Under the pieces are notes generated by a model. It had not been told where the DNA came from. It ran no database searches and saw only the letters and a list, made by a program, of their open reading frames with translations. A stretch of 64,000 bases of DNA from Sinohyriopsis cumingii (lineage: Eukaryota > Mollusca > Bivalvia > Unionida > Unionidae): contig CM068841.1 of NCBI GenBank assembly GCA_028554795.2, forward strand, positions 26,407,308 through 26,471,307. The letters run 5' to 3'. Below, in pieces: positions 1-64,000 of the stretch; position 1 is the stretch's first letter, and every line of letters begins with the position of its first letter. The position numbers and the translations under genes were made by a program.

Positions 1-306
1 TTTCCATTGCCTACCCATTTTTTTAATTTTTTTATTTTTATTTTTTATTTTATTCTTTTTTTAAAAAAATTAAAAAATCCCATGTTCAATTCCCCTTGTC
101 CCTAGACAGACCCACACTTTATTCCCCCATGTTCAATTCCCCTTGTCGCTAGAGTAACCCACGATTTTTCTCCATGTTCAATTCCCCTTGTCGCTAGAGT
201 TGCCCACGATTTTTCTCCATGTTAAATTTACATTGTCGCTAAAGTTGCCCAGGAGGGGTCTGTAATGCTAATTCCCATTGTCGCTAAAGTGCCCCTATTC
301 ACTACT
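1..306 (-). mobile_element. Terminal tandem-repeat end of a Polinton-like element (interior lies left of window)
   Basis: Read on the minus strand from 306 downward, the sequence starts AGTAGTGAATAGGGG and then carries five imperfect ~45 bp units around a core TCTAGCGACAAGGGGAATT followed by AACATGG. The same start and core occur on the plus strand from 61138. Beyond the units (positions 1-70) the sequence becomes A/T-homopolymer rich. The shared terminus faces right, so the element body lies to the left, outside the window. No coding sequence is visible here. The family assignment rests on the coding region attached to the other copy. Confidence 0.55.
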
Positions 307-359
307 TTGATTTGTCTCAGACTTTTTTCCATCATGTAGGTTAAAAAGTACTTTGGGTT

Positions 360-1935
360 GTTTAAGAAGCCAGCGAGTTTTTTTCAGAAATATAAGACTT
401 TTGGATTTTTGAAAGGTCAATTTTTGTATTGTCAAGCCTGGAAATTATTATAATGCCAAAGTTACGTACTGCAATAGGCATGTTTTGTATTTGGGTTGGA
501 ATACAGTCACAAACTATGATTTGAAGGTTTGAGCCTAATTTTAGGGCATATTTTTTAGACAATATTTCTCTTTGATTTAATTTAGATAGCCCATTCACTT
601 CAGCCGAAAGGCTTTCTCATGAGGATATCTTAAATGCTCCCAGAGCGAATCATATTGCTTGGTGGTGAATTGGGTCTAGCATCTTTAAGTACGACTTACT
701 GGCTGAACCATAATCAACACAACCAGTTTAGATTGAATAAATGTTCTATATAGCTTAGAACGACTTTCTTGAGAGTACTACAATGTTGAGAGTGTAGCCT
801 GAGTGAGCTACAATGTTGAGTATGTAGTTTGAGTGTGCTACAACTTTGAGTGCGTAGTCTGAGTGTGCAACAACGTTGAGTGTGTAGTCGCAGTGTGCTA
901 CGATGTTGAGTGTGTAGGTGTAGTCTAAGTATGCTACAGCATTGAGTGTTTAGCCTGAGTGTGCTACAACATTGAGTGTGTAGTCTGAGTGTGCTACAAC
1001 GTTGGGTGTGTAGTCTTAGTGCTACAACGTTGAGTAAACATTGAGTAAACCAAAGAGCATTCAAGTTTATTATATGTGGAATGAAGGTGTGTTTTCTATC
1101 AAAGACAATGAATAAAATCTTTGTTTCTTCAACTGGTATAGGTGCAGCTTGAGTTTAGGATCATCACGATGTATTCTTAGCTGACAGAAATATATGCATA
1201 CTGTTTTGCGTTTAGAGAATTTGAAACCATTGGTATTGGCCCAATTTTGAATCATGTTTATGTTTTGTTGCAGTTATTTTTTCAATTGTAGTATGTGTTT
1301 TGATCGATAATATATTAGGAAATCATCAATATTTAAGGAGCAATCCACACCAGGAGCCAAACATTTGCTAATCTATTAATTTTGATGTTAAAGAGCATTG
1401 CAGATTAAATACTGCCCTAGGACACATGCCTCTCTTTCTAGCACATATCCTGAGAGGGTGGAGTCCACTCTTACCTTGAATTCTTTGTTTTGAGAGAAAG
1501 TTAGATATAAAAGTTGATAGACGGCCTTTTCAACGCAGATCATACAGGTTATTCATTAGTGTGTACTTCAATGTTGTATCATAGGCATTTTCCAGATCGA
1601 AGAAAACAATCATTAAATGTTCTTTCTTGATGAAAGTATCATGACTAAACGTTTCAAGTTTAAACAGATGATCATTGGTTCTACAGCCAGATTAGAATCC
1701 ACTTTGGAAAAGAGATATTAAATTATTAGTTTCCATGTACCAAACAAGAATTGCATTGATCATTCATTCCATTGTTTTACACACACAGTTCATTAGAGCA
1801 GTGGGATGGTAATTTGTCAGATTAGTGCTATCCTTACCTGGTTTGGGAACACGTGGCCTCTTTCCATCTTTTTGGTACATTAACAGTGGATCAAGTTAGA
1901 AATTTAAAGGTGCCCTTATGATCTTTTGAGGTCGG
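360..1935 (-). mobile_element. Decayed Jockey-type non-LTR retrotransposon (reverse transcriptase)
   Basis: Minus-strand translation in several frames gives recognisable reverse-transcriptase blocks in order: a PKPGKDS-like segment and a YRPIAL-like segment (near 1850-1780), a KTMER-like segment, VFFDLENAYDTT (near 1600, motif A), a degraded catalytic-loop region near 1330, then IQNWANTNGFKFSKRKT (near 1240), and a C-terminal part ending near 362. There are many stops and frameshifts, so the copy is dead. No endonuclease domain is seen, so it is 5' truncated. A minisatellite at about 770-1045 interrupts the domain between the last two blocks. The clade call (Jockey-like) is by motif memory and not by phylogeny. 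Confidence 0.75.
770..1045. repeat. ~30 bp minisatellite inside the LINE
   Basis: About nine imperfect head-to-tail copies of a 30 bp unit of the form CTACAACGTTGAGTGTGTAG plus TCTGAGTGTG. On the minus strand the unit translates to an LRLHTQ-type peptide repeat, which makes a spurious 116-codon open frame. It separates two parts of the same LINE reading frame. Confidence 0.85.
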
Positions 1936-2047
1936 TGGTTCTTTCCGGGGTTTTCCCGGGTTCTTCTTCTACCATTAATACTGGCCGCCATGTATAGCCT
2001 ATCGTGTGCTGAAAAATGGCGTTAAACCCAACAACAACAACAACAAC
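1926..2047 (+). mobile_element. SINE-A, 3' part, (AAC)n tail
   Basis: Shares the block GTTTTCCCGGGTTCTTC ... CCGCCATGTATAGCC ... GCTGAAAAATGGCGTTAAAC and an (AAC)n tail with the full copy at 19984-20225 and the reverse copy at 48127-48305. The tRNA-like head is missing. It abuts the LINE 5' end. Confidence 0.8.
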
Positions 2048-2570
<523 letters not shown>

Positions 2571-2636
2571 TCATAAATGACCTGATTAGATTTCTATGAC
2601 ATGGCATCAACTTTCATAGTTGTCTACAGTGCTGAA

Positions 2637-2815
2637 TTGGTTATGTCGTGTCATTTTAATTGGATATGTAGTATCATTTTAATTGGCTATGTAGTACCAT
2701 TTTAACTGGCTGTGTAGTATACTTTTTAATTGGCTATGTAGTATCCTTTTAATTGGATATGTATTTTCATTTTAAGTGGCTATGTATTATCATTTTAAGA
2801 GGCTTTATATCACTT
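2637..2815. repeat. ~24 bp tandem repeat, about seven units
   Basis: Degenerate repeats of TTGGCTATGTAGTATCATTT plus TAA, with drift in the middle positions. Confidence 0.8.
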
Positions 2816-4090
2816 CTACAATGACTTTCTTTTGGGCAGTATTAAAGAGATGTGCCATCTCAATGGTGGCTGAACATTGTAGCATTAACATTTTATTTGC
2901 ATGTTTATTATCATTTCAATAACAGTTTCAAAAATAAATTATCCTCAGCAGAGTCCCTTGATAAATTGGGTCATGTGGAAACTCAAATTTATTTTAGAAA
3001 CTTATGGCCTTTGCTTGCCTTAGAATATATTTATTATTTTGAGACCTGAACAGCTCATCTCCACTTCTCTCACAATCACTGTCTCATATATTGTGCATGC
3101 AGAATTGTCACTTCAGAAAAACACTTGAAACCAACAGTCATGCCATGGAAGATGTGCCTTAAAGACTAAAACAAAAATATAAAAGAAAATTTTGAAAGTA
3201 AACATTTTGTGATCGACTTGAGTGAAGTTTTATTGCTAAGTAGTTTGGCAGGTATTACTTCACCCAAAAGTAGAATGCATGAATCAACTATTACTTCATG
3301 ATTGAATATTTTATACCTTAAAGTATACAGTTTTCAATTCACATGAAATCAGTGAGTCCTTGTATAAACAAGAAGTTATTTATATATCTATTTTCAGTGT
3401 TCACACTCAGCTAAAAAGTATAGTACAGTAAATCATAGTAGGACTTCAAAGATAAATCAAGCACTAGATGCAAATATTGTGATAACCTCAAATGCTTGGA
3501 AATTCAAGCTTGTGCATGAATAAAAATGTACAGATGTTATCACTTCAGCAAATATTTTAGTTCTGATCTCTTTGGAGGAGGACATATTGTAATAAAATAC
3601 AATATTTTTTTCCTGTCCCTAAAGTGTGTTGAGTATATGTACAAATATTGTCATGGTGATATTGTTATAGCACTTATTCTCTGCTCTCAAAACAGGAAAA
3701 ACAAGTCTAGTTTTGTTGTAAAAAGTAGATTTATATTATCTTGTAAAAAATAACTAATGAAAATGTATTTTTCCTGCTTTGTTGTACCCTTATCATATGG
3801 GGTGAAGGTCACGGTCACAGTTTTCCTTAAAACAAAATCACCAGGCATTCTTCTTACTGCAATCCTTCACACGTCAGGAACAATCTTTTGGACTGACTGT
3901 TTATCACTAATATGCTGATCATGCTTTATTGTTTATAGAAACAAGTTGTACAGGTGTCCTTTAATAGAACAATTTAGCATGAAGAGTAATCAGGGTAGCC
4001 TTATTGCTAAGAGTCAAAAAAATTTAAACAGGTAATCATGGTTCAAGATTGTCTAATTGGCTAAATGTGTGCAAAGTGAGAACATCACAA
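2816..4090. other. No gene recognised
   Basis: Only short open frames (up to 75 codons) without splice or composition support. AT-rich intergenic or intronic DNA. Confidence 0.5.
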
Positions 4091-4094
4091 TAAT

Positions 4095-4500
4095 TCCAAC
4101 CTGGCTGTACATATTCTGAGGTTTCTTAGGAAACCTTGGACAAATGTCCCTAGGAAAAACCTCGGAATATTGGTTTCTGAGGTAATAGTCCAAGAACAAT
4201 TTTTTTATATACCAATGTCCAAGGTTTTTATTTTCAAATGTCCGACGTTGACCTTGTATTTCCAAGGTTTTCTGCAACCATTATTCTGAGGTTTCCTAGG
4301 AATGAATCCTTGAACCTCTCCATGGTTTTCAAGCATTCTGGCAATTCCTTGGACATATCACCCGAGGATTCCTTGGATATATTGTCCGAGGATTCATATG
4401 ACATACTGTCTTAGGATTCCTAGGATATATCATCTGAGGACCCCTCAGCACATCATCCAAGGATTCCACGGACAGCTTCCTGGCATAAAACATCAGACCA
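4095..4500. repeat. Degenerate ~28 bp tandem repeat with palindromic character
   Basis: Repeated units of the type GAGGATTCCTTGGATATATC, clearest at 4330-4480 (five units), with related and partly inverted copies at 4110-4310 (CCTTGGACAAATGTCC, CCTAGG). The minus-strand translation is a PRNP-rich peptide repeat, which is a by-product and not evidence of a gene. Confidence 0.7.
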
Positions 4501-4537
4501 AGAATTGAAGCAAATATTATACAATACAAGAATACAT

Positions 4538-4543
4538 TTTATT
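4538..4543 (-). promoter_or_regulatory. Poly(A) signal AATAAA for the minus-strand exon at 4626-4740
   Basis: AATAAA on the minus strand, about 83 nt downstream of the stop codon at 4626. The position is normal for an animal 3' end and supports the terminal exon. Confidence 0.45.
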
Positions 4544-4625
4544 TTTAATTTGTTCAACAAGTACAAATTAAATTGTGAAAAGGTCCAAATATCAAGAATG
4601 CCCATAAGATTCATTCAGTGCCAAA

Positions 4626-4740
4626 TTAATTTTGAAAATCCATCCATCTATATACTGGTTTCTTGCTGGTTTTAGCACCTAACTGATATTTTTGTTCATC
4701 ATCACCTCTTTGATATTCTGCCTTTTCTTTTGGACCAGTT
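4626..4740 (-). CDS. Candidate terminal coding exon of an unidentified host gene
   Basis: On the minus strand a pyrimidine-rich acceptor (TTTTGTTTTACAG) precedes an open frame beginning TGPKEKAEYQRGDD and ending KKPVYRWMDFQN then TAA at 4628-4626. It is hydrophilic and lysine-rich, with no domain I recognise. An AATAAA follows 83 nt after the stop. Other candidate minus-strand exons lie at 6836-6907 and 9199-9267. A direct junction from 6836-6907 would put this exon in a different frame, ending at a TAG near 4677. Either an intermediate exon exists or the shorter frame is used. The function is unknown. Confidence 0.4.
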
Positions 4741-4849
4741 CTGTAAAACAAAATTATTGGTTGAAAATATAAAATGTGATGAATTAGTAAAACAAATAGT
4801 ACACATATAACATAATTGTTGTTGGCAGCCTTAAATTTACAAATCATGT

Positions 4850-6305
4850 TTGGAATCCTTTAGATCTGAAAACCAGAAAATGCTACATTTCTATAATGGA
4901 CTGTTCTTTGAATTTGGGACCACCATTCTAAATTGTTGATAACAAATAAAATCAAGATTATCTTCTGTTCCTGGTTCAATGACTTACAAGTTCAAACTAA
5001 TGTATTGATTCAGTTATAAGATCCTGATGCATCCCTTAAAATTATTCAGGATTACTACCTTATTATTTCATTGTACTGTAATCAGCCCTTAAAGATATGA
5101 CACAATGCTTGTTGCTTATCTTACCTTGGACTTTGTTGGTGTTACCGTCAATGTCTGTTTTGATTTTGCCATCTTGGTGGTCTATTTTGTTGCTCTTGTG
5201 TTAGCTGATATGGTGTTGCCATCTTGGTGGTCTATTTTGTTGCTATTTTTGGTGGTTTTGGTAATTGTGGATTCGCATCTTTACTTGTTTCAACTCTAAA
5301 TTTAAAAAAGTGCAAACTTTTAAAATAATATGCAATATATTCCATGCCATTTACTAGCAATGGGATTTCACTACTTGTGAAAAAATACATATATCCGTGT
5401 TTATTGCTGAAAGAAAATGGTTTAGCATGTTGACCTTTAAAAATAAAAATAATAATTCATTTTAATTATGTAAAAGTTAAGAGATCACTGATGCTTGCGT
5501 TTTTGCAAATTCGTATGCAACAGGTAAAATAGAGCATGAGATTGGTATCATGGATGCCATAATTCCTTTTCAATTAGACAAACAAAAGAAATCCAATTGA
5601 AGTACTATTCAATATCACCAACATATGACATGCATGAGCATTAAGCATTTTAATATGGTGCACAAATTTACACCCAAAATCAAGGACATATGCTCTCTGG
5701 GTTTGCAAGGTCAATAAAGTTGTTAAACAGTGGCCATCATGTGATGTCATGAATCACTTGTAACCTCGTATCTCAAAGTAGAATGCAGCAGCAATTTCAG
5801 ACATACACATGATAATATGTCAGGCTAGTATAGTTATTTAAATTATAAAATATTGCACTTAAAGAAAATGGATAAAGTAATATCGCTTTTCATCAGTATA
5901 CTAAAGTAGTAATAAATCTGATTGATTGCTTTGTAGGTTTTAATGCTGCGTAGCAACCTAAACACATGGATGGTCTATTCTAGTCTTACATGTCTTTAAC
6001 ACTATTCATAAACCTATTCTTCTGATTTAATGCACTATAATAATTATGTACACAGTTATTCTAAGATCCATTTTTGATTCATTAAATATTTTTCAGATTT
6101 TATTGTTCTTTCAACGATTTTAAACATAAGATAATTAAAACCATTAATTATTTTCTTCTAAATTCAATTAATGGTAATGGGCTCGTTTGCTTTACTCTAT
6201 TCAGAATGGGCATAGTTAAAAAAATGAATCATTAATATATACTTAAGTCTTGTAATTCACTTCCAAAGAAATTCAACTGAATCGTACAAGGGTAAAATTA
6301 GATAA
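4850..6305. other. No gene recognised; one 30 bp direct repeat
   Basis: A 30 bp block starting TTGCCATCTTGGTGGTCTAT occurs at about 5166 and again at about 5215, inside a short hydrophobic open frame (5105-5299) that I do not credit as a gene. The rest is AT-rich. Confidence 0.5.
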
Positions 6306-6425
6306 ACAACAACAATAATAAGAGATTATTATTATCATTTTTATTATTATTATGATTATTATCATAATTATTGTTATGATTATTATAGGATTATTATTAA
6401 GATTACTATCACGATTATTATTCTT
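6306..6425. repeat. (ATT)n-rich low-complexity tract
   Basis: Interrupted AAC/AAT then ATT/ATG trinucleotides. Confidence 0.85.
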
Positions 6426-6835
6426 ATCATGTATCTATATTGATTAATCTGATTAAACAATGCATAGAAGCAACAACAGTCCAATTTCCATACCATTGTT
6501 TCACAACTAATATTTTTTAATTTTTTTTAAATCCCTATTCGATAACACACACAAACTGTCAGTGAGATAAAGATGAAAACAACAAAAGGTTTACTGAACG
6601 TTGTAGGCCTACATGTTTGTCTGAAAACAATACGGCTGATGGCGCAATGCCTAGTGGGTTAATGACTTCATACAGTATTTATAGCTTGCTAAACAACCAT
6701 ATTTGCACCGAAAACAGGTGCAATTGACTGAAAAACTGATGCAGTGTACAGCTGACCATTGAAACAAGAGCCAATAAATGTTCTAATCTGTTTCAAATTT
6801 AATGTAATATAATTAAAGAAAAGAAACAAACTTAC

Positions 6836-6907
6836 CTCCAATCATTCCAATAATTTCATCTGTAAACCCAAAATTCAGCAACTTTTCAAACACCAAATCT
6901 CCTGACT
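6836..6907 (-). CDS. Candidate internal coding exon (72 nt) of an unidentified host gene
   Basis: On the minus strand, acceptor GATTACAG precedes 72 nt that are open in one frame only (SGDLVFEKLLNFGF then TDEIIGMIG) and are followed by a strong donor, GGAG|GTAAGT. Start phase: two leftover bases; end phase: one base. The upstream sequence has an in-frame TAG, so the acceptor choice is constrained. It may belong with the exons at 4626-4740 and 9199-9267, but the phases do not chain perfectly, so an exon may be missing. No family was recognised. Confidence 0.4.
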
Positions 6908-7496
6908 CTGTAATCTACGATTGCCTTTCTCGGCTGAACAATATTTTTTTTAAAAAATGATCCTACATTTCCTGTAATATGATCATCATGTACTCATGCA
7001 AACAAGTTATGGTGATTGATGAGTCCACTCCTTCATAATCCAACTTTTCACGGACCAGTTTGCTTTCAACAAACCACTTTTGAATTTATTATTATGGCAC
7101 ATACAAGATTGATTGATAAATCAGCTGCTGTGATTGGATAATTCCATGCTCTGCAACCAATGTACGAATGCAAAAGAAATATTTCACAGAACTTTCCACA
7201 ACTTCTCAGTATTTTTTAAATTTAAAAGAGGTAAGTAGATAAGCACCAGTTACCAGCATTATGTAGGAGCCTTCAATTATATAAATTTTGTTCAATAAGA
7301 TAAAATTATCTCCCAGATTCCGATCATCGCAGGCTGGAAGTACCATACCAGACCAAAAAAATAAAAGTTCCCAATTGACCAACTGTCCCCGTTTAAGCTG
7401 CCAACCCTAGAACTTTTTCCTTGCGTTAAAAATAAAAAAGTGAAAATATTAAAGATAAAAATAAAAATTCCTGACAGAACTTGAATTACTTAGTAC

Positions 7497-7497
<1 letters not shown>

Positions 7498-7587
<90 letters not shown>
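7498..7587. repeat. (AT)n microsatellite
   Basis: About 90 bases of AT dinucleotides. Confidence 0.97.
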
Positions 7588-7589
<2 letters not shown>

Positions 7590-7592
<3 letters not shown>

Positions 7593-9190
7593 CAAATGCA
7601 CTATCAACATACCCATTTTAAAACCAATGCAATAGGAAATACACATTGGGTGGGAGGGGGTCTCAAACATTCATACAAAGGAGGCTTTAACAAAACACAG
7701 ACATAATGAGTGTTTTTAAGACAAGCAAGGTCAAGAAGCAGAATTCATTCACAATTGCATTTGAAGAAAAGAAAAGTCGAGAAGTATCTATTGATGTTCA
7801 GAGATACATCTTCCACAGATAAACTTGCCACGTATTTGCAGTTAGGAAATTATTTGTGTCCAGTGGAAATATAAAGGGAAGAGTTCATCTTCAGGTGTTA
7901 GAATTTAGGTGTATAAATTAAAATCGTTATCAACTACAAGTACACTAACATAAGCTTGTGTTTTAATTTGATCATTTACCACTCACAATTTAGCTACAAT
8001 TGAGCTATTGACATACATTTTTGCTTAATCAGTGAAAGGATAGATGTGGCTTTGAAAACTGTTATTGTACATTTAATGAAGAATCAGCTGAACCATATGT
8101 TCTAACTAACATTTCTATCATTTCACATGGATAAATACAGTTGCTCCATAAAGAAACACAGTCCTTGTCACAAGAAATATCTCAGGAATGAAATACAGTA
8201 CATTTATAACTTTACTATAATATATTGGATATATCAAATTACTCCAAAATGTCTAAATATTCTGTAGAATTCATAATGTTCAAAAGCCTGGCTAGAATAA
8301 GGCTTGGAGCATTGTCTTTTGTTTCTTGCATCGCTTTTTCAATAATGCAGCTTGTGTTAAAGACTCTATTTGTTGTGCCATGGGCAAACAACAGCCATCC
8401 TTTGCAATCATGACAGTTTTAATCTCTTTATAAACTCTGAAATTTCAGAGTATGTCATTCTTCACCCATGCGACAGAGAAATCAACTTGTTTTGCTAACC
8501 TTACTTTTCCTGTCTCATTCTAGTCATCTCAGACCAATCGTCTCAGTCAAGGTGTCCACGCGCTCAGAACTACTTTTAAAAAAGTAACCCTTGTTGTCTT
8601 CTGCTGTGCCTGACGTAGTTGTACTAAAGTCAAAGAACGACAACAACAGTAACAAATATATAACAAAAACATAGTAACTTAAGTTAAATCCATGTTTGAG
8701 AACACACCATACAAAAACATTTCGAGAGAGAGACAAATACAAACGCATATGATGCCGAGCTTTTTGGTATTATGCTTGTTCGTTCCACACTGCATGGTCA
8801 ATTTTATCCTACATTCAGCCCTAGCTCAGTACAATTTTAAATCAGCATCATTAAATGTAACGAAAGCTACCTAACTAGTTTTAAATACTTCGTGTGAAAC
8901 AAAGTATATACTGTTAGCTACATTTAATGACGCAGACCTGAACATGACTGTGCTACAGATAAGATAAAATCTCAATGCTGTGTGAAATTTATTATAGAAA
9001 ACACTGCTCCATGCACACAGAATATAGACCTATACACTTCATAGCCTTCCAACTATTTTAACAACAACGGAAAAATTAGTAACAGCCAGAAAAGTGTTAT
9101 ATAAAACATGTTTTTTCTAATTTTGTTAAGCATCTATATTGTGCCCCAGTTGAATCAAACATATAGCTACAATATTTAAAGACAAATAAT
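7590..9190. other. No gene recognised
   Basis: AT-rich, with short open frames only. Nothing with convincing splice signals or repeats. Confidence 0.45.
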
Positions 9191-9198
9191 GCACTTAC

Positions 9199-9267
9199 CA
9201 GCCAGAAGGAATCATTTATCCGCCAATACCTTAATCCATATACAAATTTCACTGTAGCAATTGCCAT
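9199..9267 (-). CDS. Candidate first coding exon of an unidentified host gene
   Basis: On the minus strand an ATG in a reasonable context (AAAATATGGCA) opens MAIATVKFVYGLRYWRINDS plus three residues and runs into a consensus donor CTG|GTAAGT at 9198. The 23 codons end in phase 0. The exon could begin the gene represented by 6836-6907 and 4626-4740, although the next exon would need one carried base. No signal peptide or domain is evident. Confidence 0.3.
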
Positions 9268-9860
9268 ATTTTCAGGACAGAAAAATAAATGTTCAAAGAA
9301 TCCGTGAACTTGAAAGTTTAGCACATGGTTATCCGCTAGAATCCGTTTTTGGAGGGTCTATTTATACGCGGTGGTAATTTTATAATCAGTATTAAGGACT
9401 ACACAAGTATGTCACACGCAGTTTCACCTCCTCCAAAGAAAAGACTAGTTATATACGATAGTGACACAGATCTCTAATTACCCATGAATAATCTAAAGAA
9501 AGATGTTTCTCTTCGTTACAGCTTGTACTAAGTATAACTACAGTAGAGCTGAGTAGCCAATATCGGCACAGTTCAAAATTCGAACCGACGAAAATAAAAC
9601 AGTTTTTTGTAATAAATATTAAATATTTATTGTCGATTTCATATAACATCCATATATTAAATGTGATAATACCTCATTATTATGCGACGTTTTATGCTGT
9701 TATTTTTCTTTGCTCACGCGTATAAACTGTGTACTTCGGACGCAACGGTCACACCACAGCCCTCATTAACATATTTATATTAATGCTCCGCGTATAAACA
9801 TTGGACATGAACACTAGTGCAGAATTCTTTTTGATTTAAAGGAAAATATTGGTTGAAAAA

Positions 9861-10016
9861 AATAATCTACGTTGAGTTTTGGGCCGAGACAAGATAATCT
9901 CAGTCGCGGGTTTATATTATATGTCTCACCACTCGGGCAAGCCTCGTTGGGAGACAAATAATATAAACCCTTGACTGAGATTTCCTTGTCTCGGCCCAAA
10001 CCCCAACATAGATTCT
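9861..10016. repeat. 156-nt fold-back (inverted repeat, ~60 bp arms)
   Basis: Arm 1 (9861-9920) contains GTTTTGGGCCGAGACAAG ... CTCAGTC ... GGGTTTATATTAT. Arm 2 (about 9957-10016) is its reverse complement with a few mismatches. The 36-nt centre itself pairs (TGTCTC with GAGACA, GGC with GCC). It could be a MITE, a pair of solo terminal repeats of the adjacent decayed transposon, or a hairpin precursor. Confidence 0.85.
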
Positions 10017-10059
10017 ATATATCCCTGGCATATCGCACAGAACATACATTGTCATCATC

Positions 10060-10400
10060 TTATTCATTGCTTTCTTCACTGGCTTGATTCCTTTCACAAA
10101 ACTGTGAAAAAAGTTCTCTTTAACAGTCATCAGAATCATGTTCAACAGGAAGAACATCGTCAAAATTATCTAAGCGCTCAGGGTCGATTTCCAGTCATAA
10201 TTCATGAGCCAGTCGAGCCATTGGAATATCATCTGCATCATCATCCTCACTGACAGTATCATTGTCTGCATTAACAGGGAAGCTGTCAACTTCAAAACAG
10301 TTCTCGATTTTCGTCGCATATGTCAAGTGCTGTTTTAACCACACATGCTCTTGGAGCAGTTTCCAGGTCTTTGTCTCAATTCGATCAGACTACTAAAGCA
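10060..10400 (-). pseudogene. Decayed C-terminal tail, possibly Tigger/Pogo-type DDE transposase
   Basis: The minus-strand translation reads through several stops but keeps one acidic frame: KTWKLLQEHVWLKQHL, then a DDDADDIPMARLAHEL block, LEIDPERLDNFDDVLPVEH, and DSDD. Acidic tails with a DDIP-type motif after the DDE domain are familiar from Tigger/jerky-like transposases. The catalytic core is not present here. The family call is tentative. The fold-back at 9861-10016 lies just downstream. Confidence 0.3.
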
Positions 10401-10419
10401 CCTGTTAACTATAATTAAT

Positions 10420-11110
10420 CTGTGCCAGCGTGTCAGGGATTTAGCAGCTAACATATGTTGTCAAATTTCAACTGAGTTCGGTTTTATGGGGTATTTTTAA
10501 GTTTAAAATTGAAATTTGGGATCAAAAAATATTCCAGTGTTCATAATTGAGGGGTTCCAGTTTACTGGGGATAAAAATGCTGTTATTGAAGGAGGAAAAT
10601 TTTGGGAATAAAAATAATAAAATTCAATCTTCAGGGGATTCCGGTATCCTAATGATTTAGGTTTGAGGAGTTTCCCTGTACTTTTATATAGAGAAATGTA
10701 GTGTATTAATTTATCCCAAAAACAGCATCCTCCACCACTACAGTGTCTGTAAACATAATTATTGCTTGTCAAACTGAGCAGATTTACAACCTTGAAAACA
10801 CATAACATAGTGTGACAGTAAAGATCTAAATGAAAAGGTCCTTTAAAAAAAGACAATAGTGAGAAGATTTATATGTTGGTATTTTAATTTCATACTTTGC
10901 TTTAGTTTTAATTAGGATGTTAAATTTTTGTTAGAGCTGAGTGTCACTTTTCATGTTGCACATTAATTTGCATTGAAAAATATTTTTTGCAACTTGTTAA
11001 TCACTATAGTCATCAATGTGTAAACATTAGTTTTGTATGGATGCATATCTGCTTTTACAAACTCCGGGTTGTGGTGTATCCTTAATGACTTAAATTTATT
11101 TTTCCTTCCA
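10420..11110. other. No gene recognised (intron upstream of the TRPM S5 exon)
   Basis: A 117-codon minus-strand open frame at 10503-10856 has no supporting signals. I looked for the TRPM S4-S5 coding segment on the plus strand here and did not find it. Confidence 0.4.
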
Positions 11111-11113
11111 AAG

Positions 11114-11268
11114 GTGTCGGATTTGGGATTCTTGGCTGCAATAATAGGGGTTTTCATTTTGGCATATGAAATTTCTTCCTATGCCATCTTGTACCCTAAT
11201 ACAGAACTCACTATTAAAGCGACCATATTGGAATATTTATGGAGAGCTTATGTTGGAAGAAATTGAAG
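11114..11268 (+). pseudogene. TRPM-family cation channel, S5 and pore-filter exon, frameshifted
   Basis: TRPM proteins are tetrameric cation channels of the plasma membrane. After acceptor CCTTCCAAAG the exon reads VSDLGFLAAIIGVFILAYEI then SSYAILYPNTELTIKA, matching the TRPM S5 helix and the following turret. From about 11220 the match continues one frame over as RPYWNIYGELMLEEIE, which contains the TRPM pore filter (YGEL position), and ends at donor GAAG|GTATAT in phase 1. That phase fits the S6 exon at 18415. In the original frame an in-frame TGA occurs at about 11263. One extra base, or two lost, is needed to explain this. It is either a pseudogene or a sequencing/assembly error. Confidence 0.75.
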
Positions 11269-11309
11269 GTATATTTTGTTGCAGTGAGATGGCTTAACAT
11301 TTTATTATA

Positions 11310-11412
11310 TGTCTGTCTGTCTGTGTATGTATGTATGTATGTATGTATGTATGTATTTTTGTATGTATGTATGTATGTATATGTGTGTGTGTGTGTATGC
11401 ATGTATGTACTA
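11310..11412. repeat. (TGTC)n/(GTAT)n/(TG)n microsatellite
   Basis: Starts TGTCTGTCTG, then GTAT units, then TG. Confidence 0.95.
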
Positions 11413-11419
11413 TGAAATA

Positions 11420-13030
11420 TTGCTCCCACAATTATTAGAGGGATGTTGTGACACACACCATCTGTCAGTCCATGAACCTGTCCATAAATCTTCATCAAAT
11501 TGAACAGATAAATTTCATAACACATACAAATATGGGAATGTAGTTAACTTCCTGCCAGAAGTACATGGATAAAAATGATATTTAACATTGATTACCAAAC
11601 TTTATGCAGTAAATACTTTGGTTTTCTAAGGTATAGATACGGCAAACCACTTGTAACACTAGTTTTTTATGCAGTTTAATAATTTTCTTTGATACAGATA
11701 ACTTTGACCCACACATTTGCAGCCACAACAGAGATTGGGTACGAAGAGACAGGCATAGAAAAATAAAGAGAAGATAGCTACTGTATTTTGGAAGATGTTC
11801 ACTTGGCTGGTACAATTATTTAAGTAATAGAATGGGAGTATGTGCATATGCATGTCTCTATGCACGGGGTTGACAGTACATCAGTACAATAGTACTGATT
11901 TTAAGTTCTACAAGTATAAGGGAAAAACAAAAATAAAACATTTAAGGAAGATTAACCACTCCAAATTAAGGTATATTAGTAAGAGGACTGGTTAATTGAA
12001 TTTGGCTGGCATTATCTAGAGGATGACCTCCATCGATTTTATAGCCCAGCAGGAGTGAAAGAAGAATGGAATTTCAAAAGAGAACTGAGCGAGAATTATG
12101 GGAAGATATAAAACAATACAAGCCCCCTTTCGACAAGAAAATACCAAATTAAATCAAAACAAGTTAATGACGGTAATTCCAGTTCAAGTTAGATTATATC
12201 AATAGAAATTAACAGGTGTGTCTAATCTGGATCTTTTCATATCATAACGAGAGATGAAAAGAGTGTAATGTCCACTACCGATTTGCATCACCTTCCTGTC
12301 TGACCATATATCAACATACCCTAGTTCATCCTTCCTAAGCTGTATGCTTTGCCCCTTCGTGGACTTCCTGGTCCTTTTATTCTGACCTCATCCTTCTTTC
12401 CTTCCTCGGACTCCAGTCTCCAGACTGTATTGTCTTTCTCTAAGAAAGCTGTTCCTTAAATGACAAAATTATCCCATAATTATGTATACCCCACTCTCTG
12501 GAGGTACATACAATTCACTTACGTTATTCAGAGCATGTTGCTATCCACACACTGCATAAATTTCTGACTTATACGGTAGGACATTGACTTCACTTTCAGC
12601 AGCATGTCTTAAAAAACTGTATTATTTTACATATGCTACTACATGATCTCTGTATCATCCTAACAAATAAAGGAAGTTATTTCATATAACCATATGAAAT
12701 CCTACACATATGAACATTTGGATTGCATGCAGTCAATTCTACCAATGAACTAATAACTGTATAACTAAAAGTAAATTGCATAACAATTCTAGCATCAACA
12801 CTTTACATGAACTTGAATAAAATAAATTGCATAACAACTCTAGCATGAACACATTTCCATGAATTGAATAAATGATACATAATATGGAAACCTAGTCATA
12901 GCAAAGACATTTGCATAAAACAAACAATCAAATAATAGATATTACATGAAACTAAAATTGCGTACCTTATTGCTGTTCACTTTCAGAACTTGTGCATCCT
13001 AGCACTAAACATGTCTTTCTTATACAAGAC
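11420..13030. other. No gene recognised; one ~60 bp tandem duplication
   Basis: TRPM intron sequence. A block of the form TAAATTGCATAACAATTC ... ATGAACTTGAATAAA is repeated at about 12770-12875. The stretch just below 13030 could include the true outer end of the adjacent LTR. Confidence 0.45.
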
Positions 13031-13034
13031 GAAC

Positions 13035-13564
13035 ACCAGGTCCCTTTCTTGTTTCACAAGGAAAGCACTAATCTCTTTCTGCTTCCCCGGAGTCGAGACT
13101 ACGTTTCCTCTTCAGACTAAAGAATTCTGACTAAGGTTGTCACTTGAAAGTCTGATTACTCTAAAGCGTACACCCTAATTTATTCTGCCTATTTGTAGGT
13201 AGTGGTCTCTAATTTTTCCCAAAAGAATTAATTCCTTTCATCAGGTTTAGACTGCTCATAATCTGTGAATGACAGTTCGTGACAATTTCCCTTTGAAAAA
13301 ATGATAAGTGAACATAGGTTCCTACCAAGCGGTTAGGGCTGGTAGTTCAAATGTTTACTTTCTAAGGAATGTTTTAAGATACCCTGGTCAATTTCACTGA
13401 GTTGAAATGCTGTCCGTTTGAAGTTTACACTGACATGAGGGAGATGAACGAAGAAAGGTCGAAGTGACCCTTTACAAAGACTTTTCTTGCTTAAATGTGA
13501 TAAGATCTTAATTCTCAATGCATTAAACTTTAAAGTTTGCTGCAATAAAAAATTTGACACTTCA
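13035..13564 (-). repeat. 3' LTR of the Gypsy element
   Basis: Begins (minus strand) TGAAGTGTCAAATTTT at 13564, directly after the purine tract, and aligns along its length with 16357-16899. The outer end is uncertain because the other LTR is truncated; the true end may lie 50-100 bp further left. Confidence 0.75.
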
Positions 13565-13568
13565 AATA

Positions 13569-13583
13569 GGCCCCTCTTTAAGA
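13569..13583 (-). promoter_or_regulatory. Polypurine tract
   Basis: Minus-strand TTAAAGAGGGGCC lies four bases before the 3' LTR start. This is the expected position of the plus-strand priming site of an LTR element. Confidence 0.65.
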
Positions 13584-13619
13584 GTAAATTCAGGGATTTT
13601 GCTCTCCGAATTTTGAAGC

Positions 13620-14062
13620 TGTATTTCCCAGTTATTGTTTACATGTCCTGAAGTGACCCCTTCACCTCAGAATCACTTAGTCTACTCAGACAATCTGCTC
13701 CTACATTCGCGCTTCCCTTAATGTAATGCAATTGAACTTCATATTGCTGGAGAAATAATCACCATCTCATTAAATGTCCGTTTGTCAGTTTAGCTTGGGC
13801 CAAATAAGCAAGGTTGATGGTCAGTTTCCAGAATAAACTTTCGCCCATACAGATAGTGCTGGAATTTAGAGACTCTAAAGATAATCGCTGGGCATTCCCT
13901 TTCGGTAATAGAATAATTATGCTCTGCTGGCAACAACTTCCTCCTACCATGAGCTACCAGAAATAAGTTCCCATCATGTTCCTGCAGTAAAACTGCACCA
14001 AGACCCCTGTCAAAAGCGTCAGTGTGTAAGACAAAGTCCATTGTCATGTCCAGTAGTCTCAC
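13620..14062 (-). pseudogene. Gypsy RNase H domain, decayed
   Basis: The minus-strand frame contains FVLHTDAFDRGLGAVLLQ (catalytic Asp region), a HNYSITERECPAI block (catalytic Glu), LYGRKFILETDHQP, and after one stop QQYEVQLHYIKGSANVGADC and LSRL, the usual end of Gypsy RNase H. The polypurine tract and LTR follow directly, so no integrase lies downstream. This confirms the unusual pol order. A SINE separates it from the reverse transcriptase. Confidence 0.85.
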
Positions 14063-14078
14063 AACTGCATCTGATGTC

Positions 14079-14294
14079 TGCCTCGCTTGGCGTTCAGCAT
14101 TAAGAGGTTAGTGTTAGGACTGGTCGGCCTGGTGTCAGGATAATGTGACTGGGTGGGACATCATGCTACATGTCTGCAGCATGATGCCCCAGTGCTAGAC
14201 ATCACTATAAACTGCCACATTGCAGACATCGTAGCAATATGACTGAAAAATTGTTAAAGCTACGTTAAAAATCAAAATCACATCACATCACATC
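14079..14294 (+). mobile_element. SINE-B, 5'-truncated, inserted in the Gypsy pol
   Basis: Flanked by a perfect 12 bp target duplication, GCATCTGATGTC, at 14067-14078 and 14295-14306. The body matches the full copy at 21160-21488 from the TGCCTCGCTTGGCG block through the (ATCAC)n tail; the tRNA-like head is missing. It is inserted at the RT/RNase H boundary, so it is younger than the LTR element. Confidence 0.9.
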
Positions 14295-14309
14295 GCATCT
14301 GATGTCAAC

Positions 14310-15157
14310 CTATCCTTCAACATCTGAAATGCTCTCTGTCCAAATAACCTTCATCGGAGCCTTCTTCCATGTCAAATCAGTCAGCGGACTAGCAATAGCG
14401 CTGAAGTTTGTGACATACTTACGATAATAACCTGCAAGTCCTAAAAAAGATTGCACTTCTGTCTTCGTAGTCAGACATGTGGCGTTCCGAAGTTGATCTA
14501 TTTTAGTACTGTCTGATGTTAACGTATCTTCACTGAGTGTGTATCCTAGATACGTCAGTCTCCGAAATCCTAAGTGACATTTTGATAGTCGGGCAGTGAG
14601 CCCTGTCTAAGTCGTTCCAGAACTTGTCTCAGTAAGACCACGGGTTCTTCCCAAGTAGGTGTCGCCAATAACAAATTGTCTATGAAATTTGAAACTCCGG
14701 TCCCTCTTAAAGGTCTTGCAGTTTCCTCTTTATCCGTGTGTAAAATGCTGGGTGCATTCTGGACCCCAAACGGCATGACTACCCAATGGTGTCCCATCTG
14801 GTGTTGCAAAAGCAAGTTTTGGACAGTTTCCCTACAAACTGGAATTTGCCAATATCCCTTGGAAAAGTCTATTTTAGAGAAACATTTGACGTTGGTTACT
14901 CCGGCAAATATGGACTCAGGATCCGGTAACATTTCAACCTGAAATTCTGTGATCCTGTTTAATTTCCGATAGTTGACACAAAAGCGGTGATTACCATCCT
15001 TCTTCTGGACCAAAACAACCGGTGAACTGTATGCAGATTCGGCTGGTTCAATGACTCCTAAGTCAAGCATATTTCTAATTTTGTCCCTTACAGTTTCTAA
15101 GTTCGTATGAGGTGGTGGCTAGGGTTACAGTTTCACAGGCCTTTTGTCCAGCAGCTT
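14310..15157 (-). pseudogene. Gypsy reverse transcriptase, decayed
   Basis: The minus-strand frame from about 15070 reads MLDLGVIEPAESAYSSPVVL, then VQKKDGNHRFCVNYRKLNRI, CFSKIDFSKGYWQIPV (motif A), VVMPFGVQNAPS (motif B) and SNFIDNLLLATPTWEE. At the catalytic YxDD/FxDD box the second Asp is Asn (FIDN), so the enzyme would be inactive even if translated. The segment from 14570 to 14310 continues into the thumb with frameshifts. It follows the integrase C-terminal domain with no intervening LTR. Confidence 0.88.
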
Positions 15158-16350
15158 CAAACTGAGCTCAGTCCCATCAAGCCTGGTCTTTCTGTCAAGA
15201 CACTCGAGTAGACGTGGAGTATCTCCTCCACCTCTTCATGTTGTTCTGACATTAATGTTATGTCGAGGACGATGTCGATATAGGTTTCAACCCTCGTCAA
15301 AGGACAACTAGGAAGGACTTCTGCCACTCCTCCATTGTCGTCGGGTTCTTCAGTCACAACTCTAACAACCATGAACTCAGTGGGTGTCTCCCTCTCATGA
15401 TAGCGTTTAAGATGGTTAACGTGGTACAAGTTCTCTTTATCTCCTACCCAGACACGGTAGTTCTGTCCACCCTTCTTTTCCATTACAATGAACGGTCACC
15501 TCCAGAATACTTGGAGTTTGTTGTGTTCCAATGGTAGCAACAACAACACCTTGTCACCCACTTCAAACTTTTGTTCCTTTGTCTTCTTTTTGTAGTACTT
15601 GGCTTGACATCCCCTTGCATCACAGATATTCTTCTGGGCCAAGTTGCAAACTTCCTCCAGCTTGTTACAGAGATCAACAATATACTGATATGTTGTTCAT
15701 ACTTCCTTGAATGCCTTTTCATCCGTCCACAGCTGTTTCAATACAGCCATGGGTTCTCTCACTGTCCTCCCGTAAACTAGTTCGAAAGGTGAAAATCCTA
15801 GACTAGCTTGAGGTACTGAACGGTACGCGAAAAGTATCGCTGGAATTATTGATCCCAGTCTTTGGGTTGACCTTCGCACAACTTCTTCAGAGTTTGTTTA
15901 AACGTCCCATTGAAACGCTTTACTAGACCATTGCACTGTGTGTGATACAGGGTAGTAGTCAGGTGCCTAATGGAAAGTAACCGGTTCACTTCTTCCATCA
16001 CCTGGTTGACAAACTGCGTCCCTTGGTCAGTTAATATCTCTTCAGGTCACACCAACTCTGGACCAAACTCCTAACAAAGCCTCAGCCACCGTAACTGAAT
16101 CAATGTTCTTTAATGCAACGGCCTCCGGTTATCGGGTAGCGTAACCGATAATCGTTAACACATAACAATTACCACTTTCCGATGCAGGCTTTATCAGACC
16201 TATCAAGTCCATCGCCACCCTCAAAAAAGGTTCTTCAATCAGAGGGGTGGTTTCTAGTGGCACTGGGCAATGTGAGGTCATAGGTGCCACCCGCTGACAC
16301 TTGTCACACGACAGACAAAACCTCCTTACATTCCCCTACACACCTGGTAC
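15157..16350 (-). pseudogene. Gypsy integrase (zinc-binding remnant, DDE core, C-terminal domain), decayed
   Basis: The minus-strand translation gives CDKCQRVAPMTSHCPVPL (end of the HHCC domain), RVAMDLIGLIKPASESGNC (first catalytic Asp), a DQGTQFVNQVMEEVNRLL block (second Asp), YHTQCNGLVKRFNGTFKQ (region of the catalytic Glu, here Lys at the usual Glu position), then FAYRSVPQASLGFSPFELV and YGRTVREP, and a chromatin-proximal domain with NYRVWVGDKENLYHVNHL and KRYHERE. At least three frame changes or stops occur. It leads straight into the RT. Confidence 0.85.
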
Positions 16351-16356
16351 CTATAC

Positions 16357-16899
16357 ACACCTGGTCCCTTTCTTGTTTCACAAGGAAGGCACTAATCTCT
16401 TTATGCTTCCCTGGAGTTGAGACTAAGTTTTCTCTTCTAGGAAATTATCAGACTAATGAATTTCGACTAAGGTTGTCACTTTAAAGTCTGATTGCTCTAA
16501 AGTGTTTGCCCTAATTTATTCTGCCCAGTTGTAGGCAGCGATCCCTAATTTTTCCCAAACAAATAATTCCTTTCATCAGGTTTAGACAGCTCAGAACCTG
16601 TGAACAACAGTGTGTTACAATTTCCCTTTGAAAAAACGATAAGTGGACATAGGTTCCTACCAAGTGGTTAGGGTTGGTAGTTCAAATGTTTACTTTCTAA
16701 GGACTGTGTTAAGATACCCAGGTTAATTTCACTAAATCGGAATTATGTCCCTTTGAAGTGTACACCGACATGGGGAAGATTAATGAAGAAAGGACGAAGT
16801 GACCCTTCACAAAGACTTTTCTGGCTCAAATGCGACAAAATTTTAATTCTCAATGCATTCAACTTAAAAGTTTGCTGCAATATAAAATTCGACACTTCA
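16357..16899 (-). repeat. 5' LTR of the Gypsy element (inner end truncated)
   Basis: Begins TGAAGTGTCGAATTTT on the minus strand at 16899 and aligns with the 3' LTR through CACAAGAAAGGGACC (shared block on the minus strand). No primer binding site follows; integrase sequence begins within about 50 bp. Confidence 0.75.
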
Positions 16900-18410
16900 C
16901 AATATATATATATTTATAGTCCTAGAAGGGCAAAAACTTAAAACTGTTAATGCAGATATAAAAGTTGGCAGTTGTTAGAAGGAGATGAACAATTGCCAAC
17001 TAAAAGCCCATATTTTTTTCAAGATAAGAATGGTAAAAGATGACAAAAATTTGAGAAAGGTTATATGAACTAAAACAAATATGACGAAATGGAAAATTTT
17101 TAATGTATACAGGAGCCACAGTAGTTTGGTTGTGTGTTTTATACCCTCCCAGGTCAGTGCAGAAGACTACCATTGTGACTTTTATGTGTAATGGCAACAT
17201 GCTTTTAAACCAATCAGCCTAGCAAGAATCATAAATGTTCTGTGGGAATTGGAATATTTGCTCAGAGCCAAAGATTAGCACATATTTTATGTTTTAAATG
17301 AAACGAGCTATCCCTTTACCATATGCAAGCGTCTTTGGATGCCTCTAATCCATTCGCATGGAAGCACTATTTGACGCCTCTATTCCATTCGCATGGAAGC
17401 GCCTTTTGACGCCTGCTGTAAACATCAGCCATTTTAAGCTGGTTTTTGTAGTGCCACCTTCAGGGAAAAACCCCTATTAGATAATACATTCATTTCTGCG
17501 AATGACTATTACGTCAGATCACGTGGTCACTGTTTATGCTCTGGTCGATATCTGCTATTTAAAGTAACTAAGTCGTAACCTCCACTCTCCAAAATGGAGG
17601 TCGCGGATTTCATTTAGTACTTGCAAAGTTTTCATGATTAGAATCACAGCTATGAAAGATTCAATAACGTAGGTAAAGGCTCTGATATTGATGTAGGCTG
17701 CAATTCGTTTTTATAAATTATCAAATTCTGATGACTTAGTGATGTAAACTTGTAAATTTCGAGTATGAGAAATGGCAGCTATGGTTGGTCATGCGGCCTC
17801 ACTGACATGACAGTGAACGAGTTCTCTCAAGATTTTAAAGCACATAAAAAATTCTTCCTTGAAAAAAAAGTTCCACAGCTATAACAATCGGACTTTACTC
17901 TTAAATTTTTCCACATATAATAATGTGTAACGAAAATGTAAAATGGTTAATTGCTGTTAAACATAACATACACTACATTGCTTAACAACTAACAGGCAGG
18001 CCTATGCATATGGGGTCGAATAGGTAACAGATGTTCTATTTATAGTGCGCTGCACTTTGTAACTATGCTTTATGAGGTAAAAGGCTATGCATCACATGAT
18101 AAATAATCACAATAGGTTGACCAAAAACACTGCTCAAGTTAAAGTGATGATTGCCTCCCCCCATTACATCACTTTAGTCAGGTAAGCTTAAGATAAGTTT
18201 TGCATAAGAAAGAATCATAAGCAACAATTCAATAGTAGCAGGAAAAGTTAAACTTAAACTCTTGCCAGTTTCATAGATTGGGAGATACTCAGTCCATCTT
18301 AAAAAAAGCTTAATACATTTTCAAATTCATGTCTAAATTGGAAGGTTATTAGAAACACATTTGTATTCTTATGATGAAGTGTTTTAAAATTGAAACTTTG
18401 TCCTTTTAAA
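16900..18410. other. No gene recognised; one ~46 bp tandem duplication
   Basis: Presumed TRPM intron. A unit containing CCATTCGCATGGAAGC is present twice at about 17333-17413. Nothing else was recognised. Confidence 0.45.
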
Positions 18411-18414
18411 CAAG

Positions 18415-18550
18415 GTGCTGACAACTGTTCAAACAATGAAGCTCTATATGGAAACGGGAAGGCTGGGCAATATGTTGTGCCAGTGATGATGGGCATATAC
18501 ATGTTGATGACTAACATATTGCTTCTTAGCTTGCTGATTGCTACATGCAG
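18415..18550 (+). CDS. TRPM-family cation channel, S6 exon
   Basis: After acceptor TTTTAAACAAG the exon reads GADNCSNNEALYGNGKAGQY then VVPVMMGIYMLMTNILLLSL and LIATC, matching the TRPM pore-loop exit and S6 (family pattern: VVP, TNILLLNLLIA). It begins with two bases that complete the one-base remainder of the S5 exon at 11268, and ends AG|GTATTA with two bases that are completed by the exon at 20662. The usual Asn of the NLLIA segment is Ser and the following Met is Thr. Both are unusual substitutions in a gating helix and fit relaxed constraint, or a divergent paralogue. The exon itself is intact. Confidence 0.8.
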
Positions 18551-18843
18551 GTATTATAAATCAGTTTGCAACACTTACAGTGGATTTGATGAGAATACAA
18601 GTTTTTAGAATGTTGTTATGTTGCAAATTTATTTTAACATTGCCTTACTGGCATGCACCAACCCCCATACCATTTCAACCATGCACACATCACCAGACAT
18701 GCATCATCTTGTGTTATATCCTGTGGACCAGGGTTCGAATCTCTAACCTTTATGATCAATATGATTTATTCAAATTTAAAAATTATGTTAATATTATCAA
18801 GTATTCTCTTGTGAGATCTAGGGATATTATTTTCCTTTTGTTT

Positions 18844-18848
<5 letters not shown>

Positions 18849-18915
<67 letters not shown>
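18849..18915. repeat. (AT)n microsatellite with flanking inverted repeat
   Basis: AT dinucleotides flanked by ATTTTCCTTTTGTTTG on the left and its reverse complement CAAACAAAAGGAAAAT on the right, so the whole tract is a large palindrome. Confidence 0.9.
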
Positions 18916-18920
<5 letters not shown>

Positions 18921-18959
18921 AACAAAAGGAAAATAATACCCTTATATATATACAGGGCA

Positions 18960-19980
18960 TTACAAAGAGGACAAATAATAGTGCAGTGTGCTAAACTAAG
19001 TAGAGATACTCTAATGAGTTGACACGAAGATTATTTTTTCTTGTTTTAAAAATGATAGGACTTTAGCTTGGCTTCAAAAGCTAATATAGTGCACATGATG
19101 GAACCATATTTTGAAAGATATTTGCTTCAAGTAAAATTGTAGTATCAGCTAGTATGGCCACAGGTAGATGCAAAATTTGTGCATCAGTATTTATCTTGAT
19201 TAGGCACTATTCACATGTAGAATACATCCTTAACATATTGAGTGCATCATATCAAAATATGCAACATATAAAAATTAATATTGGCTGGTTTTATTTGTTG
19301 ATAAATGTATGTTTTCTTGCTTCTAGCTGCACTGGTCAGAGTGTACCGTTGTTGGGTAGGATGTATATAGCTTGTGAATAGCTGTATATAGCTTGGGAAT
19401 AGCTGTAACTGAATACTTAACCCAATTAGTAATGCATTAAAAGTCAGTAAAATGTGAAATGTAGGTCATAGTTACTCTCTTTTGTAATGAAAGTCAGTAA
19501 AATGTGAAATGTAGGTCATAGTTACTCTCTTTTGTAATGAAAGGCATAGTGCTAATATGTGTAAAATCATCCAGCTTGATTATTCTAGCATGATCTATGC
19601 TTGAGAAAAAAATAACCAACATCAATAAGGCATAAAATGTGGGTTGATGTGACCTATTTTGGTGATACGAATTCAGTACCCATCAAAGTGCATGTCCTCA
19701 TCAAGTTTCTTAAGTCCAAGTGTAGCAATAATTATACATGGTACCAAAAATCTTGAACTAAATGTAAAATCTTAACCAAGAATATACAAAAAATTTACCT
19801 GTCTGTACACCGCTACATGTAGATTCATTAGGCCAATTCTATGGAGCATGCTATGAAACATGAAATTTATATGTGCCTGCCTGCTTGCAACATGAAAATA
19901 AGAATTCTTAAGATATTGTAATTCTACACATATATGTATGAGTTATATCTTTATAGCGTGCACACCAGCATCAATGTTAA
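18960..19980. other. No gene recognised; contains a perfect 2 x 50 bp tandem duplication
   Basis: 19441-19490 and 19491-19540 are identical 50 bp units beginning AAGTCAGTAAAATGTG. The rest is intron-like. Confidence 0.8.
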
Positions 19981-19983
19981 TAG

Positions 19984-20225
19984 GAGCCCCAAGTGGTCTA
20001 AAGCGCTCACCGTTATGGATCACTGCCATCTTTCCTCTGTCTGCGTGGGTTTGAGTCTTGGGTTCAGCCTATGTGGGTATGTGAGAAAGCTTGCCAGTAG
20101 CTTGTCGTGGGTCGGCAGTTCTTTCCGGAGTTTTCCTGGGCTCTTCCTCCACCATAATACTGGCTGCCATGTATAGCCTATATTGTGCTGAAAAATGGCA
20201 TTAAACTCCACAACAACAAAAAATA
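19984..20225 (+). mobile_element. SINE-A, full length, tRNA-derived
   Basis: The head has an A-box-like TGGTCTAAAGCG and a B-box-like GGGTTTGAGTC at tRNA-like spacing. The body includes TTTCCGGAGTTTTCC and GCCATGTATAGCC, and the tail is (AAC)n. Three copies occur in the window. Confidence 0.85.
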
Positions 20226-20661
20226 AATCCACATTAATGCTAGAAGGACTGGGTTTATTGCAATAGCTGCTGTCTGCTTTGTAGAAGTGAGATGAAAAGT
20301 AATATAAGACATGATTTTATTATGTTTATATGTAATATTTGATCAGTTACAAATCTCCTGTAATTAAAAAGTTTGTTCAATACTTGTGGTCACATCATGT
20401 GGAAAAGACTGACACAGTTTCCTAAGATGTCATTTTCACCTTTTTACTGATTTCCAAATGTTGGTACTTTGTGTAAAATATAATTAGCCACAGCTTTATA
20501 TGTTAAAGTAAAAATAATTTTGACCAAATTTTTAATTCTCGAAGACCCCACTGATGACTTTCCTTCCTAGAAGGTCTGACAGTTCATACAATATGAATGC
20601 ATAATGAAATAACATTCACGGTTCTTTAGCAATTTTGAAATTATATTTTCTTGTTTTGCAG

Positions 20662-20797
20662 TTATTCAATCGAGAAGGTAAAACAAGATTTTTATTGTAG
20701 CGTTCATCGATACAACCTGATCTGCGAGTACTGCACTAAGCCATGGTTGGCACACTCCTTTGCTTTATGGTTGATCTACTTGAGATTATGCTTTTAA
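20662..20797 (+). CDS. TRPM-family cation channel, TRP-helix exon
   Basis: After acceptor TTGTTTTGCAG, the T at 20662 completes a Ser codon from the S6 exon. The exon then reads YSIEKVKQDFYCSVHRYNLI and CEYCTKPWLAHSFALWLIYL, matching the TRPM segment just after S6 (the TRP helix and the RYNLI/EY block). The frame stops at TAA 20795-20797 where family members continue, and I see no good donor before it. A minisatellite starts immediately after. Together with the S5 frameshift this suggests a truncated or pseudogenised locus, although an overlooked donor is possible. Confidence 0.75.
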
Positions 20798-20809
20798 TAT
20801 GTGAAACAT

Positions 20810-20985
20810 GTTACAGCAAATGTGAGAAAAGTAACAGCAAATCTGAAAAATGTCAGAACAAATCTGGGGAATGTCAGAACAAAACGCAATGTGGAAAATG
20901 TCAGAGCAAATCTGGGGAATGTCAGAACAAAATACAATGTGGAAAATGTCAGAGCAAATCTGGGGAATGTCAGAGCAAAATGCAA
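20810..20985. repeat. ~48 bp compound minisatellite
   Basis: Units combining AATGTCAGAACAAATCTGGG and AATGTCAG(A/G)(A/G)CAAAA(C/T)(G/A)CAATGT are repeated about three times, with shorter TGTCAGAGCAAA sub-units. Open frames on both strands here (for example SKSGECQNK repeats) are by-products. Confidence 0.85.
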
Positions 20986-21159
20986 TGTTTCAAACACTGT
21001 CTTCTAGCAGTTCTCACTCGAAGAGGAAACGCTTTCAGTAAGCAAATGTTATATTGTATGCTTTTATTAAAAAGATATAACTTTAAAAATATTTAATTGT
21101 TAGATACATACAGACATGCATGCATGCATACATACATACATACATACATACATACATGT

Positions 21160-21488
21160 GTTGTGATGTGATGTGATGTGATTTGGATTTTTAACGTAGC
21201 TTTAACAATTTTTCAGTTATATCGCTACGATGTCTGCAAAGTGGCAGTTTATAGTGATGTCTAGTACTGGGGCATCATGCCGCAGACATGTAGCATGATG
21301 TCCCACCCAGTCACATTATCCTGACACCGGGCCGACCAGTCCTAACACTAACCTCGTAATGCTGAGCGCCAAGCGAGGCAGCTGTTAGTACCATTTTTGT
21401 AAGTCTTTGGTATGACTCGGCCGGGGATCGAACCCACGACCGCCCGCATCCGAGGCGGACGCTCTAACCACTAGGCCACCGGAGCGGT
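21160..21488 (-). mobile_element. SINE-B, full length, tRNA-derived
   Basis: On the minus strand the head reads GGTGGCCTAGTGGTTAGAGC (A box) and GGGTTCGATCCCCGGCC (B box), a tRNA-like module. The body has TGCCTCGCTTGGCGCTCAGC, GGTCGGCC and TAACGTAGC-related blocks, and the tail is (ATCAC)n. It sits within a CATA/CAGA microsatellite (21105-21150 and 21490-21540). Other copies: 14079, 31032, 32957. Confidence 0.92.
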
Positions 21489-22548
21489 TACATACATACA
21501 TACAGACAGACAGACATACATACACACATACATACATAAATCACTTGTCTGTTTCCTCAAGACCAAAACTTAAGTCACTCCTTCTACAACTAATAATGGC
21601 CTCGTGTCTTCTTTTACTAAGATCCGCATCTCATATTATACCATAATGATAATTAACTTAAAGCGTTACTTTTCTGGCATTACAGAGTGGCTGAAGCTGA
21701 TCATTTTATCACTCACCAATTATAAAAGAACTGCTTTGTTATTGTGCTGGATTTAGCCAGAAAAGTGAGTGAAATTTTCAATAAATTAGTTTTAATTATT
21801 TACATTGACAGTGAATGACCTTTTATGTCAGTAGTTTGGACTGAGGGGTCCAGTTAATAACTTTCTCCACATAAAAGTAAAACTGCAGAATATAAATTAA
21901 GCCTTGTGGGTTACAAATAGTGCATAATCATATTTACATTTTCCTTTTGAAATATAATAAGCAATGCATTTAAAGAAGAAATGTTTTTAAGTTTAATATT
22001 CTTTTGAGAATATTTACTAAAATGATCTTCATAACACATTACAAAAACCAGTCTGCTAAATACATTAAGCCTCACCAGACACTTTTTCTTCAGTTCATAC
22101 GTATCTGTGTGCGAGGTGTATATAAAAAATGTAAAAGAAAGTTATTAGTGAATCCTCCCAAAGTAACCCATGCACCTCCACACACTTTATTAGTATAATT
22201 TTTTAATTATTAAATACCAATTTAGATTAATGTTTTGCTTCACTATTCACACACTTCTACAGAATGGGAGCTTCAAAAATCGTCTGGCTATCAGCAAATC
22301 TGTGATAATATAGTGGTGACATTTCTTCATTTTAAAGTGGATTTATACTTTTCTCCTGGTATGAATATGATTTTCCTCAATGCGGTCCATTTTTTATCTA
22401 TCATCATGTAAAACAAATAGTAGTATGCATTATCAATAGAGACACAAACACAAAAATTTGAATTTAGGTTTACAAAATTGTTAGAAATGGAATGGCTTTC
22501 TCACAAAGTCTGTGGGAATGTAGTTGGTAAATGTTTAAGAAAACTGAA

Positions 22549-23389
22549 TGCCAGAGGACTAGTACTAAGTGATCTTTGCCAGAAATATTAATTACTATTG
22601 ACAGCTGTACAGCACAGTAGGGTCTGATGTGTTAAATAAAAAAGAATTGGACCAGTATGATATCAAAGTTAGGTTATTCCATTCAAACGTTTAAGGAGGG
22701 ACAACTTATAGATCACTGGTGGGCAAGTGCTGATAATGTTCCCAGAGACCCATGTGTATCAAAGATGAGCATCCCTTCTCTGAATTGTTTTCTTGGTCCA
22801 CACATAGAATCATTCTTCAGTGTCAAGAATGATATAGTTATTGATTCCAAAGCAGAGAAGATAAACATAGAAATCTACAGTTCGGTACAGAACATCAATT
22901 ACGGTCTGAACGCATGGGGAAAAAAGTGCAATGCAATGTTTTTAAGAAAGATTTTTATATGGGTGGAAAGAATCAGCCTTGTGTTAGAAATGTGATGGCA
23001 TGTAGACAAAACAATGTGGAACTCAAAAGAAAAGAAAATAGCTGTTGTTGAGAATGAACTGAAAAGGTTGAATATTAAGCCCACAAAATCAATGGATACA
23101 ACAGGAAAGCAAAAAAAAATATTTGACAAAGCTGCAAAATAAGAGGGGGTAGCAAATCAGTATCAACAATTTGTGTCCAGTAAAAAACAAGTTAATTTAT
23201 GTGAATATTTCATATAGTTGATGTATGTAATTAAAACATTCACTGTGAAAGAATGGGGAAAAAAATTTATGAGAAGAGAAAAGTGTGATATACATGTAAT
23301 ATGTGCTGCAGAAATTATCATATCTTTGTGAATAAATTGTTTTGTGATCAATGTCAAACTTATACGTGCAACTGGCTTTGACACTGGGG
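22549..23389 (+). other. Segment present only in duplication copy A
   Basis: Copy B joins AAGAAAACTGA directly to GGCCCATGC, where copy A has about 840 bp more. The segment holds a 112-codon plus-strand frame (22657-22995, ISKLGYSIQTFKEGQLIDHW at its start) and, one frame later, an ENELKRLNIKPTKSM-like stretch ending near 23140. It looks like a decayed coding remnant, which I cannot identify. No target duplication was recognised at its ends. Confidence 0.5.
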
Positions 23390-25354
23390 CCCATGCTTCC
23401 TTGTAGAACTTAGTTCCTGGTCATTAATTAGAAACTTGTTATTTCCATCATTATAACTACATATACAGTTACCTGACAGGAAAAGATAAGTCTATAAATG
23501 TCATTAACAGGCTTGAGAGAACCCCAACCTTTAACCATACCTTTACTATATGGGCATGAATAGACAAATGTATATATCCAAGCAACATTTGCTGCTGTGG
23601 CAGTTCTTAATTCATAGGGCTACAAAAAACTTACCAGACATTAGCATGTAAGTCAAAAAAGGGAGCGGTAAAGGCAATATGTTTTGTGGACATAACAGTC
23701 TCGATTACTGTAGTCATCTGCCATCAATCTGTCCAGACATCACTGTCTTAGCTATCAAGCTTGTTATATAGGCTGCTGATGTATGTGTTTCTTTCATTAG
23801 TATAGACCTTACCTGGTTGTTCACATGCCAGTGCACCTTAGAATATGATTTATGCTACTAAAATAGAGAAACCTCTAATCTTCTCAAAAACTGCATAGCA
23901 GACATTGAATAAATGTTTGGCACATTTGCTTCTCAAACAGTGAAATTTGAAATTCTGGCAAATGGTTGTCTTATAAGTTGTCATGTGATTCAAGTATGCC
24001 ATCCAATATCATGGGAGTTGTCACTAAAAACAAAAATATAAAGTATTACAGACTTCTTAAAACCACCCATCAGAATTTTATCAAATTTGACAAAACACAG
24101 TATAGCATGAAGGCTTTTTAAATTACTAGAAGTTATGTTGGTTTTAATATGGGCATGGTTACCTTTGTGAAAAATAAATAAGGTCTTCTTAAAAATTAAT
24201 ATGCAGACCTTGAAAACATTTGTCAGAAAGAATCTCTGCACAAAGTTCATTCATTTATTTGACAGATAATACTAATCAGTGATCACTGTATATCTGCTAA
24301 TTTGGGGTAGTGAAGGTTGATTCTATTCTAAAATCACTTTAAAATGGCCTCTACTGAAACAATACTCAGCAAAAATATAAATCATACTGAATGCTTCCTA
24401 ATACAAATGTATCTCAAGTATACACATACAATACCAATCAACTATAGCATGTAGTAGAGGTTGCTAAAGATAAAATAAGCTTAAAATGGCATTAAAACTG
24501 CAGACAGTATACATGTAGTAACTGACATGAAAGCCTTTTCAGAGGCTTTTGGAATGAATTATGCTGTCAGATAAGACAGCTGCTACAAAAAGTAAAGACT
24601 GTAAAAGACTAATTCCCAAATACTGCTGGCAGACTTAGACGAAAATTGCAAAGCTGTTACTACATAATAAACAAAAGTATGGTCTGTGATTCAATACAGT
24701 ATTTTGATGGGCAAAGTAAATTTTGTCTGCAGAGATGAGTCATGCCAGAATTATACATTTTTTTTTACTTTTCAGCTCAAGTATTGTATCACTCAATAAT
24801 GCGCCATTGTACTATGTTCTGGTAACTGTATGATAATGAGTAAGGTAAAGACTGATGTTTTTAATGAACAGTTAAGAAGTAGAATATATTGTTTGGACCT
24901 ATGATTATTCTTAGTAACAAATGAAATGTCTTATTATGTATGCATAAACGCTTATAAACTTTAAGGATCCAGTTATACAAACTCACAGGATGGTACAGAA
25001 GATACCAATTGCTCAGCTTATAGAAAGCACCATATTTACCGGCCTATAAGATGATACTTTTTGACCAGAAAATCTTAGCTTCGTCTTATACTCCGAATCG
25101 ACTTATATATGGATTTTGTCGTCCAAATCACTTTATCAGATGTCAAATAATTTTTAGTATGGAAAAAATTATCCAATAAGTATGAAACAAAATTTCATTT
25201 TGGGGAAGAGAACATGTATGAAAAAGTATAGGACCCCACATTAATAAGGATTTTAAACAATTACATGAATGTCAGCATTAAAAATTAATGTACATCAGAT
25301 GTAATTGCACTAAAGCAGCATGCATTAGTAATATAAGTTTGAATTTGATTATAC

Positions 25355-25360
<6 letters not shown>

Positions 25361-25388
<28 letters not shown>
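25361..25388. repeat. (TG)n microsatellite
   Basis: TG dinucleotides; the homologous tract in copy B (51441-51480) is longer. Confidence 0.95.
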
Positions 25389-25392
<4 letters not shown>

Positions 25393-25546
25393 GCATGAAT
25401 TGACATGTTAAAAGATGAATAACTATGACAAAGACAGATATTTCCTGACATTTTTCTTCTTGCACGTCGTGATCAAATAAAAATCATTCCCTTTATGAGA
25501 GAGAGAGACATAGAGAAATGTCTTGTCTTTCACTTACTTGATGACT

Positions 25547-25770
25547 GATCTTATTGGATGGTATTGGTCCACAAATTCTTAAAATTGCTGCACCAGTAAT
25601 AACAAAATCATTAAGGATAATGAGTGGTACTTTTCCAGAAACCTTGAAATGTGCAAAGGTTACACCTATCTTTAAGAAAGGAGAAAAGGAGGATCCAGGG
25701 AACTGCAGACCATTATCGATTCTACCTGCATTGTCAACATAATTTGAAAAGCAAGTAGCCATTCAGGTCT
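25547..25770 (+). mobile_element. Non-LTR reverse transcriptase fragment (copy A)
   Basis: The plus-strand frame DGIGPQILKIAAPVITKSLR then GTFPETLKCAKVTPIFKKGE and DPGNCRPLSILPALS matches the start of a LINE RT domain (KxTPIFKKG and RPISIL blocks). A short deletion lies between ITKSL and SGTFPE. It is only about 70 residues long, so it is a relic. The same relic is in copy B, so it predates the duplication. Confidence 0.8.
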
Positions 25771-25791
25771 ATACATTTGTGTATTTAACTA

Positions 25792-26103
25792 TTAAAGCTG
25801 GTTACCATTACTCCAAAAATTTAAAGAACTTTCCTCTAAGCTTCTCAGCATAATATATCTGAATTGTACTGAAAACATCTCATTAGCCCATATTAGGTGG
25901 TCATTAATATGGCAGATATGAGTTATTATAGGTAGGTATTGGGTTGAACCTAAATAGGGTTGTTCAAATTGCATAAGAGGCCTAAATTTCTTCATGATTT
26001 CACTCAAAAATATATTTTGTTCTTCTGGAAATGGGGTGAACTGATCTTCTAAGTTTGCCCCTGAATTTCCCTCACAATCGACATTTTGGCTCATGACATT
26101 CAT
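25792..26103 (-). CDS. Conserved 103-codon open frame of unknown function (copy A)
   Basis: Minus-strand frame MNVMSQNVDCEGNSGANLED ... FWSNGNQL ending in TAA, intact in both duplication copies with only a few replacements (copy B: 51884-52195). Composition is protein-like, with an acidic N-terminal part and a mixed hydrophobic C-terminal part. There is no transmembrane segment or family I recognise. It may be an exon or a retrocopy; no introns or splice sites were identified inside it. Confidence 0.35.
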   Translation of the reverse strand: MNVMSQNVDCEGNSGANLEDQFTPFPEEQNIFLSEIMKKFRPLMQFEQPYLGSTQYLPIITHICHINDHLIWANEMFSVQFRYIMLRSLEESSLNFWSNGNQL

Positions 26104-26173
26104 GTCATAAACGTTGACCCCATGTTGGCATTACAATAATTGTTGTTTTAAAGTCATGCGTGTGTCTTAACAG

Positions 26174-26310
26174 TATTTACAGAGAAAACATTTTCCGAAA
26201 AGTATTTAGAAAATTTACGCAAGTTTGAAAATGAAATTGTTGACAAATTTCAACGAAGGAGGGAGCAAGATCATACAGAAAGTAAAGCAAACACCTCAGA
26301 CATGCCGTAG
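26174..26310 (+). CDS. Candidate last coding exon (copy A)
   Basis: Acceptor TGTCTTAACAG then an open frame FTEKTFSEKYLENLRKFENE followed by IVDKFQRRREQDHTESKANT and SDMP, stop TAG at 26308. It is highly charged and probably coiled-coil. Copy B (52266-52402) keeps the acceptor, frame and stop with one replacement (Phe to Leu). TRPM channels have a charged coiled-coil region after the TRP helix and this exon lies downstream on the same strand, but the match is too weak to assign. Confidence 0.45.
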
Positions 26311-26467
26311 GTCTGCATATTTTTGGCTTTTCTCTCAATCATAATTTGTGTTGTTCAACCTACCATCTTGGTCCTATCCCACACCAAAACTGTCTACCCT
26401 TCTGCACATGAGATTTTTACAGGAGCTTTAACTCGGGTTAGTCTCATATGCATTTTAACATGCAAAT

Positions 26468-26680
26468 TACGTAGAACTCATGTGAGCAAATAGATTCTAA
26501 TAAGAAATCACATATTTATGAATTGTTAACATGTGCAAGATCTTACTAACATGACCTAGTCTGCTCATGTGTGCAAATAAATTCTAATAAGAAATCACAT
26601 GTGCAGGAATTGTTAACATGAGCAAATTTTTGCCCACGTGAGCAACATCCTGCTCACAAGAACAAAAACAAAAAAACAAC
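26468..26680. repeat. ~96 bp tandem duplication (two diverged units)
   Basis: The block GCAAAT(A)GATTCTAATAAG with AATCACAT and GAATTGTTAACATG occurs twice, about 96 bp apart. The same arrangement exists in copy B at about 52566-52770. Confidence 0.75.
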
Positions 26681-27557
26681 AATAGTATTTAGTTTTTATT
26701 GAATACATCTGTCTTTTACAAGAATTAAACAGAAGAAAATCATATTTAAATCTATAGTCTGATAATACAAACCCGTTTGTTTTTACCCCCTACCGATTTA
26801 AATAAGGAAATCTTTAATGTGATCAATAATGTAGGGAACTTAGTCAATTCATTCATTGATTTATAGCTTCTAACCTGACTCTGAGTAGAGTGGCCCTAAC
26901 ACCGTCATCTTATGCACGTTCAATGCTTAACGGAAGTTTTTAGTGTAATAGACGGACATGCTCGGATCCATTTCCAGTTTCTGGACAAGTCCATTTTCAG
27001 CAAAGGGGTGTATCACGACTACAGATGTACATACATAAGTCGTCTGCTTCCAATATTTACAATGTCGAATCAAGCAAAGGAAAATAATGACAACTACAAA
27101 TTTGCTTTTCATGTGGATTTAACAAGCGGTTTAATTTCTATGTTCATGTGTGCAAAGAGATATAATTCCAAATTCTCAACGTTATGTAATTTACGCAATT
27201 ATTCAGCAGTTGCCGAACAGGATGAACTTCGTCATTATGTTGTCTGATGGAAATAAATTAGCCGATAGTGTACGCAATATGGCGCCGTGTTAGTATGGAA
27301 AGTCCGTTAAGCATGAAATAGTGCAGGGGATGCCAGCATTAGTGCCATTCTGGTCATTGTTAGAAATTATAAATCAATGATTCAATTGACTTAGTTCTGT
27401 GCACTTTTTATCACACTAAACGTTCTCGTTTTTGAAATCGTTAGGGGGTTACAAACAAACGGGGATGTGGAGTCCGACTATAGTAAGCATCAGTATATTT
27501 TAGTGCAATTATTGATCTTTTAATAAGGTTTCTCACACGAGAAAAATGAAAACTAGT

Positions 27558-27612
27558 GTATGTATGTATGTATGTATGTATGAATGTATGTATGCATGTA
27601 TGTATGTATGTA
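27558..27612. repeat. (TATG)n microsatellite
   Basis: Tetranucleotide run; the homologous run in copy B (53654-53692) is shorter. Confidence 0.95.
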
Positions 27613-30194
27613 TCTGTTATATTTAATACATTACATTCATTCTACAGACTTTAAGGTCATAATGAAAGATACTGCAGGGAATTTGCTTCACATGAAAACT
27701 ATTCTTCACTGTTCCAGAAATTTCAAAGCAAACAAAATGTGTAATTTAAACAATGACTGCTTCTGAATTTCATATTGTATACACATTATTATGCCAGTCT
27801 GCAACAATTTGTTTATTTGGAGATTGTTCTCTTTGAACCGATGCACTTCCTGTTGACCACTGAATTTAAGTTAGCAGGCTCAGCTTTGAACTGCTGAAAA
27901 ATGAAACCTGAAATGGAAATGAAAAACCTGGTACAAGTTTTGTTCTCATCACAGCGTTTGAGACATTCTATAAGGAGGATTTTTGTGGATTCATTTGACA
28001 AGGTAAAGGCAAAATGCATAATTGTTGTTGGATTAGATGGCACTTTTAACACAGTCTATATCTCACACTGTGAAAGTAGGAACCAGCTGTCTTACCAAGG
28101 ACACACTTAGGCAGCTGACCCAGTCTGAAAATGAATCCTTTGGACTATGAGTCTAATTGATCTTCCAATAGAGCTACCAAAGTTCAATAGCAAACATAAA
28201 CTGCACTATTGATGAGATACCTGCACGTCACATCACATATTCCAAATTTGACTACTTCTGGATAAAGATGCCAATGGGTATCTGGGTACTCTCCAATTGA
28301 TAATAACATGGGTAATAAATCGAGCTGGGTACCCATTAAAAAAAAAAAGTTTTTCAAGTTCAGATTGAAACAGAGTAATGATTACAGTTCAAGGATTGTG
28401 TCAGATATGCAGTTATTCATCATCACAGTGACTTGTAAGGCTGCTTACAATTTACTTGCCATACATGTACTATATAATAATACAGTAGTACAATCCTTTA
28501 TCATGCGACCTAATTAAGAATCAACACTATCTTTCACGCTCGACCGTCCTAACCTCGTGCCTGTCCATGGTTCATGTGTCCATTTTCTCATGACTTAAAC
28601 ACTCTTGTTTTGAGATCCTGATGACATTAACTGAGTCAATACCTTTCATCAACAGTGACAGTAAGTACTGATTAAACAATATTTGACAAAATAAAATTTA
28701 AATATGTACTACAATTCAAATAAGAAGCACAATATAAATGTACGGTTTAACTAATGACATTTTTGCCTCCAGTTTGTGGCCCAGGAGTGAGTATTAGCTG
28801 TTCAAGTCAGGGCCACTGCTCACATGTTTGTTTGCTGGACCCATTTTATTAGTGGGAAACCCAACACATATCTTTTGTCATGGCTAAGGCAACACAAAAA
28901 CTTTGCTACAATAACATGCACTTCTTATACTATGATAGGAAAAAATGAATGAAATGGACAACTATACAGACTGAAAATTGTCACAGAAATATTTAAATAT
29001 AAAGAAAAAATACCTTTGTTATTTAATAACATTGAGTAGAAAAAAATGGAATAAAAATGTACATGTGTAAATGTGGTAACTTCTGCGTGAGTTTTAGTTC
29101 CAAGAAAACAGGTCTTGAATGTAAAACCACTTGCCCTAGATTCATTCTATTATGATGTTACACACATAGAGATCCAGCCTAAATTGAAAATAAATGGTGC
29201 CAGATATCATAAAAAGGAACAAAAGTACAAAAACAAATAAGACAATATGGAATGTATCGATGTAACTGATGGAGATAGATATTATATGACTGAAAAATGT
29301 TAGAGAAGAGGGATTTAGTTAACTTAAAAACATTTTGCTCTGGAGCATTGTTATGGGATGAAGCATGGCAAGCCGAGGATAATACAACAATCCTCATTTG
29401 TGGACTTTAAGATTATTTGCGAAAGTTACTGTAGTCATGTAGATTAGTCAAAGTGAGTGTTGTGCATAAATAATTTCTCAAATTCTTTTGTCGTCCTTAC
29501 TACTAGTCCACATGAATTTAGACGATTTGTGACAACAATTTTAACTGCAAATCCAGGTAAGACTCAAAATTATATGAATGTCTTTCATACAGTTTTCTGC
29601 AATTATGGCATGTAATATATACTCTTTTTATGCTCAGATTATGCTTTTTTGCCACTTATATTAGTAATAATTATGCTTACACATCTTTTCCAGTCTGACA
29701 CGTGTGAACCTGCAACAAAGCTGGTCAGGTTCATATTTAATACAATTTCCTTTTGATCATGTACTCTGGCAACTGATCATTGGGACTGAGGGGTGCTAAG
29801 CAGAAATTTCCCAAAATTTAAAATCTCTATTTCTGGAACAGTCCAGTCTGGGTCTACTGTCTCTGCGTATCCTTGAGGCAGGCGTTTAGTTCCCATTTAC
29901 TCGGAATCATTTCGACAAAGTGCCGGAAGAATTTTGTTCTTGTGCATTTATGTAAGAGTTCGTAAGAGTCATTGAGAAGAAAATATAAAGCTAGTATACG
30001 TTCGTTGGATATAGCTGAATGGATAATCATTAACCGCAGTCATGTTCGTAACGAAAACATCTTACAATATCCGATTAACATTAGTATATCTACAAAACAA
30101 TTATTCTCTAGTTTGTGTGGCAAAGGCAAGACATTTGTATCATTTTCTTAAAGCGTTGTCGGCACAGTTCTCAACTTACTTTCCTTACTTTAAT

Positions 30195-31030
30195 GCAAAC
30201 CAAACAAAACTAAATTTAAGCCACGCACCACCATTAAACAGAGAGAAAAAAAGAATCTAAAAATAGACTGAGACTACACTAATGGGTACTGATACGATAG
30301 TAATAACTGTGATCACGGTAAGATATATCTGCGCAGACCTGAAATACTTTCTTGCCAAAATGCATCTTGTCAAAGTTGGTTGCATTCTGTTCCTTATTTT
30401 GTGATAAATAATTATTTAATGTTGTTCTGTTGTTTACAGCATCACTTATATTTGATAGTGGATCGGCATCATGTATACAGTTTTTAAACGACTTCATATC
30501 CGAACGCCATCTGTTACATTTCATCAAAGTCTGTTGCGTGGGCAATGAGAATAAGTCTTATAAAGGCTTAACGGTGTATCTCGTTTTAGTGACGGCGGAC
30601 ACCTCCGACGGTCGGACTGCATCATGGGAACAAATTTAAGAGCATTCATACCTAAGTTCTTTATGACAAAATGTCGTTAAATATTGTTCACTGGTATTCG
30701 AGAAGTAGTTTAAAAGATATATTTTTTCTAATTTATGAACAATATTTTATGGAAGAACTGCATCATTTATACAACTTTAAACACTTTTTAGTCCCATACT
30801 ATATTGATGATTTCCTAATATGTTGTCAGTGGTTGAGTTCAGACCCACTTGGGCCTCTTCTTTTATCATAGCTTTACCTCAAAAAACGTTATACCAACCA
30901 AAGTGGTTTTTTTCTTTCTTATCTTACGTTTAATTGCTCTCTGAACCGTATCAAATGTTTTGATCAAACACGAAATCCAAGGAGCTTTGTGCCCTTGTAG
31001 GACTAAAAATAAAACAGAATTCACTAACAT
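30195..31030. other. No gene recognised
   Basis: Sequence downstream of duplication copy A. Short open frames on both strands without supporting signals. Confidence 0.4.
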
Positions 31031-31031
31031 T

Positions 31032-31250
31032 ATTATATCGGCTAGAACGTCTACCTCGGATGCAGGAGGCCGCGGTTTTGAACTCCGGCCGAGTTATGCC
31101 AAAGACTTATAAAAATAGTACTAAAATCTGCCTCGCCAGGCGCTCAGCATTAGGAGTTTAGTGACAAGATTGGTCGGCCTGGTGTCAGAATAATGAGACA
31201 TCATTCTACATATCTGCGACACGATGCCCCAGTGCTAGACGTCGCTATAA
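31032..31250 (+). mobile_element. SINE-B, 5' part
   Basis: Head GGCTAGAACGTCTACCTCGG and a diverged B box (GGTTTTGAACTCC), then the CTGCCTCGCCAGGCGCTCAG body, broken off after GTCGCTATAAAAC. The missing 3' part of a SINE-B starts at 32957, beginning CTATAAAC. Confidence 0.8.
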
Positions 31251-32828
31251 AACAACTTATTACATGCTCATTCTTTTCTCCGTTAACTTTATATTATCAG
31301 AATCGTTCAATATTTTACGATATTGCACACCTTCATATTGCACACACGCGCAGGACACGTGTGCCCAATAGTGTATTAGAAACTACTTTGTAAACAAATC
31401 ATGTGCTATCGTGTAGCAGACGCTTTACGTTTTGGTTGATTCAATTTGTTTCTGAATGAACTAAAGCAGATGTTTCGTGGACTGCCACATACAAGGTGTT
31501 TTGCTACATTCCGCGTGAACTTTTCTGATACAGTGTTCCGGACTTTGGCGATAGACGCCATATTTCATAAAATTGCTTGGTACCTACAAATAACATGCCA
31601 GTTATAAAGGCATAACTGTCTCCTTTAGCTGGTAATAGAATGGCAAAAATATACTTACAGTTTTCCATACCATTTGGAGAGACTCTCCTGCCCTATTGTG
31701 ATAGTGCGTGTCTGCTATGGTTTCTTTTTCAAAATGAAGATATAGTATTTATGTTTTTGTTTGATTCTGTTTGTTTTGTTTTTTTTTGGCTATGTTTTTT
31801 TAATAGTATTTTTTATATAATTTTGTTTAAACAATTTCAAATTTTTTATATACAAAAAATTTGTTCACTTTTCCATTCATCAGTTTGCTCTCCTAGACAT
31901 TCGTCATCTTGCATATAATAGCTTTCCATCATCAGTGCTTTTTCTTCTTCTCTTTGTTTCCTTTTTTCCTTCCTTGTTTTCTTCCTTCTCTCTCTTTCTC
32001 TGTCCCTGTCTCTTGCTAGTTTTGTTTCTATACTTTGGTTTCCTGTCATTTGTGATTATACTGTTATGGAAGTTTCCTCTTATTGTTGTTCTGGGTTTTT
32101 AGTGTCTAGCCTCATTTTTTCTTGTTGATCCTGAGTTCTTGGCGGTAGTTTGGGACTTTTATTTCCCTGTTTACCTGAGCCATGTCATGAGTTCTCAAGC
32201 TGGATACTACATTTCGAAATTGTACTGTAATTTCCACTATATAAGTATATTCCAAGTGCAATTACATCCTCCATACTGTACTGAAAATAATAAAAAAGAC
32301 ATTAAATTCAATAGTGCCTTTTTGATAATTGCAATTGAAACACTTCATATTTTTCCCACATTATGATTTCAAAAAGTCAATGACAGAATAAACACACTTG
32401 CAGATGTAAACACGCCTCTCCCGCACTGCTTCCATCGGATTTATTTCATGTACAATTTGCACAGCTGAATCCAGTCCATGATCACGAAATATCGTAGAAT
32501 CGACACAAATACCAAAATCTATTCATTCCAGATCAAATGGAAAACTTGTTGCAATGCGCAATCATACACAATATTACTACAAAATTCAATTTTAAGTAGA
32601 CAAAAACGCCATTTTCCTTCGAAACTTATGTCTAGCGCGCGACAAGTTCAAATTTATCTGGGCGGAGTTATGTGTGCAGTAATAATGTTGTTGTTGTGTA
32701 ATGATGAGTCTGCTCTTGTGTATTTAGTTTGGAATACGGCATACGTTCATTTACTTTGTTTCTTGTAGTGTATTTTGTTTATATAATTAAGCCTTAGGTA
32801 GAATAAGAAAATTAGCATATAATAAAAA
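31251..32828. other. Interval between two SINE-B halves; no gene recognised
   Basis: If the two SINE-B pieces were one copy, this ~1.6 kb plus the hairpin is an insertion. It contains a T-rich and CT-rich low-complexity tract at 31770-32010. The open frame at 31640-31918 is T-rich and not credible as a gene. Confidence 0.4.
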
Positions 32829-32956
32829 GGTTACCGCATTTGTATGGGAAGATATGAACTCGTTTTGTCGGATGAATATACCGCACTCCCAAGGTCGTGC
32901 AGTATTCCATCCCAAAAAAAAAAAATTCATATTTTCCCGTACAAATGCAGTAACCT
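32829..32956. repeat. MITE-like hairpin (~32 bp inverted arms)
   Basis: Left arm GGTTACCGCATTTGTATGGG and right arm CCCGTACAAATGCAGTAACC, with further pairing inward (AGATATGAA with TTCATATTT), enclosing about 65 bp. It directly abuts the 3' half of the split SINE-B. Confidence 0.8.
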
Positions 32957-33045
32957 ATAAACATTGCAGATATCTTAGCGATATGACTGAAAATATGTTA
33001 AACCTACGTTAAAAATCCAAAATCACACACGCACACACACACAGT
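32957..33045 (+). mobile_element. SINE-B, 3' part
   Basis: CTATAAACATTGCAGATATC ... GACTGAAAATATGTTAAACC followed by a TACGTTAAAAATCC block, then a (CA)n-modified tail. It matches the 3' portion of SINE-B. Confidence 0.8.
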
Positions 33046-33046
33046 A

Positions 33047-33138
33047 TTACATCTACAAAACAATTATTCTCTATTCTGTGTGGCAAAGGCAAGACATGGG
33101 TATCATTTTCTGAAAGCGTTGTCGACGCAGTTCTCAAC
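33047..33138 (+). repeat. Third, partial copy of the segmental-duplication end
   Basis: About 90 bp (ATCTACAAAACAATTATTCT ... GTGTGGCAAAGGCAAGACAT ... AAGCGTTGTCG) match 30088-30180 and 55794-55885. It ends with the same CAGTTCTCAAC block. Confidence 0.85.
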
Positions 33139-33149
33139 GTTACACTTTT

Positions 33150-36100
33150 TCATTTAGCTCAATTATCTGACACTAGTGTGCGTTATATCATGAAACTATA
33201 TGCATGTCTTATTCTTGGAGGGTGCTTAGTATACATATCATAGTGACCTACATTTTATACTTCAGCGAATACGTTAAATTCTTGCATTTTACCAAGTTTC
33301 CTTGACACTGTCGTATTTACACGTGCAAAACTTCAAGGATTTAACCCGTCTTGGAAGACGACACTTATTATATGACAAAGTAGCCAACAGCTTCCAGCAT
33401 TTCAGATTCCAGTGATTACATTAGGATTGTGCATACAGCTCTCATTCTCTGAATCTATATTTACGTACAATCAAGAAACTTAATGATACATTCACATCTT
33501 AGAATATTACTATCGACGAATGTAGGTTGCAGTCTGTGCTCTTTTCCCACTATACAATACAGTACTGAGCTATTTTTTCTTTAAAAAAAAACACAAAAAA
33601 TAGTTCCCAGCCTAAATACGTTTCAGGTGTTTTTTTCTCTCCTTGGATTAACACTATTCTCACTCTTTTACGTTATATATAGTCTATTGCAATTCAACAG
33701 AATTAAGATTTTGTCAATTTGCCACATAATACACACTCCACCTATTATTGCTGTCTTTCTAGCAACTACTTGCATTCCCACTGAGAACCTGACATAATTA
33801 GACCTCTCAGATAAACCATCACAACCTATATATTACTATCTGAAGTAGGCCTGTAAACACACGCTCATAATGTTACCCTCCTCGATTCTCGATTGAAATA
33901 ATTCATAACTTTATTACTTAATGAAATTCACTCCTGGTCCTAACTACGTTACTTTGATTACAAGCGATTCCTTGACATACATTTCCAGACATAGGAAAAT
34001 CAATTCTCAGTATACATGATGGAATTCATTTAAGACATATAATTTGCATCTCACCAATGATGCACGAATAATTTATCTACATGAGGTTTTTTTGCATGCA
34101 AAACAACTAAATCCAAACATAGTCATGTAATATTCGAGATAGATACGTTCAAATCATTACTTTCGAACTTATAGAAGAAAATAATGTAGAACGATAAAAT
34201 GAATAAATTTAACAAATAATTACAAATTGACATCAAAGAACAATACTATATGCATCTGAGACTAACCTAATGCTTTATTTGAGATTCGCACCTTTCTGTG
34301 AAGTCGAATCTATCTCCTTTCCTGGCCCTCGCTTTCCGACTCGCGCCCTCCTTTGACAATCTAACGAAAACTACTTCTTATTCCCCGGAATTAAAATTGT
34401 GGCTTGCCATATAACTCAGACTGATTAATTGCGCCAGGGGAACTTTTTAAAGCTTGAATTCCTTACAGGAACACACACCTCAGGGTTCAGCTTAGACAGT
34501 CAGGATTATTTTCTGCACCTGCTAAAAATTGTATCATCTCCATAGAATTCAGAATATTTATGTCTAGCCCGCCTTTCTTAATAAATATTCAGGAAAATAT
34601 CATTTTATGATACCTGTTTCCATTGGTCCAAGTCTTCCCAATAGTTGCCATGGTTTGTTTCAACTGTTGTCATTTTCCGCTACTGACCATTCGTTGCATT
34701 GGCATCTTCCATGTCTCTAACCGTTATCCAACAGACCCTAATTAAAATTCAGTTCATGCCACAAACGAAGCAGATTTCAGCCCACACAGTCAGCAATGAT
34801 GGCGAGTCGAACCTTAAACTTAATATGTCACGCCGACTACGACAGGCGTTACTGTGGAATTATCTCAAAACATGTTTACACCACTACACTCGGCATCGTT
34901 GAATAACTTTGAAAGGTTTTTATGCCACAGTTTCTTTCTTTCAAATTTGATCAAATTCTTTGAAAGAAATAATATTTTTGTTTCGTATTTTTGTGTAACA
35001 GTAGTCTAATACTACTATTTACTGGTAAAAGTTTGTAAGGGTGGCCCAGTTCAAGTGATCGGACACACAGCTTCGCATGTGGGTATTATGCAGCATGACA
35101 CTATGTCAATGGTCGGAATTACCTCACTGAGTTTTACCAGCATATCATATAGTAACTATCAACAAAACTAAAATCTGATATTTTAATACATACAAACTTG
35201 ACGGTGTGTTGGCACATGCAGAAGGTACGTGTACGTAAAAGAGACACACACGTACTTTTTATCCTCTATTTAATATTTTCGTTTGTTTATTTTGCTTGCT
35301 TTATCTCTTTCCTTGCATTTATATGTAGCTTAGTTTCAATGTGGCATGTCTAGTTATAAAAAATGGCATGTGCATTTAGCTTTATTAATTACGTATGCTA
35401 CGTATGCACACATGACAAGAAAATTGTGGCTGTAATTATTTCATTACCTTGTTTCAAGCGATACAGCATGCTACATAATTTATGATTGATACGTTCTTAT
35501 AGTAGTGCTTGACATTTTTATAAACGATCTACGCAAAATATGAGAAAATCTTTAACTTTAACCGATTTTATGGCTGTAGAAACATAGTTACACCTGTGGC
35601 ATGCAATTTTACTCTCATTTCCTCTTGTAACTTTTCTAACTTCTCTAAAGTACCACTGTTATTCTGGAGCTTAAACTGCAGTAAGTAACAAACTACTGTT
35701 CCGTACACTTTCAGTAAGTTCTAATTGTTTAAATATTTAATCTTAGCCATTATTTATGCAAAGGAAATATTCAAAAGAATCTTTTCTACTTAACTGAGTG
35801 ATCTTGAAATATGACTTCATCTTCGAATTGTCATTTCCGGCAGATGTCCCGGTTCACACTAAAGTGGACTGGCTTGGTTGATTTGGTTTTGAGACACAAC
35901 ATCACATAAATGTGTTTAAGACCGAGAAGATGTTAGTAACGTTCCATGCCTCTACCCCCACCCCACCCCAAACAAAATCATTACCTGATCCAGGTTGACT
36001 CCATGGCTTATAGTTGCGAATCCAGCACACCACCCACTGAGCAAGTGAGGCTACATGAGCTTGAGCTATTCAGTTCAGCCCATGGTCTGCATTTCCAAAA

Positions 36101-37170
36101 CTTGCACACAGACTCTCCGATAGCTGCCCAATGGCAACACTAAATTACATAGCGGCAGCACTCAAAACACGGTTTACAAACTACAAGTGTTCATTTTTGT
36201 TGTTGTGGGGGACTCTTGTATCAGACGGGAACATTTTACCTTCCTTTTACGAGCAAGATTATGAACATTAAGCAGTCCAATAGTTTATACGCCCCACTAA
36301 AATCTTCCAAAGAAATTTTTGTTTCGAAATATATATTTAGATAGCCAGTAATTTTTCTAATTTCATTAAGACTTTATTGCATTTGGCTTTAAGCCTGATA
36401 AATCATTTTGGGCCATTTTTAGCTCATGTTTATATTGGTTGTTTTAGCTCTCTTTAAGGTTTTACGATATAGCCTACAGTGATTCGTAAGACGCAATAAC
36501 TACGAGTACAGGCTATACACACTATTCCTCCCTACCCCTCGAAAAAGAGAAAAAGAGAAATTTATATCTGATGTGGTTGTATATCAAAAGGTTGTCATTC
36601 ATACATTTTTGTTCTATATGCTATTGTTTTGTCTTTGTAGCCAGGAAAATAAACAGGAAAACTATACCGAAAAACGTTGGATAATGAATTTTCTTCTTAA
36701 TGACACCAAATCTTATCTGGTATCGTTTTCTTGCTTTCTTGAAGAAATGTGTTATGAAATGTTTTGCCAGATATAATTATTTTATATTATGGTGCCATCC
36801 AGATAATTAAGTTACTGGCCTTTTCTGCATCACAATTAGGTATTTGAAGACCCTTTATTTAAATAGTGGAAATAATGCGTGTCAGTTCGAACAAGAAGAT
36901 TGACAAATTTATTTTCTTTTTTAGGCTTGAACACAGTGGTCATGGCAACTAATTACAGACCACCTTTCGAAAGAAATATGTGTAATAATAGATTATTAAT
37001 GGGTTGAGATAACATACGTCTTGGGGGCCGAGTCCGAAGATATTCCACTCACCCAGCCGTAACCCCCCAGAAACACAACAAAAATACAGTCTTCTGTTAC
37101 CTACTTATCAACTCTTTAATGCATTTATGTCGTGCATATATAGTGTAAAATTTGTATCGTGTTCCCAAAC
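33150..37170. other. No gene recognised
   Basis: About 4 kb of AT-rich sequence. Open frames at 34699, 35946 and 36573 are short, compositionally poor and lack splice or start support. Confidence 0.45.
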
Positions 37171-37173
37171 AAA

Positions 37174-37616
37174 TTAAAAAGAAGATATATGTACGGTTTC
37201 GTCTGAGGATAACATTCCTATAGAGAAAGTTGAGAAAAACGACCCACGGATTCTGCCCTCAGGATGATCATACTGTATTCTAGCCCATACATTATCTCCT
37301 GCATTCAAGTGTATAATTACGTTACATGAAGAGCCAGTGTATATGTCCGGTGTAACGACAGCACGACACAGAACAGATCCATCAAGTACAACTTCGACAT
37401 CTGGAGATCTGGCACCTTCAGAAGCAACTGTTAACAAGACGAGATACAGCCCAGCAACTGGAGCGCGAAATATTCCGTTGTGTGGATTGTATGCGTTTCC
37501 AAGATTTGAATACAAATTGTCAAAAATAACTGTTTGACCGTGAGCAAAAGGAAACTCGGTGTTTGTTTGCCTTACCAGAAATGCGATCTGTGTAGGCACT
37601 ATCTCACGCACCACAC
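37174..37616 (-). CDS. C1q-domain protein, terminal exon
   Basis: C1q domains form trimeric, usually secreted, ligand-binding heads; bivalves have very many as presumed innate recognition lectins. The 146-codon minus-strand exon starts after acceptor TGATTCTTTTCAG and includes the C1q hallmarks: IAFLVRQTN (strand A), VIFDNLYSNLGNAYNPHNGI then FRAPVAGLYLVLLTV (strands C and D, aromatic core), a VVLDGSVLCRAV segment, SCNVIIHLNAGDNVWARI, and SFFSTFSIGMLSS near the stop. This is about the full globular domain (~130 residues). There is no collagen repeat in this exon. A poly(A)-like ATTAAA lies at 37115-37120. Exon phase: two bases precede the first full codon, so at least one upstream exon is needed. 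Confidence 0.93.
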
Positions 37617-37794
37617 CTGAAAAGAATCAAGGTTAGTAAGTTAAAAATAGTTTCAAATATAAAATGATATAGAACATTTTATCAAGTGAAAGACGTGATC
37701 TTATTTTTAATTTGTAATGTCTTGATTTCGATTTACGTATATTCAAATTGCTTACGATGCTTACACAAAGAAATGAGATTAAAGTAGTGCTCAC

Positions 37795-37836
37795 CGAAGA
37801 AACAGCACAATATATAGCATATATTACTGAGGCCAT
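37795..37836 (-). CDS. Possible signal-peptide exon upstream of the C1q exon
   Basis: ATG opens MASVIYAIYCAVSS, short and hydrophobic like a signal peptide, and runs into donor TTCG|GTGAGC 180 bp upstream of the C1q acceptor. The exon ends in phase 0, but the C1q exon needs a one-base carry-over. The direct junction therefore does not work, and the link is only a possibility. Confidence 0.2.
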
Positions 37837-40800
37837 GATAATTTCTGCAGACGATAATAACTTTTAACAAGGACTGTCTCCAGAATATTAAAACGGTACA
37901 TATGTATGTGATGTGTCAATCTTACTTCATGACATAAGTTCCGTTTATTACACGTACGGTTACTGGAAGAATTCTATGATAACGTTACAGCTCATCTTTG
38001 AACTTAAGAATTACTTACAGTTTTGTTAGAACATACTTGGAATCTTTATTTTATGTTTTATATTCAAAGGTTTATTTGACGTTGCAATACGTTACTTTTT
38101 TAGTTACGCTTTGTGTTCAATTAAAGACATTACATCCTCAGCTATATAACGTGTGTCGATATCATTGGGGCGGCGGGGGAGCGGGTTGCGATGACGGGGA
38201 GCAATCTGTATGAAGGAACTTTCTGCCAGCTTAGGAGCACTGTTTTCAAAATGTACTTTACATCAATAGGTGTTTTTTTTCTTCAATTCTAAGTGCACGA
38301 CTTGGTTATTTTATTGGATAAATAGGTCCATCCTTGGTTGGTCGCATGTAATCTGTAAATCAAGAAAGGGGCAATATTGGAAAAGTTCATATCATCCTTA
38401 AAATTGACATGTTTGCAGTTTCCAACCTGTCCTGTTTGTAAAATACTGCAAGCGGAAGGAAGCAATCCACTTGTACATGTGCAGGAATTGAAATTTACCG
38501 TATTTCATGATTTGGTAACTTTTGAGACCCTGGGAGAACACTAACCCTTTCTATGACGTTTCCCCCCGCTATCACAAATCCCTCCAGTCACCCACCCATC
38601 CGAAACAAGTATTTAGGGCGTTAAATCCATCATTGCAACTTTCCAGTGCATCGGTAAGCCATCTCTGTAGATGCACAAGAACCATTAGGACAACCATTAA
38701 CGACGTGATAAAGTGCAGTGGTACAGTATAACTTTAGTCTCATACAAATCATTATTAGGGCAGTAATAAATACCAAATACCAATGCAGGTCAACGCAAGC
38801 TGACCCAGGTCGCATCTTAACACGGTTAACCATGATTATGTTTCCACCATATTAGATCCAAGGCTAGCATGAGATGACACATCTTGCTTTTGAGACAGCT
38901 ATTATTTGTACAAGCAAGTAAAATTGATAAAATTACCACCATCCTTGAATGTCGCAACTTTGTTGTTTAATGCAAGCGTTAGAATAATAATATTTCATGT
39001 ATGATGTTCTTATGACGCTACTTAAAATAACGTATCCTTTCGTGTCTTTTCCAGAAAGAGTGTATTTAACTTCACCATGTGCCTGAAATATATTTTGAAT
39101 GTATTTTAAAGGTTACATATGTGTACTTTCTATGTATCATATTATCATATTCCATAGATATATCTTGTGTGAATTTCTTTTCTATCCACGTGAGAGACGT
39201 AACCTTTTGCGTGAATCAAACATGTTACCATGAATGTTTGCAAGAGGCTTAATATATACATACATAATCCCTGATGTCTGCAACGAAACACCTGTCCCAA
39301 CTATTCACCAAAGAGACCATTTATTCACTTACGAATTACTGTCAGGCTATTTTTGTCTGGGATATTTTGATAAGTATTTCCTTCCATTGCCACGTTCAAA
39401 AGCGTGAAATTACATGTGCAAATAGACAGAGAGACAATCAACTAATGTTTGGACAACCCTTCGCAAACACGACAGTCACGCTGTCAAAGAAAAGCAGAGG
39501 TGAAAAGGTTAAAAATAGATCCAAGAGCAAGAACATTTCCTCAGTTCAAATTAACGTCAGTTTGAAAGTCGTCCTAAGAGAGGAAAATAACTATAATTAT
39601 AATCTAGAAACAAGGGAATCTACATGTTGAACGTTGAAAGTGCGTCATTACCAAGGGCTAATGATAAGGAAACTAAGGAATGGACTACTCATTGTAAATT
39701 TTCATAACTAGATATAGGAAGATGAAATAACTATTAAAGTAGACTATTAAAGTAGTTGCTACAGTCTGTTTTTGAAAATTTTAAGCGGCAGCAGAGACCG
39801 ACAAAACGATTTAAAAAAAGGTCGGGCGAGAAACAGAGAAGCTGAAAATATTTATGACCAAAACTGATTGAGACCCTTTCAGGGTGAAAAAGACAACCAC
39901 AGAAATATAAAATTCTGGAAATAAATTTCAGCCGCAAGTTATGATTTGGGTTCTCTGATGGGTCTTTGATAGTGTGGTAAGGTGCAGGATTGAACTGGAA
40001 TATGTTGATGCAAACATAACGTTCTCCAGGATGTTAAAGAAAAGGCGCTGATTAAATTTGAAATGGAAACCATGCTGAATAAGACCAGTACTGACTAAAT
40101 TCCATAATTTTACAATTAGTATATTTTGATAAGAAATTCACATCAAAAGAAGACGGGTTGAAAGAGAAACATCATGAATCTTAAATGATTCGATGGGTAT
40201 CTGTATAGTTTTAATTTGAATAAGACCACTAACTAGTAAGCGACATATTACATTTATTTGTGGAAAAATCACATCAAACGAAGAAAGATCGAGAGAGATT
40301 CTAATCTAGATAGTACCATTAGGTGTATGGTCGTTCCTAATTTTAAAATGGGTACTTTAGAGTCAGAAATTAAATTCAGAATGTTCCTTTGGATTAGTAG
40401 TCTTGAAAAGTGTGTACTTTGTGCCCCTGTAAGAAAGTTTCTTCATGAGAACATTAGATTCATATAAGTTGGAACATTGTATCAAGTCACTTGCTGAACG
40501 ATTGCATTATCTAGTGCAACAAGGACCTTTGCAAAATTGATAAAAAGTTTTTATTCTCGTACTCATAATCAAAGTGCTATGTTACATGATATGAGATCAT
40601 TCAGATCTTCAAGGAGATAGTTTTCAAGAATGTGCTAGTAATATGGTTTTCACAGTGCAAACAATGAGCACATGTAGTATAAAACATATGTTTTTCCTTT
40701 TTTTGTCCCCTTTGGTGTAATTTCACTCGTCCTCGCCTCAACCCCATAAACATATTGAACCCTTAAATTACCGTTGCACGTTAACTTCATCTGCGGCGCT

Positions 40801-41500
40801 GCAAGCACCCCACTCCCTCCGCGTGAAGTAAATGATCCACTCATAAGTTTTAGAATCTATTCCTAATGGTGTGAAAAAATGGGGAAAACTAAAATTTCAA
40901 TCTACTCTGTGACTGTAGAAACAAAATCCTGCAGAGATGCCTATGGTAGAGATCAATATACACACTGCGAGCAAATGTTTTTTTCATCGATCGATAAGCA
41001 ATCGTCTGTGTGAAAATTATTTACTGATTGTTGTGTTTTCATCAATAGTGTCTACATTCAGACTTGTGTTAACTATATTTATCAAACTTTTCTGTATTCA
41101 TGTTTTTTAACAACTATAAAGCACGACTTCTGTACTGGCAAAGAGTGAAAATATATTGAGTTGTGAGTATTGTATAAAAGAAATACTTGTGGTATTTTAT
41201 TCTACGAATGTAAAGCAGTCATGCTATTGATTCCTAATGAATACTAAAGCAATTTATAGAAGTTTGTTGTAATGGCGTAAACTTGGTAAAAGAGTGCAAC
41301 GTCAACAATATGACGGATAAACTGAGATCGTTGTCTCGTTTGAATGCATCAAACAGATTAATCGAATAGGCACAACAGATGTTGTACACATTCTCCAAAA
41401 TAAACCTCGAAGACATTGATAAACTGGTAAATCGGGCAGTCACCTTAGAAACAGAACGACCTAAACAGAAACTAAAGAATTATCATGCATGAAATAGTGC
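37837..41500. other. No gene recognised
   Basis: Mixed-composition intergenic DNA. The 118-codon frame at 39274-39630 lacks any recognisable motif, start context or splice support, so I leave it uncalled. Confidence 0.4.
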
Positions 41501-41559
41501 ACCCTCAAAAGAAACATAACTCGCCCCTGAAGTGACTGATTTTATTGATGAGGTCAGGA

Positions 41560-43310
41560 ACGAATATGTTCAAGAGCAGACAAATTAATGAAGTGCTTCT
41601 GGGCCATAAGTATACATAATGGGATCTGAATTAATTTCTCTTCCGTGGATATACGAAAGGTATTGTAAGAATAGCCGCGCAAGCATCGATTACAATTTGT
41701 AAAAGCTATTGGTTTAAAGAAATTAAGCAAAAACGACTGAGGAAATTTATTAGCATTCTATAAAGTATGATGTCACTGGATTCCATCGCACAAAGTCTGA
41801 TTGTATTCGACTTGGCGTAGTACTCACTGACGTGTACCTTGAGCTCCGTGATGAGTCATTTGGGTTCATCTGGGACTGCAACGTAACTCATTTGCGTTTG
41901 CAAAGGAGTTTCATGATGACTTTGATAGAAATGGGCTTTTGTGTGTCACCTGATGTGGAGGAAAAACTAATAAAGCGGCGAGGAGCACACCTAAAATGTA
42001 TCAGTGCTTTCTCCAATTAGATAAGCGCTTGTGGAAAACCTTCTTCGTGTTTATATTAACAAAATCGCATGTGCTATCGCTACTGAAGCGGCTATGTAAG
42101 TTCATGCAAAAAGTAAAATTTCGAAAGCGTAGTAGCGAGTCGGTCGGAAAATCACGTGGTGATTATCCCACTCACATAAACGCCAGGCAAAGACACTGGA
42201 CAACTTATGACAAATATGATTACAGGAATTGAAGTGGTGTTAAAAACCTTTGGCCATGCTGAGTTTAAAGCAACCATTGTTGGTAGTGCGCATCTGGTTT
42301 TGCCACATAGTCATAACAATTCAAAACTACCACTCCGTTCATTCACAAAGGTACCCGAGTAATCCTGAACCGCAAAGATAGCAGCACCATCGATGATGAA
42401 ATTGGCATAGGCATTGAAAAGATTCTCGAAATACACCAATATAGGATCGGGATGGACTATCGAAAAATGTGCGAAAGTCTAGGTCCATCCCTCAGCATAT
42501 CACCCGTTTCGTAGTTCCACTTACATAACAACACTAAGCTGGATACTACCAAGGTCAGTTATAACTAAAACATTTTGGCCAAAAATGTTTTGCACGGACA
42601 ATTTTGTTGGTGCTATATCCGGTCAATGAAAATCTAGACATGCCCCGAAAATATCGGCGAATCCAGCATAAACTCAACTTAGGTAGATAACGAGTTTCAC
42701 GTGCAGATAACCAAAGCCACACTGAAGAAATCTGAAACACTTAACCCAGTTATCTCTGTTACTGTATTCACTCCGGACAAAGGCTTTTATCTGCTTACCT
42801 TATCTCCCCATGGCACACACAAACGAATTATGACTGATGTGTTTTTTAATGAATAGAATGAATGAAAGGAAACTGGTATCACACTACATATGGCTAAAAG
42901 ACCTTGGTCGATTGCTTAACCGACACACCAAGCACATAAGCAAAATATATCCATGCAAACGTTGCATGTATTTACTGTTCGTTTTTGTTTATTTTCCAAA
43001 TGGTGCATTTTATCCAAATTTATCATGTAATATTTTAATCATTTTTTGTGCCCTTGTCCTCGGTCTCGGAAACGAGATCAAAATCACTTAACATTTCTTC
43101 TAGCAAAGGAAAGAAGAGAAAGCACAAAGTGTGGCACGATTTAACAATGCATAGTTGCAACTCTGCCGTCAAAGCCTTTAATACTTCTCATTCGGAGAGG
43201 AGGCAGATTAAGAATGATGTTTATAAACCACCGTCAAGAAAGAAAGTTGCTGTTACTGCCCTTTTTGCCAAAGATATAGAATATGCAGACATTTCTCATT
43301 AAACATTCAA
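41560..43310 (+). pseudogene. Unidentified decayed coding remnants
   Basis: On the plus strand several protein-like stretches lie in changing frames: 41766-42020 (SDCIRLGVVLTDVYLELRDE, SFGFIWDCNVTHLRLQRSF), about 42345-42500 (TRVILNRKDSSTIDDEIGIG, EKILEIHQYRIGMDYRKM) and about 42740-42860 (VISVTVFTPDKGFYLLTLSP). Stops and frameshifts separate them. No splice sites delimit them, so they look like an old intronless gene or a mobile element. I cannot name the family. Confidence 0.3.
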
Positions 43311-43544
43311 AGATACATACAAATAAGTCGAAACACTACTACTGTCACTGATGTGTTAATACAGAATTAATTTAAATAGAGACCACATAAACAGTTGTAT
43401 CAAGATGCACTGTATAAACACCAGGAGTAACACCAAAAATATGGAAACAAGCTGCAATCTTTGGAAGAACTTAGAGCACCATCGAAAATATACAAGTACC
43501 ATAAGAATCGAGACGCTATGTTAGAAGCTGACTACAACAGAACA

Positions 43545-43545
<1 letters not shown>

Positions 43546-43576
<31 letters not shown>

Positions 43577-43577
43577 G
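43546..43577. repeat. (CTAT)n microsatellite
   Basis: Eight CTAT units. Confidence 0.95.
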
Positions 43578-43807
43578 TTCAAACAAGAAATATGGGATAT
43601 GATTGGTATCTATAATGCAGCAAGCAGAGACAGAAAAGAGAATTGTCAATTGCACAAACATCATTTTATCTCATGATATTTCGAATAAATTCTACAAATA
43701 TACAAACTATGTAGTTCAGAACTATGCGAACACCCGATTAATGGATGTCAAATTTCTGCATTCATTTCAATAGTCTTTTGCGTAAGAAATTGATTGTTCA
43801 CATCTTT

Positions 43808-44122
43808 TCAAATTTGTACCTGTTTTTGTTTTCCCTGTTTTTTGTCCGTCGTGTTGGTCATAGTACGTTCTGTAACATTGCCGTGGCTTTGCAGTTTAAA
43901 ATCTGCCTTCAAATTACTTTCAGAATTTTTCTCCGTTCCGCAAGAGTTCAACAAATTTTCCAACTGCCTTTGTAGACGTATATTTTTCATCTCAAGCTCG
44001 TTCACACGGTCAGTAACTTATTTTTGGACCCTTATCATCGTCTTCTGTTCCTCTTTTATTATTTTCAACTCTGAATAAAGCATTCGCACTAACTCCCGAT
44101 ATTCAAGTTCCTGACAGCTCAT
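43808..44122 (-). pseudogene. Small intronless coiled-coil protein with one in-frame stop
   Basis: The minus-strand ATG at 44122 opens MSCQELEYRELVRMLYSELK, continues to a TAA at 44020-44018 (codon 35), and the same frame stays open to 43808 (VNELEMKNIRLQRQLENLLN ... DKKQGKQKQVQI). Heptad-like Leu/Ile spacing on both sides of the stop indicates one coiled coil, so the stop is a single lesion or a recoded codon. There is a Lys/Gln-rich C-terminus. Family unknown. It lies next to the remnants at 41.6-43.3 kb and could belong to the same decayed element. Confidence 0.35.
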
Positions 44123-44507
44123 CTTGTTCAGCCACAGTGATTCCCGTGTTACTCAATCAATTGTTGCCGCGCAAATCGACCAGTACGAGATCACTACCCC
44201 GAGTGCAATAATTATTAACACTGCAATTCAGAAGTCTACAGTACAAATTAAGACTGTTCTTCAAAACAGGCTTGCATCCTTTATGTATACTTCTTATCGA
44301 CAGATTGATTTGTGTCAGCCAAGGGCAATGAGACGTCAGCGGAGAGATAAAGGTTACATGTTTACTTGAAGTTAAAAATATCTCGAATATAAGGCAATAC
44401 TAGAATATTGTCAAAACGACTGTGATAGTAATGTGTCACTAAACTGCGTTCATTCAAATATTCAGATGCAGATTATATTATATTCTATAGACAGATTAAC
44501 ATTAACA

Positions 44508-44641
<134 letters not shown>

Positions 44642-44769
44642 GGTGGGGGTGTATGCGGTGTGCATGCATGCATGAACGTATTATCGACCCTGCACACATT
44701 TTCGTCACAGTCTATCTTCACTTGATAAGCAAATCTGTGTAGACGTCCTCTTGTAAGCAAACAAGGTCA

Positions 44770-45655
44770 CACTTTTATCGTAGTCTTAGAATAAACTTGG
44801 TCAGTGCATCTCATTGACACTAAGTTGAGGATTAGCATGTTCAGTAAGTTCGATTTCGGCAAGCAATTTAAATGGAAAAACACGAAATAGTGGAAACTCT
44901 TCACTGTGATCTCCGTAACAAATGGAATATTTTAATTTCTTCCCTTTCACATGGCGAATATCCTGACTTATTCAGCTATTCGTAGATCTCTGGAAAATAA
45001 AATGCTGCTTCGAATACTTTAATGTCACACTGATTATTAATTTTTAATGATAAAACTAATACAATAAGTCAAAATAATAAGACAAGGGCAAATAATCTAC
45101 CGTAAAGGTAGCCATTTTCTAACACGGTTACTCTCAGTTTTGTAAAAGTACAAAGTCTATATACTTGGTTCTTGGCAATAGTTTAGCCACACTTGTCGTA
45201 TGTTTAACAAGAACTGTTTTTTAACTCAAGCGCATAAATTTAAATTAACATTGCCTGAAAGTCTAATGACGTTATTAGTCCTTTGTTGATTTTAACGGCA
45301 CTTTAAGCCCATTATTGGTTATATCATGCCAAGGGAGATAATGCCTTTACCAAAGACACAAGGGCAATCAAAAAGGGCTGTCCTGGCCGCTCTACTTTTG
45401 ACGTTCATTTTCAAGGTAAAGTTCTTCTATTATAAGTATGTTTCAAGGAAATGTTGATGCTATATCATTTTATCACATAGTTGGTACACTTTACATATAG
45501 TGTGTGCACTTTAACAACTTTTTCCAAAAAGTCTATTCTTTGTATGAGGTCGTTTGATTTTGTGGATTTTACAGCAAAAGTAATTGCGGGTGAATGACCT
45601 AAGATGTTTGCATTGCGGTAAACAGACATCTATAACATTATGATCAAAAAAATTT
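44770..45655. other. No gene recognised
   Basis: AT-rich; no open frame or repeat of note. Confidence 0.45.
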
Positions 45656-45659
45656 CAAC

Positions 45660-47050
45660 TCCAGTAGTATCACCTTCTTGATCTAGTGGTAAACATGTCC
45701 GTATGTTACTCACGAGCAGCATGTATAGATCCCACAATGTGCGTTTTTTCAACCTTTTAATGTCGTGTTTTTTACCTTAACATAGGAAAAGGATTTCTGT
45801 AACTACTGATATTTTCTGTGCGAATACATACGCAATAAACAAGAACAGAAACTGTAAATAACTGACATTATCGCGCGGAATATTATATAAAATATGCTAA
45901 ACACTTCAATAAAAATGAATATTCGTTTGTTCCGAGTGAATAACGGATATATTTCATCTCGAATATGAAAAAGTAGAGTACAGTACATATTAGTTATGAT
46001 ATATGGGAGGCAACTCTAATAAGGCTATAGGAACTAAGTGAAAAGCATAATAGGTTTAGCATTCATCTGATGCACTAAAATGCCATAGACAACTGGCATC
46101 CTGCATCGAAAATAATCCAAATAGAAATTTTAAACCATGAGTAGTTACATAGTTAAAGAATAATCTAAATATTTTAGAAATATTTATCTTTATTTTGATG
46201 AACGTATGAATATAATACAAAATATATGTAGCAAATATGTTCATATATGACTGTCATATTCTGTTTAAGTAGGGCATGCCGATAGTTTTTATTCTTACAG
46301 AGAAAGAACTTGAATAAAAAGTTTTCATAAAATCAAGAGATATAACCTGTGTTACTTTTGGTGTGTGGACATTAAATGAGGTAGATGTTTGTGTTAGAAA
46401 TAACTTTAGGGTTAAGAGAGTGCGAACCAAGTAAATGAATTGAAGTATTACCTACTTTGGGGCAACATTTTGCAACCCACGTGCAGATCTATGTCACTAA
46501 AAACTAAATTTAAAACATTTAGGTCATTATTACTAATACCACCACCACCACCGTCAACTTCCCCATCATATTTGTTGGACTTGTATATGGAAATAGTTAT
46601 TTCATTGCGAAACTTATGATGGATGGGGGAAGATTAACATGTTATATTTGGTAACAATATTATCTATTCATTGATCGTGTCATCGTGTTTTGGCAGACAT
46701 CGTAATCTATACACCATCCCCATCACATACATTTGTCATTCAAATATTTATTTACAGTTTCTTCCACAAACTTGCAAAAAATATATGCATTTTGTTGATT
46801 TCATTACGAATCGTTGGGTAGATTTCATCTTAAGACAGTGCTTGCAGATACATAAACCTTGTCCAATACTGTATTGGTAACTAATACACGGTCGGTGGTT
46901 TGTCCGGATAGTCTATTTTTTCCAAATCAGGGATCTCGTACAATCACCAAACGTTATGTCCAGGATATACAACTCTGATTGCTAGAACTTAGAGGACAAC
47001 CGATGTAAAACAAATGTGGACAGGTCGGCCTTTCTGAAAATGCTACATGT
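45660..47050 (+). repeat. Old interspersed repeat, arm 1 of an inverted pair
   Basis: Matches the reverse complement of 59330-60590 in at least four colinear blocks: a tRNA-like head (CTAGTGGTAAACATG), a TGACATTATCGCGCGG-type block with TTGTTCCG and AACGGATATATTT, the GGGAGGCAACTCT block with GGTTTAGCATTCATC, and the CCTTGTCCAATACTGTAT to TATGTCCAGGATATACAAC block. Divergence is considerable. No coding function is claimed. Confidence 0.75.
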
Positions 47051-47159
47051 TTGTTTACAGAACAAACTAACTTGGGACATTTTCTAATAGTTTCTTTTTT
47101 TCAGTAACCAAATGTTACATTGTATGCCTTTAATAAAAAGATATAACTTTTGAAATATT

Positions 47160-47560
47160 TAACAGACAGACAGACACAGAGAGACAGAGACAGACAGACA
47201 GACAGAGACAGACAGACAGAGACAGAGACAGACAGACAGAGACAGACAGAGATAGACAGACAGACAGAGACAGACAGAGACAGAGACAGACAGAGACATA
47301 CATACATACATACATACACATACACATATTGTATACATACATATACATACATTGTATACATACATATACATACATTCTATACATACATACATATACATTG
47401 TATGCATACATACATGCATACACATTGTATACATACATACATACACATTGTATACATACATGCATACATACATACACATTGTATACATACATACATACAT
47501 ACACATTGTATACATACACATTGTATACATACATACATACATACATACACATTGTATACA

Positions 47561-47592
<32 letters not shown>

Positions 47593-48645
47593 CATTGTAT
47601 ACATACATACATACACATTGTATACATATATACATACATATACATTGTATACATACATACGTACGTACGTACATACGTACATACATACATATACATTGTA
47701 TACATACATACATACACACTGTATTCATACATACATACATACATACATACACACTGTATTCATACATACATAGATACATACATACATACATACACACTGT
47801 ATTCATACATACATACAAACATACGTTCCAACCTACCTACCTACATACCTACATACGTTCCTACCTACATACCTACCTACATACATACATACGTTCCTAC
47901 CTACATACATACATACCTACCTACCTACCTACATACGTTCCTACCTACCTACATACGTTCCTACCTACCTACCTACATACATACGTTCCTACCTACATAA
48001 CGTTCCTACCTACATACGTTCCTACCTACCTACCTACATACATACATACCTACATACATACCTACATACATACATACATACATACCTACATACTTACGTT
48101 CCTACCTACATACGTTCCTACCTACAAGTTGTTGTTGTTGTTGTATGGTTTAACGCCATTTTTCAGCACAAGATAGGCTATACATGGCGGCCAGTATAAT
48201 TGGTGGAGGAAGAACCCTGGAAAACCCCGGGACGAACCACGGACTCACGAGAAGCTACTGGCAGGCTTTCTCACATACCCACGTTAGCCGAGCCTGAGAC
48301 TCTACCTACAAGTAAGGACATACATACATACCCATACACACACACATACACACACACACATACATACATACATACATACATACATACCTACATTCATACC
48401 TGCATACCTACGTTCCTACCTACCTACCTACGTTCCTACCTACCTACCTACGTATATATATATATACATATATACATACATATATACATACATACATATA
48501 TACATACATATACATACATATATACATACATATATACATACATACATATATACATACATACATACATACATACAGACAGACAGACAGGCAGGCAGGCAGG
48601 CAGACAGACAGACAGACAGACATACATACATACATACATACATTT
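47160..48645. repeat. 1.5 kb compound tetranucleotide array with higher-order structure
   Basis: (ACAG)n at 47161-47295; (CATA)n with a recurring CACATTGTATACATACATAC higher-order unit at 47296-47820; (CTAC)/(CATA) with ACGTTCCTACCTAC units at 47820-48125; a SINE-A insertion at 48127-48305; then CATA, CTAC, TATATACATACA and CAGACAGG sub-arrays to 48645. Long open frames of YIHT/VCMY repeats on both strands are artefacts of the 4 bp period. Confidence 0.97.
48127..48305 (-). mobile_element. SINE-A, 5'-truncated, within the tetranucleotide array
   Basis: The (GTT)n start is the reverse of the (AAC)n tail, followed by TTTAACGCCATTTTTCAGC and GGCTATACATGGCGGCC. It is truncated before the A box. 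It interrupts the CTAC array. Confidence 0.88.
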
Positions 48646-51437
48646 TCCATAAATTAGTTATAATTATTTACATTGACAGTGAATGACCTTTTCTGTCAGT
48701 AGTTTGGACTGAGGGGTCCAGTTAATAACTTTCTCCACATAAAAGTAAAACTGCAGAATATAAATTAAGCCTTGTGGGTTACAAATAGTGCATAATCATA
48801 TTTATATTTTCCTTTTGAAATATAATAAGTAATGCATTTAAAGAAGAAATGTTTTTAAGTTTAATATTCTTTTGAAAATATTTACTAAAATGATCTTCAT
48901 AACACATTACAACAACCAGTCTGCTAAATACATTAAGCCTGACCAGACACTTTATCTTCAGTTCATACTTATCTGTGTGCGAGGTGTATATAAAAAATGT
49001 GTGCACTGTAAAAGAAAGTTATTAGTGAATCCTCCCAAGTAACCCATGCATCTCCACACACTTTATTAGTATAATTTTTTAATTATTAAATACCAATTTA
49101 GATTAATGTTTTGCTTCACTATTCATACACTTCTACAGAATGGGAGCTTCAGAAATCGTCTGGCTATCAGCAAATCTGTGATAATGTAGTGGTGACATTT
49201 CTTCATTTTAAAGTGGATTTATACTTTTCTCCTGGTATGAATATGATTTTCCTCAATGCGGTCCATTTTTATCTATCATCATGCAAAACAAATAGTAGTA
49301 TGCATTATCAATAGAGACACAAACACAAAAATTTGAATTTAGGTTTACAAAAGTGTTAGAAATGGAATGGCTTTCTCACAAAGTCTGTGGGAATGCAGTT
49401 GGTAAATGTTTAAGAAAACTGAGGCCCATGCTTCCTTGTAGAACTTAGTATCTGGCCATTAATTAGAAACTTGTTATTTCCATCATTATAACTACATATA
49501 CAGTTACCTGACAGGAAAAGATAAGTCTATAAATGTCATTAACAGGCTTGAGAGAACCCCACCCTTTAACCATACCTTTGCTGTCTGGGCATGAATAGAC
49601 AAATGTATATATCCAAGCAACATTTGCTGCTGTGGAAGTTCTTAATTCATAGGGCTACAAAAAACTTACCAGACATCAGCATGTAAGTCAAAATAGGGAG
49701 CGGTAAAGGCAATATGTTTTGTAAACATAACAGTCTCGATTAAAAAACCTAATTTTAAATCAGGGAATTCATCATCTCCAAGACAAAGAGGTGATAATCT
49801 CCATCTGCCATCAATCTGTCCAGACATCTCTGTCTTAGCTATCAAGCTTGTTATATAGGCTGCTGATGTATGTGTTTCTTTCATTAGTATAGACCTTACC
49901 TGGTTGTTCACATGCCAGTGCACCTTAGAATATGATTTATGCTACTAAAATAGAGAAACCTCTAATCTTCTCAAAAACTGCATAGCAGACATTGAATAAA
50001 TGTTTGGCACATTTGCTTCTCAAACAGTGAAATTTGAAATTCTGGCAAATGGTTGTCTTATAAGTTGTCATGTGATTCAAGTATGCCATCCAATATCATG
50101 GGAGTCGTCACTAAAAACAAAAATATAAAGTATTACAGACTTCTTAAAACCACCCATCAGAATTTTATCAAATTTGACAAAACACAGTATAGCATGAAGG
50201 CTTTTTAAATTACTAGAAGTTATGTTGGTTTTAATATGGGCATGGTTACCTTTGTGAAAAATAAATAAGGTCTTCTTAAAAATTAATATGCAGACCTTGA
50301 AAACATTTGTCAGAAAGAATCTCTGCACAAAGTTCATTCATTTATTTGACAGATAATACTAATCAGTGATCACTGTATATCTGCTAATTTGGGGTAGTGA
50401 AGGTTGATTCTATTCTAAAATCACTTTAAAATGGCCTCTACTGAAACAATACTCAGCAAAAATATAAATCATACTGAATGCTTCCTAATACAAATGTATC
50501 TCAAGTATACACATACAATACCAATCAACTATAGCATGTAGTAGAGGTTGCTAAAGATAAAATAAGCTTAAAATGGCATTAAAACTGCAGACAGTATACA
50601 TGTAGTAACTGACATGAAAGCCTTTTCAGAGGCTTTTGGAATGAATTATGCTGTCAGATAAGACAGCTGCTACAAAAATTAAAGACTGTAAAAGACTAAT
50701 TCCCAAATACTGCTGGCAGACTTAGACGAAAATTGCAAAGCTGTTACTACATAATAAACAAAAGTATGGTCTGTGATTCAATACAGTATTTTGATGGGCA
50801 AAGTAAATTTTGTCTGCAGAGATGAGTCATGCCAGAATTATACATTTTTTTTTTTTACTTTTCAGCTCAAGTATTGCAGCACTCAATAATGCGCCATTGT
50901 ACTATGTTCTGGTAACTGTATGATAATGAGTAAGGTAAAGACTGATGTTTTTAATGAACAGTTAAGAAGTAGAATATATTGTTTGGACCTATGATTATTC
51001 TTAGTAACAAATGAAATGCCTTATTATGTATCCATAAACGCTTATAAACTTTTAAGGATCCAGTTATACAAACTCACAGGATGGTACAGAAGATACCAAT
51101 TGCTCAGCTTACAGAAAGCACCATATTTGCCGGCCTATAAGATGATACTTTTTGACCAGAAAATCTTAGCTTCGTCTTATACTCCGAATCGACTTATAAA
51201 TGGATTTTGTCGTCCAAATCACTTTATCAGATGTCAAATAATTTTTAGTATGGAAAAAATTATCCAATAAGTATGAAACAAAATTTCATTTCGGGGAAGA
51301 GAACATGTATAAAAAAGTATAGGACCCCACATTAATAAGGATTTTAAACAATTACATGATTGTCAGCATTAAAAATTAATGTACATCAGATGTAATTGCA
51401 CTAAAGCAGCATGCACTAGTAATATAAGTTTGAATTT

Positions 51438-51440
<3 letters not shown>

Positions 51441-51480
<40 letters not shown>
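51441..51480. repeat. (TG)n microsatellite
   Basis: Copy B counterpart of 25361-25388, expanded. Confidence 0.95.
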
Positions 51481-51481
<1 letters not shown>

Positions 51482-51639
51482 ATGAATTGACATGTTAGAA
51501 GATGAATAACTATGACAAAGACAGATATTTACTGACATTTTTCTTCTTGACCTCGTGATCAAATAAAAATCATTCCCTTTATGAGAGAGAAAGAGAGAGA
51601 CATAGAGAAATGTCTTGTCTTTCACTTACTTGATGACTG

Positions 51640-51862
51640 ATCTTATTGGATGGTATTGGTCCACAAATTCTTAAAATTGCTGCACCAGTAATAACAAAAT
51701 CATTAAGGATAATGAGTGGTACTTTTCCAGAAACCTTGAAATGTGCAAAGGTTACACCTATCTTTAAGAAAGGAGAAAAGGAGGATCCAGGGAATTGCAG
51801 ACCATTATCGATTCTACCTGCATTGTCAACATAATTTGAAAAGCAAGTAGCCATTCAGGTCT
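51640..51862 (+). mobile_element. Non-LTR reverse transcriptase fragment (copy B)
   Basis: Same relic as 25547-25770, with the same internal deletion, confirming that it was present before the duplication. Confidence 0.8.
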
Positions 51863-51883
51863 ATACATTTGTGTATTTAACTA

Positions 51884-52195
51884 TTAAAGCTGGTTACCAT
51901 TACTCCAAAAATTTAAAGAACTTTCCTCTAAGCTTCTCAGCATAATATATCTGAATTGTACTGAAAACATCTCATTAGCCCATATTAGGTGGTCATTAAT
52001 ATGGCAGATATGAGTTATTATAGGTAGGTATTGGGTTGAACCTAAATAGGGTTGTTCAAATTGCATAAGAGGCCTAAATTTCTTCATAATTTCACTCAAA
52101 AATATATTTTGTTCTTCTGGAAATGGGGTGAACTGATCTTCTAAGTTTGCCCCTGAATTTCCCTCACAATAGACATTTTGGCTCACGACATTCAT
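51884..52195 (-). CDS. Conserved 103-codon open frame of unknown function (copy B)
   Basis: Counterpart of 25792-26103. It starts MNVVSQNVYCEGNSGANLED, with replacements only near the N-terminus, and has an identical stop. Retention of the frame in both copies is weak evidence of constraint, because the copies are young. Confidence 0.35.
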   Translation of the reverse strand: MNVVSQNVYCEGNSGANLEDQFTPFPEEQNIFLSEIMKKFRPLMQFEQPYLGSTQYLPIITHICHINDHLIWANEMFSVQFRYIMLRSLEESSLNFWSNGNQL

Positions 52196-52265
52196 GTCAT
52201 AAACGTTGACCCCATATTGGCATTACAATAATTGTTGTTTTAAAGTCATGCGTGTTTCTTAACAG

Positions 52266-52402
52266 TATTTACAGAGAAAACATTTTCCGAAAAGTATTTA
52301 GAAAATTTACGCAAGTTTGAAAATGAAATTGTTGACAAACTTCAACGAAGGAGGGAGCAAGATCATACAGAAAGTAAAGCAAACACCTCAGACATGCCGT
52401 AG
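52266..52402 (+). CDS. Candidate last coding exon (copy B)
   Basis: Counterpart of 26174-26310, with acceptor TTTCTTAACAG, one Phe-to-Leu replacement (VDKLQRRREQ) and the same TAG. Charged, probably coiled-coil; family unassigned. Confidence 0.4.
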
Positions 52403-55400
52403 GTCTGCATATTTTTGGCTTTTCTCTCAATCATAATTTGTGTTGTTCAACCTACCATCTTGGTCCTATCCCACACCAAAACTGTCTACCCTTCTGCACA
52501 TGAGATTTTTACATGAGCTCTAACTCAGGTTAGTCTCATGTGCATTTTAACATGCAAATTACGTAGAACTCATGTGAGCAAATAGATTCTAATAAGAAAT
52601 CACATATTTATGAATTGTTAACATGTGCAAGATCTTACTAACATGACCAAGTCTGCTCATGTGAGCAAATAAATTCTAATAAGAAATCACATGTGCAGAA
52701 ATTGTTAACATGAGCAATTTTTTGCCCACGTGCGCAACATCCTGCTCACAAGAGCAAAAACAAAAAACAACAATAGTATTTAGTTTTTATTGAATACATC
52801 TGTCTTTTACAAGAATTAAACAGAAGAAAATCATATTTAAATCTATAGTCTGATAATACAAACCCGTTTGTTTGTACCCCCTACCGATTTAAATAATGGA
52901 AATCTTTAATGTGATAAAAAATGTAAGGAACTTAGTCAATTCATTCATTGATTTATAGCTTCTAACCTGACTCTGAGTAGAGTGACCCTAACACCGTCAT
53001 CTTATGCACGTTTCATGCTTAACGGAAGTTTTCAGTGTAATAGACGGACATGTTCGGATCCATTTCCAGTTTCTGGACAAGTCCATTTTCAGCAAAGGGG
53101 TGTATCACAACTACAGATGTACATACATAAGTCGTCTGCTTCCAATATTTACAATGTCGAATCAAGCAAAGGAAAATAATGACAACTACAAATTTGCTTT
53201 TCATGTGGATTTAACAAGCGGTTTAATTTCTATGTTATTTTTGTGTGCAAAGGGATATAATTCCAAATTCTCAACGTTATGTAATTTACGCAATTATTCA
53301 GCAGTTGACGAACAGGATGAACTTCGTCATTATGTTGTCTGATGGAAATAAATTAGCCGATAGTGTACGCAACATGGCGCCGTGTTAGTATGGAAAGTCC
53401 GTTAAGCATGAAATAGTGCAGGGGATGCCAGCATTAGTGCCATTCTGGTCATTGTTAGAAATTATAAATCAATGATTCAATTGACTTAGTTCTGTGCACT
53501 TTTTATCACACTAAACGTTCTCGTTTTTGAAATCGTTAGGGGGTTACAAACAAACGAGGATGTAGAGTCCGACTAGAGTAAGCATCAGTATATTTTAGTG
53601 CAATTATTGATCTTTTAATAAGGTTTCTCACACGAGAAAAATGAAAACTAGTGTATGTATGTATGTATGAATGTATGTATGTATGTATGTATCTGTTACA
53701 TTTAATACATCACATTCATTCTACAGACTTTAAGGTCATAATAAAAGATACTGCAGGGAATTTGCTTCACATGAAAACCATTCTTCACTGTTCCAGAAAA
53801 TTCAAAGCAAACAAAATGTGTATTTTAAACAATTACTGCTTGTGAATTTCATATTGTATGCACATTCATATGCCAGTCTGCAACAATTTGTTTATTTGGA
53901 GATTGTTCTCTTTGAACCGATGCACTTCCTGTTGACCAATGAATTTAAGTTAGCAGGCTCAGCTTTGAACTGCTGAAAAATTAAACCTGAAATGGAAATA
54001 AAAAACCTGGTACAAGTTTTGTTCTGATCACAGCATTTGAGACATTCTATAAGGAGGATTTTTGTGGATTCATTTGACAAGGTAAAGGCAAAATGCATAA
54101 TTGTTGTTGGATTAGATGGCACTTTTAACACAGACTATATCTCACACTGTGAAGTAGGAACCAGCTGTCTTACCAAGGACACACTTAGGCAGCTGACCCA
54201 GTCTGAAAATGAATCCTTTGGACTATGAGTCTAATTGATCTTCCAATAGAGTTACCAAAGTTCAGTAGCAAACATAAACTGCACTATTGATGAGATACCT
54301 GCACGTCACATCACATATTCCAAATTTGACTACTTCTGGATAAAGATGCCAATGGGTATCTTGGTACTCTCCAATTGATAATAACATGGGTAATAAAACG
54401 AACTGGGTACCCATTAAAAAAAAAGTTTTTCAAGTTCAGATTGAAACAGAGTAATGATTACAGTTCAAGGATTGTGTCAGATATGCAGTTATCCATCATC
54501 ACAGTGGCTTGTAAGGCTGCTTACAATTTACTTGCCATACATGTACTATATAATAATACAGTAGTACAATCCTTTATCATGCGACCTAATTAAGAATCAA
54601 CACTAATCTTTCACGCTCGACCGTCCTAACCTCGTGCCTGTCCATGGTTCATGTGTCCATTTTCTCATGACTTAAACACTCTTGTTTTGAGATCCTGATG
54701 ACATTAACTGAGTCAATACCTTTCATCAACAGTGACAGTAAGTACTGATTAAACAATATTTGACAAAATAAAATTTAAATATGTACTACTATTCAAATAA
54801 GAAGCACAATATAAATGTACGGTTTAAATGACATTTTTGCCTCCAGTTTGTGGCCCAGGAGTGAGTATTAGCTGTTCAAGTCAGGGCCACTGCTCACATG
54901 CTTGTTTGCTGGAGCCATTTTATTAGTGGGAAACCCAACACATATCTTTTGTCATGGCTAAGGCAACACAACAACTTTGCTACCGTAACATGCACTTCTT
55001 ATACTATGATAGGAAACAATGAATGAAATGGACAACTATACAGACTGAAAATTTTCACGGAAATATTTAAATATAAAGGAAAAATACCTTTGTTATGTAA
55101 TAACATTGAGAAGAAAACAATGGAATAAAAATGTACATGTGTAAATGTGGTAACTTCTGCATGAATTTTACATTAAACAGTTCCAAGAAAACAGGTCCTG
55201 AATGTAAAACCACTTGCCCTAGATTCATTCTATTATGATATTACACACATAGCGATCCAGCCTAAATTGAAAATAAATGGTGCCATATATCATAAAAAAA
55301 GAACAAAAGTACAAAAACAAATAAGACAATATGGGATGTATCGATGTGACTGATGGATATAGATATTATATGACTGAAAAATGTTAGAGAAGAGGGATTT

Positions 55401-55898
55401 AGTTAACTTAAAAACATGTTGCACTGGAGCATTGTTATGGGATGAAGCATGGCAGCCGAGGATAATAAAACAATCCTCATTTGTGGATTTTAAGATTATT
55501 TGCGAAAGTTACTGTAGACATGTAGACTAGTCAAAGTGAGTGTTGTGCATAAATAATTTCTCAAATTCTTTTGTCGTCCTTACTACTAGTCCACATGAAT
55601 TTAGACGATTTGTGACAAAAAATTTAACTGCAGATCCAGGTAAGACTCAAAATTATATGAATGTCTTTCATACAGTTTTCTGCAATTATGGCATGTAATA
55701 TACGTTCGTTGGATATAGCTGAGTGGATAATCATTAACCGCAGTCATGTTCTTAACGATAACATCTTACAATATCCCGATTAACATTAGTATATCTACAA
55801 AACAAGTATTCTCTAGTTTGTGTGGCAAAGGCAAGACATTGGTATCATTTTCTTAAAGCGTTGTCGGCACAGTTCTCAACTTACTTTCCTTACTTTAA

Positions 55899-56705
55899 TT
55901 ACTTTATAATGGCAGTTTTAAAAAATGATGGGAATTCCCCTGATGAGAGAGAGGTATTAATAACATCAGTGAGTGAAGGCAATACTGGATCTAAGCACTC
56001 AAGCAACAGTGTTGTTGGAACTGGATCAAGTTCACATGGCTTTGGTGCACTCTTCATCACCAGTGTACGTACTAAATCCTTAGAGACAGGTTCAAATGCT
56101 GCTAATGGTTGCCGCTGAAATTCTGTATGCCAGCTGTATGGTGACGACGAGTCAAGTGAAATTGTATTGTCAAGCTTATCTTTAATGGTTTCTACTTTGT
56201 CACGGAAGAAGGTTGCAAACAGGTCCGGAAGGTCGACTGGAAAGAAGGTAGTTGGAAGTTGTGTACATTTGTTCCTTGACATCAGCTTGTTAGTAATATC
56301 TAAGAGCTCTTTGCAGCTGGAACTTTCCATAATCTTAGTACTGTAGTGGGCTGATTTCGCTGCATGGACTATGTTTGTGAAGTTCATTTTGGCGGCTTCA
56401 TATATTTGCTTATGTATAGTGAGTCTGGTGGAAAGCCAAAGCCTCTCAGATTTACGGCGGTCTCTTTTAGCAGTACAAAGCTGTTTCCTAACACTGCAAT
56501 ACCATGGAGAACACTTTTGAATTGATAATCTGCACTTGGTGGCTGGGGCATGTTTGTCGAGCACTGAACGCAGGCAGTTATCACGTTGTTCTGCTGTAGG
56601 AGGTAAGTAAGTTGTTAGGTTTGCTTGGATGGCACGCATTAGTTTGGTTCTAGTAGCAAATAAATGTGGAGGGTAATGGACTGATACGTCAAGATTACAT
56701 ATAAT
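55899..56705 (-). mobile_element. CR1/Jockey-type LINE fragment (endonuclease-RT linker and RT start)
   Basis: A 246-codon minus-strand frame starts MRAIQANLTTYLPPTAEQRD, has a VLDKHAPATKCRLSIQKCSP then PWYCSVRKQLCTAKRDRRKS block, the SAHYSTKIMESSSCKELLDI linker, a DLFATFFRDKVETIKDKL segment, PCELDPVPTTLLLECLDPVL, and ends in SSGEFPSFFKTAIIK at the RT start. This is the typical linker of CR1/Jockey-like LINEs. The frame is intact over its length, but the RT core is cut off at the duplication boundary (55899), and a short upstream part (to 56705) lies in another frame. Recent but truncated copy. Confidence 0.85.
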
Positions 56706-56999
56706 TCAGAGGTGGTTTGTTGCAAGTTCGTTGGGTACCAGGCAGGACCGTAGAATATTATCATCAGGTCTATGGGTACCACAGGTTACCGTACCAAAGG
56801 CCGACAGTGTTCTGATTGTCTCCTTCCGCCGCCAGATTAATTCACGTGAAAGAAAGTAGTTAACAATATAGTTCAAATGGCGACGAAATACATCTGATGT
56901 TTCTTTCTCGACTTGACGGAAACGACTGAAGACATTCCAGTTGATAGCATACATTTCTATTCTATAGTTACGGACACAGCAGATAAAGCATATCCACAC
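56706..56999 (-). other. 97-codon open frame, unidentified
   Basis: Minus-strand frame with RHLNYIVNYFLSRELIWRRK and ETIRTLSAFGTVTCGTHRPD. It is protein-like and directly upstream of the LINE frame. It could be part of the same or another retroelement or a host exon. I do not recognise it. Confidence 0.25.
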
Positions 57000-58660
57000 A
57001 TTAAGATAGTCTATTCTAACAACAGCGGCTAGCGGGAGGCGAATATTTATAATTAAAGCAGATTATTTATAGACTAAATTTTGATTTTGATAAAAAATAT
57101 GAATTTTTCTATGAACATTTCAAAGAACTTCTTCAGTGATATAGAAATTAGATTTTGGGCCATTGTCCTCATCTCGCACAGGGCCCGCACAGCCCGAAAA
57201 CCGCCGCTGAGAATAATAATAATAATAATAATAATCGTTGGTTTCCTAGTCACGTATAAACCATTTTAGAGAAGCTTCCGAATGCATTAAATATTCCATA
57301 AATTTACCAGATGATATGTATGATTGACGATACTTTATCTATTTTGCACTGCATGTGTATTTGTACAGATGCATTGGCCGTAAAAACAAGCGCATATTTT
57401 TTGCAGCTTCATTTATTTTGTTGAAAAATGAATGGCATTATGATGCTTTTATAACGTGCAAAAGAAATATTAATCCTCGTGTTCCAAGGAATAGTCACGT
57501 TGATTCGCAATGCTTTCGATAACAATTACGGTGACTCTAACTCATGTACTTTAATCACAAGTTGCCTAACAACTAATGAATTATATATATCACCGGCTAT
57601 TGAGGCTGTGAAACAAAATAACAGTCTTGTTTCTTGCACGTGTTGCAGATTTTCAAGCAGTGCAATAATTGTCACTTTGTAACGTAATTACTCATCTTGA
57701 TGTGGGAGAGGCCATTTTGGTTTGGGAAAAACATGTACGAAGTTACCGGCACAATAAAAAATGGCTTGTTTTCCACTTTATACATTGCACTTTTTCAGAA
57801 AGCTGTTATTGACTTTGTTTATCAATAAATGTGTGTGTGTGTGTGTGTGTGGTTTTAATAATACTGATAATAATAATAATAATGGTTTGTAAAGATATAC
57901 CAGTATATTGCGTATTGCTGTTCTGGCAACACATACCGCAATTCGGTTTTCTGTACCGCGATTTTTCTCTGACTTGCCTTCATCCAACAAGTCTCTGTAT
58001 AATGCAAAATTTTCCCAGTTTAGTTCTAGAACCATATTTTCTCTTTTTCCCTAGATGCACGCTTAGCGCTAGATTGCACGTGAATTTAAAACGTGATGCA
58101 CAGTACCATCATTCGGGCAAGGTTTAACGGGGGGATGGGGTGGCAAGTCAAGACAATGAGATATTTTCCAGTTATAAAAAAATAAAACATAAACTTCACT
58201 TTGCCTTAGATGTTTATATCACATTTGTAATGACAAAAAAAATGAAAAAGTACTTAACATTCCATACTATTAAATAGATCATTTCCTCTAAAATAGTTTT
58301 TATTTTTATCCAGTGCCTGGAATGTGTATGCAACAAAGCATGCAACATATGATGTTATGATTGATAGTTTCGCTTCGAAGAATAAAAAGATAGCAAATTA
58401 TTGAAACAAATAGCGGCCGCATCTGATGTTTTCTTTGTCTAATACATGGTCTTTCAGATTAAAGAGCTTACGTCACGTTAGTTTCCTTTTCTTGTCTGCA
58501 AAGATCAATTAACATGGATTCATTTATAAAGTTAGTCGAAAGTCGTGAAGACCTGGATTTTAATTATAAGAAATCCGGTTATATTTAGCCAATTATTCTC
58601 AATGTAATAGAGATTATAATTTCCTACCCACCCTCCATAATTTGTTGCTGAAATTCATTT
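57000..58660. other. No gene recognised; (AAT)n and (GT)n microsatellites
   Basis: (AAT)n at about 57213-57235 and (GT)n at 57829-57852 with a following (AAT)n. Open frames at 57081, 57479, 57778 and 57831 lack support. Confidence 0.45.
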
Positions 58661-58666
58661 TCTAAA

Positions 58667-58869
58667 ATGGCTTCTCGTAGAATACCAATAAAGGGAAAGT
58701 TAAGAGACAAAAGGTTTAATAGAGTGAATGAAAAACGTTCTGGCGACATCATTGCCAGGTTCACCATTTCTTCCCTTTGGCATCAACGTCTTGGAATGAT
58801 CGTTTTCGTTTTATCTTCATTTCCCGTGCTCATTATCTTGAGCAGATTTCACAAAATGCATTTGAAAAG
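58667..58869 (+). CDS. Candidate first coding exon, single-pass membrane protein, unidentified
   Basis: ATG in good context (TAAAATGGCT) opens MASRRIPIKGKLRDKRFNRV, a basic N-terminus, followed by a predicted membrane segment LGMIVFVLSSFPVLIILSRF and a basic flank, running into donor AAAAG|GTGTGT at 58869 (phase 2). The frame stays open to 58969 without splicing. No family recognised. The exon reading is inferred from the start context and donor only. Confidence 0.3.
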
Positions 58870-59329
58870 GTGTGTGTTTTTCAAGTATTTGTTCTGTCAA
58901 GTCAGTCATATTGTTGTGCAGACGAACTTTGTATTTTCTAAGACACTTTTACTTTTTAAACGGCACTAAAAAAGATGAACAATATAGTTTGCAAAATATA
59001 ATTTACACCTAAATGTGTTATAAAGTAACATAGCACACCTCTTTCAACCTTCGATCTTTTTTTTAAGTCATTGTAATTTCCGATTCACCTAAATTTTTCT
59101 TCTAAAATCAAAATTGTTCTTCAAATATAATCTTAATGACCAAATAGCAGATATTACCAGAGTACGATAAATGCAATATTGCTCAATTTGGTAATTTGGT
59201 CATAGGTATTACTTGTTTCTGGTTTGGAGGTTATGCCAGAGTCTGCATCGTATCCATTAGCGAGCGTTGCTTGCAGCCACCGACCAGCATCAAAGAACGT
59301 TATTCCAAATAAGTTTCTTCATTGAAGAC

Positions 59330-60590
59330 ACATGTAGCTTTTTTACAAAGGCAAATTTGTCCACATTTATTTCACGTCCGATGTCCTCAAAGTTAGAGCC
59401 AACAATGTTGTATATCCTGGACGTAACGCGTGGTGGTTGTACAGAAAAAAAGATCACATGGACAAAACCAACCGACCTTTTACTCATGACCACTAACAAA
59501 GTAATATATAGTATTGGACAAGGTCAATGTGTCTATAAGCACTGTCTCGGGTGAAAATTCACCCACTGTATTATACTGAAATCATCCACATTCATTATTT
59601 TATTCTCGTTTATGGGAAGAAACTGTAAATAAAACATTTTGAATGACCAATGTATCTTCTTGTCAGTGAGTAAAAAACAGAAGAAAAAAACGTGAGGGTT
59701 CGATTACGGACATGGCAGTTTCATAAAGCATACAATTGGAATGGTGGAGAGATCATGACGTCATTCGAAAAAGCAGTGATCACACGATGGCATGATCAAT
59801 AAATACATAACATTGCTACCAATGATAACATGCCTGTCTTCCCACATCCATCATAATTTTCACAATGAAATAATTATTCCCATATACAAATCCAAAACAC
59901 ATGATGGGAAAGTGTACGGTGGTAATGCTCGAATTAGAAACCATGACCTAAATTATTTTAGATTAATTCGTACTTTTTGGTGATATAGATGTGAGATGTG
60001 CGTGGGTTACAAAACGTTGCCAGAAATTATGCATCAGGTTAGTTCATTTGGATTTTTATATGCATGATGCCAGTTGTCTATGACGCCTTTGTGCATCGGA
60101 TGAATGCTAAACCTATTCTGATTTCTGGCTTAGATCCATACCTAAAGCCCTATTAGAGTTGCCTCCCATGACAGCATACATATTGACATGTATTATAGAC
60201 ACGGCAGAGAATGCATATACTTAAGTTTTCCGTCCTCGATATTAAATACATCCGTTAATCGGAACAAACGGCCTGATTTTATGCTCAAACGTATTTGCTA
60301 ACAATATGTATAACAAACTGAAGCGCTTAACAGATTTTATACAATATCCCGTGCGATAATGTCAGCCGTTTGCCATTTTTGTTTTACTGCTTTGTGTATA
60401 TTTTCTCACAGAAAATATCAATAACAGCACAATTGACTTTCGAGGTAAAAAAACAAATTAAAAGACATCGAAAAAAGTAAATTGTGGTATTTGAACCGGA
60501 CACTCCTGAATGACAGATGACAATACATACCACTAGGCCAAACAAAGGAAAACATCAGAGATCAAATTTGTTGGCCGTAATCTTATGGAT
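59330..60590 (-). repeat. Old interspersed repeat, arm 2 of an inverted pair
   Basis: Reverse-complement counterpart of 45660-47050. On the minus strand its start (near 60545-60475) has a tRNA-like module: GGCCTAGTGGTATG (A box) and CCGGTTCAAATACCAC (B box). A tRNA-derived or composite element is possible. The open frame at 59267-59554 lies within a conserved block but has no convincing coding signature. Confidence 0.7.
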
Positions 60591-60731
60591 GTCTAATGAC
60601 CGCAAGGGACAAATATTTTTGATAATCACTCATAATTATTCTTGTTGAAAAGTCCATGAATTCAAACGATCTCGTGGTAATGACAACAGGCGAGACCCAA
60701 CTATGTAAATAATCGATAAAAACATGGTGGA

Positions 60732-60925
60732 TCATGAACGGACTGTGTTTTTTTCTGCAAATTTACTGACTTTGATGATTGTCAGTGCAGAGCTATTTCT
60801 AATCTGACAGCCACTCAAAACTGTTACATTAACTCCAATCCATCTAGCACACATATTTCTGCACAAAACTGACGTTCCACAAGGTTTAGCACAGACGGAC
60901 ATACCGCTCATAAACACCCCCGTCA
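60732..60925 (-). CDS. Weak candidate exon, Cys-containing
   Basis: Acceptor TTTTGTGTTTATAG precedes a minus-strand frame VTGVFMSGMSVCAKPCGTSV, LCRNMCARWIGVNVTVLSGC, ending at 60732 with five or more cysteines. A secreted or extracellular peptide is conceivable. No donor or start partner was seen. Confidence 0.2.
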
Positions 60926-61137
60926 CTATAAACACAAAATAAAAATGTGATGAATTTGCGCAGCAAGAGTTAAACCTGTACAATAAGATAATAAAATTGC
61001 TTGAAATTTCAAGATGGCGGATGATATCCCTATCACATGGTACCCATTAACTTTACCCTATTTAAAATATGTCTTTTTCCCCTACACCGAGAACTGGAAA
61101 TACGACAGATGAAGGTTAAGGAAAATGCCTATTCCAA

Positions 61138-61290
61138 AGTAGTGTATGGGAACGATTTAGCGACAATAGGACTTTAATTTTAAAATAGTGAGTTTGCCCT
61201 TTGGTGACAATGGGAATTTAACATGGGGAAAACTGGCCCGGCCCTTTGGCGACAAGGGAAATTTAACATGGGAGATGGATATAACACAGA
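61138..61290 (+). repeat. Terminal tandem repeats of the Polinton-like element
   Basis: Three degenerate units around TTTAGCGACAATAGG, CTTTGGTGACAATGGGAATT and CTTTGGCGACAAGGGAAATT, the last two followed by AACATGGG. They share terminus CAAAGTAGTG and unit core with 306-70 on the minus strand, which has five units. Confidence 0.75.
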
Positions 61291-61340
61291 CAACAGACAA
61301 CAAACATTTTTTTTATAAAAAGAAATTAGGCAAGAAAGTC

Positions 61341-61380
61341 AATTTCTTTTCGTGACCTATGAATGGCCCTGAAAAGGGCC
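61341..61380 (-). terminator. Histone-type mRNA 3' stem-loop and downstream element (minus gene)
   Basis: Minus strand: flank CCAAA, then GGCCCTTTTCAGGGCC (6 bp perfect stem, TTTC loop; stem at 61365-61380), then ATTCA, and about 10 nt later a purine-rich CACGAAAAGAAAT. This is the full replication-dependent histone 3'-end signal: stem-loop bound by SLBP and a U7-type downstream element. It starts 48 nt after the TAA at 61428. The associated gene is not a histone. Confidence 0.85.
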
Positions 61381-61408
61381 TTTGGGTTTATGTTAACCTT
61401 ATTCCATG

Positions 61409-61642
61409 TTAACATAGAGGGTAATACTTAGGTCTTCTTCTTTTCCTTAAACTTTGTCTCACTTCTGAGCCGTAAATTAAAACCCTCTTTAAACAACCTT
61501 GCCTCTCCACGTAGATTCTTCTTTTCCACACACTTGTATCTGTCATCCTGACAATAGTCCACGATGATTGGACATATATCGGTAAGTCCCACCGGAACAG
61601 CATTGAAGAGACTAGAGTAGAAGATTCCACGTTGGTCCACAT
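61409..61642 (-). CDS. Small gene of unknown function in the Polinton-like element
   Basis: A minus-strand TATA box (61685-61692) and an ATG at 61642 with A at -3 define the gene, and a histone-type stem-loop ends it. The ATG frame gives 77 residues (MWTNVESSTLVSSMLFRWDL start, basic end) and stops at 61409. A second frame has no ATG but looks more protein-like: DQRGIFYSSLFNAVPVGLTD, then KKNLRGEARLFKEGFNLRL, ending KFKEKKKT with TAA at 61428. A one-base lesion just after the ATG could explain this, as could translation of the less typical frame. No homology is recognised; the lysine-rich tail suggests nucleic-acid binding in the second frame. Confidence 0.4.
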   Translation of the reverse strand: MWTNVESSTLVSSMLFRWDLPIYVQSSWTIVRMTDTSVWKRRIYVERQGCLKRVLIYGSEVRQSLRKRRRPKYYPLC

Positions 61643-61684
61643 CTTGTTGACGAGAACAGGTAAAGGAATGCAGTGAACTGCGGT

Positions 61685-61692
61685 TATTTATA
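61685..61692 (-). promoter_or_regulatory. TATA box of the minus-strand gene at 61642
   Basis: TATAAATA on the minus strand, 43 nt before the ATG. A CCAAT-type box lies at 61729-61733. It forms a divergent promoter with the TATA at 61806. Confidence 0.6.
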
Positions 61693-61805
61693 GGGGAAGG
61701 GAAGATCGAAACGGATTGAGCTGGTTAACCAATCCAAACACGTGTTACAAAATTCAGTCACCCCACGCACAATCCGAAGAGAGCAGTCTGTGACGTCACA
61801 TTCCA

Positions 61806-61812
61806 TATATAG
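61806..61812 (+). promoter_or_regulatory. TATA box of the plus-strand gene at 61860
   Basis: TATATAG in CCATATATAGAGG. The expected start site is near 61836, just before ATG codons at 61842 and 61860. A CRE-like TGACGTCA lies at about 61791. Confidence 0.6.
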
Positions 61813-61859
61813 AGGCGCTAGCGTCTGTGTGCAGTCAATCTATGCGACAGTTTTCAAAC

Positions 61860-62453
61860 ATGGCACAAACTCTGAAGACAATGAATTGGGGTGCACCGGC
61901 TATGGAAACGAAAAGCAATGGAATAGCATCGACTACAAAAGTGAACCCAGACTTACTTCCAGAAGAGGTGAATTTAAATTGGGATTTTGTGGATTTTCTT
62001 ACCTCGTAAGAATTTGTTCCGGAACCAGTACCATCGCCACCTTCTCCTTCTTCACCACACTTGGAGAATTTTAAACAGAGACAGAAAGAAGAATTGGAGA
62101 AATTTATACAGCAGCAAATGGAAGCAGAACAAGCTTTTCTCCTACAGCAGCAAGAAGAAGCGGTAAGAAAGAAACAACAAGAAGAAGCAGCAAAGAAACA
62201 AGAGGGTGAAAGTCAAACGGTTACGATACTGTTGGACACTTTAGCGGAGTTAAGAAGTCTGAAACAAATGTATCAGACTTCTTTATTACGACCGAAGAGA
62301 AAACAACCTTCCCGAGCTAAACAACCCAACCCTGTGACTACACCTACCATTCCACCCTTAGTGATTTCTACCAAATCATCATCGACAGTACGCAGTCCAG
62401 AAGTAGGCCTTGGCCATGGCAAAGGCTTAAGGCAGTCAAAGTTGATTGTTTGA
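61860..62453 (+). pseudogene. Q/E/K-rich coiled-coil protein gene of the element, one in-frame TAA
   Basis: ATG at 61860 (AAACATGGC, strong context; ATG 61842 is in the same frame but only a few bases from the expected cap). The frame encodes 49 codons with an acidic hydrophobic end (VNLNWDFVDF), hits TAA at 62007-62009, and continues open in the same frame to TGA at 62451-62453. The continuation starts with a Pro/Ser-rich linker, then a long Gln/Glu/Lys coiled coil (KQRQKEELEKFIQQQMEAEQ onward, about 62070-62215), a Leu-rich segment and a basic Pro/Ser/Thr tail. A single nonsense change or programmed readthrough would explain this. A histone-type stem-loop follows 19 nt after the final stop. 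The role is unknown; a structural or DNA-binding accessory is possible. Confidence 0.6.
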
Positions 62454-62729
62454 ACCAACAAATACCCCAAAGGTCCTTTTAAGGGCCACCCATTTCTCTC
62501 GAAAAGAGATAGTATTTCAATTGCCAACATCAATTAAAACTCAAAAAGCCCTTTTTTATCCTTATGGAACGTCTGAATGTATGAGTGCGTGAGTGTAGAT
62601 TTGTATTCTAAAAATCAAAACCAAGAGACATTTACGTTTTATGTCTGGTCTATTCTGCTACTAATTTTTTACAATTCAGTTCACAACATAGCACTTTAAA
62701 AAATTAATTAGCTTCCTCTTTGTCTGTCT
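62454..62729. other. Convergent intergenic region of the element
   Basis: Apart from the stem-loop signal, I see no AATAAA or second stem-loop for the minus-strand zinc-knuckle gene, whose 3' end is therefore undefined. Confidence 0.4.
62472..62513 (+). terminator. Histone-type mRNA 3' stem-loop and downstream element (plus gene)
   Basis: Flank CCCCAAA, stem GGTCCT / AGGGCC (one G-U pair) with loop TTTA at 62472-62487, then canonical ACCCA and, 10 nt later, a purine-rich CTCGAAAAGAGAT. The core CGAAAAGA is shared with the minus-strand signal at 61341-61380. Both sit at histone-like distances from stop codons. Confidence 0.85.
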
Positions 62730-63161
62730 TCACTCTCTCTGTTTTTTAAATTTCTTCACTTTCACAGCTTTTTCCTCCTCTTCATCTTTAAATTCTTCCC
62801 TTCTTTTTTTCTCAGGTTTCTGTTTCTTCACCTGTCTGCTTTCTTCCTCTTCTTCCTCTCCATAATCCCTCTCTTCTTCTTCTTGCTCCTGTTGTTTCTT
62901 AGGGCAGTCTGGAGACCAATGTCCTTTTTCTTGACAATGATAATAGGTATCTTGACTTTTGTCTCTTCTAACCCTCTTCTTGCTTTCTTGACGGTCTGGA
63001 CACTCTGAAGACCAATGTCCTTTCTTCTTACAGATATAGCAAGTATCTTGACTTTTATCTCGAAAGGAGGGTGAGTAGTCCGTCGGCTTGTCTGAAGAAA
63101 ATTTTCGGATGACCCCTCGCAAAGCTCTGATGAAAAGTTCGATCTGCGTAGTCTCTTCCAT
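62730..63161 (-). CDS. Zinc-knuckle (CCHC) protein with acidic/basic tail, Polinton-like element
   Basis: ATG at 63161 follows a TATA box (63216-63225) by about 55 nt; an upstream in-frame start would lie before the expected cap site. The 143-residue product has a short N-terminal region (MEETTQIELFIRALRGVIRK), a canonical knuckle DTCYICKKKGHWSSEC (CX2CX4HX4C), a tandem repeat of the same ~30 residues with the second knuckle DTYYHCQEKGHWSPDC in which the first Cys is Tyr, and a highly charged Glu- then Lys-rich tail. Zinc knuckles bind single-stranded nucleic acid, so packaging or replication accessory roles are plausible. This is not a retroviral Gag: no capsid domain and no neighbouring RT. 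Confidence 0.8.
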   Translation of the reverse strand: MEETTQIELFIRALRGVIRKFSSDKPTDYSPSFRDKSQDTCYICKKKGHWSSECPDRQESKKRVRRDKSQDTYYHCQEKGHWSPDCPKKQQEQEEEERDYGEEEEEESRQVKKQKPEKKRREEFKDEEEEKAVKVKKFKKQRE

Positions 63162-63215
63162 TGTTCTGCTCAGTTTGAGAGTTAAATGAATAGTGGAAGG
63201 ACAAGACACACACCC

Positions 63216-63249
63216 TTTATATATACGTTGGTCTGTCATGGATATAAAG
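63216..63249. promoter_or_regulatory. Divergent TATA boxes of the zinc-knuckle and polymerase-like genes
   Basis: TATATATAAA on the minus strand (63225-63216) and TATAAAG on the plus strand (63243-63249) share a 135 bp intergenic region. The expected plus-strand start is near 63273. Confidence 0.55.
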
Positions 63250-63296
63250 TGACCTATGGCGTTTCACATGTAGTCATTTCACTTTTTGCAGTCAAG

Positions 63297-64000
63297 ATGA
63301 AATGATCGAATCCATTTGAGAAGAAAGAAGAAGAAGGTAAGAGGCAGAAACGTGATCTATCGCCTCGTACCATCGCTGAAGTCTTGGCACAAATTCATGC
63401 CAGTGATTTTGAAGATGACATGAGTGAACCAGAATCCAGACCCAGAGAGTCTGCGCCTAGTCAAAGTTCACTAGTCAACCACATTCTAGAGACGGAAAAG
63501 CGCTCCTCTAGAAAATTTAGAACCACGGCTTACACTTACAGGGTGAAGTTTAAAGATTTCAAGTCCGACGTACCGTTGGAGAAAGCAGAGGGTTTCGTCA
63601 CCGGGATTTGGGATTCTTTGCTCACCACACTGAAACGTCAATGTCAAGCCAAAGAAGACGATCGCTTGAGACTATCCATACAACGCGATAGCTTGAAATC
63701 CCCTGTTTGGATCGAGTTTAGCAGCGCTGCAGAATTGACCCCATTCAAAGTCATGGACAAGATCCAACACGTGAAACAATCCAATGACACGTTTCACATC
63801 ACCGATGGAAAAGCCACACTGTTCATGGTCTCTCCTCCCCAAGGGACCGGACAACGCATAAAGGGATTATTGGTGGACGACCTTCGCAGCACCAAAAAGA
63901 GTCTCGTCCAAATTAACAACCCTCAAAACCAGATGCGTTTAGCCCGTGCCATTATTGTGGGACGAACCTATGCCAACAAGAACGACACGGTAGAATGGAA
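63297..64000 (+). CDS. Probable N-terminal part of a Polinton/adintovirus-type DNA polymerase B, with TGA at codon 3; runs off window
   Basis: The ATG at 63297 is in frame with a long open frame to the window end, but codon 3 is TGA (63303-63305). The next in-frame ATG is 63420. The N-terminus is charged (KKEEEGKRQKRDLSPRTIAE). Then come a TAYTYRVKFKDF segment, an RLRLSIQ block, SPVWIEFSSAAEL, a VMDKIQHVKQSNDTF segment, GKATLFMVSPPQGTG, and STKKSLVQINNPQNQMRLAR followed by AIIVGRTYANKND. This succession, ending in an N..RLARAI motif, is what I know from the region ahead of the exonuclease/polymerase domains in animal Polinton/adintovirus polymerases. The catalytic domains would lie beyond 64000. 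If TGA is a lesion, a C-to-T change at a CpG is the simplest route. Confidence 0.55.

Follow-up and report, generated by a model that had tools for sequence, protein, structure and literature searches.

Most likely, the mobile element analysed here belongs to a family of Polintons that carries a histone 3'-end signal at the inner edges of its terminal inverted repeats (TIRs), with up to three genes per element ending as histone genes do and with transcripts probably cut by SLBP and the U7 snRNP. We establish here the signals, their association with genes, their repetition throughout the genome, their match to the histone code of the host and the anatomy of the element.

The window, that is, the whole 64-kb stretch of DNA that was analysed, corresponds to C18:26407308-26471307 in its own 2.9-Gb assembly. 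The features of the Polinton copy that it contains are as follows.

61138..61386, no strand: left TIR of the Polinton copy, with terminus AGTAGT and the histone-type signal at the inner edge, a position taken from related copies.
61340..61385, minus strand: Histone3 stem-loop of the minus gene (RF00032, 36.4 bits, and spacing), with the stem at 61380-61365 and the purine element CGAAAAGA at 61352-61345.
61409..61642, minus strand: minus gene, 77 aa, frame settled by related copies, product basic in relatives.
61643..61859, no strand: presumed divergent promoter region between the minus and plus genes, recognised by motifs.
61860..62453, plus strand: plus gene, whose product has about 200 aa in relatives; the window copy has an in-frame stop at 62007-62009.
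62467..62512, plus strand: Histone3 stem-loop of the plus gene (RF00032, 32.0 bits, and spacing), with the stem at 62472-62487 and the purine element CGAAAAGA at 62500-62507.
62533..62538, plus strand: ATTAAA, which lies 3' of the plus-strand signal and might act as a back-up for polyadenylation.
62730..63239, minus strand: gene for a zinc-knuckle protein (PF00098, 4e-11).
63297..64000, plus strand: N-terminal part of a PolB gene that extends beyond the window; a stop interrupts it at 63303-63305.

The earlier note on this DNA had proposed that two genes on opposite strands end in histone-type 3' signals, and the RF00032 model (Rfam Histone3), the flanks and the fixed spacing all bear this out. 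The check by covariance model upheld the minus-strand signal (E 6e-7), which lies above the 34-bit cut-off; the plus-strand signal stayed below that cut-off, with an E of 2.7e-5 when 64 kb are searched with 4,227 families. No further RF00032 match was present in the 64-kb window up to E 5. Each signal is composed of a CCAAA flank, a six-pair stem and a loop that reads UUUC or UUUA. In both of them, CGAAAAGA begins exactly 12 nt past the stem. The two signals lie on the sense strand of their genes, 3' of the stop codon (61409-61411 for the minus gene and 62451-62453 for the plus gene). When up to 3 mismatches are allowed, the pattern CAAAGGNCCTTTTNAGGNCCA occurs at exactly two sites in the window, namely the two signals, and none of 100 shuffles had two sites, which agrees with the previous statement that chance is an unlikely source. 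Two other attributes that had been given to the signals must be abandoned. They had been called independent, but they are 77% alike over 60 nt and therefore are not; moreover, the minus one corresponds to the TIR inner edge in related copies. Their stems had been called compensated; the one difference between them is a one-sided C-G/U.G change, and thus they are not compensated either.

We then considered the genes placed beside the signals. For the minus gene, a frame beginning HSFTC... was ruled out, since related copies conserve the frame MWT...; a protein search with the HSFTC... frame found nothing. The product is strongly basic (pI 11.0-11.3 in four copies), in which it may be like a DNA-packaging protein. 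For the plus gene, 19 of 189 candidates in the protein collection were homologues, with 62-74% identity. Sixteen of them reach the point of the in-frame stop of the window copy and read on through it, and the other three start after it. The predicted structure of a relative of the plus-gene product consists of one long helix (53-136) amid disorder (mean pLDDT 67, pTM 0.27). Between the two genes we found a minus-strand TATAAA (61692-61687), a CCAAT (61729), a CACGTG (61739), a perfect TGACGTCA (61791) and a TATATA (61806); by these motifs, we take this interval to be a divergent promoter region with two TATA-like boxes. Homologues of the PolB gene made up 12 of 390 candidates, and three of these 12 are named Sinanodonta woodiana, a freshwater mussel, which makes a unionid mussel the probable host. 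There is no RF00032 match 3' of the zinc-knuckle gene.

That the encoded proteins are not histones, as previously claimed, proved correct: none of the 7 window ORFs has a histone match in Pfam, and the genes upstream of 75 signals sampled from the genome (see below) fall into four other families, an assignment made by tblastn, with Pfam run on one family C ORF with upstream part. As far as the products are concerned, histone pseudogenes and captured histone genes are thereby ruled out. The products of families C and D, the two families beside those of the minus and plus genes, are lysine-rich (pI 9.1-9.8), and the plus-gene product is near neutral (pI 6.7-7.9). Since two PolB fragments that lack the signal also have a pI of 9.5-9.7, the signal-bearing genes are not set apart by basicity.

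The element is a Maverick/Polinton by its terminus, target duplication, polymerase and integrase, partly on the evidence of related copies, and the assignment of the genes to a Polinton in the earlier note is thus correct. The left terminus, AGTAGT, lies at position 61138 of the window, and (AGT)2 has been reported as an end motif of Mavericks (available text of PMC8097293). Another such terminus, which shares sequence with the first, is found at 306-78 in the opposite orientation. The first 10 kb to the right of the window (L106) encode an rve integrase (PF00665, 9e-12) and a BIR (inhibitor-of-apoptosis) domain; for the L106 ORFs that follow the PolB N-terminus, Pfam gave no match, and no histone-type signal was found in these 10 kb. 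The next 10 kb (L107) contain a reverse-transcriptase fragment and no Polinton match among the 4 of 6 ORFs scanned. Pfam named no packaging ATPase and no capsid protein in 9 of 10 ORFs of L106 and 4 of 6 of L107, and searches of L106 and L107 found neither a right TIR nor any match to the protease, family C or family D. The window copy is therefore broken or incomplete. It is also decayed, as indicated by the in-frame stops in the plus gene and in PolB.

More complete copies are found elsewhere in the genome, and we examined the far-end pieces of eight of them. Three (L109, L110 and L113) have TIRs of 439-523 bp with 95-97% identity, and the TIRs of the corresponding pairs (L044/L109, L051/L110 and L062/L113) start with AGTAGT at both ends. 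In the other five copies the TIR match is partial or absent: 44 bp in L108, which is the signal itself, 59 bp in L115 and 73% over 296 bp in L114, while L111 matches its partner in overlapping pieces and L112 gives no match. Target duplications of 6 bp are perfect in two copies (ACCAGA and GGTAAT) and agree at 5 of 6 positions in a third; L033/L108 was not scorable. Measured from one hairpin to the other, the three copies with full TIRs span 17.2-17.5 kb and L033/L108 spans 19.4 kb. In the related copy L115, the PolB gene runs on into a family B polymerase domain (PF03175, 2e-16 and 1e-16); the window itself contains just the homologous N-terminus. The C11 pair L035/L057 was rejected as the two ends of one element, as its 6-bp flanks differ and its TIRs are just 70% alike. 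An ORF beside the family C and D genes resembles a C5-type protease by eye; Pfam gave no match to such a protease for this ORF. With vertebrate Mavericks the element, here about 18 kb long, has in common the (AGT)2-ended TIRs and the 6-bp target duplications (available text of PMC8097293), and with Maverick/Polinton elements the core genes for a family B polymerase and an rve integrase (available text of PMC3671162). Unlike vertebrate Mavericks, it has a histone-type 3' signal in each of its TIRs and another behind an internal gene.

The position of the signal within the TIR is precise. In the three copies with full TIRs, the identity between the repeats begins at query position 15 or 17, which is 4-6 nt ahead of the hairpin match at 21, and runs outward; the hairpin and its purine element thus form the inner border of each TIR. 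One end of the element has the minus gene and the opposite end a family C or D gene, and both genes read outward and terminate in the TIR signal; both terminal genes therefore end in a histone-type signal. The plus gene has an additional, internal copy of the signal, outside the TIR. By strict scan, a hairpin was present in six of the eight far pieces and in neither L111 nor L112.

We searched the whole assembly with RF00032 and scored the best 75 of 589,472 candidates, all of which exceeded the cut-off, the top one with 45.6 bits. This is a best-scoring sample and not a census, since it lacks both the window sites and the host histone hairpins of L116 (35.0-39.4 bits, see below). Each of these best 75 ends a non-histone gene: 29 the minus gene, 23 the plus gene, 12 a family C gene and 11 a family D gene. 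A text rule had initially given 28, 23, 12 and 9 with 3 unassigned, and tblastn then placed L038, L053 and L071 and moved L085 from C to D. The same model gave one weak match in 14 control genomes and none above the cut-off. With the RF00032 scores, the shuffles, the recurrence throughout the genome and the control genomes, chance hairpins are ruled out.

A less biased set was obtained from 39 placeable gene ends in the tested loci, 21 of which had a signal that had not itself selected the locus. The earlier note had asked whether related copies carry the stem-loops, and they do: hairpin and purine element are recognisable at 20 of these 21 sites, with six pairs at 16 and five pairs at four; the minus-gene end of L114 shows nothing recognisable. 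Counted the other way, at least one pair is lost, or no hairpin is visible, at 5 of 21. AAAAG lies 14 nt past the stem at 74 of the 75 sites selected for their score and at all 20 recognisable unselected ones. The gene-placed copies are in sense orientation, with the stem 10-28 nt past the predicted protein end. As most copies are related, these counts are not counts of independent events.

The 3' ends of the plus gene (16 copies and the window) were compared site by site. In 5-nt blocks, the stem and its immediate surroundings (-5 to +39) have a pairwise identity of 0.72-1.0, whereas the upstream blocks (-75 to -6) have 0.27-0.49; the downstream blocks have 0.64 at +40, 0.84 at +45, 0.72 at +65 and 0.28-0.57 elsewhere. 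This 17-site comparison is ungapped, which makes the flanks look more divergent than they are. Of the stem cells in 24 rows, 97.2% are paired, and no pair is changed on both sides; shuffled columns do just as well. The expectation that the stems would co-vary among copies was thus disappointed, and we dropped covariation as a proof. The stem is conserved as sequence, and for this reason covariation neither supports nor denies it.

These data also bear on two readings in which the signal has no role in processing the element's own mRNAs. The hairpin might be a part of the TIR that acts as DNA, in integration through the integrase, with the terminal protein or in packaging, its likeness to histone signals being due to descent or chance only. 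The signal of the terminal genes does coincide with the TIR inner edge, and the two TIRs of one copy are near identical. The third copy, however, is found behind the plus gene and not in the TIR, and it is conserved while its upstream surroundings are not; the gene-placed copies, in addition, are in sense, just past the stop codon and followed by the purine element of the host at the host spacing. We consider this explanation very improbable. The hairpins could also serve as decoys that bind SLBP and lower the host histone supply. The many copies per genome would suit such a function, but each of them occupies the position of a 3' end and is followed by a purine element, for which a decoy has no need, and we give this idea almost no credence.

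The signals of the element were then compared with those of the host. A PF00125 search of the genome, in which the best 150 of 662 candidates were scored, showed host histone genes to be arrayed in units of about 8.3 kb. In the unit L116, the genes H3, H4, H2B, H2A and H1 (named from their sequences) each have an RF00032 hairpin 3', with 35.9, 37.7, 38.2, 39.4 and 35.0 bits, respectively; the minus signal of the window lies within this range and the plus signal 3 bits below it. The hairpin, the purine element, the spacing and the short 3' UTR are the same in this unit and in the element. The stem GGCCCT/AGGGCC is common to the element and four of the five L116 genes, and the H2B loop is also the same; the stem of H1, GGTCCT/AGGACC, differs from it by a two-sided change. 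In H2A and H1 the AAAAG stands at +15 from the stem, and in the other three host genes at +14, as in the element. Over 55 nt, the element sites have a mean identity of 76% with H2B, 72% with H3 and 59-64% with the other three, compared with 51-80% among the host histone signals themselves, and a TTTCAATT block is common to the element signals and host H2B. On the other hand, the 5' flank is CCAAA or AAAAA in the element and AAC in four of the five L116 genes (CAAA in H1), and the five L116 genes lie on one strand whereas the element has a divergent gene pair; both flanks and strand layout argue against a simple copy of the host unit. The element further differs from replication-dependent histone genes in that its products are not histones and its genes lie inside a mobile element. 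A U7 snRNA search of the host genome gave no match, nor did it give any in the control genomes.

The particular closeness to H2B, with the TTTCAATT block in common, is what would be expected if the module stemmed from a single capture of host histone sequence and had since been carried along as a relic, expression of the element relying on poly(A) sites. The ATTAAA at 62533 fits this scheme, as does the human H2AC18 pre-mRNA, which can use either 3'-end pathway (available text of PMC9756948). A relic should decay evenly, however, and 16 of the 21 unselected signals are intact against a low conservation upstream, which makes this scheme unlikely. By analogy with H2AC18, the same ATTAAA could instead be the source of an alternative, polyadenylated form of the plus-gene mRNA.

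Outside this genome, one metagenome relative (P0013) is longer than the plus protein usually is, and the additional tail, read back, agrees with 30 of the 31 positions of a template of hairpin and purine element. Among 31 proteins the runner-up agreed with 25, and of 20,000 random peptides none reached 30 and one reached 29. The template was made by ourselves and applied after the tail had been noticed, and the fit is at the protein level only. Two pattern scans of viral contigs returned 1 and 29 stretches, among which RF00032 found none at the cut-off and, for L001, none at E 0.5. No relatives were found in viral contigs, by protein and alignment scans, or in genome contigs.

In the literature searched, the host signal has been counted but not described in the Polinton group, and the earlier belief that no description exists for Polintons is therefore nearly but not wholly right. 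We found no descriptive account, and the word 'histone' is absent from the main texts of PMC8097293, PMC3671162 and PMC4642659; however, scans of 8,300 Polinton-like virus genomes counted 6 histone 3'UTR stem-loops without discussion (PMC12220804). In its available text, section 16 of that work gives the count without host, gene, position or role, whereas in the present element it forms part of the TIR and is common to four gene families. Histone3 (RF00032) has also been named in coronaviruses, with 14.7 bits and inside a coding region (available text of PMC7786107), that is, far below the 34-bit cut-off and with no gene-end position. Our search, part of which covered papers in excerpt, brought to light no further report, be it for Polintons, Mavericks, adintoviruses, transposons or other DNA viruses, although absence from print is not thereby proven.

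In metazoans, a machinery with SLBP and the U7 snRNP cleaves histone pre-mRNAs at a point between their hairpin and their downstream element, and this processing takes place mainly in S phase and without polyadenylation (available texts of PMC9756948, PMC2781718 and PMC7786107). The most likely explanation for our observations is that SLBP and the U7 snRNP of the host cut the transcripts of the element a few bases after the hairpin, the predicted cleavage lying about 4-6 nt past the stems, near 61360 and 62492. Transcripts of the two outermost genes would run outward and end inside the TIRs, and the third, internal gene would use its own signal. The products would be short, probably unspliced mRNAs free of poly(A), made and translated mainly during DNA replication. 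From the sequence we infer this cleavage, this absence of poly(A) and this coupling of the element transcripts to S phase. The element could gain expression in step with DNA synthesis, which would be useful to an element that encodes its own DNA polymerase, as well as independence from poly(A). We are inclined to the wider view that a Polinton lineage has built the histone 3' module of its host into its TIRs and keeps its outermost genes and one internal gene free of poly(A) and gated to S phase for proteins linked to replication.

Several points are at odds with processing by SLBP and U7: the plus signal is below the Rfam cut-off, an ATTAAA is present at 62533, the zinc-knuckle gene has no signal, no signal was found in the 10 kb to the right of the window, five of the 21 unselected hairpins are damaged or not visible, and the stems show no compensatory changes.

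Altogether, these data suggest that the element borrows the host's production of mRNAs linked to DNA replication. Histone-type 3' ends are usually taken as a mark of histone genes, and the signals described here offer a natural non-histone test set for recognition by SLBP and U7. If our reading is true, such transcripts would be invisible to poly(A)-selected RNA-seq, and the element would have a simple route for coupling virus-like gene expression to DNA replication. The timing of Polinton expression in animal cells thus becomes a question that can be tested directly.

Genes of two more families, C and D, likewise terminate in the signal, a histone-type 3' hairpin followed by a purine element; they lie at the other end of the Polinton element. 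Their products are lysine-rich and look helical, and one and the same EPT..QTILQRIKKKM-like stretch can precede either family C or family D. Genes of these families were found, among other loci of this genome fetched by matches to the Histone3 model, at the following:

L031, L034-L036, L038, L045, L047, L049, L050, L052, L054 and L055: loci with family C or D genes.

At the left edge of the window (1-306) lies the terminus of a second Polinton copy in the opposite orientation, whose body extends to the left of the window. Copies of the same family also show signs of being nested or adjoining within a few kb elsewhere (L046 and the far-end pieces L111 and L114). A Pfam scan of the 10 kb directly to the right of the window (L106) detected PF00653, the BIR domain of inhibitors of apoptosis (5e-19, L106:1853-2569), flanked by the ORFs that come after the PolB start on one side and by the integrase on the other.

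Other RNA-family matches in the window were as follows:

47296-48643: numerous microRNA-family matches (mir-297 and others), below their own cut-offs and overlapping TACA/TGTA microsatellites.
21413-21485, minus strand: tRNA match of 33.4 bits whose acceptor stem has several non-standard pairs; possibly a tRNA-derived repeat.

The host histone genes H3-H4-H2B-H2A-H1 form tandem units of about 8.3 kb each (L116 and contigs such as C531, C561 and C941), and many of these units sit on small contigs. The element and one of these host genes have a block in common: TTTCAATT is present at 62515-62522 of the window, about 43 nt past the stem start and within a stretch conserved across the element copies, and it is found again 3' of the host H2B gene (L116:2755-2762). 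Within the L116 unit it does not follow H3, H4, H2A or H1. The block may represent a further processing element or the trace of a capture from H2B.
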